Shown here: piece by piece, positions 1 through 52,853 of the stretch
Position numbering within the stretch: the stretch's first letter is position 1
How the letters are laid out: each line of letters opens with the position of its first letter
Origin: Candidatus Poribacteria bacterium
GTDB taxonomy: Bacteria > Poribacteria > DTPJ01 > WJIO01
Direction: 5' to 3'
NCBI GenBank assembly: GCA_014730235.1
Contig: WJIO01000329.1
Span: forward strand, 1-52,853
Length of the DNA stretch: 52,853 nucleotides
Program-made: the position numbers and the translations under genes
Notes under the pieces: model-generated
What the model saw: the letters and a program-made list of their open reading frames with translations, nothing else
Database searches by the model: none
What the model was told of the DNA's origin: nothing

Positions 1-322
1 CCGAAGGGCCGATAAAAGTTATCTTATGGTCGCGACATGCTTCTGCAAAATGGGGTAATTCTGCAAGGAAACCTGCTCCTGGATGTATGGCATCTGCATC
101 TGTTATATCAGCCGCACTTATTATACTTAACAGGTTAAGATAGCTTTCGGATTTAGATCCGGGTCCAATACATTTAGCTTCATCCGCATATTCCACATGC
201 ATACAATCTTTATCCGCTTTGGAATATACAGCTACTGTCTTAATACCCATCTCTCGACAGGTGCGCATTATGCGAACTGCTATCTCACCTCGATTTGCTA
301 CCAGTATCTTCTTAAAAGGCAT
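1..322 (-). CDS. accC: Biotin carboxylase subunit of acetyl-CoA carboxylase (partial, N-terminal end)
   Basis: The minus strand from an ATG at 320-322 is open to the window edge and gives about 107 residues. The first residues read [18 protein letters not shown], the classic N-terminal Rossmann-type start of biotin carboxylase, followed by [22 protein letters not shown] and ITFIGPS. The enzyme carboxylates the biotin on BCCP using ATP and bicarbonate, the first half-reaction of fatty acid synthesis. The family motif HPGYGFLSEN reads [10 protein letters not shown] here, a small deviation. The gene is downstream of accB in the same operon, 111 bp away, with half of a family A repeat in the gap. 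The ATP-grasp and C-terminal domains lie outside the window. Confidence 0.93.
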
Positions 323-348
323 ATTGAATCACTCGCTTTTTATTATTT

Positions 349-421
349 TGGCTCTTCAGGGTTTAGTGTGGTTATAATTGAAAATCCTCTCAGTTTGTCA
401 TTCCTGCGAAAGCAGGAATCC
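349..421. repeat. Family A repeat, left half plus core
   Basis: TGGCTCTTCAGGGTTTAGTG matches the left terminal repeat of family A and is followed by the shared core palindrome (cattcctgcgaaagcaggaat). The right half is missing, and the remnant ends 12 bp from the accB stop codon. It sits between accB and accC within the operon. Confidence 0.75.
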
Positions 422-433
422 AGAAGATCCTCT

Positions 434-889
434 TCATTTAGGTCTGATACGAAATAGAGGTTGATCAAATTCCACAGCCTGACCATCGTCTATCAAAACT
501 TCCACAATTTCACCGTTATGCTCTGATGGAATCTCATTCATTAGTTTCATAGCTTCAATTATACATATTACTTGACCGATCTTAACTTCATCACCCGGAT
601 GAATAAAAGGTTCTGCTCCCGGTGATGATGACCTGTAGAAAATGCCTACCATGGGGGATGTTATAATTATTGTATCTGATGGCAGCTTTTCTTCAACCGG
701 GGATTCCTCTCCCTTCTTTTCCTGTAAAATTGCCGCCCCCTGATTGGCAATATTTACCGGGGATGTTGGGCGACGAACCTGGACTTTAATCTCATTTTCT
801 TCTATGCAAACTTCCTCCAGATCTTCGTCTTTCATTATTTTTATTACCTCTTTCAGAATATCAAGACTGGAAATATCATTAGCTGGCAT
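434..889 (-). CDS. accB: Biotin carboxyl carrier protein of acetyl-CoA carboxylase
   Basis: This 151-residue protein carries biotin between the carboxylase and carboxyltransferase subunits of cytosolic acetyl-CoA carboxylase. The biotinyl domain occupies roughly residues 75-150, with the biotin-accepting lysine at about residue 115 in CIIEAMKLMNEI and the thumb-like SPMVGIFYRSSSPGAEPF upstream, as in typical BCCP. The N-terminal 40 residues (ILKEVIKIMKDEDLEEVCIE) form the usual leading helix, joined by an Ala/Glu/Pro linker. Length is normal for the family. It follows efp by 43 bp and precedes accC in the same direction, a common bacterial arrangement (efp-accB-accC). Confidence 0.96.
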   Translation of the reverse strand: MPANDISSLDILKEVIKIMKDEDLEEVCIEENEIKVQVRRPTSPVNIANQGAAILQEKKGEESPVEEKLPSDTIIITSPMVGIFYRSSSPGAEPFIHPGDEVKIGQVICIIEAMKLMNEIPSEHNGEIVEVLIDDGQAVEFDQPLFRIRPK

Positions 890-932
890 TGGTATACCCC
901 CCTGATAAATATGATTTAAGGATTACAAATAA

Positions 933-1490
933 TTATGCCCGTTCTAAATATTCACCTGTCCGGGTATCTATTTTTATAGTTTCTCCTTGTTGTATAAAAA
1001 GCGGAACCTGAACAACGTATCCGGTGGACAATGTCGCTGGTTTTGAGCCTCCTGTTGCAGTATCTCCCCTGACTCCCGGATCGGTTTTCACTATCTCCAG
1101 TTCTACCGATGGCGGAAGTTCAAATCCTACCGGTTTATCTTCGTAGAATTCAATCTCTATATTACCTCCTTCAACAAGAAAATCCAGAGCTTCATCCAGT
1201 GTATCAACGGACATTGGTTGTTGTTCATAAGTCTCAGTATCCATGAGGTATATAAGGTCACCATCTTTATAAAGATACTGCATGGTTTTACTTTCCAGTC
1301 TTACATCCTCGATTTTCTCTTCTGACCTGAAGGTGCGTTCCAGCACATTTCCATCTGACAATCTCTTGATCTTGGTTCTTACATATGCCCCACCTTTTCC
1401 GGGTTTAACATGTGAAAAACTTACAACTGAATATAGCTGATCATCTACTAAAATAACCTGACCAGTTCTGAAATCATTCGCTGTTATCAT
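933..1490 (-). CDS. efp: Translation elongation factor P
   Basis: At 185 residues it has the normal three-domain length. EF-P binds stalled ribosomes between the P and E sites and relieves arrest at polyproline stretches. The N-terminal KOW-like domain holds the loop VKPGKGGAYVR, whose lysine at about residue 32 aligns with the modified lysine of other EF-Ps. The C-terminal OB domain ends in GETIKIDTRTGEYLERA, the family signature. The start has a good ribosome binding site (AAGGAGAAGG just upstream of ATG). No epmA or epmB partner is visible in the window, so the modification route is unknown. It lies between aroQ and accB in one operon. Confidence 0.97.
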   Translation of the reverse strand: MITANDFRTGQVILVDDQLYSVVSFSHVKPGKGGAYVRTKIKRLSDGNVLERTFRSEEKIEDVRLESKTMQYLYKDGDLIYLMDTETYEQQPMSVDTLDEALDFLVEGGNIEIEFYEDKPVGFELPPSVELEIVKTDPGVRGDTATGGSKPATLSTGYVVQVPLFIQQGETIKIDTRTGEYLERA

Positions 1491-1535
1491 TATTTTCCTT
1501 CTCCTTATTTATACAACGGAATTCTATGTTTCCGT

Positions 1536-1985
1536 TTATTCTTTTCTTAACTTAATTTGTCTGACTACAGCTTCCAGCGCAAGCAAATAGCCATCTGCAC
1601 CAAAACCGCATATAACCCCTGTAGATACAGGGGTTATATATGAAAAATGTCGGAATCCCTCTCTCTTGAAAACGTTGGAAAGATGCACCTCAGCCGTAGG
1701 TATGTCGAGAGCTGATATAGCATCCCTTATAGCCACACTGGTATGGGTGTAAGCTGCTGGATTTATAACTATTCCGTCAGCCCATCCCATGTTTTCACCT
1801 ATAAAAGAGACTATTTCACCTTCAGAATTTGACTGCATTATTTTTACTTCTATATTCATTGAGTCCGCAAGTTCCTGGAGCTGTTGATTTATATCTTCCA
1901 GTGTATTTTGGCCATAGACATCGGTCTCACGTTTTCCCAGAAGGTTAAGATTAGGCCCGTGAACCACTATAATTTTATAACTCAT
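1536..1985 (-). CDS. aroQ: Type II 3-dehydroquinate dehydratase
   Basis: The enzyme converts 3-dehydroquinate to 3-dehydroshikimate, shikimate pathway step 3. The sequence has GPNLNLLGKRE near the N terminus, the catalytic tyrosine in DVYG (residue 24), NPAAYTHTSVAIRDA, EVHLSN with the catalytic histidine, and FRHFSYITP. I chose the ATG at 1983-1985, which gives 149 residues and has AAGGAG upstream. The frame is open to 2099, but that extra 38-residue stretch is encoded by a family A repeat and has no family homology. It lies between aroB and efp. The gap to aroB (about 200 bp) is mostly repeat. Confidence 0.96.
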   Translation of the reverse strand: MSYKIIVVHGPNLNLLGKRETDVYGQNTLEDINQQLQELADSMNIEVKIMQSNSEGEIVSFIGENMGWADGIVINPAAYTHTSVAIRDAISALDIPTAEVHLSNVFKREGFRHFSYITPVSTGVICGFGADGYLLALEAVVRQIKLRKE

Positions 1986-2014
1986 TAAAACAGATCTCCT
2001 TATCTTAAAGAAAT

Positions 2015-2170
2015 TGGTTCTTTCGGGTTCAGTGCAGTAATAATTTGAAAATTCTCTCAGCTTGTCATTCCTGTTTTCGCGTGAATAACATATATACAAA
2101 GCTGTCAGTCCTACGAAACTCTTATTCCTTTTTGCTCAAGCTTTTTCAAAAAGCTTGAAGCGAAGAATCT
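2015..2170. repeat. Rearranged family A repeat with hairpin module
   Basis: The left end TGGTTCTTTCGGGTTCAGTG is a degenerate family A terminus. It runs into half of the core (gtcattcctg), then into the inverted hairpin module aagctttttcaaaaagctt (about 2138-2156) with its companion segment gaaactcttattcctttttg. The right terminus is absent. It fills the aroB-aroQ gap and produces a spurious in-frame extension upstream of aroQ. Confidence 0.7.
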
Positions 2171-2186
2171 CATTTATTAAACTTGC

Positions 2187-3281
2187 TTAGCGGCATTCTT
2201 CTATTGCCTTATGAACCTGTTCTTCCATCACATCTTCAACAATAATTGCCTTGCCGATTTTTTTTGCTAATACAAATCTAAGCTTTTTATTCTCTTTGAT
2301 TTTCTTATCCAGATAGAGAGTTTTTATTATCTCGTCTGTTTCCAGATCCGGAAATTTAACAGGCAAACCATAATTTGAAAGTATAAGATTTTGTCGTTTT
2401 TCCTGTTCATCATCGAGAATTCCCATATTCACCGCTATTCTTGCCGCCACTGCCATTCCGATGGATACAGCCTCGCCGTGTCGAAAATAGCTGTAGCCGC
2501 TTACAGATTCAACACTGTGACCGATAGTGTGGCCATAATTAAGTATTGCTCTTATATTTTGTTCTTTCTCATCTTGTTCTACTATAGTTGCTTTATCTTT
2601 ACAAGAACGGGAAACAATCTGTTCCATGCTTTGTATATCAATATCCATAATTTTGTCAACATTATCATCCATGTATTCAAATAGTTCTTTGTCCATAATT
2701 ACAGCATGTTTTATAACCTCTGCAAAGCCGGATTTTAGTTCCCTTTCAGGTAAAGATTTGAGGACGCTAACATCAATAAACACGAATTTTGGTTGGTGGA
2801 AAGCTCCAATCAGATTTTTTCCCCTGGGATGATTAACTGCTGTTTTACCACCCACACTGCTGTCTACTTGAGCTATAAGGGAAGTGGGAATCTGCACAAA
2901 CGATATTCCCCGCATAAAAGTAGCTGCGGCAAATCCTGCTAGATCTCCTATAACTCCACCGCCTAAAGCAACCACACCGGAATGGCGAGTCATTCCAAAA
3001 TCCACAAATGAATCAAATAGCTTTCCTGCCCATTCCAGGGACTTATATTCTTCTCCATCAGGTATTATCACTACTTCAACCTGGATGCCAGAGGATAAAA
3101 TGCTATCACATATAATATTACCGTAAAAACCGTTTATGGTCTCGTTGGTAACAAGGGTTATTTTCTTTAAGGATAAATGTCTTTTCAACACACTGCCAAA
3201 TTTACTCAGATTACTATCATCAATGTAAATCGGGTAGCTGTTTTTGCCTAATTCCACATGTATCTGATGCAATTTTTCCAC
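2187..3281 (-). CDS. aroB: 3-dehydroquinate synthase
   Basis: At 364 residues this is a full-length enzyme converting DAHP to 3-dehydroquinate with NAD and a divalent metal, shikimate pathway step 2. Visible signatures are DGEEYKSLE, the NAD/phosphate-binding GGGVIGDLAGFAAATFMRG, IPTSLIAQVDSSVGGKTAVN, GFAEVIKHAVI (metal-site Glu), LNYGHTIGHSVE and RHGEAVSIGM (metal-site His residues). All catalytic motifs are present. It is 43 bp downstream of aroK, and the order aroC-aroK-aroB-aroQ makes a compact shikimate operon. Confidence 0.97.
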   Translation of the reverse strand: MEKLHQIHVELGKNSYPIYIDDSNLSKFGSVLKRHLSLKKITLVTNETINGFYGNIICDSILSSGIQVEVVIIPDGEEYKSLEWAGKLFDSFVDFGMTRHSGVVALGGGVIGDLAGFAAATFMRGISFVQIPTSLIAQVDSSVGGKTAVNHPRGKNLIGAFHQPKFVFIDVSVLKSLPERELKSGFAEVIKHAVIMDKELFEYMDDNVDKIMDIDIQSMEQIVSRSCKDKATIVEQDEKEQNIRAILNYGHTIGHSVESVSGYSYFRHGEAVSIGMAVAARIAVNMGILDDEQEKRQNLILSNYGLPVKFPDLETDEIIKTLYLDKKIKENKKLRFVLAKKIGKAIIVEDVMEEQVHKAIEECR

Positions 3282-3324
3282 CTTCTAAAATATAATTTGA
3301 GTAACACCAATAAAACAGAACCAG

Positions 3325-3858
3325 CTAACTTGAAAAATTCAAACCATATATTCCCGCTATTTTATCAGCAACCTGTTCAACTGTAAGTAGTGACGTATCA
3401 ATAGTATGATCGGCTTTGGAATAGAATTCTTCCCGTTTTTCCAGTAGGTCCCGAATTTGGGATATAGGATCATCAACCTGCAATAATGGACGATGATTGA
3501 ATTGAGAGGTTCTCTGGAAAATTACCTCCGGCGTAGCATTCAGGCGGAATATTATACCTGAGCTTTTCATTATTTCAATATTTTTATATCTAATAACTGC
3601 ACCACCACCAGTGGCTACAACCATTTTGGAAAGTTTACTGACTTTCTCAATAGCAGCTGATTCCAGATCGCGGAAATATTTTTCCCCCATGTCAGAGAAT
3701 ATATCGTTGATTATCATACCGCTGTCCTGCTCAATTACATCATCAGTATCAACAAAAGTCATACCGAGCATATCAGCAAGATACGTCCCAACAGCGGTCT
3801 TTCCGGTTCCCATAAAACCTACGAGGATAATATTTTTTTTAGATTTATTGTTAGTCAT
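3325..3858 (-). CDS. aroK: Shikimate kinase
   Basis: This 177-residue P-loop kinase phosphorylates shikimate at the 3-hydroxyl using ATP. The Walker A loop is GFMGTGKT at about residues 14-21. DTDDVIEQDSG carries the shikimate-binding and Mg-binding aspartates, and VATGGGAVIR is the third glycine-rich signature. The lid region NHRPLL contains the expected arginine. Its ATG overlaps the aroC stop codon by 4 bp (3855-3858), indicating translational coupling. Confidence 0.96.
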   Translation of the reverse strand: MTNNKSKKNIILVGFMGTGKTAVGTYLADMLGMTFVDTDDVIEQDSGMIINDIFSDMGEKYFRDLESAAIEKVSKLSKMVVATGGGAVIRYKNIEIMKSSGIIFRLNATPEVIFQRTSQFNHRPLLQVDDPISQIRDLLEKREEFYSKADHTIDTSLLTVEQVADKIAGIYGLNFSS

Positions 3859-5096
3859 AACTTTTCGTTTTCCAGATTTTTTATCAATTCCGTATAAACA
3901 TCGTATGCCAACCGCAGCTCTGAAAGGCTGTCACCACCGAATTTCTCAAGCATAGCGTTAGCTATCTCAACAGCGACAACAGCTTCTCCCACTACTCCAG
4001 CAGCGGGAACAGCGCACACGTCGGCTCTTTCCTTAGCGGCTTCAAAGGGTTCTTTAGATTCTATATCCACAGATCTAAGGGGTTTAGTCAAAGATGGAAT
4101 TGGTTTCATTGCTGCTTTTACTATTATGTTTTCGCCGTTGCTTATACCACCTTCAGTACCTCCGGCGTTGTTGCTCTTTCGATAAAACCCCAGCTTTGTT
4201 TCATAGAATATTTCATCGTGCATTTGCGAACCTTTGAGCTGAGCAGAAGCAAAGCCTGAGCCTATTTCAACACCTTTAATAGCGGGAATACTCATAACTG
4301 CATAGGCTAATCTTGCATCCAATCGGCGATCCCAATGCACATGAGAACCTAATCCCGGTGGAACATTGAAAGCTATAACCTGAAAGATGCCGCCAAGGGA
4401 ATCACCTTCTGTCTTTGCTGAGTCTATGGCCTGCATCATAAGTTTTTCTGTGTTTGGGTCTGGACATCTGACAGGGGATTCTTCAAGGTTGTTCTGAAAT
4501 TCCTTAAAAGTCTTTTTGCTGAGTTTTTTAAGGGGTGGAAAAACCAGTTCTTTATCGGTTTTTGGCAGAAAATCAACGTTACCCGGAATTTCTGCGTTAC
4601 CGATATGAACCACGAAACTGGCTATATATATGCCGAATTCATCCAACAGTTTTTTTGCTATACTTCCAGCGGCAACTCTGGCAGCAGTTTCCCGCGCGCT
4701 GGCCCTTTCCAGTATATTTCTTAAGTCTTTATGATGATATTTTATTCCACCGGCCAGATCGGCATGACCCGGTCTTGGTCTGGTGACTCTACGGGCTTCA
4801 ATATCAATTGCTTCAACCGCTTCGGGAGACATTATAGTCTGCCAATTTTCCCAGTCTTTGTTCTGTATAGTAACGGATACAGGGCTTCCAAGGGTTACAC
4901 CAGCCCTTACACCGGAATTTATAATAGCCCGATCTCTTTCTATTCTCATTCTTCCACCGCGACCGTAACCTTTTTGTCGTCTTTTTAGTTCTTTGTCAAT
5001 GTCCATTGATGATAAGTGCATACCTGCTGGTATACCTTCCATTATGACGTTAAGGCACTTACCGTGAGACTCTCCAGCAGTTAAAAATCGTATCAT
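3855..5096 (-). CDS. aroC: Chorismate synthase
   Basis: This 413-residue protein catalyses EPSP to chorismate with reduced FMN, the last step of the shikimate pathway. Signatures are TAGESHGKCLNVIMEGIPAGM at the N terminus, RRQKGYGRGGRM, RPRPGHADLAGG followed by YHHKDLRNILERASARET, and the C-terminal PLRSVDI. It is at the long end of the family, like Gram-positive AroC. It overlaps aroK by 4 bp and lies 38 bp downstream of the prepilin peptidase gene. Confidence 0.97.
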   Translation of the reverse strand: MIRFLTAGESHGKCLNVIMEGIPAGMHLSSMDIDKELKRRQKGYGRGGRMRIERDRAIINSGVRAGVTLGSPVSVTIQNKDWENWQTIMSPEAVEAIDIEARRVTRPRPGHADLAGGIKYHHKDLRNILERASARETAARVAAGSIAKKLLDEFGIYIASFVVHIGNAEIPGNVDFLPKTDKELVFPPLKKLSKKTFKEFQNNLEESPVRCPDPNTEKLMMQAIDSAKTEGDSLGGIFQVIAFNVPPGLGSHVHWDRRLDARLAYAVMSIPAIKGVEIGSGFASAQLKGSQMHDEIFYETKLGFYRKSNNAGGTEGGISNGENIIVKAAMKPIPSLTKPLRSVDIESKEPFEAAKERADVCAVPAAGVVGEAVVAVEIANAMLEKFGGDSLSELRLAYDVYTELIKNLENEKL

Positions 5097-5134
5097 AGTT
5101 AAACCTTTGATTGGTGATCAGTGATCTGTTAATT

Positions 5135-5944
5135 CTATATTCCCATAATGCCTGTGTACCATTTTATAAGTGGATTACCGAATAACAGGGATATTAAAGC
5201 TCCTAAAGCCAGGAATGGGCCAAAGGGAATTCGGCTGCCCATCTTCTTTTTGCTTGCTGATATTAGTATTACGCCGATTACAGAGCCGAAGACTGAGCCA
5301 ATTACTATTGTCAGGGGTATATGGGGCCAAAATCCTGTGTATATTCCAACCATACCCATGAGTTTTACATCGCCGCCGCCCATGGCCTGCTTGCGAAAGA
5401 TAGCACTGCCTGCAACTGCTATAACATATATTATACCTGCGCCGGTTACCATTCCCAGGATTCTAAAAGCTATTGGTTTATAGCTATTTGTTAATACCGA
5501 TGCGGCTATAGCTGATAATAAACCGAAAATAAGACCTGTCAGAACTATTTTATCAGGTATTATGTAAAACTCCAGATCTATAAATGTTATGGCTATTAAC
5601 AATGAAACAAAGAAGGCTGTGGTTATGAATTCAAGGATTATAAACTTAACTTCCTGGTGCATTGTCATGCTTCTAAGAAGCATGACAATGAAAAGGGCAG
5701 CGGTTATAATTTCCACAACCATATACCTTGGGGATATTGGCGCTTTACAATGGCGACATTTGCCCCGGAGAAATATATAGCTGAGGACAGGTATATTTTC
5801 CAGCGCGCTGATCTTATGCTGGCAGTTGGGACAAAAAGATCTGCTGGGTTTTATTATGGATATATCCCTGGGAATTCTGTATATACAGACGTTGAGAAAG
5901 CTTCCTACAGCTAAGCCCAGGATCACTGTAATGAAGTAGAACAT
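5135..5944 (-). CDS. pilD: Prepilin peptidase / N-methyltransferase (type IV leader peptidase)
   Basis: This 269-residue polytopic inner-membrane aspartic protease cleaves and N-methylates type IV pilin and type II secretion pseudopilin leaders. The cytoplasmic Zn-binding loop has two CxxC pairs (CPNCQHKI and KCRHCKAPISPRY). The two catalytic aspartates are in FIDLEFYIIPD and GGGDVKLMGMVG. About seven hydrophobic segments follow. It overlaps the upstream pseudopilin-like gene by 22 bp (5923-5944), so the two are coexpressed. Whether it serves a type II secretion system or pili cannot be told from this window, so the symbol is used generically (gspO is the alternative). Confidence 0.94.
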   Translation of the reverse strand: MFYFITVILGLAVGSFLNVCIYRIPRDISIIKPSRSFCPNCQHKISALENIPVLSYIFLRGKCRHCKAPISPRYMVVEIITAALFIVMLLRSMTMHQEVKFIILEFITTAFFVSLLIAITFIDLEFYIIPDKIVLTGLIFGLLSAIAASVLTNSYKPIAFRILGMVTGAGIIYVIAVAGSAIFRKQAMGGGDVKLMGMVGIYTGFWPHIPLTIVIGSVFGSVIGVILISASKKKMGSRIPFGPFLALGALISLLFGNPLIKWYTGIMGI

Positions 5945-6327
5945 CCTAATCCCATTTCCTTTGAAAAATTAAAACTTATTTCCTCTTCACCGTCAAACTC
6001 ATATGGATCGGGGGCTGGATCATCTTTTGGAATACCGACTTCCTGAGCTTCAAATTTAACCTGATATTTTCCTCCCCAGGGGTTAACCAGTTGCTTTTTA
6101 TCTATGTAAGGCCCCATCCAGCCTTCCAGGTTGGGATTTTTCAAAAGGTCGTTTATATCTTTACATTCCATACCAGTGTCATTTCGGTATCTGACCAACC
6201 CGTTTGCTATGGCCAATACATTAGCTTCAGTTTGGGTTATACGGGAAAGGCTTATATATCTGGGAACCGCTATGGCGGCTATGATTATTAACAGTAATAC
6301 AACAACAACGATTTTTATTTTTGCCAT
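5923..6327 (-). CDS. GspG-like pseudopilin without a recognisable prepilin cleavage motif
   Basis: This 134-residue protein begins MAKIKIVVVVLLLIIIAAIAV, a strong N-terminal hydrophobic helix, followed by a helical stretch (ANVLAIANGLVRYRNDTG) and LVNPWGGKYQVKFE. The last motif matches the D/N-P-W-G-x-x-Y of type II secretion major pseudopilins. The usual G-F-T-L-x-E leader cleavage site is absent: there is no G-F/M boundary and no glutamate at position +5. It is the first gene of the operon containing the prepilin peptidase. No good Shine-Dalgarno is visible, and a family B repeat ends 27 bp upstream of the start codon. It could be a pseudopilin-like membrane-anchored subunit that is not processed. 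Confidence 0.7.
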   Translation of the reverse strand: MAKIKIVVVVLLLIIIAAIAVPRYISLSRITQTEANVLAIANGLVRYRNDTGMECKDINDLLKNPNLEGWMGPYIDKKQLVNPWGGKYQVKFEAQEVGIPKDDPAPDPYEFDGEEEISFNFSKEMGLGCSTSLQ

Positions 6328-6353
6328 GTTTTGTTAGTTTTGTTTGTGTTTAA

Positions 6354-6478
6354 ATAATCGTTAAAAAAATGGATATAATTTAGTTGTCATTCCTGCGAAC
6401 GCAGGAATGACAAATTTTGTAGTTTACCATCATTATAAAGGTATTTTCTAAACACATTTTTCATTTTTTAACGATTAC
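6354..6478. repeat. Family B MITE-like repeat, complete
   Basis: The left end (a)TAATCGTTAAAAAAATGG and right end CATTTTTTAACGATTAC form the terminal inverted repeat of family B. The centre is the core palindrome gtcattcctgc-gaac-gcaggaatgac. The pentamer gttta lies next to both ends (6348-6352 and 6479-6483), close to a target duplication though offset by a base. It separates the TolB-like gene end from the pseudopilin start. Confidence 0.8.
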
Positions 6479-6480
6479 GT

Positions 6481-7770
6481 TTAAGGAACAATGGTTACAT
6501 CAACTTTTACATATTGACCTTTGTTTTCCATGAGACAATGCAAATGGGTCGGGCTGTCAAATACAATACAGCTTTTGTCCACGTGTCTGTCAAATAAATC
6601 GCTTTCTGCTTTATCCACAACCACAAAGTTTTTCCAGTTGCTCTGGGCAACGTAGGCTATATATCTATTATCGGGACTAAAAGTTAAAGTGTTTAATGCA
6701 ACCCGGTCATATTCTTTTTCCTTTTTACCATCAACAACTATAAACCATTTGGTTTTAATACGAGCTATAAAGGCCGTATGCTGGCTGTCCGGGCTGAAAA
6801 CTATGCTGTTGTTCTTTACATAATCAAACTCACCAAGCTGGGTATCATCCAATACATATCTCTGCTTTAACCCCTTTTTGGCTATATAGGCCAGGCGTTT
6901 ACTGTCCGGACTGAATGCAATGAATTCCACTTCTCCTAAAGCGTCTTTTTCTTCACCATCTACTACCAGAATATTTTTTCCCATCTTTTTAATTGAGTAT
7001 GCAATATGATTGCTGTCAGGACTAAAAACTGGATTTGCGGTTATCTTACCCTGTACCTCAATTTCCTGATCATCTTTAACTAATACCCACTGTCGGCCTG
7101 ATCTGGCTATATAGGCAACATGCTGACTGTCGGGACTGAAGGTAAGAGAACCCTCCTTTATTTCGTCATAGAGTTTTCCCTCTTTACCATTTACCACCAG
7201 CAATATGTTTTTATCCTTCTGGGCTATATAGGCTAGCTTTTTACCGTCAGGGCTGTATATTGGTGTACCTTTCATGATGGCTTTATAACCTGGTTCCTGC
7301 TTTTCACCATCAATAATCAGATTCCATACATCACCTTTCCTGGCACCAAAGGCTACATGCTGACTGTCGGGAGAGAAGGCGATAGTAGGAGAAACGCCAT
7401 CAAACAAACCATTATCCTCACCATTTACAGCCACTGTCCAGCTTGGCCCTTTGGTGGCGGGTATGGCAAGATGTTTGCCATCGGGACTGAAAACAAATGA
7501 CGCCATTCCTATATTGCTGTATCTTTTAGTCTCTTTGCCGTCTACAATTATGGCCATGGATTGACCAATGGGCATGGCAAAGGCTATATGCCGACAATCT
7601 TTACTGACAGTCATGGTTTCGGGGAAAATCTGGCGAGGTACACGTCCCAGGTATGACTGTTTTACTATAAGACGCATTTCTGCATCTGCGCCTGTAATGG
7701 TTATAAATTGAGCGATTATACATGCAAGAATTGATACACATAAAAACTTGAATTTTTTACCGTTGACCAT
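6481..7770 (-). CDS. Secreted TolB/WD40-like beta-propeller protein
   Basis: This 429-residue protein has an N-terminal signal peptide (residues about 1-30, hydrophobic core FLCVSILACIIAQFITITGA). It then has about nine repeats of roughly 40 residues, each with F-S-P-D-S-x-H-x-A-Y-x-A followed by V-V-D-G-K-E and Y-D, the PD40/TolB type of blade. No enzymatic domain follows. An AAGGAGG ribosome binding site precedes the ATG. It lies 36 bp downstream of the HDAC-family gene and is probably cotranscribed with it. A periplasmic or surface binding role is inferred from the fold; the ligand is unknown. Confidence 0.8.
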   Translation of the reverse strand: MVNGKKFKFLCVSILACIIAQFITITGADAEMRLIVKQSYLGRVPRQIFPETMTVSKDCRHIAFAMPIGQSMAIIVDGKETKRYSNIGMASFVFSPDGKHLAIPATKGPSWTVAVNGEDNGLFDGVSPTIAFSPDSQHVAFGARKGDVWNLIIDGEKQEPGYKAIMKGTPIYSPDGKKLAYIAQKDKNILLVVNGKEGKLYDEIKEGSLTFSPDSQHVAYIARSGRQWVLVKDDQEIEVQGKITANPVFSPDSNHIAYSIKKMGKNILVVDGEEKDALGEVEFIAFSPDSKRLAYIAKKGLKQRYVLDDTQLGEFDYVKNNSIVFSPDSQHTAFIARIKTKWFIVVDGKKEKEYDRVALNTLTFSPDNRYIAYVAQSNWKNFVVVDKAESDLFDRHVDKSCIVFDSPTHLHCLMENKGQYVKVDVTIVP

Positions 7771-7806
7771 GTTTTGGCCTCCTTAGTTATTTAGGTTAAG
7801 ATGAGT

Positions 7807-8712
7807 TTATGATTCATTAAACATTGACCACATCTTTTTAGCTGCAATACACGTATTAACGTGTATTGATACAGTGTCATCGGTGTTATAAGCGTATCCA
7901 CCTGCCAATAGTATTGTAACTGGAATTCCTCTTTCCAGGGATTCACTCATTATGTATTCGTCTCGTTCTTTCAGACCTTCTATAGTTAAACTAAGGCCGC
8001 CCAGTTGATCTTTTTCATAAGGGTCAGCACCAGCCAGGTATATTACCATTTCTGGTTTGAATTTATCCAGTATTTCCGGTATATGAGTCTGTAAGTGGGA
8101 AATATAGATTTCGTTTCCCACCCGATCCGGTAGGCCTATATCCAGATCGCTTTTTTGCTTGATGGGATAATTGTTTTCCTGGTGTATGGAAAAGGTAAAA
8201 ACATCAGGATCGTCGCGGAATATGTAAGCTGTACCGTTACCCTGATGGAGATCGCAGTCAACCACAAAGAATTTTCTGGCCAGACCTTCCTGCTGAGTTT
8301 TGCGTATAGCTACGGCTGTGTCATTGGTGTAGCAAAATCCCTCGGCATGATCGGGAAAGGCATGATGAAAACCTCCGCTCAAGTTCACTGCTATATGAGA
8401 TTTTAAAGCTTCTGCACAGGCCATTATCGTTCCGCTTGTTCCTATGAGGTAGCTGTCCCTGATTTTCCTTCCCAACGGGAGTTCGGAACGGGATGTCCGC
8501 TCCGTCCATCTTAGCTCCATCAGGTCCCGGACATATTCCTTTGTATGCACCAGTAGAAGGTCCTCCTCAATTGCCAGAGGTGGTTCGATAAATTCCCCTG
8601 GTTCTGCTATACCTTCTTTAATAAGCCTGTCGTGTATTAGCCTGTATTTTTTTATGGGAAATACATGGAATCCTATATCGGCGTATATTTTATCGGAGTA
8701 TGTTATAAACAT
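7807..8712 (-). CDS. Histone deacetylase / AcuC family metal-dependent amidohydrolase
   Basis: This 301-residue arginase/deacetylase-fold protein is expected to remove acyl groups from lysine side chains, polyamines or small acetylated amines in the cytoplasm. Active-site motifs are present: GGFHHAFPDHAEGFCYTND with the tandem histidines, VVDCDLHQGNGTAYIF with the zinc-binding Asp and His, AGADPYEKDQLGGLSLT with the third zinc ligand, and LAGGYA near the C terminus. Length fits small bacterial class members. It is followed by the TolB-like gene. The bacterial substrate is not predictable from sequence. Confidence 0.92.
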   Translation of the reverse strand: MFITYSDKIYADIGFHVFPIKKYRLIHDRLIKEGIAEPGEFIEPPLAIEEDLLLVHTKEYVRDLMELRWTERTSRSELPLGRKIRDSYLIGTSGTIMACAEALKSHIAVNLSGGFHHAFPDHAEGFCYTNDTAVAIRKTQQEGLARKFFVVDCDLHQGNGTAYIFRDDPDVFTFSIHQENNYPIKQKSDLDIGLPDRVGNEIYISHLQTHIPEILDKFKPEMVIYLAGADPYEKDQLGGLSLTIEGLKERDEYIMSESLERGIPVTILLAGGYAYNTDDTVSIHVNTCIAAKKMWSMFNES

Positions 8713-8749
8713 TTTTTATTTGTTTCTTCAGTGTTAAGTGTGTTAAGAG

Positions 8750-8991
8750 TAATCTTTAAAAGATGGATATAATAAAGATGGATATAATTTAGTTGTCATT
8801 CCTGCTTAAAGCTTTTTGAAAAAGCTTTAAGCAGGAATGACAAGCTGAGAAAATTTTCAAATTATTACCATACTCAAGCCGGGAGAGCCAAAGTTTTCTC
8901 GGACATAAATTTTATGCTTGGATGATAAATTCTATAATTGACTATAGAAAAAACAATTATTATAAACACATTTTTCATTTTTTAACGATTA
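8750..8991. repeat. Composite repeat: family B element containing a family A right half
   Basis: The outer ends match family B (taatctttaaaagatggatataa at left, cattttttaacgatta at right). Inside are the core with hairpin module (cctgcttaaagctttttgaa and its complement) and then a family A right terminus (gaaaattttcaaattattacc, then aagccgggagagcca). After that the B sequence resumes. The segment agatggatataa is duplicated at about 8760 and 8777. It fills almost the whole gap between the HDAC gene start and the helicase stop. Confidence 0.75.
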
Positions 8992-8995
8992 CAGA

Positions 8996-11900
8996 TTACG
9001 AACTTATCATTTTTTGCTTTTTCTTGTTACGTTCTTTTTCCCATGCTTTTCTTATCTGCTTAGCTTCTGTAGTTTTTATTAATTCGGGATGAATCTCCCA
9101 TATAAACTGGGAGGGAGTTTTTTCGATATCACCCATCCTGCGTCTTACTGAAGTCATATAAAGCTGTTTTTTGGCTCTTGTCATGCCCACATAGCAAAGT
9201 CTGCGTTCCTCTTCCATGTCCTCCTCTGTTTGTCCCAGGCCTGTAATGGGGAAATTTCCCTGCTCCATGCCTATCATTATTACCACGTTAAACTCTTTGC
9301 CCTTGGCGGAATGAACCGTCATCATAGTTACTTTATCCTCGTCCTCTTCTGAGGTATCGCTGCTGGTAAGGAGTTTTGCGTAGCTTAAAAATGCACTCAA
9401 GGATTTGTCGTAGCTTCCATGTTCAAAATCCAGGACTATGTTTTGAAATTTAGCCTTTGTCATGTTCCAATCCATATCATTCCTGGTATCGGTAGGATTG
9501 GCATTTTTTACCTGATCCAGAAATCCTATGGCTTCCTCTTCTTGGGGAGCTTCCAAATGAGATATAGGCAGTAATTCAATCGCACCTTCGTCGGGCCTTC
9601 TGTGGCGCATGTGTCGTGCAGCGGCGTTGTAAAAGGCAGCGTTCTCCGGTTCTATGGCGGCGTCTTTCTCCAGTATACCAATGGCTACCAGAGGTAGAAC
9701 TTCGGGTAATGCGAGTTTTTCACTCCGGGTCAGGTCTTCCCGACGAAGGGAACGGAAAATTTTTTCTGTGATCTCTACATCGGCTTCGGCATGATGTAAT
9801 TCATCGTGAGACAGGTTGAATTTGTCAGCAAGGGCTTCCAGTCGGTAATTTTCCAGGGGATAAAGTCTTTTTGCCACATTTAGAGTATCATAAGACCTGT
9901 TCGGAAATTCAACCATCCCCATACCGGATTTCAACATACACCGGGAGATGACTTTGTTGTCAAATTCCTTAATATTATGACCTACCAAAACGCTGTCATC
10001 TATGAAACGCAGGAACATAGGCAGGACTTTTTCTATTGAAGGCTTATTCTCAACATCCTGATTTTTTATTCCGTGAATATCTGTGCTGGATTTGGGAATA
10101 TTTTTTCTTGGGTTTACCAGTTGATGAAAACGGCTATCCTCATTCCTTGAACCTATTTTTTTCGCACCTATTTCCAGTATGGTGGCAAATTTTGGATTAT
10201 TGCCTATGGTTTCCAGATCATATACTACAAGCCCCTGGGTGTTATCACCTTCGTATGAACTTAATAATCTCTGACATAGCTTTAAAGCTGTTGTAGATAC
10301 AACGCCGCCGGGACCTGCGGGTAAGTTTGCCAGACATATTATATCATCGGGTCCTATTACTATAGCATTTTTGATAATGTGGTCTGGTATTCTTTCTATG
10401 GGGCCAATTATTATATTGAGGGAGTTTTCTTCTGATACCTGGATATCCTCTATTTTTTTAATCGGTTGTTCAAATCCCGGCAAACCGGCTTGAATGTCAG
10501 ATTGATTTAAGAAATGACAATTTAGCTTTTCACCTACATCCAGGTAATCCTGTAACACATAAGAAATAATACCTGCGGCGGAATAATTATCTATGCCATA
10601 TTCAGTAATTATGTTTATTTTATGTTCCTGCTGTACCGCGTTATACAGGGAATTTACAGCCATCCATAGACCGCCGGACTGGGGAGAATTTTCCAGGGCT
10701 TTCAGGTCATCTCTGTGATATGGGTTTCTTCGGGATTCCAGAAATTCAAAAAGGTCTCTTACTATCTGGCTTATGGATTTATCACCGGGGATTTCTTTGA
10801 CTACGTTAATAGCATCATTAAAATATTTTATTCGCTTTCGGGTTAATGGGCCGACATATTCATTGTAATTTTCATCCAAGGCGATCTTTTTCATTAAGTC
10901 ACCGAATTCCAGATTTTCCCGCTTCGCCAGTCTTTCCAGTTGAAGCTGAGTCAGTTCATCCATAACCATGTTGGGGTAATTAACAATACGACGTATATAC
11001 AAATCAGGATCCCAACACATAAGGCTTAGATAATCAACTATAGCTTTTACATGAGGATCGTCAAAGAAGCTTTCCCGGCGTATTCGATTGACTTCGATTT
11101 TATGCTCCAGGAGATATTGTTCCATCTTGTCGGCTAATTTATGAGTGCGGTAAAATATGGCTATCTGGCCCGGTGAGTAGTGCTTTTCTTTTCTGAGTTT
11201 ATTTATTAGCCACACTACAAGACGCATTTCTTCATCCAGATTATCCAGCTTGTAGTGATATATGGGGTTACCCCTGTCGTTATCTGTTATCAGAACACCT
11301 TTTTTGCGTCGGGTATTTTTTCCTATTAAGCTCTGAGATGCCCTTAATAGATTCTGAGTAGACCTGAAATGCTCTGTAAGCTGTATTATCCTGGGGTTGT
11401 AATCTTCCTTGAATTTATCAATAAAAGTGGGGTCAGAGCCGCGCCAGCTATATATGGACTGGTCGTCATCGGCTACCACCATCAGATTTTTCTCTGAGTT
11501 GCATAGATGCTTTATAAGCTGATACTGGGAGACGTTTATGTCCTGGTATTCGTCTACCATAATGAATTTAAAGCGCTGACGGAGTTCCTTTTTTACATCA
11601 GGGCATAAAGAAAGGAGAGAAACGGTCTGGGATACCAGATCATCAAAGTCCAGGGCATCGTGTTTCTTTAAATAATCCTGATATTGAACCGTTACTGCCA
11701 GCATATCATTCAGGGTAACTATGGACTCTTCGTCCTCAAACTGCTGATTCAGGCGTTGCGTTTCATGGGGTTCTGTTGGGTCTTCCATCCTGATCTTGGC
11801 TGATGATATGAAATCCCGGACAAGCCATACCTGATTTTCGGATATGGTGGGAGCAAAATCCCTTATGCACTGGGCTATTATTTCGTCCTGGGCATCCTGA

Positions 11901-12244
11901 TCTATGACTGCGAAATTGGAACTTAATCCGATCTCATCACAAAATTCCCTTAGTATGCGCACACAGGCGGCATGGAAAGTGTGTATCCAAACTTCCATTC
12001 CTATAGTTTCTCCCAGCAAGTCATCAGAATGTAATCTGGCAAGCATTTCCTGGGCGGCTTTGTTTGTAAAGGTAACGGCCATAATGCTATCCGGGGATGC
12101 ACCATGATTCCTTATGAGGTATGAAACGCGGTAAGTTATTACGCGGGTTTTACCGCTTCCGGGACCTGCAAGCACCAGGGCCGGGCCCTTGTAATGATGT
12201 ACTGCCTGGGATTGTTGTTTGTTTAAGTCTCTGGTGAAATTCAG
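8996..12244 (-). CDS. UvrD/PcrA-type superfamily 1 helicase with internal DEDDh 3'-5' exonuclease domain
   Basis: The protein has about 1,082 residues. Helicase motifs are LAGPGSGKT (Walker A), AVTFTNKAAQEM, VDEYQDIN (motif II), VADDDQSIYSWRGSDP (motif III), LTEHFRST, and near the C terminus MTVHSAKGKEFNVV and YVGMTRAKKQLYM. Between roughly residues 672 and 835 lies a DnaQ-like exonuclease with DLETIGN, VGHNIKEFDN and HHAEADVEITEK, so all DEDDh residues are present. An alternative start at a GTG (12175) would cut off the conserved Q-motif region LNKQQSQAVHHYKGPALV. The frame is open upstream with no ATG, and a CTG at 12242-12244 preceded by AGAGAGG fits best. The role is probably DNA repair or replication restart; the fusion is unusual. 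Confidence 0.88.
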   Translation of the reverse strand: MNFTRDLNKQQSQAVHHYKGPALVLAGPGSGKTRVITYRVSYLIRNHGASPDSIMAVTFTNKAAQEMLARLHSDDLLGETIGMEVWIHTFHAACVRILREFCDEIGLSSNFAVIDQDAQDEIIAQCIRDFAPTISENQVWLVRDFISSAKIRMEDPTEPHETQRLNQQFEDEESIVTLNDMLAVTVQYQDYLKKHDALDFDDLVSQTVSLLSLCPDVKKELRQRFKFIMVDEYQDINVSQYQLIKHLCNSEKNLMVVADDDQSIYSWRGSDPTFIDKFKEDYNPRIIQLTEHFRSTQNLLRASQSLIGKNTRRKKGVLITDNDRGNPIYHYKLDNLDEEMRLVVWLINKLRKEKHYSPGQIAIFYRTHKLADKMEQYLLEHKIEVNRIRRESFFDDPHVKAIVDYLSLMCWDPDLYIRRIVNYPNMVMDELTQLQLERLAKRENLEFGDLMKKIALDENYNEYVGPLTRKRIKYFNDAINVVKEIPGDKSISQIVRDLFEFLESRRNPYHRDDLKALENSPQSGGLWMAVNSLYNAVQQEHKINIITEYGIDNYSAAGIISYVLQDYLDVGEKLNCHFLNQSDIQAGLPGFEQPIKKIEDIQVSEENSLNIIIGPIERIPDHIIKNAIVIGPDDIICLANLPAGPGGVVSTTALKLCQRLLSSYEGDNTQGLVVYDLETIGNNPKFATILEIGAKKIGSRNEDSRFHQLVNPRKNIPKSSTDIHGIKNQDVENKPSIEKVLPMFLRFIDDSVLVGHNIKEFDNKVISRCMLKSGMGMVEFPNRSYDTLNVAKRLYPLENYRLEALADKFNLSHDELHHAEADVEITEKIFRSLRREDLTRSEKLALPEVLPLVAIGILEKDAAIEPENAAFYNAAARHMRHRRPDEGAIELLPISHLEAPQEEEAIGFLDQVKNANPTDTRNDMDWNMTKAKFQNIVLDFEHGSYDKSLSAFLSYAKLLTSSDTSEEDEDKVTMMTVHSAKGKEFNVVIMIGMEQGNFPITGLGQTEEDMEEERRLCYVGMTRAKKQLYMTSVRRRMGDIEKTPSQFIWEIHPELIKTTEAKQIRKAWEKERNKKKQKMISS

Positions 12245-12291
12245 GGTGAAAAACCTCTCTTTATAATGTTTTTAAAGTCAGATAAGATTTT

Positions 12292-12404
12292 TGGTTCTTC
12301 CGGGTTTAGTGTGGTAATAATTGAAAATTCCCTCAGCCTGTCATTTGCTAGTGTCTCTTTAAGCACTGCAACATCTAGTTTTAGTTAATTTTAGAAATAT
12401 CAGG
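12292..12404. repeat. Family A left half joined to repeat C
   Basis: TGGTTCTTCCGGGTTTAGTG starts a family A element that breaks at cagcctgtc. It continues as a 62-bp segment (12343-12404; atttgctagtgtctctttaa ... aaatatcagg) found nearly identical at 51402-51463. The segment from here to the miaA stop (12405-12518) shows nothing recognisable. Confidence 0.75.
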
Positions 12405-12518
12405 ACTTGTAAAATTGCTTAATAATATTTTCTTTGGGATGTTAATTAAAAATATTTAACAAACTGCCAGTAAATTATAGCATTTATGTTGTGTAGAGGT
12501 CAATGTTTTTGGAATTGA

Positions 12519-13433
12519 TCAGCTTTCATTCCACTTTTGCAGGATTTTCTGGATTATGTCATGCCGGGAGATATTTGATATGTTTATCCACTGTATGCGT
12601 TTGTCTTTTCTGAACCATGTCAACTGGCGTTTTGCATATCTTCGGGTGTTTTGCTTCAATAATCTTATGGATTCATCCAGTGGGCATTTACCGTCTATAT
12701 ATTCGAACAACTCTTTATATCCAAAGCAGTTCATGGCTCGCAGGTTTCTGCTGTATCGGGAAAGGGATTTCACTTCCTCCAATAAACCATTTTCCATCAT
12801 CTGATCAACCCTTTTTTCTATACGCTGATATAATTCATCCCTGGGACGATTAAGGCCGATTATTACAGATTCATATCTATCTTTACTATTTTCCCACTGT
12901 TTCTGTAGTTGAGATATAGGCTTTCCGGTCTTTTCGTATACCTCTAAAGCCCTTATAATTCTTAAGAGATCGTTAGGATGTATTCTTTCTGCGGCTTCAG
13001 GATCAACAGATTTCATACGGTGGTAAAGATTATATATACCTGTTTTATCGGCTTCTTTTTTTAGCTTTTCGCGAAATTTGCGATCGGCGGATGGGCCGTC
13101 AAATAAACCATCTATAACAGCTCTGAAATACATACCCGAACCACCTACAAGTATTGGTGTTTTTCCTTTACGGGCAATTTCTTCTATTGCTTCATCCGCG
13201 CCTTCCTGGTAATCTGCAACGGAGAAATCTTGATCAGGTAAAACACAATCAACCATATGATGGGGAACTTCCTGCATTTGCTCTGGTGTTGGTTTGGCTG
13301 TGCCTATGTCCATGTATTTGTAAATCTGTCGGGAGTCCACTGATACTATTTCACCGTTTATAATTTTTGCCAGTTGAATGGATAAATCTGTTTTGCCAAC
13401 GGCGGTTGGGCCGATTATACAGAGGAGTTGCAA
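12519..13433 (-). CDS. miaA: tRNA dimethylallyltransferase
   Basis: The enzyme transfers a dimethylallyl group to N6 of A37 in tRNAs reading UNN codons. Signatures are CIIGPTAVGKTDLSIQLA (P-loop), SVDSRQIYKYMDIGTAKP, LVGGSGMYFRAVIDGL, RIIRALEVYEKTGKPIS and the C-terminal QNTRRYAKRQLTWFRKD. The frame is open to an ATG at 13517. However, a TTG at 13431-13433 has AAGGAAGG nine bases upstream and gives 304 residues starting just before the P-loop, as usual for MiaA, so I prefer it. The extra 28 residues show no family similarity. It lies downstream of a 450-bp intergenic region. Confidence 0.94.
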   Translation of the reverse strand: MQLLCIIGPTAVGKTDLSIQLAKIINGEIVSVDSRQIYKYMDIGTAKPTPEQMQEVPHHMVDCVLPDQDFSVADYQEGADEAIEEIARKGKTPILVGGSGMYFRAVIDGLFDGPSADRKFREKLKKEADKTGIYNLYHRMKSVDPEAAERIHPNDLLRIIRALEVYEKTGKPISQLQKQWENSKDRYESVIIGLNRPRDELYQRIEKRVDQMMENGLLEEVKSLSRYSRNLRAMNCFGYKELFEYIDGKCPLDESIRLLKQNTRRYAKRQLTWFRKDKRIQWINISNISRHDIIQKILQKWNES

Positions 13434-13655
13434 TTTACTAAACCTTCCTTGGGGATTTTTGTTGCGAAAATGATAAATATATGTTTTAATTTTGCCATAG
13501 ATAGCTGTAAACCTCAAGATATTTTTGTCGTTCCAGATTTAAGGTTTGATCGCTAATTTACTTGTTTTACTATGAGTGAAAGCATAGATATATAGAAAAC
13601 CAGAAAGACCTAATGTATTATTCACTGTTTTTCTGTGAATAAATTTTAAAATTAA

Positions 13656-13797
13656 TGGTTCTTCCGGGTTTAGTGTGGTAATAATTGAAAATTCCCTCAG
13701 CCTGTCATTCCTGCTTCAAGCTTTTTCAAAAAGCTTGAAGCAGGAATGACAGCATAAAAAGTTTCTTGTCTTTACCACATTAAACCCAGATGAAACA
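13656..13797. repeat. Family A MITE-like repeat, complete
   Basis: It runs from TGGTTCTTCCGGGTTTAGTG to the slightly decayed right end accacattaaacccagatga. The centre carries the core split by the palindrome caagctttttcaaaaagcttg. It is flanked by aattaa (13650-13655) and aattat (13798-13803), a near-perfect 6-bp target duplication. It lies between the divergent miaA and moxR genes. The rest of that gap (13518-13655 and 13798-13882) shows no gene. Confidence 0.85.
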
Positions 13798-13882
13798 AAT
13801 TATTTATTTTAGATTTATGAATCATTGAGGAGAAAGGAGGATCGGTTGTTCTCGATTTGAAAGGAATATACCGTTAATATTT

Positions 13883-14872
13883 ATGGGACAAGGTGTAATG
13901 ATTATCAATGAAAAGGTGAAAGAAGCCAGTTCCTTTGTCCAGGATCTGGTAAGGGAAATTGAAAAAGTTATTGTGGGTCAGAAGTACCTCATTGAAAGAC
14001 TACTGGTGGGATTGCTGGCTAACGGTCATGTTTTGCTGGAGGGTGTTCCCGGGCTGGCAAAAACCCTTTCGGTCAGCACTTTATCCAGAACTATTAACAC
14101 CAAGTTCCAGCGGATACAGTTTACACCGGATCTGCTCCCGGCTGATCTGGTGGGAACTTTGATATATGAACCTGATAAAGGCACTTTCACCACCAAGAAA
14201 GGTCCTATTTTTGCCAATATAATCCTGGCTGACGAGATCAACCGGGCCCCGGCAAAGGTGCAAAGCGCGCTGCTGGAGGCCATGCAGGAACGACAGGTTA
14301 CAATCGGAGAACAAACTTTCCCCCTGGAAGATCCATTTCTTGTATTGGCGACTCAAAACCCAATTGAGCAGGAAGGAACTTACCCGCTTCCTGAAGCTCA
14401 GGTTGATCGCTTCATGCTGAAATTAAAAATAGATTATCCCTCAAAATCAGAGGAACGGGAGATTATGAACCGGATGGCTTTTACTGATAAGATAATTAAC
14501 GTCAGTCCGGTTATATCACCCAGGGATATAATGAAAACCCGGGGTATAGTTGATGAAGTTTACATGGACGATAAGGTGAAGGACTATATCGTAGACCTGG
14601 TTTTTGCTACCCGTAATCCTGATGAATATAATCTGGACATAAAGCGATATATTGAATATGGAGCATCACCCCGGGCTACTATTTGCCTGGCCCTGGCCTC
14701 TAAAGCCTATGCCTTTATCCAGGGACGAGGTTATGTTACTCCCCAGGATGTTAAGTCAATCGGGATGGATGTACTCAGGCACAGAGTTATTATAACTTAC
14801 GAAGCTGAAGCGGAAGATATGACTTCTGAGGATGTCATTCAGCGGATATTTGATGAGGTGGAAGTACCATAA
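13883..14872 (+). CDS. MoxR-family AAA+ ATPase
   Basis: This 329-residue ATPase acts as a chaperone-like remodelling factor for metal or cofactor insertion into partner proteins. Walker A is GVPGLAKT (about residues 54-61), Walker B ILADEINRAP (about 114-123), sensor 1 LATQNPIEQEGTYPLPEAQVDRF, and the C-terminal lid follows. It is the usual partner of DUF58 proteins, and the next gene is one. ATG at 13883 gives the length above; a second ATG at 13898 is possible. The gap to the DUF58 gene holds a family A repeat inserted inside this otherwise standard gene pair. Confidence 0.94.
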   Translation: MGQGVMIINEKVKEASSFVQDLVREIEKVIVGQKYLIERLLVGLLANGHVLLEGVPGLAKTLSVSTLSRTINTKFQRIQFTPDLLPADLVGTLIYEPDKGTFTTKKGPIFANIILADEINRAPAKVQSALLEAMQERQVTIGEQTFPLEDPFLVLATQNPIEQEGTYPLPEAQVDRFMLKLKIDYPSKSEEREIMNRMAFTDKIINVSPVISPRDIMKTRGIVDEVYMDDKVKDYIVDLVFATRNPDEYNLDIKRYIEYGASPRATICLALASKAYAFIQGRGYVTPQDVKSIGMDVLRHRVIITYEAEAEDMTSEDVIQRIFDEVEVP

Positions 14873-14907
14873 ATAGTAATCTGTAATCCGTTATCAGTAA
14901 ACAGTTA

Positions 14908-15050
14908 TGGTTCTTCCGGATTTAGTGTGGTTATAATTGAAAATTCTCTCAGCTTGTCATTCCTGCTTCAAGCTTTTTCAAAAAGCTTGAAGCAGGAATG
15001 ACGGCATAAAGAAGTTTCTTATCCTTAACAAACCAAACCCGGAAGAACCA
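14908..15050. repeat. Family A MITE-like repeat, complete, with exact 6-bp target duplication
   Basis: It runs from TGGTTCTTCCGGATTTAGTG to ACCAAACCCGGAAGAACCA. The core encloses the hairpin caagctttttcaaaaagcttg. The hexamer cagtta flanks both sides exactly (14902-14907 and 15051-15056). It has inserted between moxR and the DUF58 gene. Confidence 0.88.
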
Positions 15051-15085
15051 CAGTTATTTTGATTTGTAAATGATAGAGTGTGAAA

Positions 15086-16003
15086 ATGTCTGCTGCTATA
15101 CCGGAAGAAATATTTAAGAAAGTCCGTCAAATTCATATTCGTACAAGCCATATTGTTACCGATGTATTGGCCGGTCAGTATGAGAGTGTTTTTAAAGGTC
15201 AAGGGATCGAGTTTGAAGATGTTCGGGAGTATCAGCCGGGAGATGATGTGCGGAATATTGACTGGAACGTTACAGCCCGTACCGGCAGGCCATTTATCAA
15301 GAAGTTCGTGGAAGAACGGGAATTGACGGTTATGCTTATGGTAGATATAAGCGGATCTCAGCATTTTGGAACGCGTACACGACCTAAAGACGAACTGGCG
15401 GCTGAGCTTTGCGCTGTTATTGCCTTTTCGGCTATCGCTAATAACGACAAGGTAGGACTAATTGTCTTTACGGATCGTATAGAACATTTTATACTTCCCA
15501 AGAAAGGTCGGAAACATGTGCTGAGGGTAATCAGAGATGTCTTGTTTTATGCCTCCGAAGAACGTGCCAATGATATTAAAGACCGGGGAACTGATATCTG
15601 CACTGCCCTTGAATATCTGAATAAGGTTACTACCAGGAGAACCGTTTCATTTCTTGTATCGGATTTTATGGAAAAGCCGGGGCAGGATTTTGAAAGTGCT
15701 CTGCGTATTGCTAACAAACGTCATGATATTATCGCTGTTAATATTTCGGATCCCAGAGAAAAGGAACTGCCAAAAATTGGCATAATCGAGCTTCAGGATG
15801 CGGAAACTGGGGAAACTGTTATACTGGATACTTCCAGTTCATATGTCCGGGAGAAGTACCAGAAACTTTCAGAAGAAAGGGTTGAAGCCAGGAACACCTT
15901 GTTTAGATCCGCCGGTGTGGATTCTATAGATATTAATACCGATAAGCCTTATGTCAATGAACTGCTGAAGTTTTTCCGTATGCGGGAGAGAAGGTTTGGA
16001 TGA
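15086..16003 (+). CDS. DUF58 family protein (MoxR partner)
   Basis: This 305-residue soluble protein contains the DUF58 signature FEDVREYQPGDDVRNIDWNVTARTG, followed by a von Willebrand A-like fold. VDISGS (about residue 90) is a MIDAS-type metal-site motif, and LVSDF lies further on. There is no membrane segment. DUF58 proteins are clients or partners of MoxR ATPases, which fits the preceding gene. A GTG two codons upstream (15080) is an alternative start. An adjacent large VWA membrane protein, normally found in Bat-type clusters, is missing. Confidence 0.9.
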   Translation: MSAAIPEEIFKKVRQIHIRTSHIVTDVLAGQYESVFKGQGIEFEDVREYQPGDDVRNIDWNVTARTGRPFIKKFVEERELTVMLMVDISGSQHFGTRTRPKDELAAELCAVIAFSAIANNDKVGLIVFTDRIEHFILPKKGRKHVLRVIRDVLFYASEERANDIKDRGTDICTALEYLNKVTTRRTVSFLVSDFMEKPGQDFESALRIANKRHDIIAVNISDPREKELPKIGIIELQDAETGETVILDTSSSYVREKYQKLSEERVEARNTLFRSAGVDSIDINTDKPYVNELLKFFRMRERRFG

Positions 16004-16030
16004 TCGGTGATGGATAAACCTTAATCTTTG

Positions 16031-16257
16031 CGGTTTTTCCGACTTAAGTGTGGAAATTTAAAAAACATTATCTAATTAAAAATAATATACTCTTTTTATC
16101 ATTCCTGCGAAAGCAGAAATACGGTCTTTATGCGGATCTGCTGGATTCCTGCTTCAAGCTTTTTGAAAAAGGCTTGAGCAAAAAGGAATAAGAGTTTCGC
16201 AGGAATGACAGCATAAAGAAGTTTCTTATCTTTACCACACTGAACCCGGAAGAACCT
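16031..16257. repeat. Family A repeat, long copy with hairpin module
   Basis: The left end cggtttttccgacttaagtg and right end accacactgaacccggaaga are family A termini. In between are a core copy, a second core copy interrupted by the hairpin caagctttttgaaaaaggcttg, and the companion segment aaaaaggaataagagtttcg. At 227 bp it is the longest copy and looks like a tandem nesting of two cores. No clear target duplication is seen. Confidence 0.78.
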
Positions 16258-16282
16258 AAAATCTTAAGGAGACTTAGTTTTT

Positions 16283-17584
16283 ATGGGTACAGAACTTAAT
16301 TCTCTTGTCAAACGAAAGCAAAAGCTTTTTGATGGTAAAACTATACTCATTCTTTGTGTCCTTATTATGTCCTTTGGTATAATGGTATTTTTGATTTTAA
16401 CCAGAAATCCGTCTCAAAATGGAACCTCTGCCAGTCCATATTGGACATGGGAAAAGCAGTTCAAGTATGCAAATACATTGCTATCAAAAGGTTTGAAGCG
16501 GCAGGCTTTGACAGAATATGAAGAATGTTTTGAAATGGGTGAAGCTTTACCTGATGACAGGGCAAAGGTGGCTTATCAGATGGGAGATATTTACATGGAA
16601 CTGGGTGAATATGAGAAGGCTCTGGCAAGCTTTTACCGGGTTGATATGGAAACGCCGGATTCGGAGATCTCGTCTCAGACAGATGCTAAAGTTGTGGAAT
16701 GTTTAGAGCGATTAGGAATGACAGAGCAGGCCCGATATGAGTTGGAATCACGAACGACTATTGGCAAAAACAAGCAAAAAGAAGATGTAACAGGGCTTGG
16801 CCCGGTTATTGCTAGGATAGACGATGAAGAAGTGCATATGAGCGAAATTACCCATGCTCTAAACCAAATGCCGGACTGGATGAAAAAACAATATGAATCA
16901 GATGAGGCCAGGCTGGATTTTGTGAGGCAGTACCTGGCAACGGAATTACTGTATCGAAAAGCCAAAAGACTCGGTCATGAGGATGATCCTGATGTTCGGG
17001 TAAAAGTCAGAGATGTGATAAAACAGGTACTTGTCCAGAAAATGCTAATGGATGAAATAGGAAAGATAATTGTTGATCCTAGAGATGTAAAGCTTTATTA
17101 CGATGCCTACAAAGACAGGTATGCTGAGAAAGCCAGATATAAGCTGTCTATGATCCAGTTTGAAAGCCGGGAAAAAGCCGAAAATATATTGAATAAGCTA
17201 AAATCCGGAGGAGATTTTAAAGAGCTGGCCAGGACAGAATCAACCCATGAGCAGACTAAAGCCAACGGCGGTGAAATAAAAGTTCCCGTTGTAAGAGGGG
17301 CATATATTACCGATAGTATAGGTAATTCACCCCGGGCCTGGGAAGCTATTGATAAAATATCCAAAGGTGTTACTGACGTTGTAGAAATCAATAACCAATA
17401 CTATATTTTTCTGGTGCATGATAAAACTCCTGAACGGCAGAGAAGTTTTTCCGAGGTTAAAGATATGGTGGAATCGGACTATAGCCGGGAAAGACAGGAA
17501 CAGGCCATGCAGGACTTGCTGAATCGCACTCTGGAAGAGCGAGAAGTTGAAATATATACTGATAGTATTTTAAAATTTGATTAG
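16283..17584 (+). CDS. Membrane-anchored TPR and PpiC-type peptidyl-prolyl isomerase
   Basis: This 433-residue protein has a single N-terminal transmembrane segment (about residues 18-40, ILILCVLIMSFGIMVFLIL) and a TPR-like region (WEKQFKYANTLLSKGLKRQA ... GDIYMELGEYEKALASFYRV). A SurA/PrsA-type N-domain follows (ARIDDEEVHMSEITHALNQM, YLATELLYRKAKRLG). Then comes a parvulin domain at about 275-385 (RYKLSMIQFESREKAENIL, GGDFKELARTES, GGEIKVPVVRG). It probably folds exported proteins on the outer face of the inner membrane. A clear AAGGAG precedes the ATG. It interrupts the MoxR/DUF58/BatD-like gene set. Confidence 0.85.
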   Translation: MGTELNSLVKRKQKLFDGKTILILCVLIMSFGIMVFLILTRNPSQNGTSASPYWTWEKQFKYANTLLSKGLKRQALTEYEECFEMGEALPDDRAKVAYQMGDIYMELGEYEKALASFYRVDMETPDSEISSQTDAKVVECLERLGMTEQARYELESRTTIGKNKQKEDVTGLGPVIARIDDEEVHMSEITHALNQMPDWMKKQYESDEARLDFVRQYLATELLYRKAKRLGHEDDPDVRVKVRDVIKQVLVQKMLMDEIGKIIVDPRDVKLYYDAYKDRYAEKARYKLSMIQFESREKAENILNKLKSGGDFKELARTESTHEQTKANGGEIKVPVVRGAYITDSIGNSPRAWEAIDKISKGVTDVVEINNQYYIFLVHDKTPERQRSFSEVKDMVESDYSRERQEQAMQDLLNRTLEEREVEIYTDSILKFD

Positions 17585-17605
17585 AAAGCACCAGGAGGTG
17601 TTGTT

Positions 17606-18967
17606 ATGGATAATTACATTGTGAGTTTTGTTATGGCTGGCGGCAAAGGTACGCGGCTTGAAGTTTTAACCCGGGATAGGAGTAAACCGGCGGTTGGTGT
17701 ACTTGGACACTACAGAATATTCGATTTTGTTGCGACTAACGTGGCAAATTCCGGTATATCAACAATGCTTGTAGCTACTCAATTTGAGCCAAATTCCCTG
17801 AGTGCTCATATAGGTGCAGGGGCCATATGGGGTTTTGATGGCATTGATAAACGGGTTATTATGCTGCATCCTTACGAGGATGGAAAAAAGATCGTTACTT
17901 TTGAAGGAACTGCCGATTGTGTAAGAAAAAGCGCCAGCAGGATCGGTACATGTGACCCAAAGGTTTTGCTTATTCTCGGCGGCGACCATATATACACCAT
18001 GACTTATAACGAAGCGATAAATCAGCATCTGAAGAGTAATGCTGATATAACGATTATGACAAATGTGGTTCCTGACCACAAGGTAAGTCAGCTTGGTATT
18101 GTGCGGATAGATGATTCAGGACGTATTGTTGAATTTGCTGAGAAACCTACAGAAAAAGACTTAATCGAGAGCTTTAGATTATCTCCAAAGATGAAGGAAA
18201 AACTGGGGATACGGAATCCGGAGCTTAATTTTCTTGCATCTATGGGCAACTATATCTTCTTCTGGGATAGATTAGAGAAATTTCTGGGTTATCCGGGGAT
18301 AGATTTTGGTAATGACATAATACCGGCTATAAAGGAAAACGATTACAGGCTTTACGCATATGTCTTTGATGGTTACTGGCGCGATGTTGGACTTATACAG
18401 GACTATTTTGACTGTAATATGGAGTTTGTAAAGGGAAAACCGCCTATAAATCTACTTGAAAACCGGATAAGAACCTATGAAAGACATTTACCCGGTCCAT
18501 GGATATCCGGTGATTCCTCTGTTCAGGGCACGATCCTTAGTTCTGGTTGTATGATTCGCCATAACAGCCGGGTGAAAAGTTCTGTATTGGGATACCAGGT
18601 GGATATTGAAGAGGAATGTAAACTGGATCGCTGTATTTTGCTGGGAGCCAGCAGAAATGAATTTTATAAGAATGAAATCAGAAGACTTTATACCACGCGT
18701 ATTGGACGAGGATCGAAGCTAAAAGATGTTATATTGGATAGAAATACCTGGACTGGCGAAGGGGTGGATATTGGCCCGCACAATGGAACCATTGAGGAAA
18801 GAACTAAAATACTTCAGAACATTGGCTTAAGACCTTACAGGGAACTTCCTGATGGAACTGTTGATGGTGAATTTTGCTTTGAACCTGATTCGGGAATACT
18901 GGTTATAGGTAAGCAGTATGAAGCTGATCCTAAAAAGCCGATTTTGCCTGATGGTTTGAAATGCTGA
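17606..18967 (+). CDS. glgC: Glucose-1-phosphate adenylyltransferase-like nucleotidyltransferase
   Basis: At 453 residues it matches ADP-glucose pyrophosphorylase: the N-terminal VMAGGKGTRLEVLTRDRSKPAV, LGGDHIYTM, VEFAEKPTEKDL, FASMGNYIF-like (FLASMGNYIFFWD), FDGYWRDVG, and a C-terminal left-handed beta-helix with hexapeptide repeats (SGCMIRHNSRVKSSVLGYQV). It would make ADP-glucose from glucose-1-phosphate and ATP for glycogen synthesis. AGGAGG precedes the ATG and the gene is 21 bp after the PpiC gene, so they are likely cotranscribed. The substrate is assigned from family resemblance; other nucleotide sugars are possible. Confidence 0.88.
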   Translation: MDNYIVSFVMAGGKGTRLEVLTRDRSKPAVGVLGHYRIFDFVATNVANSGISTMLVATQFEPNSLSAHIGAGAIWGFDGIDKRVIMLHPYEDGKKIVTFEGTADCVRKSASRIGTCDPKVLLILGGDHIYTMTYNEAINQHLKSNADITIMTNVVPDHKVSQLGIVRIDDSGRIVEFAEKPTEKDLIESFRLSPKMKEKLGIRNPELNFLASMGNYIFFWDRLEKFLGYPGIDFGNDIIPAIKENDYRLYAYVFDGYWRDVGLIQDYFDCNMEFVKGKPPINLLENRIRTYERHLPGPWISGDSSVQGTILSSGCMIRHNSRVKSSVLGYQVDIEEECKLDRCILLGASRNEFYKNEIRRLYTTRIGRGSKLKDVILDRNTWTGEGVDIGPHNGTIEERTKILQNIGLRPYRELPDGTVDGEFCFEPDSGILVIGKQYEADPKKPILPDGLKC

Positions 18968-18989
18968 CCAGTGAACAGTAATTCATGAT

Positions 18990-19997
18990 ATGATGAAGAT
19001 GATAAATAAGTCATTTATATTATATACAATAATTCTGGTTTTGATTTTACTGGTGTTTTCTTCGTGTGATGACAGGGAAGAATTAATACCTGAAGAAAAG
19101 ATTGAAGAGCCTGTTATGGTTATAGCTGAAGCTAATGTTGATGAAGCCACTATTGGTGATAAAATCAGATACAATATTAGCGTGTTATCAAATCCGGGTG
19201 TTGATGTTAAAATGCCGGAGTTTGGCGAAAATCTTGGCGGATTTGGTATTAAAGATTTCGGTGATATTCCTGTAAAAAGCTATAAAGATAAACAACTGCG
19301 GCAAAAATGGTATCTCCTTGATACATATATAACCGGAAGCTATAATATTCCCGCACCTGTGGTGACTTATACTGGCTTAGATGGTGAGGAAAAAGAGGTA
19401 CAGGGGAACGAGGTTGTAATAGAAGTCAAAAGCGTCATAGCCGATGGTGAAGAACCACAGGATATTAAAGACATCGAAGAACCTGTAGAGCTTCCTGTGG
19501 ATTACAGCCCTTATATCTGGATCGGGGTTATTGTTTTTCTTGTTGCTGGAGGAATTACAGCCACTGTTATTTTGCTCAGAAGACGGGAAAAGCTTAAGGA
19601 AGAAGCTCCACCCAGACCAGCCCATGAGATAGCTTATGAACAGCTTCAAACAATCGCTGATTCAAACATGGTTGAAAATAAAGAAACAGATAAATACTAT
19701 GTTCTATTATCCTCGGTGGTTCGGCATTACCTGGAAAATCGTTTCGGTCTGCATGCCCCGGAGATGACGACGGAGGAGTTTTTGCATGCTGTTGTCAATT
19801 CTCAGGATAAAGATACAATTCACCTCTACAGCGATCTCCTGAGGGATTTTCTTGTGGAGTGTGATCTGGTTAAGTTTGCCCGTTATGGCCCTAATGAAAA
19901 GCAGATGCAGTCGGCTTTTGAATCGGCCAAGCGATTTGTGGATGAAACCCGGTTTGACAGGATGGATGCAGAGGAAGTGGAAGTTTTAGATAGCTAG
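18990..19997 (+). CDS. BatD/DUF4381-like membrane protein
   Basis: This 335-residue protein has a lipoprotein-like N terminus (hydrophobic segment then VFSSCDD, a possible lipobox cysteine at about residue 26). A periplasmic beta-rich domain with a BatD-like pattern (VMVIAEANVDEATIGDKIRYNI) follows. There is a transmembrane helix at about 174-195 (IWIGVIVFLVAGGITATVILL), and a cytoplasmic helical domain (DKYYVLLSSVVRHYLENRFG ... FARYGPN) as in DUF4381/BatD C termini. In other bacteria such proteins sit next to MoxR and DUF58 genes, as here, but two genes separate them. No strong Shine-Dalgarno is visible. Confidence 0.7.
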   Translation: MMKMINKSFILYTIILVLILLVFSSCDDREELIPEEKIEEPVMVIAEANVDEATIGDKIRYNISVLSNPGVDVKMPEFGENLGGFGIKDFGDIPVKSYKDKQLRQKWYLLDTYITGSYNIPAPVVTYTGLDGEEKEVQGNEVVIEVKSVIADGEEPQDIKDIEEPVELPVDYSPYIWIGVIVFLVAGGITATVILLRRREKLKEEAPPRPAHEIAYEQLQTIADSNMVENKETDKYYVLLSSVVRHYLENRFGLHAPEMTTEEFLHAVVNSQDKDTIHLYSDLLRDFLVECDLVKFARYGPNEKQMQSAFESAKRFVDETRFDRMDAEEVEVLDS

Positions 19998-20006
19998 AAA
20001 ATTTTT

Positions 20007-20071
20007 GGCTCTTCCGGGTTTAGTGTGGTTATAATTGAAACTTCTTTACCGCAATAAAACCGAAAGAGCCA
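20007..20071. repeat. Family A minimal repeat with exact 6-bp target duplication
   Basis: This is a 65-bp copy consisting almost only of the two termini (TGGCTCTTCCGGGTTTAGTG and accgaaagagcca). It is flanked by aatttt at 20001-20006 and 20072-20077. It lies between two convergent genes and can form a long hairpin, so it may act as a bidirectional terminator. Confidence 0.85.
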
Positions 20072-20098
20072 AATTTTCTAAAGTCAGTGACACCCCTC

Positions 20099-21832
20099 TT
20101 AATCTGATTTCTTAATGCTGCCCCAGGTGCTGAAGAGTTTTTCAGCAGGGGTAACAGGGGTTTCACCTACAATTGTCACAGCATAATCACTCATACCTTG
20201 AGTACCTGCAAAGTTTGTCTCTGTTGCGGTTGTCTGACCGTTAATGGGTATTGAATTCTGAGTTGCTTCATCCCCCCAGATGTAATTTAAAACATATTCA
20301 CCATCGGTAATCTGGATATTATCCACATAGACCCTGAAAACACCATTCATATGCTCATTGCTGTCTGTGGCTATCATAACACCATCTATAGTCTTACCGA
20401 CCAGAGGCTCCAGCGATATTTTGCGGTGATACCACATATCCCTGGCATACTGGCTTAAATCTGTGGCCGGATGTGCGCTCAGATCGTTCTGGTCAACAGC
20501 CCCTGAATCTCTGAGACTACTGCCGTCGCTGGTGTGCAAGTCTACAGTTCCTTTGAATGTGGGATTTCCTGAGAACATGGCAACCTGGAATTCCAGGAAC
20601 ATTCCGCTTTCAACCACTATTTCACCTGTCCATATGTCAATATAAGTGTGGCCGTGAACGTTGGCCTGGTCGTATGAAGCCTGAAGGGCAAGCATAGCAT
20701 CCCCGGGTGTATGCTCTTTCACAACTTCCGGACCTGCTGGGGTGACGACTTCAACACTGGCGACATTGACCAAAGGGGGCCCACCGTCAAGACCACCGTG
20801 CTGTTGAATACCATTAACAATAACCTTTTGATCGATAAACTGATCCAGCTCTAGTGTTGAGCTTTCCAGGGCATAGGCCAGAGCACCATCAACTATAAGA
20901 CCATGAGTTCCATACATAAAGGTTGTGAGCTCAAACTTGGTTAAAGTTCCTGTAGCTGATACAGCCGGGCCGTTGATTTTAATCATGGCTCCTGATGTAT
21001 TAACAGGTATATTATTAACGTCTTCATCTTCATCATATAAATCCGCTGATTCAAACGTAATTTCAGTATCATCTGTCATTCCCTGGACAGCAGTGAAGCT
21101 GATGTTGAATATTGCCCCGCTTCCAGCATCTGCACCAGTTACACTGGCCATTGATATGGATATACGACCCGGTTCACTGTCGTTAATAACAGGTGTTCCC
21201 GGGAGAAGGCCTGTAGCTGTAACCTCGACAACTGATAACATATTTTCACCATAAAGAATAACAAGGTCTGCGCCGGTAACTCCTTCAGCTTCGTCAATAT
21301 CCACAGTAACGGTGAATTGATCTCCGGCATTTACAGTGGCATCGCTTATTGTGAGATTTTTTGGCTCTGGAGCGGCAGAGGTAACAGTAACGCTTCCGTC
21401 TACTGTGGTTACATCAATATCGTCTATATTTTCATCAAACAGGAAAACATCTGAAAAAGCCAATTCGCTTGTTCCAGCAGCATCGGCCTTTACCTGAAAA
21501 TCAAATTCAAACATAGTTCCACTGCCCGGGTCCAGACCTGCACTTCCGGCCATGGCGGCGCTGATTTCTCCTGGTATGCCTGTGTTCCATTGTACCAGCA
21601 ATCCTGTCATTAGGTTAGTTGCTCTGGGATCTCCAACCAACTCCAGTATAGCTGGATCATAATTTATGGACAAATCTCCCCCGGCAATCCCTTCTGCTTC
21701 ATCTATAACCATTTCTACAACCAAAGCATCACCGGGGGCAGCCTCTAGTGTCGGCAAGCTAATTTCTACTGCATTGGTGCTCATGCAGGATACTATAATA
21801 AAAATTACAGCAAGACTAAAATGTAATTTCAT
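20099..21832 (-). CDS. Secreted protein with two cohesin-type domains and shared C-terminal KLxxxWxxIK motif
   Basis: This 577-residue protein has a signal peptide (residues 1-22, LAVIFIIVSCMSTNAVEI). Two cohesin-like beta domains cover about 23-152 and 157-290. Each has the pattern PGDALVVEMVIDEAEGIAGGDLSINYDPAILEL ... PGEISAAMAGSAGLDPGSGTMFEFDFQV in first-copy form. An OB-like region (about 292-368) follows, then a jelly-roll-like domain (about 375-545). The C terminus is EKLFSTWGSIKKSD, matching the tails of the LamG proteins at 24372 and 50481. AAGGAGG precedes the ATG. No dockerin is visible anywhere in the window. The role is inferred to be extracellular binding or scaffolding. Confidence 0.75.
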   Translation of the reverse strand: MKLHFSLAVIFIIVSCMSTNAVEISLPTLEAAPGDALVVEMVIDEAEGIAGGDLSINYDPAILELVGDPRATNLMTGLLVQWNTGIPGEISAAMAGSAGLDPGSGTMFEFDFQVKADAAGTSELAFSDVFLFDENIDDIDVTTVDGSVTVTSAAPEPKNLTISDATVNAGDQFTVTVDIDEAEGVTGADLVILYGENMLSVVEVTATGLLPGTPVINDSEPGRISISMASVTGADAGSGAIFNISFTAVQGMTDDTEITFESADLYDEDEDVNNIPVNTSGAMIKINGPAVSATGTLTKFELTTFMYGTHGLIVDGALAYALESSTLELDQFIDQKVIVNGIQQHGGLDGGPPLVNVASVEVVTPAGPEVVKEHTPGDAMLALQASYDQANVHGHTYIDIWTGEIVVESGMFLEFQVAMFSGNPTFKGTVDLHTSDGSSLRDSGAVDQNDLSAHPATDLSQYARDMWYHRKISLEPLVGKTIDGVMIATDSNEHMNGVFRVYVDNIQITDGEYVLNYIWGDEATQNSIPINGQTTATETNFAGTQGMSDYAVTIVGETPVTPAEKLFSTWGSIKKSD

Positions 21833-21985
21833 TTTTTCCTCCTTAAAAACTCATTAACTATTATTGACAGATAAAATATAATCTGTTACGATTGTTACAC
21901 ATTGAATTATACTTGATTTATGGCATTTTTTCCAGCCATTTCCTTTGAATATAGGCATTTAAAATAATAGTAAGCGGGTGATGTT

Positions 21986-23062
21986 GTGAATGGTTACCAG
22001 AGAATGATGACTGCTCTCAGAAAGGAACAGCCAGATCGGGTTCCTGTATGGGAACTTATTGTGAATGAACCTGTGATAAAAGCTCTTTACGGTGATATAT
22101 CCTACGAAGACTTTGTAGAAAAAGAAGACCTGGATGGTATAACGGTATTTGAGAAACAAAAGGTTACACAAAAACTCAGCGTAACCCAATACAGGGATGA
22201 ATGGAGCATCTTGTGGACTGTGGAAGAGAACGGCATTGCATACCCATCGGGAGGCCCTATTAAAAATCTGGATGATCTGAATTCATATACACCACCAGAT
22301 CCCGAAGCCGACTACAGACTTGATCCTCTGAAAGAAGCTGTAAAACGCTTTAAGGGTGAAAAGGCTATAGTTTTCCTTACCCATGATGCCTTTGAATTTT
22401 CACATTATCTCTACGGTATGGATAATCTGCTCATGGCTTATATCACCGATCCGGATATACCAAAACGCCTGGCCCGGATAATCATAGACTACAAGAAGCG
22501 CGTGGCTGAATTGGCCATAGAGGAAGGCGCGGATGTTATCTTGACAGGTGATGACTATGCTTATCGAAACGCTCCTATAATGTCACCTGATATATTCAGG
22601 AAATTTGTTTTGCCTTATTTGCAGGAAATGGTTGACCTGGCAAAAGAAAAGGATGTGCCGTTTATAAAACACACCGACGGCAATATCTGGTCCATCATTG
22701 ACATGATCGTGGATACAGGCATAGATGCTCTTGATCCCCTCGAACCAATAGCAGGTATGGATATAGGCGATGTAAAGGAAAAATACGGGAACAGAATTGC
22801 CCTTATAGGTAACATTGACTGCACAGAGCTTCTTACTCATGGATCACCGGATGAAGTAACAGAAGCGGTAAAAGAAACAATAGCAAAAGCCGGTATCGGC
22901 GGCGGTTACATACTGGCTTCCAGCAACAGTATTCATCCCGGTGTAAAGCCGGAAAATTATAAAGCTATGGTGGATGCGGCAAGGAAATATGGCCGTTATC
23001 CTCTGGATGCTGGTATTGTTAAAGAATATTCTAGCAAAAATTATATATCGCGTTATGTTTAG
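21986..23062 (+). CDS. Uroporphyrinogen decarboxylase (URO-D) superfamily protein
   Basis: This 358-residue TIM-barrel protein belongs to the URO-D/corrinoid methyltransferase superfamily. Visible signatures are QPDRVPVWELIVNEPV, VILTGDDYAYRNAPIMSPD, FIKHTDGNIWSIIDMIVDTG, LDPLEPIAGMD, IALIGNIDCTELL and the C-terminal SSNSIHPGVKPENYKAMVDA. The tail matches the environmental subgroup common in Planctomycetes-type genomes, not HemE itself. Translation starts at a GTG with GGTGA upstream. It heads a plus-strand block of sugar-related genes, so a methyl-transfer or decarboxylation role in degradation of modified sugars or methylated compounds is an inference. Confidence 0.85.
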   Translation: MNGYQRMMTALRKEQPDRVPVWELIVNEPVIKALYGDISYEDFVEKEDLDGITVFEKQKVTQKLSVTQYRDEWSILWTVEENGIAYPSGGPIKNLDDLNSYTPPDPEADYRLDPLKEAVKRFKGEKAIVFLTHDAFEFSHYLYGMDNLLMAYITDPDIPKRLARIIIDYKKRVAELAIEEGADVILTGDDYAYRNAPIMSPDIFRKFVLPYLQEMVDLAKEKDVPFIKHTDGNIWSIIDMIVDTGIDALDPLEPIAGMDIGDVKEKYGNRIALIGNIDCTELLTHGSPDEVTEAVKETIAKAGIGGGYILASSNSIHPGVKPENYKAMVDAARKYGRYPLDAGIVKEYSSKNYISRYV

Positions 23063-23085
23063 ATTAATATTTCTTTCTTAAGAAA

Positions 23086-23187
23086 TATACTTTCGCACTT
23101 TTTAAAAGACATAGTATTTATAAGCTTGTAGGAACCCCTATGAAATCTATATTTACCGTTTTGATATATAAAAAGTGCAAAAGTATA
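23086..23187. repeat. Inverted repeat E (19-bp arms)
   Basis: The left arm tatactttcgcacttttta (23086-23104) pairs with the right arm taaaaagtgcaaaagtata (23169-23187), with one mismatch, across about 64 bp. The right arm recurs at 25321-25339. A family B terminus begins 10 bp further on, and the lone second copy also lies next to a B terminus. Confidence 0.7.
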
Positions 23188-23196
23188 GTAAGAAGG

Positions 23197-23320
23197 GTAA
23201 TCGTTAAAAAATAAATATAATTTAGTTGTCATTCCTGCTTCCGCAGGAATGACAAATTCTACAATTGACCATAAAAAAAAGCGACTATTGCAAACACATT
23301 TTTTATTTTTTAACAGTTAC
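23197..23320. repeat. Family B MITE-like repeat, complete
   Basis: GTAATCGTTAAAAAATAAAT at left and ATTTTTTAACAGTTAC at right enclose the core gtcattcctgcttccgcagg. It ends 15 bp before the ATG of the TIM-barrel gene, and its sequence keeps that gene's frame open upstream, creating a false 29-residue extension. Confidence 0.82.
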
Positions 23321-23335
23321 AGAAAGGAAAAACTT

Positions 23336-24358
23336 ATGAAGATCGGATTGGATTTTATCCCTTTGATGCAGTTGCTTGAGCTTGATATACTGGGATTCAT
23401 GGAAAAAGCCAATGAATTAGGTTATGAAGGGGTTATGCTGCCTTCTGGTAAACTTATAGCAGATGACGATTATCGGCAGGAAGTTATTAAAAAGAAAAAC
23501 GAGCTTGGGCTATACGTAGAGATGGGAGGTTCAGGAATTGATGCTTCTATGTCCGGGAGAAAGCCGGAAGAGTTGGCCGAGTCATGGAAGGCCTTTTTTG
23601 ATGCAGCCCTTGAAATGGATGTTAATGTGCTTCTTACTGGTCTTGGGACATGGCCCTGGGAGGGCAGGATAATCTCAAAGCCGGGGAAGTCGTTAAGGAA
23701 CCAGATTGAAGGTGGTATTGCTACCCTGAAACAAGTCAGTAAAATGGCCGAAGATAACCATATTGCTGTTACTATCCACACTGCATTTTTTACAGCCGAT
23801 GAATACGTGGAGATAATGGAAGCCGTTGATTCACCTTTTGTTGGTCTTTGTCTGGATACAGCCAATTCGTTTCTGGTAATGGAAGATCCTGTAGAATTTG
23901 CCCGAAAGACAGCACCCTGGGTTAAAAGCACCCATCTTAAAGACTCCTGCATCTACATGCATGGCGATAAAATGCACTGGATGGGGGGATGTCCATTAGG
24001 TCGGGGAACTGTTGATCTGCCGGTAATTCTGGATATGCTATACAAGGCTAATCCAGACTTAAATCTATCTATTGAAGACCACTGGGGGCGAAGCCCTGTG
24101 CCGATTTATAATGAGGAATACATGAACAGCTTTGCCAATTGGAATGGTTTAAGAATAATCAATCTGCTCAAGCACCTTCAGAAGGGTGAAAGTCTGATTA
24201 AAGCAGGAATGCACCTTACTGACGATAGAATAAATAGTTTAGACTGGAAAAGGGTTATGCCTGAAAGAGCTGTTTATAACAGGATATACCTGAAAAAACT
24301 GCGGGATGAAATTGAGTCAGATTGTTATCCCTGCAAAAGCAAGGATACAAAACCTTAA
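23336..24358 (+). CDS. Sugar phosphate isomerase/epimerase (xylose isomerase-like TIM barrel)
   Basis: This 340-residue AP-endonuclease-2/xylose-isomerase-like protein probably isomerises or epimerises a sugar or inositol derivative using a divalent metal. Typical metal-site strands are VTIHTAFFTADEYVEIMEAV, FVGLCLDTANSF, WVKSTHLKDSC and LNLSIEDHWG. I chose the ATG at 23336 because AGAAAGGA precedes it and the family begins with MKIGLDFIPL-type sequence. The open frame extends to 23249 through a repeat. It lies between the URO-D and LamG genes; only 13 bp separate it from the latter. Confidence 0.85.
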   Translation: MKIGLDFIPLMQLLELDILGFMEKANELGYEGVMLPSGKLIADDDYRQEVIKKKNELGLYVEMGGSGIDASMSGRKPEELAESWKAFFDAALEMDVNVLLTGLGTWPWEGRIISKPGKSLRNQIEGGIATLKQVSKMAEDNHIAVTIHTAFFTADEYVEIMEAVDSPFVGLCLDTANSFLVMEDPVEFARKTAPWVKSTHLKDSCIYMHGDKMHWMGGCPLGRGTVDLPVILDMLYKANPDLNLSIEDHWGRSPVPIYNEEYMNSFANWNGLRIINLLKHLQKGESLIKAGMHLTDDRINSLDWKRVMPERAVYNRIYLKKLRDEIESDCYPCKSKDTKP

Positions 24359-24371
24359 CAGGAGGTAAAAC

Positions 24372-25166
24372 ATGAAGGTAAATATTAGTTTACGAATCTC
24401 TTTTATTTTGTTTCTCATTTTTTTACTGGTTAATACTTCTATAGCTCAGGAAATGGTAACTGATGGTCTGGTTAGCTTCTGGACAATGGATCAATCCGAT
24501 ACAACCGGTAATACTGCGAGGGACATGTGGGGAAGTAATCATGGGTCAATAGAAGGGAGTCCTGAAGTTGTTCCGGGTAAAATTGATGAGGCTTTGCTTT
24601 TCAACGGCGAAGATGATTTCATCGAAATTGACCACAGCGAAAGCCTTAATCTTGTTGATGCTATAACTATTGAATTCTGGTTCGTCCTTAAAGGTGACAG
24701 TCTGGAAAACGATTACCCACGCGTGGTAAGTAAAGGTCAATCAACCACTGATAATGGTGCTTACAGCGTTTGGGTCGGGGATGTTACTCTGGGAAATGAC
24801 ATCGGTTTCAGGTCTGTTACCCTGGCTCCCAATGACATTCGTTCCCAGGCTCTTCCCAATTATAATGACGATGCCTGGCATCATGTTGTTATTACTTATG
24901 ACGGAAGTCAGGGAAGGCTTTACCTGGATGGCGTAATGCACGTTGATATACCTGTCAGCGGCGATATAGCTGAGACAGATGAACCGCTTCATATTGGTGA
25001 TGGTAACAATGAGAGGCATTTCAACGGCATAATTGATGAGGTGCGCATATATAACAAAGCTTTAACTGAAGATGAAGTTATGCAGAATTTTAACGTCCAG
25101 TCAAACCTTCTGGCTGTGGATGCTGAGGGGAAATTGTCTACCACCTGGGCCAGAATTAAAAATTAA
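24372..25166 (+). CDS. Secreted LamG-domain protein with C-terminal KLxxxWxxIK motif
   Basis: This 264-residue protein has a signal peptide (residues about 1-25, FILFLIFLLVNTSIAQ). A single LamG/concanavalin-like jelly roll follows (LVSFWTMDQSDTTGNTARDM, ITIEFWFVLKG, DDAWHHVVITYDGSQGRLYLDG, FNGIIDEVRIYNKALTEDEV). It ends GKLSTTWARIKN, the same tail motif as the cohesin protein and the second LamG protein. LamG domains bind glycans or other proteins outside the cell. AGGAGG precedes the ATG, and the gene is close behind the TIM-barrel gene. Confidence 0.88.
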   Translation: MKVNISLRISFILFLIFLLVNTSIAQEMVTDGLVSFWTMDQSDTTGNTARDMWGSNHGSIEGSPEVVPGKIDEALLFNGEDDFIEIDHSESLNLVDAITIEFWFVLKGDSLENDYPRVVSKGQSTTDNGAYSVWVGDVTLGNDIGFRSVTLAPNDIRSQALPNYNDDAWHHVVITYDGSQGRLYLDGVMHVDIPVSGDIAETDEPLHIGDGNNERHFNGIIDEVRIYNKALTEDEVMQNFNVQSNLLAVDAEGKLSTTWARIKN

Positions 25167-25186
25167 CAAAATCAATGTAGAATTTC

Positions 25187-25313
25187 TGGTTCTTCCGGGT
25201 TTAGTGTAGTAATAAGAAAATTCTACTGATTAAATAAGAGCATATCTAGTTCAACAAGTCATTCCTGCTTTCGCAGGAATGACAATATTTTTATATTTAT
25301 TTTTTAACGATTA
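25187..25313. repeat. Hybrid repeat: family A left end, family B right end
   Basis: TGGTTCTTCCGGGTTTAGTG at left is family A and tttattttttaacgattac at right is family B, joined through the common core gtcattcctgctttcgcagg (about 25258-25283). This is direct evidence that the two families recombine through their shared centre. Confidence 0.8.
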
Positions 25314-25314
25314 C

Positions 25315-25339
25315 GATATATAAAAAGTGCGAAAGTATA
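25315..25339. repeat. Solo arm of repeat E
   Basis: The 25-bp sequence from 25315 (gatatataaaaagtgcgaaa and five more bases) differs by one base from 23163-23187. It abuts a family B terminus and lies 20 bp upstream of the start of the DUF3604 gene. Confidence 0.6.
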
Positions 25340-25359
25340 GATAAAGAATAGAGGTCAGT

Positions 25360-27681
25360 ATGTATGTAGAGATAATTTTTAGTATATTATTAACTATTCC
25401 AACGACAGTCTCTGATGAAATTCAACTAACTGAAGGTGGATATTCCTATTCACCTTCAATATCTCGATCTCAAAATGGAACTGTATGGTTGGCATGGAAA
25501 AATTTCAACCCGGAAACCAGAAAGACATCAATAAATACAGCGTCTTATAAGGATGGGAGTATATTAGAGAAGATTGAAGTTACCAGGACATCCGGTGATA
25601 TACTATTTCCTGAGATTATCTCAACAGGAGATGATTCCATCCGGGTATTCTGGTCAGAATTTCGTAATGAAAAGTGGAATATATACAGCAAGGAAATAAT
25701 CAACAGTCAAATTACAGAAGAAACACAGATTACTAAAGATGGTAAAAGCTTTAATCATGCCGCCGCTGTGGATAAAAAAGGTGATTTATATGTTGTTTAC
25801 CAGTCAAAAAAAGATGGTAATTTTAAAATATATATGAAGCGATATTCCAGCGGTGAATGGCAGCAGGAAGAATGTATATCTGAGAATAAAAGCTCAAACC
25901 GGTCTCCGGCTATTGCCGTAGACAGCAAAAACCGGGTATGGGTAGCATGGGATACTTTTAGAAACGGTAATTACGATATATACATGAGGTTTTTTCATGA
26001 AACCTGGTCTGATCCCATTCGGCTTACATACAACATGCGATATGATATGACTCCATCTCTGGCTGTTGACAGCGAAGACGGAATATGGATAGCATGGGTA
26101 AGGTCTCCACTCTGGGGTAAAGAAAGGTACAGGTTAAATGTAGGTAAAAGATTGATGATTCGTAAATATGAGCCTGATACAGGCAAATTCCTGCAACCTG
26201 AAGTTATGCGGCGGGATCTGGACAGCATGGTTCTAATACCTGTTGATCCTCAGGAGCGAGTAATTTCATTAACCCCAAAGGTTATAATTGGTAAAGATGA
26301 TATGATTCATGTATTGTATCGTCAATTCAGAGATAAAGGCAGTAATGACTGGGGCTGGAACGTGGAATTAATAAGTTATTCCGGGAATGAATGGTCAGAA
26401 CCCAAGATAATATCTACAGAACCCGGATACCCTATTAGTAAAATTGATTCAATCAGGGATAATTCAGGAAATCTATGGTTGATATATCAGGCCTGTGACA
26501 ATCCCGGTGGGAGAAAACCTCTTATTGACAGTGATAGTAATATATACCTGCATCAGTTATCTTTTGATACGTTTGAAAAACCCAAACTCGCGGCATCAAT
26601 ATTACCCCATAATAAACATATAGAAGAATTCAACATCCCAAGACCTGATCCTGATAAACATAAACATATAAAACTGGAAGGTCAGGAATATAAACTGCTC
26701 TGGGGTGATTTACACCGTCACAGCACCCTCTCTAAATGTATACCGGAGAGAGACGGCACTCTCTGGGATCATTACAGATGGGCCCAGGATGTGGCTGAAC
26801 TGGATTTTTATTCCATCACCGACCATACCGAACAAACTAGCGATTATGAAGCAGTTAAAGGACGTATATGGTGCGATCTTTTCAATAGTGAGTCAGATTT
26901 TGCGGGTATTTTTGGATATGAGCAGAATTTCCGGGATACGGAACACACTAATTTCTTTTATATTGACAGAAGTGCAGGACAAACAGTTCGGGAGATCAGG
27001 CTTGCAAACGCAAAACTAACCGACGCCATCAAAATGATGGATGAAAAAGGATTAAAGGATAAAGTTTTGATTGTCAGGCATTTTCATGGCGACGGTTTTG
27101 GAAAGAAATATGAGACATCACCGCCAATTAATCCCGACTATGAATGGGTGATTGAAGCTGTCCAGACCAGAGGTTTTTCACCTGTTACTGTTGCACATTA
27201 TCTGTCTATAGGTGCAAAAGTAGGTCTTATAGGAAGCTCAGATCATTCCCGCTATCCCGGCGGACATGGTGGGCCCTGGGTATATCCTTATGCCATTACT
27301 GGATTATGGGCAAAAGATATAACCCGAGAATCTATCTTTAAAGCTCTTAAAAATCGCAGATGTTATGCCACCAACGGCAAGAAGATGAGCGTTGAATTTT
27401 ATGCCGATAACCATTTTATGGGTGATGAATATGAAACTGCTAAAGTACCAGTATTAAAGGTTAAGGCCCAGGGAACAACAAATATAGCCAGAATAGATAT
27501 AATTCGCAATGGCAAAGTTATAGTATCAAGAGAAAACATGTCGAATTTTGAATACAGGGATGATGAAATAAAAAAGGGTTTAAATTATTACTATATAAGT
27601 GTAGTTCAGGAGCGAGAAGGTGACGATAACTACACAGGTAAGGCTGTATCTTCACCTATTTGGATTATGTATCATCAATAA
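25360..27681 (+). CDS. Exo-sialidase-like propeller fused to DUF3604 (PHP-like) domain
   Basis: This 773-residue protein has a short N-terminal hydrophobic segment (possible signal peptide, residues 1-18). A beta-propeller region to about 430 has repeated PSIS/AAAVDKKGDLYVVY/AIAVDSKNRVWVAWD-type blades. From about 446 to the end is a DUF3604 domain: LLWGDLHRHSTLSKC with the metal-binding HRH, LDFYSITDHTE, GLIGSSDHSRYPGGHGGPW and RRCYATNGKKM. DUF3604 is a PHP-type metal-dependent hydrolase relative of unknown substrate. AGAGGT precedes the ATG. It lies in the sugar-processing block, so a secreted hydrolase role is plausible. Confidence 0.85.
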   Translation: MYVEIIFSILLTIPTTVSDEIQLTEGGYSYSPSISRSQNGTVWLAWKNFNPETRKTSINTASYKDGSILEKIEVTRTSGDILFPEIISTGDDSIRVFWSEFRNEKWNIYSKEIINSQITEETQITKDGKSFNHAAAVDKKGDLYVVYQSKKDGNFKIYMKRYSSGEWQQEECISENKSSNRSPAIAVDSKNRVWVAWDTFRNGNYDIYMRFFHETWSDPIRLTYNMRYDMTPSLAVDSEDGIWIAWVRSPLWGKERYRLNVGKRLMIRKYEPDTGKFLQPEVMRRDLDSMVLIPVDPQERVISLTPKVIIGKDDMIHVLYRQFRDKGSNDWGWNVELISYSGNEWSEPKIISTEPGYPISKIDSIRDNSGNLWLIYQACDNPGGRKPLIDSDSNIYLHQLSFDTFEKPKLAASILPHNKHIEEFNIPRPDPDKHKHIKLEGQEYKLLWGDLHRHSTLSKCIPERDGTLWDHYRWAQDVAELDFYSITDHTEQTSDYEAVKGRIWCDLFNSESDFAGIFGYEQNFRDTEHTNFFYIDRSAGQTVREIRLANAKLTDAIKMMDEKGLKDKVLIVRHFHGDGFGKKYETSPPINPDYEWVIEAVQTRGFSPVTVAHYLSIGAKVGLIGSSDHSRYPGGHGGPWVYPYAITGLWAKDITRESIFKALKNRRCYATNGKKMSVEFYADNHFMGDEYETAKVPVLKVKAQGTTNIARIDIIRNGKVIVSRENMSNFEYRDDEIKKGLNYYYISVVQEREGDDNYTGKAVSSPIWIMYHQ

Positions 27682-27843
27682 TGACAATCAAAGTAAGTTT
27701 TACTCCAAGCATAAATCTTACATCCCTGTGTTATTGCGAAGAACGAAGAACCAAATAAATTCCGAAATTACCGCATTTTCTGATTTTTTGAAGTGTAGAA
27801 ATGTCTAGTTTTCAGTGTTGACAGAACGGAGGTATATCAAGCG

Positions 27844-28821
27844 ATGAAATGGCCGTTTTTGGGATTCATGATAGGAGCATCAATTATTTCTGTGGCTCCG
27901 GTTTCAGGCGATAATGGTTCAGAGCAAATACGATCCATGCGTTTTGATGCTAAATCACCGGGACAAGCCCGTATGTGGCAGGAAAAAGCCAGGGTTAAGC
28001 TCTATCAATTGATGATGAATGGAAGCAAACCGGAGAAATGTCCTGCCAACCCAAGGGTTATAAATCGGGAAGAAGTTGCAGATGCAGGTTATGTAATTGA
28101 AGAGTTGGAGTTAAACAGCCTTCCGGACCGTAAAGTTCATGCTTGGATAGTTACACCCGGACACGTCCCTGAAGGTGGTTTACCAGGAGTTCTGGCTCTT
28201 CATGGCCACAGTGGAACAGGGGAACAAATTGTCCGGGGAGAGGAGATATACTGGTATGGTAAAGCCTTTGCTGAACGCGGTTATGTGGTGGCTTCCCTGG
28301 ATATAGGCCAGCACGAAATTCAGCATGAGGGATGGTCTATGATGGGCGAAAGGGTATGGGATGCCCTTACTGTGTTGGATTATATGTGCGATCGCCCCGA
28401 AGTGGATGAAAGCCGGGTTGGTACGGCTGGTTTATCCCTGGGTGGCGAATCTGTGATGTATGTGGCAGCATTGGATGAAAGGTTGAAAATAGCTGTCAGT
28501 AGTGGATGGCTAACAACCATTGAAAATATGAAAACCGGGCACTGTCCTTGCTGGAATTTCCCCGGATTAGAAGAGCATTTTGATTTCAGTGACATATTTG
28601 CATGTGTCGCGCCCCGTTACCTTATTACCCAGATTGGCCGTAAGGAAAAAGCCCCCGGAGGTTTTCCCCTGGATATTGCTCAGAAGGCCTTTAAGGAGAT
28701 TCAAAAAGCTTACAAAGTGTTTAACGCGGAAGAAAACTGTTACCTGGATGTCCATGACAGTGGTCATGAGTTTATAGGAGAAGTACCATTTAAGTGGTTT
28801 GACAGGGTTCTTAAAAAATAA
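27844..28821 (+). CDS. Secreted alpha/beta hydrolase (dienelactone hydrolase / acetyl xylan esterase-like)
   Basis: This 325-residue protein has a signal peptide (about 1-22, WPFLGFMIGASIISVAPVSG). The oxyanion-hole strand is LALHGHSGTGEQ, the nucleophile elbow GLSLGG places the serine at about residue 198, and the catalytic histidine is in HDSGHEF near the C terminus. Family members hydrolyse ester substituents on polysaccharides or small lactones. GGAGG lies upstream of the ATG. The stop codon is directly followed by the target duplication of a family A repeat. The preceding 160 bp hold nothing recognisable. Confidence 0.85.
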   Translation: MKWPFLGFMIGASIISVAPVSGDNGSEQIRSMRFDAKSPGQARMWQEKARVKLYQLMMNGSKPEKCPANPRVINREEVADAGYVIEELELNSLPDRKVHAWIVTPGHVPEGGLPGVLALHGHSGTGEQIVRGEEIYWYGKAFAERGYVVASLDIGQHEIQHEGWSMMGERVWDALTVLDYMCDRPEVDESRVGTAGLSLGGESVMYVAALDERLKIAVSSGWLTTIENMKTGHCPCWNFPGLEEHFDFSDIFACVAPRYLITQIGRKEKAPGGFPLDIAQKAFKEIQKAYKVFNAEENCYLDVHDSGHEFIGEVPFKWFDRVLKK

Positions 28822-28943
28822 GATTTTTCCGAATTGAGTGTGGAAATAATTTAAAAACTTTCTAAGCATGTCATTCCTGCTTTCCCAGGAATAACAGCAT
28901 AAAGAAGTTTATTATCTTTACCACACTAAACCCGGAAGAACCA
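28821..28943. repeat. Family A MITE-like repeat with exact 6-bp target duplication
   Basis: The left end is agatttttccgaattgagtg (decayed) and the right end accacactaaacccggaaga, then acca. It is flanked by aaaata at 28815-28820 and 28944-28949, so it inserted across the end of the hydrolase gene, and its first base completes the TAA stop codon. Confidence 0.82.
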
Positions 28944-28973
28944 AAAATAATAATTCTATAGGAGAAGTAAATT

Positions 28974-30116
28974 ATGGATAAAGTTCGTTTTGGAATAGTC
29001 GGTGTAGGCGGTATGGGTTCAGGACATGCCAATACTATACAAAATATAGAGGAATGTGAATTAGTTGCCGTATGCGATATTGATCCTGAAGTGGTAAAGC
29101 AGATATCAGAAAAGCATAATGTGAAAAGCTTTACAGATTATAAGGAATTGATTGACAGTGGAATGGCTGATGCCGTTATTGTTGCAACACCCCATTATTA
29201 TCATCCAATAGTGGGTATGTATGCAATGGACAAAGGACTGGCCGTGTTATCAGAAAAGCCTATGGCTGTTACAGTCAAATCTGCCGATGCCATGATCGAA
29301 AAAGTCAAAGAGACGGGTGTGCCGTTTACCATTATGTATCAGTCCAGAGCATCAGGGGTAAATCAGGCTGCCCGTAAATTGATAGCAGAGGGTAAACTAG
29401 GGGAAATATATCGCACATGCCTTATAAGTTCCGGTTTCCGCAGCCAGGCCTATTATAATTCAGCCCCCTGGAGAGGTACGTGGAAAGAAGAAGGCGGTGG
29501 AGTTCTGATAAATCAAGCTCCGCATCCTTTAGACCTCTTCTCATGGATAGGAGGTCTTCCATCAAAGGTTACAGCTCGAACAGCCAATCGCAGACATGAA
29601 ATGGAATGTGAAGACGAAGCTTCGGCCATGCTGGAATATGAAAACGGTGCAATAGGATTTTTGCATGTCTCAACCTCCGAATCACCGGGAACCAGTCTTA
29701 TGGAGTTTTGCGGCGAAAAGGGTAAATTAACTATACGCGGCGGGAGTCTGGATTTCCGCGTGCTGGAAATGCCCCTACAGGAGTTCAACGACACCACAGA
29801 AAATATGTGGGGAAGCCCGAAATGCGAAAAGGTAGAAGTTGAGATAGAAGATCGGGAAACAGGACATGGTGCTATTATACGCAACCTGGCCCGGAATATA
29901 CTTCACGGTGAACCCCTGATAGTTCCCGGGGAGGAAGGTGTAAACAGCATGGAACTTATCAACTCGGTGATACTTTCAGGCCATAAGGGTGAGCCGGTGG
30001 ATGTACCTCTGGACAGAGATGAATATGAGAGGTTTATTGAGGAAATGAAAAAGACATCCAAAGTTGATAAATCAGCAAAGGTTCAGCGGGTTACAGATCC
30101 TAACCATGTTAAATAA
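28974..30116 (+). CDS. Gfo/Idh/MocA family oxidoreductase
   Basis: This 380-residue NAD(P)-dependent dehydrogenase has an N-terminal Rossmann fold (GIVGVGGMGSGHANTI, VAVCDIDPE), the family EKPMAV motif at about 95, and the C-terminal domain motif GGVLINQAPHPLDLFSWIGG with the likely catalytic histidine. It probably oxidises or reduces a sugar, inositol or sugar acid. There is no signal peptide, so it is cytoplasmic. AGGAG precedes the ATG. A perfect palindrome after the stop codon (30124-30159) probably ends the transcript before the GH43-like gene. Confidence 0.92.
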   Translation: MDKVRFGIVGVGGMGSGHANTIQNIEECELVAVCDIDPEVVKQISEKHNVKSFTDYKELIDSGMADAVIVATPHYYHPIVGMYAMDKGLAVLSEKPMAVTVKSADAMIEKVKETGVPFTIMYQSRASGVNQAARKLIAEGKLGEIYRTCLISSGFRSQAYYNSAPWRGTWKEEGGGVLINQAPHPLDLFSWIGGLPSKVTARTANRRHEMECEDEASAMLEYENGAIGFLHVSTSESPGTSLMEFCGEKGKLTIRGGSLDFRVLEMPLQEFNDTTENMWGSPKCEKVEVEIEDRETGHGAIIRNLARNILHGEPLIVPGEEGVNSMELINSVILSGHKGEPVDVPLDRDEYERFIEEMKKTSKVDKSAKVQRVTDPNHVK

Positions 30117-30123
30117 ATTCTAA

Positions 30124-30159
30124 TATTGACGGATTCTGGTATACCAGAATCCGTCAATA
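30124..30159 (+). terminator. Perfect 36-bp palindrome, probable terminator
   Basis: Two 18-bp arms (tattgacggattctggta and its exact complement) meet with no loop, 7 bp after the oxidoreductase stop codon. The following bases are not a strong T-run, so termination is inferred. The centre TGGTATACCA is the same as in the 35142-35175 palindrome. Confidence 0.6.
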
Positions 30160-30177
30160 CTCCAAAAGAGGGAATCC

Positions 30178-31074
30178 ATGTTAGAACTCCTGTTACTGTT
30201 ATACGGTCTATCCGAACAAAACAAAGCTGAAATTAGTAATCTTAATGACATCCATCTCAGGGATCCTTTTATACTTCCTGTTCCGGAAGAAAAAATGTAT
30301 TACCTCTTTGGCACAGGGTGGAGTCTTCCCGATGGCCCAGGATTTATGGTATACAGGAGTAAAGATTTAAAAACATGGAAAGGTCCATCCGTAGCATTTC
30401 AGTATTACGAGGGCTTCTGGTCTAATAAAGAATACTGGGCACCGGAAGTGCATAAGTATAAAGACAAATATTACATGTTCGCCTCTTTTAATGCAGATGG
30501 AAAATCCAGGGGAACTCAGATCCTTGTTTCAGAAAATCCCCAAGGGGCGTATAAACCCCTTACGGAAAAGCCTGTAACTCCAGAAAATTGGGAGTGCCTC
30601 GATGGAACGCTATTTGTTGATGAAAACCAGAAACCCTGGATAGTCTTTTGCCATGAGTGGACACAGATAATTGATGGAACTATAGCGGCGCTACCGCTGA
30701 GTGATGATTTAACCAAGTCCATTGACGAACCTTTAACGCTTTTTAAAGCCTCTGATGCCGGATGGGTTGTGGGAATAGGAAAAGAAGGGAATGGAAAGGT
30801 AACTGATGGCCCATTCCTGTATAGACTTTCCCATGGTTCCCTTGCCATGTTATGGTCAAGTTTTGGAAAAACCGGTTACTGTCAGACTGTAGCCATATCC
30901 AGATCGGGCAGTCTAACCGGCCCATGGGAGCATCCTGAAAACACTATTTGCAGCGAAAATGGTGGTCATGGTATGCTTTTTCATACCTTCGATAATCATC
31001 TTAAGCTTATTTTACACAAACCAAACAGCGGCGCACCTCCAATACCTACGATATTTGATGTGGAAATTAAATGA
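30178..31074 (+). CDS. Glycoside hydrolase family 43-like protein
   Basis: This 298-residue five-bladed propeller-type protein has HLRDPFIL (likely catalytic base Asp at 29), WAPEVHKYKDKYYMFAS, CLDGTLFVDENQKPW (likely Asp 142) and a later VTDGPFLYR. In canonical GH43 arabinanases and xylosidases the last motif carries the general acid glutamate; here it is aspartate 210. It may be a divergent or altered-specificity member. The N terminus is short and weakly hydrophobic, so export is uncertain. The TGA stop lies inside a family A right-half repeat. Confidence 0.8.
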   Translation: MLELLLLLYGLSEQNKAEISNLNDIHLRDPFILPVPEEKMYYLFGTGWSLPDGPGFMVYRSKDLKTWKGPSVAFQYYEGFWSNKEYWAPEVHKYKDKYYMFASFNADGKSRGTQILVSENPQGAYKPLTEKPVTPENWECLDGTLFVDENQKPWIVFCHEWTQIIDGTIAALPLSDDLTKSIDEPLTLFKASDAGWVVGIGKEGNGKVTDGPFLYRLSHGSLAMLWSSFGKTGYCQTVAISRSGSLTGPWEHPENTICSENGGHGMLFHTFDNHLKLILHKPNSGAPPIPTIFDVEIK

Positions 31075-31123
31075 CAAGCTGAGAGAATTTTCAATTATAA
31101 CCACACTAAACCCGGAAGAGCCA
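31072..31123. repeat. Family A repeat, right half only
   Basis: It runs from tgacaagctgagagaatttt to ccggaagagcca. The first three bases are the stop codon of the GH43-like gene, so the repeat may have replaced the original 3' end of that gene. Confidence 0.72.
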
Positions 31124-31196
31124 AAACAGTTAATACTGATTAGATAATTTTTTTACATTCCTACACTCAAGTCGTAAGAATTATCAGGAAAATCTA

Positions 31197-31760
31197 CTAT
31201 GATTTCCTGCTTAATCCGGCATCTCCAAGTTTTTCACCGAAACCCCAGTAGCTGTTCATGGCAAAAATTAAGCCTTTTTCGGGATTAACCTGCCCTCTTT
31301 CTTCATTAAGCAGTATATCCTTTTCCGCGTGCATCATAACCACATCGCCGATAAAAAGGTCATGAGAACCTAAAGACAGCACACCTACAACCTTACATTC
31401 CAGGTTTACCGGACATTCCTTGATCAACGGTGGTTTGACATGTACGGCTGGCTCAGGGGTAAGGCCTGTTTCTACAAATTTATCCACGTTTCGGCCTGAT
31501 CGGGTTCCGCAGAAATCCACTTCTCTAACCATATCCGCATTGGCAAAATTTACAACAAACTCACCGCTGTTTTTTACTAACCCATTTGAGTATGTTGCAG
31601 GTCGCATCCCTACACTGACGCGAGTTGGTTTCAGAGATACCATGGCCACTTCACCAAGGGTAATAATGTTGGGTTTTCCGTCACTGTCAATGCTGGTTAC
31701 AAGAGCGGCTGGTGTGGGATATACCGGGCGATAACATCTAGGTATCTGTATTTTACTCAT
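31197..31760 (-). CDS. Flavin reductase-like, FMN-binding split barrel protein
   Basis: This 187-residue protein shows the flavin reductase pattern: YPTPAALVTSIDSDGKPNIITLGEVAMVSLKPTRVSV-type opening, YSNGLVKNSGEFVVNFANADM, and HDLFIGDVVMMHAEKD at the C-terminal barrel. Members bind FMN and supply reduced flavin or act as small oxidoreductases. AAGGA lies upstream of the ATG. It lies just downstream of dapL, separated by a strong terminator-like hairpin (31778-31814), so it may be transcribed separately. Confidence 0.85.
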   Translation of the reverse strand: MSKIQIPRCYRPVYPTPAALVTSIDSDGKPNIITLGEVAMVSLKPTRVSVGMRPATYSNGLVKNSGEFVVNFANADMVREVDFCGTRSGRNVDKFVETGLTPEPAVHVKPPLIKECPVNLECKVVGVLSLGSHDLFIGDVVMMHAEKDILLNEERGQVNPEKGLIFAMNSYWGFGEKLGDAGLSRKS

Positions 31761-31777
31761 ATCTTTATCCTTAAATG

Positions 31778-31814
31778 AATAATCCCCGACTTTCTTTGAA
31801 AGTCGGGGATTATT
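31778..31814 (-). terminator. Strong stem-loop between dapL and flavin reductase gene
   Basis: Arms of 17 bp (aataatccccgactttc and its exact complement) with a 3-base loop lie 4 bp past the dapL stop codon on the minus strand. It is likely an intrinsic terminator or attenuating hairpin. Confidence 0.7.
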
Positions 31815-31818
31815 CCGT

Positions 31819-32997
31819 TTATATATTTAAATCCATTATACGGGAAAGGGCTTCTTCTAGAACTTCATCCGGATATGTGAGGGATATACGGAAATATCCT
31901 TCTCCCCACTGACCATAACCAAGTCCGGGAGTTACCACAACACCAGTTTTTTCCAGCAGATCTGTGGCAAAGTCTCCGCTTAAACCTTTGTATTTCTCAG
32001 GAACTGGGGCCCAGACATAAATAGTGCCTTTGGGTTTTTCTATGTTCCAGCCATTTTTGTTAAGAACGTCAACCACCATATCCCTGCGCTTTCGGTAAAC
32101 TTCATTAATAGGAGGTATGATTTCCTCAGCAAGGGAAAGGGCTTTAGCAGCAGCGAACTGTATCGCTCTTAGCGAACCGTTGTCAATATTTTCCTTAACC
32201 GTTCTCAGTAGGCCTACAGCAGATTTATTGCCAATAACAAAACCGGCCCGCCAGCCTGTCATGTTAAAGGCCTTACTCAGGGAGAAAAATTCTACAGCCA
32301 CTTCGTCAGCACCATCAACCTGTAGAATACTTGGGGCTTTGTAACCTTCGTAGGTGTTCTCACCGTAGGCATTATCATGGGCTATGAGTATATCATTCTC
32401 TCGGGCAAAGTCAACAGCTTTCTGGAAGAAGTCCAGGTCAGCAACCGCTGTTGTTGGGTTGTTGGGATAATTAAGCCACATGATCTTGGCCAATCGCTTA
32501 ACTTCCCCAGGGATAGCATCAAAATCCACCAGAAAGTCATTTTCTTTCAGCAGTGGAACCTGATAAGTTACCGCGCTGGCGAAGACATGTCCGATGTTGT
32601 ATGTGGGATATCCGGGAACTGGTGCTATGCCAACATCGCCGGGGTTCATAATGCCCATGCAAAATTTGACGATAGAGTCTTTGCTTCCCATGGTGGTTAC
32701 TATCTGATCATCGTCAAGATCAACATCGTGTCGTCTTTTATAGAAGCTTTTAACAGCTTCGGGAAAATCCGGCACCGGTACATCACAGCCATAACGCTGA
32801 CGGTGTATGTCCGAAGTATCGTTTATAGCCCGGCAAAGCTCCTGGACAACAGGATCAGGTGTGGGTTTATCCGGGTCACCAATACCCAGGCTTATTACTT
32901 TAACGCCCTTTTCTCTGGCGGTATTCATCTTACGTCGCAAATCGGCAAAAAGATATGGCGGCAGTTTTTTCAACCGTTCAGCCATCTGCATTTCCAT
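31819..32997 (-). CDS. dapL: LL-diaminopimelate aminotransferase
   Basis: This 392-residue class I PLP aminotransferase converts tetrahydrodipicolinate directly to LL-diaminopimelate, bypassing the succinylase and acetylase routes for lysine and peptidoglycan. Signatures are LPPYLFADLRRKM at the N terminus, SLGIGDPDKPTPDPV, YPNNPT, AHDNAYGENTY, and the PLP lysine in EFFSLSKAFNMTGWR. The opening sequence matches DapL better than aspartate aminotransferase. AGGAGG precedes the ATG. Nearby nth lies upstream in the same direction. Confidence 0.9.
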   Translation of the reverse strand: MEMQMAERLKKLPPYLFADLRRKMNTAREKGVKVISLGIGDPDKPTPDPVVQELCRAINDTSDIHRQRYGCDVPVPDFPEAVKSFYKRRHDVDLDDDQIVTTMGSKDSIVKFCMGIMNPGDVGIAPVPGYPTYNIGHVFASAVTYQVPLLKENDFLVDFDAIPGEVKRLAKIMWLNYPNNPTTAVADLDFFQKAVDFARENDILIAHDNAYGENTYEGYKAPSILQVDGADEVAVEFFSLSKAFNMTGWRAGFVIGNKSAVGLLRTVKENIDNGSLRAIQFAAAKALSLAEEIIPPINEVYRKRRDMVVDVLNKNGWNIEKPKGTIYVWAPVPEKYKGLSGDFATDLLEKTGVVVTPGLGYGQWGEGYFRISLTYPDEVLEEALSRIMDLNI

Positions 32998-33024
32998 GCT
33001 GTTTTCCTCCTGATCATCTGTTTA

Positions 33025-33049
33025 TCATTCCTGCGAAAGCAGGAATCTA
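33025..33049. repeat. Isolated repeat core
   Basis: The core palindrome cattcctgcgaaagcaggaat lies alone between nth and dapL, with no A or B termini. It produces the spurious FLRKQES peptide in the plus-strand frame. Confidence 0.7.
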
Positions 33050-33058
33050 GTCATCATA

Positions 33059-33754
33059 TTAATCTTCCAGAAATTCTGGCCAGGCGCTACAGTAATCCAT
33101 CAGTGGACAACCCTTACATTCTGGATTTCGCGCATGACATCTTGTGCGCCCGAACCGTATCAGATTTATGTGAAATGAAAAGGCCTTTCCCTCTGGGAAC
33201 AAACGACCCATTATCTCATGTGCTTTATCCGCTGTTGCCTTTTCCGGTACAATATCTAAACGCTTGGTGATACGAAATATATGGGTATCCACCGGAAAGA
33301 CATCCCTGCCACAGGCAAAGGCCAAAACCACATTCATGGTCTTTAATCCCACGCCTTTAAGCTGTGAAAATAGCTCAATGGCTTCCTGTGGTTCCATATC
33401 ACAGATAAAATCTATATTTAGTTCTCCGTAATTCTCCTTTATCCATTCAAGCACACCTTTAATCCTGACGCTTTTCTGGTTGGCCAGACCGCCAACGCGA
33501 ATGGCATCTGCGATATCTTCCGCATCAGCCGCCAGGACATCCTCCCATTTGGGGAATTGCTGGCGTAAATTATTATAGGCTTTGTCTCGATTGACGTCAT
33601 TAGTATTTTGTGAAAGGATAGTGTTAATAAGGCTGTCAAGGGGATCCCTATCCATCTTGTTTAAGTCTTTTTCCAGTTGGGGGATGCCGAACTCCTCTTC
33701 AAGGATATCGTTTATCTCCTTAACTTTTTTTCTCAGGGCTTTTTCGTTTTTCAT
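33059..33754 (-). CDS. nth: Endonuclease III, DNA glycosylase/AP lyase
   Basis: This 231-residue base-excision repair enzyme acts on oxidised pyrimidines. The helix-hairpin-helix LKGVGLKTMNVVLAFA holds the catalytic lysine at about 138, and PVDTHIFRITKRL holds the catalytic aspartate at about 156. The [4Fe-4S] cluster loop has C-x6-C-x2-C-x5-C spacing in CHARNPECKGCPLMDYC. All key residues are present. No strong Shine-Dalgarno is visible. It lies upstream of dapL with one isolated core palindrome in the gap. Confidence 0.95.
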   Translation of the reverse strand: MKNEKALRKKVKEINDILEEEFGIPQLEKDLNKMDRDPLDSLINTILSQNTNDVNRDKAYNNLRQQFPKWEDVLAADAEDIADAIRVGGLANQKSVRIKGVLEWIKENYGELNIDFICDMEPQEAIELFSQLKGVGLKTMNVVLAFACGRDVFPVDTHIFRITKRLDIVPEKATADKAHEIMGRLFPEGKAFSFHINLIRFGRTRCHARNPECKGCPLMDYCSAWPEFLED

Positions 33755-33842
33755 GTTAAAACTCGTCTATCACGCATTTATTATTACACTCTTTTCCGCA
33801 GGCATAAATTATCAACTCTATGTCTTTAAGGGCTTTTTTATA

Positions 33843-34868
33843 TCAATCAAGATAAACCGGCTCTCCCTTTTTGCTGGATTCCTGTATGGCTGATATGATC
33901 CGGGTAGCTTCCAGGCCGTCTTTACCATTTACCATTGGTTCTTTATCATTTACGACGCAGTCTATAAAATGGCGTATGCTCTCTATGGCAAAGCCTGTGG
34001 GCTTTCCGTGTATGCTGGGATAAACCAGCGTATCAGGATAGCTTGCCTCATTTTTGGTGTATTTCTGGTTTACACCGTTACTGCTCAGGTCCATATACAT
34101 GGCCCCTTCACTGCCGATAACCTGGCACTTGAAGTCAATAACCGTAGGCAGGCTATCAGGAAGTATCCAGCAGTTTTCCACCGTTGCCACGCCGCCGTTT
34201 TTAAATTCCAGAATGGCCTCGTAAAAATCAGGAGTATCAACCCCCCTGCTTTTAAGTACTTCAGACCTGGAAACGGCGTATACCTTGCATACTTCATCGT
34301 CAAAAAGCCATCGGGTCAAATCCACTGCATGAGAACCCACGAACCAGGCTACTTCAGATTTGGAAGCCCAACTCAGCATCTCTGTAGGCACAAATATGGT
34401 ATCATTTAACCTGACATACATCAGCATAGGCTTGCCCAATTCGCCGCCATCTATGGCCGTCCTGGCATTTACAAAGGGAGGATTCCAGCGGTTGTGGAAG
34501 TCCACCATGAATTTTATATCTCCAGCATCTTTAACGGCAGAGAGGATCTTCTCACAGTCCTCAACCGATGTGGCCAGGGGTTTTTCTATGAGTATATGCT
34601 TGCCGGCTTTGGCTGCGGATACGGCCAGTTCCGTATGGGCAAAATCCGGTGTGGCGATGGCTACAGCTTCTATATCATCCCTGCTTAGTAATTCGTTATG
34701 ATCTGTATAATAGTCCTTTACACCGTATTTTCCGGCAATTTTCTTTGCCCTGTCCACATTTAGATCGCATATAGCTTTTAAATCAACATCTCTCGAACCA
34801 ACGTAAGTCCTGGCGTGATTTTCACCCCATAGACCTGTTCCAATAAGTCCGAAACCGACTTTATCCAT
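33843..34868 (-). CDS. Gfo/Idh/MocA family oxidoreductase
   Basis: This 341-residue protein has an N-terminal Rossmann motif (GLIGTGLWGENHARTY, KAICDLNVDRA), the EKPLATS motif, and the C-terminal FVGSHAVDLTRWLFDDE with the likely catalytic histidine. It is distinct from the paralogue at 28974, with low similarity outside the motifs. GGAGGTGA precedes the ATG. The substrate is probably a sugar or cyclitol. It stands apart from the plus-strand sugar block. Confidence 0.92.
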   Translation of the reverse strand: MDKVGFGLIGTGLWGENHARTYVGSRDVDLKAICDLNVDRAKKIAGKYGVKDYYTDHNELLSRDDIEAVAIATPDFAHTELAVSAAKAGKHILIEKPLATSVEDCEKILSAVKDAGDIKFMVDFHNRWNPPFVNARTAIDGGELGKPMLMYVRLNDTIFVPTEMLSWASKSEVAWFVGSHAVDLTRWLFDDEVCKVYAVSRSEVLKSRGVDTPDFYEAILEFKNGGVATVENCWILPDSLPTVIDFKCQVIGSEGAMYMDLSSNGVNQKYTKNEASYPDTLVYPSIHGKPTGFAIESIRHFIDCVVNDKEPMVNGKDGLEATRIISAIQESSKKGEPVYLD

Positions 34869-34894
34869 AAAGCGTCACCTCCGCTTGATATTTT

Positions 34895-34969
34895 CGGCTT
34901 TTCAGAGTTAAGTGTGGTAATAACGAGAAAACTTTACATATTGTCATTCCTGTCTTCGCAGAAATGACA
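34895..34969. repeat. Family A repeat, left half plus core
   Basis: The left terminus cggcttttcagagttaagtg and a decayed core (gtcattcctgtcttcgcaga) are present; the right terminus is missing. The following 34970-35141 shows no gene or recognisable element. Confidence 0.65.
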
Positions 34970-35141
34970 TAGAACTATATTCTTTGAGCATTTTCATCTG
35001 TTTCTTCATGCTGAATTCTTATAAACATTGGTTTTAGAAATTTTTTAGAATTCTCAGTATATAATTTCCTAGCTGATGAAAATTATAACACGATATATAG
35101 AAACCTGCAAACTCTTTTATTGAAATCCAAATTAGACAAAA

Positions 35142-35175
35142 GAACCCGGTCAATGGTATACCATTGACCGGGTTC
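35142..35175 (-). terminator. Perfect 34-bp palindrome after cobT
   Basis: Two 17-bp arms (gaacccggtcaatggta and exact complement) meet without a loop, followed on the minus strand by TTTTG. It is a probable intrinsic terminator of the cobT transcript. The centre TGGTATACCA is the same as at 30124-30159. Confidence 0.65.
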
Positions 35176-35210
35176 AATTTATATCTATAGTCCAGCGTCT
35201 TTAGTCTAAC

Positions 35211-36287
35211 TCAAGCATCACCTTTTACACTTTTTGAAACACCAGCTTCACCAAAGGATGCCATCTCATTAAGGATTTTCACCCCGGCCTCGATCAGATC
35301 CATAGCTAAAACGGCACCTGTGCCCTCTCCCAGGCACATCTGCATGTCCAGTATAGGTTGTACCTCGATCCGGTTTAAAATGGCTGTATGGCCAATTTCG
35401 ACAGATTTATGGGCTGCGAATATGTATTCCTTAACTTCCGGTTTGATTTCCACAGCTATCAAAGCCGCTGCGCTGGATATAAAACCATCTATTACAACCG
35501 GTATACTGTTGGCAGCAGCAGCCAGAGTCACACCGGCTAATCCACCTATTTCAAACCCACCGACTTTTGACAATACGTCTATTGGATCTGATGGGTCGGG
35601 TTTATTAATCGATATAGCTTTTTCTATGACTTTTACCTTGTTAAGATAAGCATTGTCGTCAATACCAGTTCCTCGACCTGTAACGTCAGATACCGTTAAT
35701 CCTGTGAAAACTGCGGTTATGGCACTGCTGGGGGTGGTGTTACCTATGCCCATTTCACCTGTTCCCAAGATGTGAAGTTTTTTTGGACGGTGGTTTATAA
35801 GCTCCTCCACAACTTCGATCCCCGCTTCTATGGATTCAACTGCCTGCTCTCTTGTCATAGACGGACCTTTGGCAAAATTCTTCGTTCCTCTGGCAACTTT
35901 CTTTATTACTAAATTCTGATGATATTCAAATTCACCGGCAACACCCATATCAACCACCACAACATCAGCACCTACATGCCGTGAAAGCACGTTAATCCCC
36001 GCTCCGCCGTTCAGGAAGTTGTATACCATCTGAGCCGTAACCTCTTGTGGATAAGCGCTCACACCTTCCTGTGTTACGCCGTGATCCCCGGCCATGGTGA
36101 TGATTACTTTTTCCGACAGATCCGGGTTTTCCTTGCCTGTGATGCTGACAATTTTTTTGGCAAAATCTTCTAATTTTCCCAGGCTTCCCCTGGGTTTTGT
36201 GAGGTTGTCCAACCGGGATTGCGTCGGCTGTAGTAGTGATTTGTCTGTTGGTTTTATCTTATCTATTGTATTTTTAAGCTTTTCCAT
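35211..36287 (-). CDS. cobT: Nicotinate-nucleotide--dimethylbenzimidazole phosphoribosyltransferase
   Basis: At 358 residues this is full length. CobT makes alpha-ribazole phosphate for the lower ligand of cobalamin. Signatures are [67 protein letters not shown] and the C-terminal [19 protein letters not shown] containing the catalytic glutamate. No other cobalamin gene is nearby. It starts 25 bp after the giant PQQ-propeller gene and may be cotranscribed with it; a palindrome ends the unit. Confidence 0.96.
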
Positions 36288-36312
36288 TTAATCTCCTGAG
36301 CTTTTTCCAAAA

Positions 36313-39300
36313 TTACCATCCTTCGGCAACAATTTCCATACCCGATAGCACCGGCGGTTTTGATCCATTGGAGTTTTTCAGGTTTATCCTGAGATCACCA
36401 TCCACCATAACACCCTTAAATTCCTTTATCACAGGCTGACCAATTACGCCTTTAGTTTCCTTGACTATATCAAAACCATCCAGAACTTTTTCATCCTGAA
36501 GCAATACGCTAAACTTTCGCTGACCGGTTTTTATATCTTCAAATTCAGCAAAATAAAGACGCACTGTATAAGGACGCTCCTGGACGAAATCAGCTTCGGC
36601 CAGTTTTATGGATATTGAAGATGCCCCCATAATGCCTGAAGAAGCCACCCAGGGATAGGCTTTTTGGTTATTCTTGTCAGGAACAACCTTTGCCGAATGG
36701 TGATAGAATGTCTGGTAATCCTCCGGTTCGATGGCTACAGCAACAGTTGGCGATGGCCCGCCTGAAATTGGATATTCCAGCCATAAAATACCATCATCAG
36801 CCCGACGGTCACCGGGTGCACCCAGGTTGATTCCTACCGACTTGATTAATTCTCTGCCGCCCAGAAGAGTCTGGATTCCCTCACCTTCATTGATAGCAGA
36901 ATCCAGCTTAGTCATAATTTTATCCAGCTTATCACTCTCATCGGCTTTTGCAAACATGAGCATAATATTTTCAGGATCACCGTTTTGACCCATGATTACC
37001 TTTGCTGATAGATATGTCTCTATTGATGGACCATCTTTTCTGCCCATAACAACTTTACCCGACCATTCTCCGCTGCTCTGTAATCCCTGAATTAAAGACA
37101 CTGATTCTCTTCCCATCTGCCATACCTCAGGAACTGTTTTCCCAAGAATTTCCTCTGAATCTTCAAATTCCCACATTTTAAGTAGGGCTTTGTTAGCATA
37201 AGTTACTGAGCCGCTGGTACTGACCAGGGCCAGGGGTTCATTTGTCAACTGGACATCCGATGGACGGTTTTCCTCAAAGTAGTCCGTCCATATCTCAATA
37301 TCCGGCATGTGGATCATGGCCAGGGAAGATTGGTTCTGATAACTACATGAGCATGTACGGGTATAATCCGGGGCGTTCAGCAGGCCGTTTGCCACTATAA
37401 GGTTGGATGTGCAACTGGATTTAAATCCGCCGAAGTTCCCTGTGCCGCCATCCCGCATCAGGTCGTAAAATCCGGCAGCGGCAGAGCGGAAAGTAAGTAA
37501 GTATTCGCTGGCTATAGCATAGTTGCATCCATAGTTTCGCTGGAATATCCATGGTTCTTCCTCGCCGGTCAGAGGATCAACGCGCATGATCTGTTTGCCA
37601 TCCAGAAGGCTGTAAGCGTGACGGTCTGTGATGATAGTATCGCCATGAAGCATATAAGGGCCTCCTTCCGATGCTGTGTTACTCCACAACACATCACCGG
37701 TTTTGCCCCTGTATGCGATGATGCCCTTTTCCGGCTCTCCCCGCATCATATCCCTGGATTTTCTGCCTGATTGAAGCAGTATATCGTGTTCCTCTGAGTA
37801 GCTCAACCATGTTCCAAAAATATCTTTATTGGTGCTCCATACAACATCGCCGCTTTTAACGTCCAGGGCAAGGATTTTGTCGGGGTCAAAACGATACCTG
37901 CTGGGTCTTCTTTGCAGTGCTTCCTTTATGGGAATTGGCAGTGTATCGAGGCAGAATATCTTGCCATCACCGGCTATTACACCGTTATGCCTGAACCCCA
38001 GATCAGACTTGTGCGTCCATTTTACATCACCGGTATGACGATCCATTACAACCAGGTATTTGCTGGATGTTATATCGAAATCATAAAAGGGATGGTTCCT
38101 GCCTTTAAGATTAGGCGCGCCTATTTCATCCGGTTCCACCAGATCAAGGAAGCTGACGAAATCCGCACCAGCTATAAGGTAATCCCTGTATATGCCGATA
38201 TAACCCCAATCGGGATCTTCTCCGGTATCTGGATCTTTTGGCAGCCAGAATTCATCAATTGTCTTTCCTGTTGCAGGATCGAGAACCAGACAGCTTTTGC
38301 TCTTGGCGATATATAGCTTGTCTTTTGTGGCCACAAAGTTCGTACCCCTGGCATTTGCACCCGGAATATGCACCTGGTTGTATGCCGGACTGAGCGGCGT
38401 ATCCGCATACGTTTCATCGTAATAGACATTATATATGTCCATATCAGTGATTTCCCGTTTCCACAGCACCCGTCCTGTATATACATCTCTGGCGCTGAAA
38501 ACGTCTATACCTTCAATGAATAAACGCCCACCAATTATCTGTTCTGGTGGTCCGTGACCATGTCGGGGTAAAACGTCAGTGTTGGAGCTTCCGCCAAACC
38601 AGAGCAGGCCCAACGGCAGTTTCACCAGCTTATCGTCGGATTTTACTGTGTTAGCAATATCGCCGTATTGATGTGTCCAATCGGCTGATCCGGGAAGAGG
38701 GCCTTCTCTTTTAATGAGCATATAAGGTTCTGATGCTGTTGATTTTTCTATGACTAATTGAGCCAGTTTCATGGATTTCAACTGTTTTTCCAGCTTTGCA
38801 GAACTGCTTCCGTCAACGGATATGTAAACTATACCGCCGTAAGGCCTTACGCTTTTGTATATTTTCTTGAAAAATTCATCATCCTGCTCCCTGACTTTAT
38901 CCCCAAATACTGTCAAAGATGCCATGTATTCAGGAGTGGGGAAAGTTGCTGGATCGCCAACAAAAACGCTTAATCGCTTTCCATACAAACCCGACTGGAT
39001 GTAGCGATTGCGAAGTTTTTTAACCCTTTCAGGATCAGAGTCAACAGCGATAACCCGCAGGTCAGATTCTGAAACCAGGGCTTCAGCAATATTACCGTCT
39101 CCAAGACCATACAAAAGGCAGTAACCGTCTTTTATCCCTGTTGTTTCCAGAATGGATTTTGCCTTTGACATCGCCTCTTGGCTGATGTCGATTTTTTCCG
39201 GTTTGTATGCGTAAAATTTGGATTCTGTTTTATCAGCCCCAAAGGTGTAAATGTAGCCTTCAAGGGTAACTACAAACAGCTTGTTATCGGCGGCTATAAG

Positions 39301-40551
39301 TCTGGATGCTGTACCATCTATTTTTACCTGCCACTTTACCTCTGGTTTGCCTTTGCCTGCTGGGATTTCAATGGCTGAGACAATACCTCTGCCACCGGCA
39401 TAGAGCATTTTACCTGATTTTATCAGATCACCTGTTGCATCTACATTACATGACCACAACTCGTCAATTACCGTCCTTTTCTCCAAGACAGTCTTGGCTT
39501 TACCCTCTTTTTTGTCTACAACCAGACGTTTATTTTTTTCCTCAGTCTTTATGCTTTCCAGATCATAGGCTTTAACCTCGTCCCCTATAGAATATAACAT
39601 GTCGTTTGTCATTACCGGAACTTTACCAAATCGGGAAATCACAATATCCCCTGTAGCGATGTCATATATACTGGTTACATAATCCCTATGGTAATTGATG
39701 AAATATTTGTCCGAAGCACACACAAAGGCGCCGCCTGTTTTATTGTATCTGGAAAGGTGGTAATACAAAAGTTCGCCTGTATTAACATCGAAACATGCGG
39801 GAACAGATCTGCCGCATGGTATAAGCAGCTTATCACCGGAAATTACGAAAGTTCCCTGAGGAGCTACACCGGCATAAGAAGGCGAGTTATGGGGTTGTTT
39901 CATGTATATAGGTCCTGTGCTGTCATTTTCCCAAACTATATCACCTGTTTCAGCATCCAGGGCATAAATAAATATTCCCATGAAGGGCCATATGCCTGCG
40001 GCAAAGTAGATAACACCGTCTTTCAGAACAGGACCGCCCCTGGCAGGCCATGTAGAAACAAGTCTTTCATTACCAAGTATTTTACGGTCGCTGGGGCCTC
40101 CTTGGAATTTCCAGACAAGTTCGCCATTCTGGGCATTCAGGCAATATAAATGACCATCATCACTTACAAAGTAAACCCTATTGTTATGAGCTACGGCTGG
40201 AAAACGAACGGGGCCGGATGCGCAGTATGACCATTTTTCTTCACCTGTGTCAGTGTTTATGGCCACAAAGCGGTCGTTGGCGCTGGAACCCATAAACATA
40301 GTCTTACCCATAACAATCGGCTCGTTAACCCTGTCAAACTGCATTAAATCCCGGTTAAGGGGATTTTCCCATGCCTGGACAGACGCGGGATATTCCCGGA
40401 CCCATTGTAGATGTAGTTCTTCGGGAAGTTCCTGAGGTGATGCCGCGCTGCGGTTGGTATCATACCTCCACATGGGCCAATCATCGGCAATACACAATGT
40501 ATTTAAAATAAACAAGGAAAATACTATAAACGCCAGTAAAAAGCTTTTCAT
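36313..40551 (-). CDS. Giant secreted PQQ-type propeller with embedded methyltransferase-like, PAS and malectin-like domains
   Basis: This 1,412-residue protein has a signal peptide (1-22, SFLLAFIVFSLFILNTLCIA). A PQQ/BamB-like propeller to about 440 follows (DDWPMWRYDTNRSAASP, YCLNAQNGELVWKFQGG). A SAM-methyltransferase-like fold covers about 457-610 (LLYGLGDGNIAEALV, VIAVDSDPERVKKLR, VFVGDP). A second propeller half runs to about 1085 (GGRLFIEGIDVFSARDVYTG, APDYTRTCSCSYQNQSSLA). A PAS domain covers about 1100-1205 (EPLALVSTSGSVTYANKALL). Then come SVGINLGAPGDRRADDG and a malectin-like C terminus (YTVRLYFAEFEDI). The PQQ-methyltransferase architecture is known from Planctomycetes-type bacteria; the PAS insert appears novel. 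No catalytic role can be assigned. Confidence 0.8.
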   Translation of the reverse strand: MKSFLLAFIVFSLFILNTLCIADDWPMWRYDTNRSAASPQELPEELHLQWVREYPASVQAWENPLNRDLMQFDRVNEPIVMGKTMFMGSSANDRFVAINTDTGEEKWSYCASGPVRFPAVAHNNRVYFVSDDGHLYCLNAQNGELVWKFQGGPSDRKILGNERLVSTWPARGGPVLKDGVIYFAAGIWPFMGIFIYALDAETGDIVWENDSTGPIYMKQPHNSPSYAGVAPQGTFVISGDKLLIPCGRSVPACFDVNTGELLYYHLSRYNKTGGAFVCASDKYFINYHRDYVTSIYDIATGDIVISRFGKVPVMTNDMLYSIGDEVKAYDLESIKTEEKNKRLVVDKKEGKAKTVLEKRTVIDELWSCNVDATGDLIKSGKMLYAGGRGIVSAIEIPAGKGKPEVKWQVKIDGTASRLIAADNKLFVVTLEGYIYTFGADKTESKFYAYKPEKIDISQEAMSKAKSILETTGIKDGYCLLYGLGDGNIAEALVSESDLRVIAVDSDPERVKKLRNRYIQSGLYGKRLSVFVGDPATFPTPEYMASLTVFGDKVREQDDEFFKKIYKSVRPYGGIVYISVDGSSSAKLEKQLKSMKLAQLVIEKSTASEPYMLIKREGPLPGSADWTHQYGDIANTVKSDDKLVKLPLGLLWFGGSSNTDVLPRHGHGPPEQIIGGRLFIEGIDVFSARDVYTGRVLWKREITDMDIYNVYYDETYADTPLSPAYNQVHIPGANARGTNFVATKDKLYIAKSKSCLVLDPATGKTIDEFWLPKDPDTGEDPDWGYIGIYRDYLIAGADFVSFLDLVEPDEIGAPNLKGRNHPFYDFDITSSKYLVVMDRHTGDVKWTHKSDLGFRHNGVIAGDGKIFCLDTLPIPIKEALQRRPSRYRFDPDKILALDVKSGDVVWSTNKDIFGTWLSYSEEHDILLQSGRKSRDMMRGEPEKGIIAYRGKTGDVLWSNTASEGGPYMLHGDTIITDRHAYSLLDGKQIMRVDPLTGEEEPWIFQRNYGCNYAIASEYLLTFRSAAAGFYDLMRDGGTGNFGGFKSSCTSNLIVANGLLNAPDYTRTCSCSYQNQSSLAMIHMPDIEIWTDYFEENRPSDVQLTNEPLALVSTSGSVTYANKALLKMWEFEDSEEILGKTVPEVWQMGRESVSLIQGLQSSGEWSGKVVMGRKDGPSIETYLSAKVIMGQNGDPENIMLMFAKADESDKLDKIMTKLDSAINEGEGIQTLLGGRELIKSVGINLGAPGDRRADDGILWLEYPISGGPSPTVAVAIEPEDYQTFYHHSAKVVPDKNNQKAYPWVASSGIMGASSISIKLAEADFVQERPYTVRLYFAEFEDIKTGQRKFSVLLQDEKVLDGFDIVKETKGVIGQPVIKEFKGVMVDGDLRINLKNSNGSKPPVLSGMEIVAEGW

Positions 40552-40610
40552 ATTTATACTCCTAGATTTTCACATTATAAAGTCTTAAGTCGTGCTAAAA
40601 ATCCCCTTAA

Positions 40611-40627
40611 CCCCCTTATTAAGGGGG
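40611..40627 (-). terminator. Short G/C hairpin between the unknown membrane protein and the PQQ gene
   Basis: A 7-bp stem (ccccctt/aaggggg) with a 3-base loop, with a second G-rich arm and a T-run (attttt) following on the minus strand. It is a plausible terminator for the gene at 40778-41857. Confidence 0.5.
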
Positions 40628-40777
40628 AAAAGGCTTCGCCTATTAAGTGAAGGGTTGAATAGATTTTCTTGAAATTGCTTAAATAGTATTCAGGGAGAAC
40701 TTAGAGGCTCTTTTCTCAAAATTCCATTAAGTCTGTGACACTTCCTCTTAAAACCAAAATAAACTCGATATTACCAA

Positions 40778-41857
40778 CTAATCCCTTTGAATCCTGCGTC
40801 TTACGACGAAAACGGCAATAACAGCGATAACCAGAACCTGTATTGCCACAGCTATCATTATGTTGCGTGTAAAATTACTGGAAACCTTTTCTTCGGTTAA
40901 ATCTGTTTCGGTGTATGTCTCGGTAAAAAGTCGTGTTTCTGCATATACATCATCGTTTATAGCCCTATCCCAATCCACCGACATGAGCATATCAACACCT
41001 GGATTCTGATCCTTGATGATACATGAACACCAGTTAATTAAAAACAGACATGCCGACTCGATATTGCTCTGTCTTATACCTTCTCCTACCAGGGCGTAAA
41101 GCACCCTTCCCCTTCCAAATACAGGGAAAGCTATGGGTTTTGAAAATGTTTTAAGATCCCACTCTGTATTTAAGAGCATCTCCACAAAGAGCTTTTCCCG
41201 GGGATTTTCTCGGGAAAGCCTTATCATGGAAAAACTAACTTTTAATGATTCCTCGTCAATCTGATCGGCTGTTCCCGGCGGTGCTGAAACTCTGAGTAAA
41301 TCAGATAATCTGCGTAACTCCTGTTCCAGCAACTGAGCTGCCTGATCATCAAGCTCTTTATTCCCGCTTTCCAGCAGCAACCATACACCAGCTTCGCCTT
41401 TGATTATACGCCTGATTATCTCCCTGCGCATGGGTGAATCCAGCAGAAGGTTTAGATCGCTGGAATCCAACTCTCCTGACCATATTTCAGTTTGAATACC
41501 TGTGGTTCTTGGGTATTTTACAATAACCCAGGGAAGCTGGGTATTTTCCTGGGATTCCCAAAGCTTTTGCATTATGATATCGGTGGAATTATCCAGATCC
41601 ACCATACGCAATGTTATATTTGCCAGGTTTTCGGCCTTCCACGAAGCTTCCTGTAATTTCGTGGCAATGTCCTGATGTTTTGATGATAACTGACCGCGAT
41701 GGAATATGGTTATTTCATATGGATCAGAATCCCAATAGGCAAGGGAATATTGATATACAGGAATTGTGCATGTTAATGCTATAGCAGGAAATAATAAACA
41801 GGTAAAGATAGATATAAATAGTCTACTCAGCTTTTTTTCAGTAGATAAATATCCCAT
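40778..41857 (-). CDS. Membrane-anchored extracytoplasmic protein of unknown function
   Basis: This 359-residue protein is not recognised. It has an N-terminal hydrophobic segment (about 10-32, LFISIFTCLLFPAIALTCTI, likely signal peptide or anchor), a large soluble middle region with no named motif, and a C-terminal transmembrane helix (about 332-352, IMIAVAIQVLVIAVIAVFVV) followed by the positive tail RRRIQRD. The topology suggests a periplasmic domain anchored at its C terminus. It lies among propeller genes, downstream of DUF4159 with a repeat-filled gap, so a shared surface or envelope role is possible. Confidence 0.6.
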   Translation of the reverse strand: MGYLSTEKKLSRLFISIFTCLLFPAIALTCTIPVYQYSLAYWDSDPYEITIFHRGQLSSKHQDIATKLQEASWKAENLANITLRMVDLDNSTDIIMQKLWESQENTQLPWVIVKYPRTTGIQTEIWSGELDSSDLNLLLDSPMRREIIRRIIKGEAGVWLLLESGNKELDDQAAQLLEQELRRLSDLLRVSAPPGTADQIDEESLKVSFSMIRLSRENPREKLFVEMLLNTEWDLKTFSKPIAFPVFGRGRVLYALVGEGIRQSNIESACLFLINWCSCIIKDQNPGVDMLMSVDWDRAINDDVYAETRLFTETYTETDLTEEKVSSNFTRNIMIAVAIQVLVIAVIAVFVVRRRIQRD

Positions 41858-42053
41858 TATAAGCCCTCTTTCTTTAAAGATACTGATGTTTTATAAAAAT
41901 GAATTTCAGATGATTGAGGGAAACTTCAGATTGATTTGAGGATTTTATGAAATATCAATATGAGACTATCAGATATTTCGGATTGTGTCAATAGCTTACG
42001 CAGAACTTAGTGTAAAATTTACTTTTTCGTAATTATAAATTTTTTATGCAGAT
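41858..42053. other. Intergenic stretch with no recognisable content
   Basis: This is the promoter-proximal region of the gene at 40778-41857. I see no ORF, RNA gene or repeat in it; the adjoining 42054-42175 is repeat. Confidence 0.4.
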
Positions 42054-42175
42054 TTTCTGGCTTCCTGCTTCAAGCTTTTTGAAAAAGCTTGAGCAAAAAG
42101 GAATAAGAGTTTCGCAGACCGGGTTAAGTGTGGTTATAATTGAAAATTATAACCACACTTAACCCGGAAGAGCCA
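42054..42175. repeat. Hairpin module plus a perfect 23-bp inverted repeat of family A
   Basis: 42054-42118 carries the hairpin aagctttttgaaaaagctt and the companion gcaaaaaggaataagagttt. At 42119-42167 two 23-bp arms of family A (ccgggttaagtgtggttata and three more bases) form a perfect inverted repeat with a 3-base loop (gaa). The outer TGGTTCTT bases are missing on the left. Confidence 0.8.
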
Positions 42176-42252
42176 TAATTTTAAAGCTTGTTTTGGGAGA
42201 AATGTTATAGAAAGTTTTTTTCATGCCAATAGTTTTTTCTGGACTATCCATA

Positions 42253-43353
42253 TCAATTTTCCTGAACTACCAGTGAACTGGTAGTAAGCGCATAAACAAT
42301 AACGTTTACACCCAATTTCATATACAAATCATATTCCGCATCCTGTCCGTTTTTCCAGGCTGCTCCGTATCCATAATCTTCATAGACTACATTAATTCTA
42401 CCATCTGATTTAACCCCCCACAAGTTTAGATCATCCGGTAGATCAAAGAAAACACCGTATATGTTGCTTTCACCGTCAATTTCAACCAGGTTATAGGAAC
42501 TACCAGTCAAAACCTTCCACAGCTCGAATTTTATGGATTTTTCCACCCCTTGCTTGTCGCTTGGAGATTTGGCTGTGTTGGAAAACAACAGGAATCCCCC
42601 GTTTTCCATGTATTTCCCGAGATTTTCCCGTTCCTGTTCAGAGAATGAAAATGGACGCTGGGAGGTAATGTATATCATGGGCACTTCCAGTAGTTCCGGT
42701 CCATCCAGATTTATTGGCTCTTTAATGACCTTTGTCTTTACTTTTGTCCATCGGTTCATGGCCCCTGCCAGTTGTTTCAGGGCATCTGTGCTGACAGTAT
42801 CCGAAGTGTCCTCGTATCTAACCAGGGATATGTTGTAATAACCCCTTAGATCATCCCCTGAACCTGTAAGACCTGCTTTTGGCTGGCGAGGAACGATGTT
42901 TCTGCTTACGTTTGAATTACCGCTCCTGCGGGTGCTGGGACGACCAGTTTGAGATGCCCCTGCGCCTATAGGTTGGCCATCAAATTTATCCTGCTGTGGG
43001 CCGGAAATCCTGGGCATGCGGGAAACCACCGGCGATTTCGATGCAGCCTGACCTGTCCGGGCAATACTAACCGGAAGATTGGAATCTGTCTCCGCAAATT
43101 CGATATCTTTCGTAATCTTCAGGTTCATCCGGGGAGATGATGTATCCCTTTGTGGGCTGGAACTGGACGATCTGGGCAGCTTAACCATAGAGCGACGCTG
43201 AGGCTTGGCCTCCGGGATTTTGGAAAACTCCACATCTATGGATTCCTTAGTATCAGGAACATAATTTTCCCTGATCACTGATAGAACCATCAATAAAGCT
43301 AGATTCAGCAGTAATGATATTAGAAATGAATTGAAAGATATTGATCTTGACAT
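42253..43353 (-). CDS. DUF4159 domain protein with N-terminal membrane anchor
   Basis: This 366-residue protein has an N-terminal transmembrane segment (about 8-25, SFLISLLLNLALLMVLSVI). A low-complexity Arg/Ser/Pro linker (about 45-165) follows, and then a DUF4159 domain from about 168: YYNISLVRYEDTSDTVSTDA, PELLEVPMIYITSQRPFSFS, NLGKYMENGGFLLFSNTA and the final DLYMKLGVNVIVYAL. The fold is ThuA/glutamine-amidotransferase-like. The linker suggests it spans the periplasm. It begins 27 bp after the Reg_prop gene stop and is likely cotranscribed. Confidence 0.8.
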   Translation of the reverse strand: MSRSISFNSFLISLLLNLALLMVLSVIRENYVPDTKESIDVEFSKIPEAKPQRRSMVKLPRSSSSSPQRDTSSPRMNLKITKDIEFAETDSNLPVSIARTGQAASKSPVVSRMPRISGPQQDKFDGQPIGAGASQTGRPSTRRSGNSNVSRNIVPRQPKAGLTGSGDDLRGYYNISLVRYEDTSDTVSTDALKQLAGAMNRWTKVKTKVIKEPINLDGPELLEVPMIYITSQRPFSFSEQERENLGKYMENGGFLLFSNTAKSPSDKQGVEKSIKFELWKVLTGSSYNLVEIDGESNIYGVFFDLPDDLNLWGVKSDGRINVVYEDYGYGAAWKNGQDAEYDLYMKLGVNVIVYALTTSSLVVQEN

Positions 43354-43380
43354 TATAAAAGTAACCCGCGCATGCTATTA

Positions 43381-46300
43381 CTAAATTTGAGGACGACCAG
43401 CATAACTTTCAGTCCTGAAGGTAGTCCACAGCTCTGATATGGTATCATAGCGGCACACCCCGCCGGAGAATGTGCCGAACCATACGTATTTACCGTCAAT
43501 AGCTATAGCTCTGACGTTATCATCAGCCAGACCGTCCCTGCTGGTGAAAATATCCCATATACCACCGGATTTGTCGTATCTGCTGACACCTCGATTTGAG
43601 CTTCCCACCCATATATATTTTTCATCAACGGTTATACAGCTTATATAATCGCTGGTCAACCCTTTGTCCTGATCGAAGAAATCCCACGTGCCGCTTTCGG
43701 TGTTATAACGATAAAGCCCTTTCCTTGTTCCTATCCAGATGTTTTTATTATCCGAAACCAACGCTGTGATCTTTTTCTCAGCCAGTTCCGCTGGAATATC
43801 TGTAAAATCAGCCACTTTCTTGTTTTTCACGCTGTATATACTCAGGCCCTTTTCCCTACCAAGCCACACGTTATCACCATCAACCAGGGCTGCTGTGATA
43901 TTCGTCAGCCCAATTCCCTCATTAAATTCTTCTTCTTTCTTATTGAAATAACCACCATCAGACGTTACTTCTTCCACGATCCCGGTATCTGATATGAGAG
44001 TCCAGGAGTTAAACGATCCTCCCCGATCAAATATTCCTATCCGGTCATCTGAAATGATCCAGGCTTTGTTCTCATGAACGTATATAGTTTTGATGTTGGT
44101 TATATTCCCGCTGTACCATACCAGTTCATCTCCCCCCATGTCATAGAAGTAAAGCCCCAGATCAGTACCAAGCCACAGGAAATTGCCCATAAGTGACATA
44201 CTTCTCAACACAGGATTTGTTGTAGCTGGCATCTGGCTTTCGGTGTTTATATCCCCGGTTTCGCTCTGTGTGGCAAGATTTCCCAGTATGTTCTGGATGT
44301 TAGAGTTAAGGTTACTTCTCTCCTGGAATATAGTCATACCATCAGGATTAGGCATACCAAGATGTATCTGCGTCCATTCTCCGTTTATCTTATCGTATCG
44401 GGAAAGCCCCTTTCGCGTTCCTACCCACAGGTAGTTTTCACTGGCGGCTAAGGATTTGATGTTGTAGCTGACAAGACCGGAGGTTTGCTCTTCGCTTCGG
44501 GCTGTAAGGGCTTTGCCATAGCTGATCCACTCTTTATTTACCGTGTCATACCGGGAAACCCCTGAATCTGTGCCGAACCACACATACTGCCCATCGATTT
44601 TTACATCCTGAACCTTATCACTGGCCAGTCCGTCTTCCTGGGTGTAATTTTCCGCTGTATCTGTTACTATGTCATAATGGGTCGTTCCGCCGTAAGTTCC
44701 GATCCATATTTCCTGTTCCAGCTTAACAGCATTTTTATCTAAAGTTACAATGTCAGAGCCTACTGCGGTAGAGGTATTGCCTGCCAGACCTTCTGCAATA
44801 GAAAAAGGTGTAAATGATCCCAGTTCCCTGTCGTAGATTGTAGTGCCGTTGGTTGTGTTAAAGAATATATATTTATCCTCAAAACCTACGGATAATACCA
44901 CGTTACTGGTCAATCCATCGCCTCTTTTGTATATGAGCCATATATCTTTTTCCGGTGTGTATCTGGCCACGCCGTTGTTTGTGGCAAACCACATGTGGCC
45001 GTTATCAACGGCAATATCCCAAACATGGTCATCCGGCAGGCCATTCAACATGGTGATCTTGTCCCATTTACCATCTTCCAGAAAGGTTGCACCGCTGTGA
45101 GTTCCCGCCCATATCTTACCATTAATTTTAATTAATGAAAATACTTTATTGGACGGCAAACCATCCTGACGGGTGTAGTTTGTCCATGTGTCTGATACCG
45201 TATCATATACGCTTATGCCGCTTTGTGTGGCTATCCACAGGTCAGGCCCGTCCAGCATCAAATCCCGCACATCAGGCCCTACAAGACCGTCATCAATGGT
45301 GTAGCTTAACCAGTTGTTGGTAAGCCTGTCATACCTGCTGATCCCGCCGCCTGTGCCGAAGTATATAAAATCCCTGTCACCTGCGATGGCATGCACGTTG
45401 CCATCCACCAGGGTGTCTGTGCTTCCCCTGCTTCTTGTGGGAGAATACACCCACCATGTACCGTCTGCCTTGTTGTACCTGTAAACGCCGCCATCTGTGG
45501 CAAACCACACATATTCAGGAGTATTCTTAATACCGTATATGTTGACCCTTGTTATACCTTCTGCATCCGATTCATCAAAGGTCTTGCTGTTTCCGTTTAC
45601 TGCGTTATAAAGACTGATTTCACCTCTGCCACCAAGCCATACATCGTCGCCATCTACAGCTATTGAGTAAAGCAGTTTATTCGTGTGGCTTTCCCAGACT
45701 TTGGTTTTACGATCCATAACGTTAAGACCAAGCCTTGTGCCTACCCAGATTTTTTTATCATCTAAATCTATGGAGTTAATTACGTTATTGCTTAATCCCT
45801 CTGCTGTTGTGTAACCATTCCATTTGCCTGTGGATTTGTCGTACCTGTTTAGACCTGCATTTGTGCCCACCCACACATAACCCGGATCTGCTGCTAAGGC
45901 ATTGATGCGGTTGTCCAGCAGGCCAAAGCTTGTGGAAAACGTCTCCCATACACCTGTGGTGTCGTCATACCTGTTTAGCCCTTCGTTTGTGCCCACCCAG
46001 ACGTATTTACCGTCTACAAGTATGCATTTTATGAGATTTGATGCCAGGTTTGACTTGACTGTATTGAAGTTATCCCATCCTTTTGTGGTTTTATTAAGTC
46101 TTGATACACCTTCGTCTGTGCCAAACCATACAAAATTCCCCACAACAGCTATGCTGAATACGTTGTTTCCGGCCAGACCTTCGTTACGTGTGTAGGTTTT
46201 CCAGCGTTCATTCTGTGGATTGAACCTGCTTACGGCCCCCCTTGTGCCGAACCATACACCGTCTATGTCTTCGGCTAAAGCTGTGACATAGCTGGATGGA

Positions 46301-47538
46301 AGGGCTTTTTCCATCTTAAAGCTTTTCCAGTTTCGCGTGTAGAGGTTGTAAGTTCCAAGACCGTGGGCCGTTCCAGCCCAGACTTCGCTTCCGATGGTGG
46401 CGATTGTTGTAACTTCATCGTCAATAAGACCGTTTTCCTTTGTGAAAATCTGTCTTTCGCCTACCCATGAGTCAAAGCGGAGCAAACCTTTGTTGGTGGC
46501 AACCCATGTCTCACCGGACCGGGATTTTACATCCAAGAAATTGTCGGTAACCTGGAATTTCTTAGCCCCCATGAGTTTCATGATGCTTATATGCCGCCAG
46601 CCCATGCCTTCCCATGCGTCACTTCTATCCCTGGCCATTTGCAGTAACGAGCTGGCCCTGGTTCCCCTATAATTAAATCGAGAGGTACGCGCAGTTCTGC
46701 GGGCCCTCCCTAATTTTCGATAGGCATTGCGCTCTGTCTGATAGCTTAATGATACACGACTGTCAAATTCTGCAAGAGCGCCTTTTGTGGCGATGTAAAC
46801 GTATCTGCCATCACCATCTATAGCGTTGATCCTGTCGTCGGGTATAGGCGAATCGTCGGTTTCTCTGGGGCCGCCTTCCGGGCTTAGCCATCGACTTCCG
46901 ATCCCTCTTATGTTGGTAAAATATTCCCATTTCTTGTACCTGTAGTTATAGCGTATAAGACCTTCGTATGTGCCGATCCATGCATAAGATGCCTGATGGT
47001 ATACAGCAGTAACCACAGTTGTTTTTATCTTTGGGAACTTTGTGTAAGTCTGCCATTTATTATCTTTCTTGTCATACACACTGACGCCTTTGTCTGTGCC
47101 GATCCACACGTCGTTACCCCGGGCTGATATGCAGTTTATCCTGTTGTATATCAGACCGTCTTTTTTGGTGTAACTTTTCCATGAATCAGTGGACTTGGTA
47201 TAAACTGACACCCCTGAATCAGTACCGAACCATACCTCATCGCCTGTGGTTGTGGTCAACAGCCCTTCGACTCTTTCCGGTGCAATGCAGTTTACCTGGT
47301 TGTTGATCAAACCATCGGATATGGTATAAAATTTCCACTGGTCGTTGTTACGATCATACCTGTTTACGCCTTTATCGGTGGCTATCCAGACATAATCCTC
47401 ATCCATTGCGATGTCCCACAGTTGGTTGCCAATGAGTATTTCTTTTGCTTCGTCCTCCTCTGCTTTGGATGTCTGGCAGAAGAATGATAAAGCTATGGTA
47501 AATGTAAGAATGAATACAGCAATTTTTTGTATTGGCAT
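43381..47538 (-). CDS. Giant secreted two-component-regulator-type propeller (Reg_prop) protein
   Basis: This 1,385-residue protein has a signal peptide (1-27, IAVFILTFTIALSFFCQTSKA). By eye there are 28 blade motifs of the form V-W-[IFV]-G-T-x-x-G-[LV]-[SN]-R-Y-D. They cover nearly all the protein, enough for four seven-bladed propellers. The histidine kinase and Y_Y_Y domains that accompany Reg_prop in Bacteroidetes hybrid sensors are absent, so this is a stand-alone extracellular propeller. GGGGGAG precedes the ATG. It is followed by the DUF4159 gene, suggesting a shared envelope function. Confidence 0.85.
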   Translation of the reverse strand: MPIQKIAVFILTFTIALSFFCQTSKAEEDEAKEILIGNQLWDIAMDEDYVWIATDKGVNRYDRNNDQWKFYTISDGLINNQVNCIAPERVEGLLTTTTGDEVWFGTDSGVSVYTKSTDSWKSYTKKDGLIYNRINCISARGNDVWIGTDKGVSVYDKKDNKWQTYTKFPKIKTTVVTAVYHQASYAWIGTYEGLIRYNYRYKKWEYFTNIRGIGSRWLSPEGGPRETDDSPIPDDRINAIDGDGRYVYIATKGALAEFDSRVSLSYQTERNAYRKLGRARRTARTSRFNYRGTRASSLLQMARDRSDAWEGMGWRHISIMKLMGAKKFQVTDNFLDVKSRSGETWVATNKGLLRFDSWVGERQIFTKENGLIDDEVTTIATIGSEVWAGTAHGLGTYNLYTRNWKSFKMEKALPSSYVTALAEDIDGVWFGTRGAVSRFNPQNERWKTYTRNEGLAGNNVFSIAVVGNFVWFGTDEGVSRLNKTTKGWDNFNTVKSNLASNLIKCILVDGKYVWVGTNEGLNRYDDTTGVWETFSTSFGLLDNRINALAADPGYVWVGTNAGLNRYDKSTGKWNGYTTAEGLSNNVINSIDLDDKKIWVGTRLGLNVMDRKTKVWESHTNKLLYSIAVDGDDVWLGGRGEISLYNAVNGNSKTFDESDAEGITRVNIYGIKNTPEYVWFATDGGVYRYNKADGTWWVYSPTRSRGSTDTLVDGNVHAIAGDRDFIYFGTGGGISRYDRLTNNWLSYTIDDGLVGPDVRDLMLDGPDLWIATQSGISVYDTVSDTWTNYTRQDGLPSNKVFSLIKINGKIWAGTHSGATFLEDGKWDKITMLNGLPDDHVWDIAVDNGHMWFATNNGVARYTPEKDIWLIYKRGDGLTSNVVLSVGFEDKYIFFNTTNGTTIYDRELGSFTPFSIAEGLAGNTSTAVGSDIVTLDKNAVKLEQEIWIGTYGGTTHYDIVTDTAENYTQEDGLASDKVQDVKIDGQYVWFGTDSGVSRYDTVNKEWISYGKALTARSEEQTSGLVSYNIKSLAASENYLWVGTRKGLSRYDKINGEWTQIHLGMPNPDGMTIFQERSNLNSNIQNILGNLATQSETGDINTESQMPATTNPVLRSMSLMGNFLWLGTDLGLYFYDMGGDELVWYSGNITNIKTIYVHENKAWIISDDRIGIFDRGGSFNSWTLISDTGIVEEVTSDGGYFNKKEEEFNEGIGLTNITAALVDGDNVWLGREKGLSIYSVKNKKVADFTDIPAELAEKKITALVSDNKNIWIGTRKGLYRYNTESGTWDFFDQDKGLTSDYISCITVDEKYIWVGSSNRGVSRYDKSGGIWDIFTSRDGLADDNVRAIAIDGKYVWFGTFSGGVCRYDTISELWTTFRTESYAGRPQI

Positions 47539-47620
47539 TGCATCTCCCCCTCTAATTGGTAATGTTATATATATGATTTAAATATAAGATTATTTGATTC
47601 ATTTGTGGATTTATAATGTA

Positions 47621-47700
47621 AGCTCCGGCAGGAGCGGAATGTTTATAGCGTTTGGATAATTAAAATAGTTTTCTATAAACATTCCGCTCCTACCGGAGCT
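47621..47700. repeat. Inverted repeat F with 27-bp perfect arms
   Basis: agctccggcaggagcggaat plus gtttata (47621-47647) pairs with 47674-47700 with a single mismatch in the centre of the GC-rich part, across a 26-bp spacer. It is GC-rich against its surroundings, differs from families A and B, and occurs once in the window. Confidence 0.8.
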
Positions 47701-47751
47701 AGGTTTTTAATATCCGCGAAAATCCTTTTAATCCGGGTCATCCGAGTGCTA

Positions 47752-49149
47752 TTATTCAATTTCCACATCCCATATCCCCACAGTACCGTCGTCACTGCTG
47801 GAAACCAGCGTCATGTCGTCATTGCTAAAGGATACTGATGTCACCTTTCCGCTGTGTCCCCTGATAGTAGCAACACATTTCTGGTCAGAAACGTTCCACA
47901 GCTTAATGTTTCCTTCTGATCCTCCGGCGGCTATGAGGTTTCCTTCGTGGCTGAAGTTTATGGAGTTAATGGGTTCATTGTAACCCTTCAGGTCGGCTAT
48001 GGGCTTACCGTCGGGTATTTGCCAGAGTTTTATTATTTTGTCATCACTACCAGAGGCCAGGATTTTCCCATCAGGACTGAAGGCAACGGAATGGACAAAG
48101 CCATCATGACCTTTCAGGACTGCCAGATTCTTTTTTTCGTATACATCCCATAACCTTACGGTTTTGTCTTCGCTTCCTGAAGCTATTAACGTTCCATCGG
48201 GGCTAAAGGTTACAGACAGCACATTACCCCGGATACCCCACCAGCCTATATCCCGGTGTCCTTTCAGGGTGGCAAGACATTCGCCGGAGGATACGGCCCA
48301 TATTTTTACAGTCCGGTCTTTGCTTCCCGATGCTATCAGCGATCCGTCAGGGCTGAAAACTGCCGAATAGACAAAACCACCATGTCCGGTCAAAGCGGAG
48401 AATATCTTTCCGGTTTGCGTATTCCAGAGCTTTATGGACATATCGTTACTGGCTGATGCCATGATTGAGCCATCGTAGTTGTAAGCAACGGAATTGACTT
48501 CATCGGTGTGTCCCATGAGTATGGAAACCTGTTTCCTGCTCTGGAAATCCCATAATCGGATGCTTTTATCCCATCCGGTAGATGCTATTACAGAACCGTC
48601 AGGACTGATAGCAGATGAATTTACACGATTTTTGTGTCCGCCCAATATGAGAAACTGACTTTCAGATGGCACATTCCACAGCTTAAGTGTTCCGTCAGCT
48701 GCGCCTGTAACCAGCATTTTACCATCGGGACTGAAGGCAATAGCGCTTGTAAAAAGCCACATATGCGTCTGTCCTTTAAGAACTGCCTCAGTTTTACCGT
48801 CTTCCAGGCTTTTTATTGCTATCCGACCTGACCTGTATGGAATAAGGGCTATCCGGGATAAATCAGGGCTTACGTCGGAGTATCTGCCTTCTATACCGTC
48901 CAGTATGGAAACACAGCTTCCGGTAAAAACATCCCATTTCCTTACCTGATGTTCACCCACAGTGATAAATGTTGATCCATCCTGACTGAATTTAACATGC
49001 CATATCAGTGAGCCAATATCATTAATGGTTGATATACATTCACCGCTCTTTACATCCCATATTTTTATGCAATTATTCATATATTTTCTGTTGCCTGTTC
49101 CTTTTGAAACTGCGGAAACAATATTAGAACCGTCAGGACTAAAAGCCAA
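47752..49149 (-). CDS. WD40-repeat protein, probably 5'-truncated
   Basis: It has 465 residues and 11 WD40 blades (pattern FSPDGxxIASGSxDxTVKLWDV). A complete set would be 7 or 14. The only available start is a TTG with no Shine-Dalgarno, in the middle of a blade (ALAFSPDG). The frame stays open upstream to a TGA at 49213-49215 and reads VSKWHFHNSIRALAFSPDG, ordinary WD40 sequence, with no ATG, GTG or TTG. There is no signal peptide, unlike neighbouring propellers. A family B repeat lies about 100 bp upstream. It is probably the remnant of a longer protein. Confidence 0.75.
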   Translation of the reverse strand: MAFSPDGSNIVSAVSKGTGNRKYMNNCIKIWDVKSGECISTINDIGSLIWHVKFSQDGSTFITVGEHQVRKWDVFTGSCVSILDGIEGRYSDVSPDLSRIALIPYRSGRIAIKSLEDGKTEAVLKGQTHMWLFTSAIAFSPDGKMLVTGAADGTLKLWNVPSESQFLILGGHKNRVNSSAISPDGSVIASTGWDKSIRLWDFQSRKQVSILMGHTDEVNSVAYNYDGSIMASASNDMSIKLWNTQTGKIFSALTGHGGFVYSAVFSPDGSLIASGSKDRTVKIWAVSSGECLATLKGHRDIGWWGIRGNVLSVTFSPDGTLIASGSEDKTVRLWDVYEKKNLAVLKGHDGFVHSVAFSPDGKILASGSDDKIIKLWQIPDGKPIADLKGYNEPINSINFSHEGNLIAAGGSEGNIKLWNVSDQKCVATIRGHSGKVTSVSFSNDDMTLVSSSDDGTVGIWDVEIE

Positions 49150-49316
49150 AGCCCGAATGCTGTTATGAAAATGCCATTTACTTACTATGACGCCGCAGAT
49201 TGGGGAAAATTGTCAAAAAAATATTTGAGATGCTATAATCATAATAACAAAGCAGTCTTGATTTTTACATGAGAAAATGACAAAATAGATAAAGTAAATT
49301 TGATTACATCAATATA

Positions 49317-49440
49317 GTAATCGTTAAAAAATGAAAAATGTGTTTAGAAAATACCTTTATAATGATGGTAAATTACAAAATTTGTCATTCCTGCGAAAGC
49401 AGGAATGACAACTAAATTATATACATTTTTTAACGATTAC
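49317..49440. repeat. Family B MITE-like repeat, complete, inverted orientation
   Basis: GTAATCGTTAAAAAATGAAA at left and CATTTTTTAACGATTAC at right enclose the core, in opposite orientation to the 6354 copy. The pentamer atata flanks both ends (49312-49316 and 49441-49445). It lies between the truncated WD40 gene and the DUF1284 gene; 49216-49311 is otherwise empty. Confidence 0.85.
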
Positions 49441-49460
49441 ATATAGAAAGGAAACAAAAT

Positions 49461-50447
49461 ATGGAAAAACCCACAGATGGACTAAGTAAAGCAGATATAG
49501 AAATCAGGCCCCATCATCTACTCAGCACTGTATGCACGCTAGGAGGAGTGGAGTGTCCGTTATTGGACAGAGAAAGGATAGATTATATACTGGAACAGGT
49601 GGGGAGTAATGCAACACTTCGTATAAAATTAGTCTCAGATGCCGACGAAATATCATATTTCAGGAATATCAGCCCGGAAGATTATGAAAATATGGTTACC
49701 CAGGAGATATTTAACCGCAAGCGAGACTTGGATATATTGCAAAAATTAGGTCTGCTTCCGGGAGATATTCGAAGAGCCCGTTATCTTTATGATTTCCTCT
49801 TTCAGCAGATTGAAACACCCTGGAATATCTGCGCCTACGACACAGAGGAATGGGAAGGATGTCCTCACGCCAAAAGCGGAGCTTATGAGAAAATACGATC
49901 CCGGGGTTGGTCGGCTGTTGTATACAAGCGGGATGATGAAGATAAAAATAAATACAGAAAAACATCCATCCAGGATATATACAGTGGAGAACCACTGTAT
50001 ATAAGGTCTCATCACCTTATGTGTATGGCATGCAGCTACAACGGTGGAGCTTTAAACTCACCCCGCCCGGAAGATACTATATATGAAGCTATACTGCGAA
50101 TTCAGGAGAACCCAGATATTGAGATAACCCTGGTGGAGGGATGCTGCGTCCTGTGTGACCCATGCGATGGTTATGACACAAAGACAACCCGATGCGTTCA
50201 CGGAGGAGGGCTTATCAGAGACTATAAAAAAGACCTGGATATATTTCAGAAGCTGGGTTTGATGCCGGGGGCAACCATGAAGGCCAGAGAGATATTTGAC
50301 CTTTTATTCGAAAAAATACCCTCTACCAGAGATGTCTGCGCTTATGGCGATGGTATTGTTACAGCCAACGAATGGAGAATATGCGGTTCACCGGAAGGTA
50401 ATGAGGCTTACAGACGAACTATAGAGAGCGGTATGTTTCCTGAATAA
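49461..50447 (+). CDS. Duplicated DUF1284 cysteine-rich protein
   Basis: This 328-residue protein consists of two related halves. Each begins with I-R-x-H-H-L-x-x-x (IRPHHLLSTVC and IRSHHLMCMAC) and contains DLDI[LF]QKLGL[LM]PG and a later [NV][IV]CAYxx. The second half keeps a dense cysteine set (EGCCVLCDPCDG, TTRC); the first is cysteine-poorer. DUF1284 proteins are thought to bind metal or an iron-sulphur cluster through these residues; function is unknown. AGAAAGGA precedes the ATG. A hairpin after the stop codon terminates it. Confidence 0.8.
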   Translation: MEKPTDGLSKADIEIRPHHLLSTVCTLGGVECPLLDRERIDYILEQVGSNATLRIKLVSDADEISYFRNISPEDYENMVTQEIFNRKRDLDILQKLGLLPGDIRRARYLYDFLFQQIETPWNICAYDTEEWEGCPHAKSGAYEKIRSRGWSAVVYKRDDEDKNKYRKTSIQDIYSGEPLYIRSHHLMCMACSYNGGALNSPRPEDTIYEAILRIQENPDIEITLVEGCCVLCDPCDGYDTKTTRCVHGGGLIRDYKKDLDIFQKLGLMPGATMKAREIFDLLFEKIPSTRDVCAYGDGIVTANEWRICGSPEGNEAYRRTIESGMFPE

Positions 50448-50448
50448 A

Positions 50449-50476
50449 TTATGGGCATGCTAATGCATGCCCATAA
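50449..50476. terminator. Bidirectional hairpin between convergent genes
   Basis: ttatgggcatgc and its exact complement with a 4-base loop, placed between the stop codons of the DUF1284 gene (+) and the LamG gene (-). It can serve as a terminator in both directions. Confidence 0.65.
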
Positions 50477-50480
50477 ATAA

Positions 50481-51248
50481 CTATTTATTCTTGATTTCCG
50501 ACCATTTTGTCGCCAGCTTATCCAAAGCTGATACGGGATTCAGGCCATAATCCAGACCCTGATTCATTATTTGTTGAATTTCTTTAGCGGACAGGGCTTT
50601 GTTGAATATCCCTACTTCGTCCAAAATCCCCAGCATGGGGTGTGCGCTTTCCATGTCACCGAAGGTCATGGGTTTGTCAACTGCATCGGGTGGACCATCA
50701 TATTGGCTTTCATTTTCCATATTGCCATCTACATAAATCCTCAGGTTTTCCAGATCATAAGTTCCCGCTATATGATGCCATTTTTCATCGGTGATTTTTG
50801 TGGTGGCATCAATCCCTCTCCACTGGGAAGCGCCCTGAGTGAAATATAAACTGACACTACCACCGTTAGCCGGGGTTTGAAAATCGAAATTCCTGATAGA
50901 ACCACCGGCTTTCGCCACTGGGATCTGCCAACCAGCAGTTGTTCCCATCTTGCACCAGTAGACAATAGTGAAAATTCCAAGATTAAGGTCCTGGTGATGT
51001 GGAACTTTGACATAATTTCCGGATACTCCGGGAAATTCCAATCCTTTGCCAAATTTCCCTTCAACCCATTTCACATCACCTATGACTTCACCGTGATGTT
51101 CATTTCCGGAAAAGTCCTCAGCTATATCCGCGTCCTCTTCCTCAAAAAGCCATATACCTATAACGGTATCCGGATTTATGATGGCATAAGCTGGAACTGT
51201 AAATAATATGGTAATAAAAATTAAGAATACTATGAACAAAAATCTCAT
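50481..51248 (-). CDS. Secreted LamG-domain protein with C-terminal KLxxxWxxIK motif
   Basis: This 255-residue protein has a signal peptide (1-22, FLFIVFLIFITILFTVPAYA). It has one LamG jelly roll (IGIWLFEEEDADIAEDFSGN, FTIVYWCKMG, DEKWHHIAGTYDLENLRIYVDG, GILDEVGIFNKALSAKEIQ). It ends DKLATKWSEIKNK, matching the tails at 20099 and 24372. AAAGGAG precedes the ATG. It is a paralogue of the 24372 gene but not closely similar in the core. Confidence 0.88.
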   Translation of the reverse strand: MRFLFIVFLIFITILFTVPAYAIINPDTVIGIWLFEEEDADIAEDFSGNEHHGEVIGDVKWVEGKFGKGLEFPGVSGNYVKVPHHQDLNLGIFTIVYWCKMGTTAGWQIPVAKAGGSIRNFDFQTPANGGSVSLYFTQGASQWRGIDATTKITDEKWHHIAGTYDLENLRIYVDGNMENESQYDGPPDAVDKPMTFGDMESAHPMLGILDEVGIFNKALSAKEIQQIMNQGLDYGLNPVSALDKLATKWSEIKNK

Positions 51249-51269
51249 AACGCAACTCCTTTATAAAAT

Positions 51270-51463
51270 GTGGCTTTTCCGGGTTTGGTGTGTTTATAAT
51301 TGAAAATTCCCACAGCTTGTCATTCCTGCTCAAGCTTTTTGAAAAAGCTTGAGCAAAAAGGAATAAGAGTTTCGCAGCAATGACAAGCTGAGAGATTTTT
51401 CATTTGCTAGTGTCGCTTTAAGCACTGCAACATCTGGTTTTAGTTAATTTTAGAAATGTCAGG
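51270..51463. repeat. Family A left half with hairpin module and repeat C tail
   Basis: tggcttttccgggtttggtg starts a family A left end. Then come the core with the hairpin caagctttttgaaaaagctt and the companion aaaaaggaataagagtttcg, and finally the 62-bp repeat C (51402-51463), which ends exactly where the next gene's stop codon begins. Confidence 0.75.
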
Positions 51464-52507
51464 TTATAATATTAATTTTATCTTATAATCAGGCGCAAAT
51501 CTTGGGAATACTTCTTTACCCATTAACGCCAAACCTGGTTCAGCTTCGACTACCTGGGGGATAGCATTAACCAGGGATGATGCCGTTGCCAATCCACCTG
51601 CTGTTCCATTATTTATTACTACATCCATATCAGGAATACCAAATATTTTCACAGCATCATGGGGTTCTTCTGCACCGGCGGATATTTGAAGGATCAGTTT
51701 TATCAATTCGTTGCCATCCTTCTTTCCTATACCAATTTGTCTTATACCTGTGACATGGCCTTTTTTAATATCCAGATTATCCATATCTTTCTCAGCGACC
51801 ACTGGCATTATAACCTCATCCAGTTCATCAAGATCCCATCCCATTCCTACAGCTACCAGGGCCAGGGATTCCAGAAGTCCTACATGTCCAAATTTACCTG
51901 TGGCCAGCTTTTCATTAAAATCATCAACAGTCAGACCTGCACCAACCTTGCGTTGCAAAGCCGGTCTTCTTGTTGACACATCAACAACCCGTTCTGCCTC
52001 AACTCGGTCTATTTTCTGGCATACGCCAGATAAAACCATAGCCAGGGCATCCATAACAAATCCCGGGTTTACGCCTGTTCCCAATACCGTTACGTTATTG
52101 GTTCTGGCCATATCATCAATTTTATCTGCCAGATCAGGGTTTCTCAGATATGGATAAAGAAGTTCTTCAGCAGATGAAATAACGTTGCATCCTGCTGAAG
52201 TCAATTCCTGAAGCTGTGGATATATCTGATTTATATATGAACCTGTGGTCTGAAGGACAACATCTGGTTTTCCAGAAGCTGAAATTACTTCAGAAAGAGT
52301 CTGGCTTATTTTAATATCAGTATTTTTTGTATTGCCAAGTAAATCCCCCAGGGGTCTACCTGCTTTATTTTCGTCAATGTCAACTGCACCTATCATATCA
52401 AGATTACTTCTGTTTAACACAAGCTCGGTTGTTCCAATACCTATATCACCCAGACCGAACACAACTACCTTGTAAGTTTCTACTGGTTTACATTCGATTT
52501 TTAGCAT
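51464..52507 (-). CDS. DapB-like / 2,4-diaminopentanoate dehydrogenase-family protein
   Basis: This 347-residue protein has a Rossmann motif (VVVFGLGDIGIGTTELVL). The family sequences GCNVISSAEELLYPY, TVLGTGVNPGFVMDALAMVLS and RPALQRKVGAGLTVDDFNEK, and the ending GGLATASSLVNAIPQVVEAEPG, match the NAD(P)H-dependent diaminopentanoate dehydrogenase/DapB-N group. They do not match true dihydrodipicolinate reductase. It may act on an amino-acid-derived substrate. GGAG precedes the ATG. Its stop codon abuts repeat C. Confidence 0.8.
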   Translation of the reverse strand: MLKIECKPVETYKVVVFGLGDIGIGTTELVLNRSNLDMIGAVDIDENKAGRPLGDLLGNTKNTDIKISQTLSEVISASGKPDVVLQTTGSYINQIYPQLQELTSAGCNVISSAEELLYPYLRNPDLADKIDDMARTNNVTVLGTGVNPGFVMDALAMVLSGVCQKIDRVEAERVVDVSTRRPALQRKVGAGLTVDDFNEKLATGKFGHVGLLESLALVAVGMGWDLDELDEVIMPVVAEKDMDNLDIKKGHVTGIRQIGIGKKDGNELIKLILQISAGAEEPHDAVKIFGIPDMDVVINNGTAGGLATASSLVNAIPQVVEAEPGLALMGKEVFPRFAPDYKIKLIL

Positions 52508-52533
52508 GTTATTACTATCTCCGTTTTAATAAA

Positions 52534-52600
52534 TGGTTCTTCCGGGTTCAGTGTGGTAAAGATAAGAAACTTCTTTACCACACTGAACCCGGGAGAACTA
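52534..52600. repeat. Family A minimal repeat
   Basis: TGGTTCTTCCGGGTTCAGTG directly facing accacactgaacccgggaga, with only about 20 bp between. It is flanked by ataaat on both sides if the boundary is moved by one base (52529-52534 and 52600-52605). Confidence 0.8.
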
Positions 52601-52604
52601 TAAA

Positions 52605-52677
52605 TTTTGAATATTATTGTCATTTACTATTATTATAAATGTATTACTCTAAACACATGTTTCATTTTTAGCGATTA
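52605..52677. repeat. Family B repeat, right half
   Basis: ttactctaaacacatgtttc then atttttagcgatta is the right terminus of family B without core or left end, directly behind the A element. The remaining 52680-52853 shows no gene; a decayed core (gtcatttctgcgaaagctgg) lies at about 52818-52840. Confidence 0.65.
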
Positions 52678-52853
52678 AAAGGTTTTAATTATATTAGCAA
52701 ATAAAATTACCCGGTGTCAATTTGTAATTCAGAAAACCGAGCATAAATTTCTTGTCCGTAGAATTTCTTAAGCGGCTTTTTATCTATTTGCAGTTAAGAA
52801 AAAATATCCTCCATTTGTCATTTCTGCGAAAGCTGGAATGCAGAATCATCAGC

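Follow-up and report, generated by a model that had tools for sequence, protein, structure and literature searches.

Many exported proteins of Poribacteria carry one and the same short tail at their C terminus, and its description as a modular terminal tag that is specific to exported proteins is well supported. As read from its sequence, this tail comprises about 16 amino acids and has no predicted transmembrane stretch, cysteine motif or Ig-like domain. Its consensus is about [APS]-V-[EDS]-[PAS]-x-[GD]-K-L-x-T-T-W-[GAS]-x-I-K ([AP]-V-[ESD]-[PAS]-x-[GD]-K-L-[AST]-[TS]-T-W-[GAS]-x-I-K in the matches from the window's own genome), or roughly V-E-P-x-G-K-L-A-T-T-W-G-x-I-K, and in the genome that supplied the stretch of DNA analyzed here (52,853 nucleotides, hereafter the window) it is found on ~140 proteins with 0-7 residues between the tail and the stop codon. 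The initial annotation of the window had given the consensus as K-L-x-[ST]-[TK]-W-x-x-I-K at 0-3 residues from the end; the core of that pattern holds, while the spacing is wider and the conserved block longer than was proposed.

Three proteins in the window have the KLxxxWxxIK tail, just as had been reported. The first is a LamG (Laminin_G_3) secreted protein of 255 amino acids at 50481..51248 on the minus strand (PF13385, E=1.6e-27, together with a structure model), with signal peptide MRFLFIVFLIFITILFTVPAYA at 51183..51248 (-) and, at 50484..50546 (-), the tail plus a short upstream linker NPVSALDKLATKWSEIKNK, in which the core KLATKWSEIK occupies 50490-50519. The second, also a LamG secreted protein, is 264 amino acids long and lies at 24372..25166 on the plus strand (PF13385, E=8.2e-28), with signal peptide MKVNISLRISFILFLIFLLVNTSIA at 24372..24446 (+) and its tail with upstream linker, LAVDAEGKLSTTWARIKN, at 25104..25163 (+), the core being 25131-25160. 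The third is a secreted protein of 577 amino acids at 20099..21832 on the minus strand that contains two cohesin domains (PF00963, E=2.2e-26), located at 21383..21769 (-) and 20993..21355 (-); its signal peptide MKLHFSLAVIFIIVSCMSTNA is at 21770..21832 (-) and its tail with upstream linker, ETPVTPAEKLFSTWGSIKKSD, at 20102..20167 (-), with the core at 20111-20140. These proteins end in DKLATKWSEIKNK (LamG, 50481-51248), EKLFSTWGSIKKSD (cohesin, 20099-21832) and GKLSTTWARIKN (LamG, 24372-25166), and the signal peptides attributed to all three can be recognized both by eye and by hydropathy. They had also been described as three unrelated proteins, which does not stand for the window, where there are only two fold classes because LamG occurs twice, but does stand across the phylum, where the tail is found on at least seven unrelated folds.

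The window also codes for other proteins of the export and secretion type. An exported protein of 1,412 amino acids at 36313-40551 (-) has an odd mix of PQQ/BamB-like propeller, methyltransferase-like and PAS-like segments, and shows neither the tail nor a match to a C-terminal domain (CTD) of the type IX secretion system (T9SS). A second exported protein, of 1,385 amino acids at 43381-47538 (-), is apparently made up nearly entirely of propeller repeats; it has a partial match to PorZ and is without the tail. In addition, adjoining genes at 5135-5944 and 5923-6327 (-) code by eye for a prepilin peptidase-like protein and a GspG-like pseudopilin, so this genome may also have a type II secretion system or a type IV pilus.

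Conservation of the tail is strong among proteins that are only ~20-30% identical overall. Among 170 distinct tailed proteins from all of the loci that were read, the tryptophan is present in 170 of 170, the terminal lysine of the core (K10) is lysine in 168 and arginine in 2, and the valine at position -4 is present in 162. This valine is also found in 60 of 61 tails from the window's genome even though it lies outside of the search pattern. All six leucine codons and all four valine codons are used in the tails of the 170 proteins, and this free variation of synonymous codons indicates that selection acts on the tail peptide. The tailed proteins range from 203 to 577 amino acids with a median of 259. 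Four more PD40-propeller proteins, in a sample of another Poribacteria genome, G037, that is described below, have a tail lengthened by one residue, such as PVAPQPQLLTTVWGEIKSKK; three tandem PD40-propeller genes at L234:2169-5216 (+) have a tail with one extra residue between its proline and tryptophan parts.

The statistics on the tail rest on whole-genome searches and on sampled stretches. When the back-translated core KL...W..IK was searched against the window's genome (5.53 Mb, 451 contigs) there were 69 matches versus 10 for a reversed-pattern control. For core matches located in real open reading frames of this genome, the stop codon follows 0-5 residues past the core in all cases, and 55 of 55 full-length core-bearing reading frames have a hydrophobic N-terminal signal sequence. 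An unbiased sample was taken from G037, a genome from another Poribacteria family, by using 20 evenly spaced stretches of 20 kb (400 kb, 343 predicted proteins) that were scored with a matrix trained on the window's genome alone. Eight proteins scored >10, as compared to a best score of 9.7 among 1,715 shuffled proteins, and all eight matches are 2-7 residues from the C terminus with none internal. Specifically, the tail is present on 7 of 81 signal-peptide-like proteins versus 1 of 262 others (Fisher p = 2e-4), and even the lone exception has a stretch of hydrophobic residues near its N terminus, which was missed because the chosen start is too far upstream. Overall, 151 of 153 full-length tailed proteins pass an N-terminal signal-sequence score, which relies on hydropathy with no trained predictor, and the remaining two resemble signal peptides by eye. 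Anchoring at the C terminus, enrichment among signal-peptide proteins and occurrence above the shuffled level, all of which followed from the earlier proposal, are thus borne out. A lipoprotein reading of the tailed proteins was rejected, given that a lipobox-like site is found in just 4 of the 153.

The tail is also distributed throughout the phylum, for which a search of related candidate-phylum genomes had been proposed. The window is placed in Poribacteria by the chorismate synthase encoded near its start, whose best named match, at 65% identity, is that of Candidatus Poribacteria bacterium SpSt-970. The strict core was found in 84 of 84 Poribacteria genomes examined, representing 21 genera, and in most of these it is many-fold over the control. 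The strict core is seldom seen in family f4 (0-5 matches versus 0 in the control), where the tails show conservative swaps of K to R, I to L and L to M; loss of the tail from this family was considered and rejected, as LamG proteins of the f4 genome G003 carry it with arginine for lysine and leucine for isoleucine. A tail profile of 21 positions gave 141 matches in the window's genome, at least 150 in the single-contig G037 genome and 89 in Candidatus Poribacteria bacterium SpSt-970, nearly all of which are within reading frames of 200-320 amino acids. Among 29 genomes from outside of Poribacteria (Neomarinimicrobiota, Nitrospirota, Ignavibacteriae, Bacteroidetes, Chloroflexi, Omnitrophota and others, a set not targeted at the closest sisters of the phylum), the core pattern was not above control and the profile found nothing at E <= 0.05.

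The main domains that bear the tail are mostly sugar-binding folds. Domains were assigned for a set of 102 carriers drawn from several genomes, which yielded 65 LamG, 5 PD40, 2 Kelch and 5 cohesin proteins, as well as 5 proteins with a 3-keto-disaccharide hydrolase domain, 4 with CBM9 and 1 with F5/8 type C, with many lacking any match; one further tailed protein is an M12-like metalloprotease. The spread over different main domains that had been noted extends, across the phylum, to at least seven unrelated folds. Conversely, when small LamG proteins were picked by domain regardless of the tail, 27 of 27 were found to carry it. An AlphaFold2 model of the LamG protein at 50481-51248 has a core with pLDDT >95, a poorly ordered linker (residues 238-240 <50) and a helix at residues 245-254, while the model of a tailed PD40 protein has a confident propeller followed from residue 300 by a low-confidence tail with a short low-confidence helix at 313-319. 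As modeled, the tail thus lies outside of the folded domain in both proteins. Despite the predicted helix, an amphipathic-helix model is unsupported because the helical hydrophobic moment of the core is not above that of its own shuffles (0.296 vs 0.308). When the LamG model was used as a query for similar folds, the matches were generic lectin domains of the ConA/LamG-like type, among them an arabinanase module and toxin binding domains; the resemblance is one of fold only and carries no implication of toxicity.

On genomic grounds, the earlier reading of the tail as a sorting, secretion or surface-attachment signal is supported by its C-terminal anchoring, its restriction to proteins with signal peptides, its phylum-wide presence, its absence from the other lineages searched and its occurrence on unrelated folds. 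We lean, with modest confidence, toward the tail being a modular C-terminal targeting tag for Sec-exported proteins that acts as a short segment docking to a common envelope receptor. Specifically, the protein would leave the cytoplasm by Sec and have its signal peptide cleaved, after which the terminal segment, short and bearing the invariant tryptophan and the conserved leucine, isoleucine and lysine residues, would dock into one common envelope receptor. We infer a single receptor that reads the tryptophan-centered segment because of the invariance of these residues. Docking would then fix the destination of the protein, which is most likely the outer membrane or the cell surface.

The leading candidate for the receptor is T9SS-like outer-membrane machinery, with a SprA-like translocon and with PorV-family paralogues as possible shuttles. 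In that case this machinery would read two classes of signal, the type A CTD of larger proteins and the short tail. From our analysis, assignment of the receptor to this machinery is plausible though tentative. It was reported that TIGR04183 tails are present in Poribacteria while structural genes for the secretion system are missing (Kamke et al. 2014, PMC3909097). In our searches a SprA/Sov-like reading frame was found in 8 of 8 Poribacteria genomes as colinear pieces, with a length of about 2,000-2,300 amino acids where it is intact; that of the window's genome scores 182 bits relative to a cut-off of 200, and two of these reading frames when scanned gave E=9e-54 and 1.7e-41. SprA/Sov-like reading frames of ~2,200-2,300 amino acids, at a single locus per genome, were located at L204:8644-15534 (+), which is from the window's genome and contains a LysM-like segment, L205:7873-14733 (-) and L206:7540-14142 (+). 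PorV-family proteins above cut-off occur in 8 of 8 genomes tested (G000, G001, G003, G004, G007, G016, G023 and G037) with 13-25 matches each; this family is greatly expanded, with several copies located next to genes for C25 peptidases and CTDs (G000:C26 is one such case). C25 peptidases of the PorU kind are also present in 8 of 8 genomes at 2-5 per genome, and type A CTDs number 26-78 per genome across eight genomes. The presence of SprA-, PorV- and PorU-like genes reopens the puzzle raised in 2014 of T9SS-type tails in Poribacteria without secretion genes. Since SprA, PorV and C25 are in every genome tested, they show no co-variation with the tail and provide no discrimination, and by a rough count from listed coordinates PorV genes are not nearer to tail genes than expected. 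A further opposing point is that one genome labeled as Bacteroidetes and one labeled as Ignavibacteriae, groups known to use T9SS, are without the tail.

The endings of cohesin proteins also bear on how the tail may function. When ten cohesin proteins from outside of the window were scanned, five scored on TIGR04183 at their C terminus (four above the 23-bit cut-off and one at 22), four were tailed with no match to any NCBIfam family, and one ended in a dockerin. A cohesin module thus bears either the tail or a T9SS type A CTD, which suggests that the two endings are interchangeable and have similar jobs. In a T9SS context there are also cohesin-dockerin architectures, as L257:610-2520 and L268:595-2499 each combine cohesin, dockerin and a T9SS-type CTD in one protein, which also has either leucine-rich repeats or a trypsin-like protease.

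A somewhat doubtful alternative as to the receptor is a separate Poribacteria localisation pathway, whose dedicated receptor would have no relation to sortases, cohesins or the shuttles of the T9SS and through which each cell would route exported proteins numbering about a hundred or more. The main rival to a targeting tag, which we regard as unlikely, is that the tail is a docking tag and not a secretion signal, with the proteins reaching the surface by other means and the tail then binding a surface scaffold like a miniature dockerin. This would fit with carriers being mostly sugar-binding folds, and with the tail of the cohesin protein, which would itself hold dockerin partners, being where a classical anchoring scaffoldin would bear its anchor. 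Dockerins too serve at C termini in Poribacteria: several long proteins (L226, L224, L233, L237 and L205) end in dockerin-like repeats (DVNGDGxVNILDLVxVA), and these repeats constitute a third terminal class alongside the tail and the CTD. However, the G003 genome has the tail but contains no cohesin, indicating that the tail is independent of cohesin-dockerin assembly.

Less probable still is a role of the tail in retention, whereby it would keep proteins in the periplasm, bound to peptidoglycan or to the periplasmic side of the outer membrane. The LysM-like segment in the SprA-like protein of the window's genome is in line with such a role, as are the lack of a transmembrane anchor in the tail and the scarcity of lipoboxes (4 of 153 carriers), but the cohesin, reprolysin-like protease and lectin folds of the carriers are typical of extracellular proteins, and an outward destination is also suggested by the exchange of tail and T9SS CTD among cohesin proteins. 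It is very improbable that the tail reflects descent only, in which case a single expanded LamG family would have acquired a C-terminal extension long ago and spread it by duplication, with no targeting role. About two thirds of the carriers are indeed LamG proteins, many in tandem pairs; against this are the at least seven unrelated folds, the one-residue insertion in the tail of the PD40 family, and the selection on the tail that is evident from an invariant tryptophan and synonymous codon diversity at such low overall identity. Finally, a chance or compositional artefact has a negligible probability, being countered by the reversed-pattern, shuffled and outgroup controls with nothing found in its favor.

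Poribacteria are abundant, uncultured symbionts of sponges, and their contact with the host is thought to involve secreted sugar-binding and repeat proteins. The tag occurs in every genome, and profile searches of well-covered genomes place it on roughly 90-150 proteins, which provides a sequence handle on much of the exported proteome and tells which proteins travel together. Furthermore, the tryptophan-centered terminal peptide is a putative binding site that could be used to fish for the receptor.

When compared with known terminal signals, the tail is unlike LPXTG, PEP-CTERM and the T9SS CTD, as had been suggested, with no model match found. No model in Pfam or NCBIfam covers it, and tails searched alone against NCBIfam matched no family, although HMMER is weak on such short queries; a weak match to the Pfam WSK motif (E=0.011, two members) was judged to be chance. 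The literature on secretion, sorting, T9SS, cohesin and dockerin in Poribacteria likewise contained no description of the tail that we could find. Microcompartment encapsulation peptides have cytosolic cargo, unlike the tail, whose carriers have signal peptides; as to an amphipathic helix, the other trait of such peptides, a helix is predicted for the tail but its helical moment equals that of shuffled tails. PEP-CTERM/exosortase, GlyGly-CTERM/rhombosortase and LPXTG/sortase systems resemble the tail in being C-terminal, in following a Sec signal peptide and in their many-to-one logic. Their signals, and those of MYXO-CTERM, have a transmembrane segment and a basic tail. The columns of the Poribacteria tail contain no hydrophobic stretch and only 0-7 residues follow the core, so its layout differs from that of LPXTG, PEP-CTERM, MYXO-CTERM and GlyGly-CTERM. 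MYXO-CTERM (PMC11980579) is a precedent for a short C-terminal tag that is universal in one phylum and found on dozens of surface proteins; it is tripartite with an invariant cysteine and is processed by an intramembrane protease, whereas the tail has no cysteine motif or hydrophobic stretch. Dockerin type I (PF00404) is, like the tail, a short C-terminal docking module of secreted proteins that is present in Poribacteria, but it consists of ~60 amino acids of Ca-binding repeats, features that the tail lacks, and PF00404 does not match the tail.

The closest comparison is with the T9SS. In Flavobacterium, CTD classes are read by separate shuttles, with PorV for type A and PorP/SprF-like proteins for type B, so that one translocon serves a second C-terminal class with its own shuttle (PMC12618676). 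The type B CTD (TIGR04131) is ~100 amino acids long with five motifs and its genes are often linked to the shuttle gene, whereas tail genes are dispersed and the tail itself is short; neither the tails nor whole tailed proteins matched TIGR04131 in NCBIfam. Like the tail, the T9SS type A CTD (TIGR04183 / PF18962) follows a Sec signal peptide and forms the very end of many secreted proteins that are otherwise unrelated; the two endings occur together in genomes and share a type of carrier domain (cohesin). The CTD differs in being a ~70-90 amino acid Ig-like domain (PMC12618676) that ends in GxYfy...r.m.i.k, while the tail has no beta-sandwich, and in being carried by mostly longer proteins, with tail carriers being mostly 200-350 amino acids; TIGR04183 had no match among the tailed cohesin proteins. 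On the preferred explanation, the tail does the work of a T9SS CTD without being one. Sorting-type tags at the C terminus are a known kind of signal, and this short class, seen in one phylum only, appears to be new.
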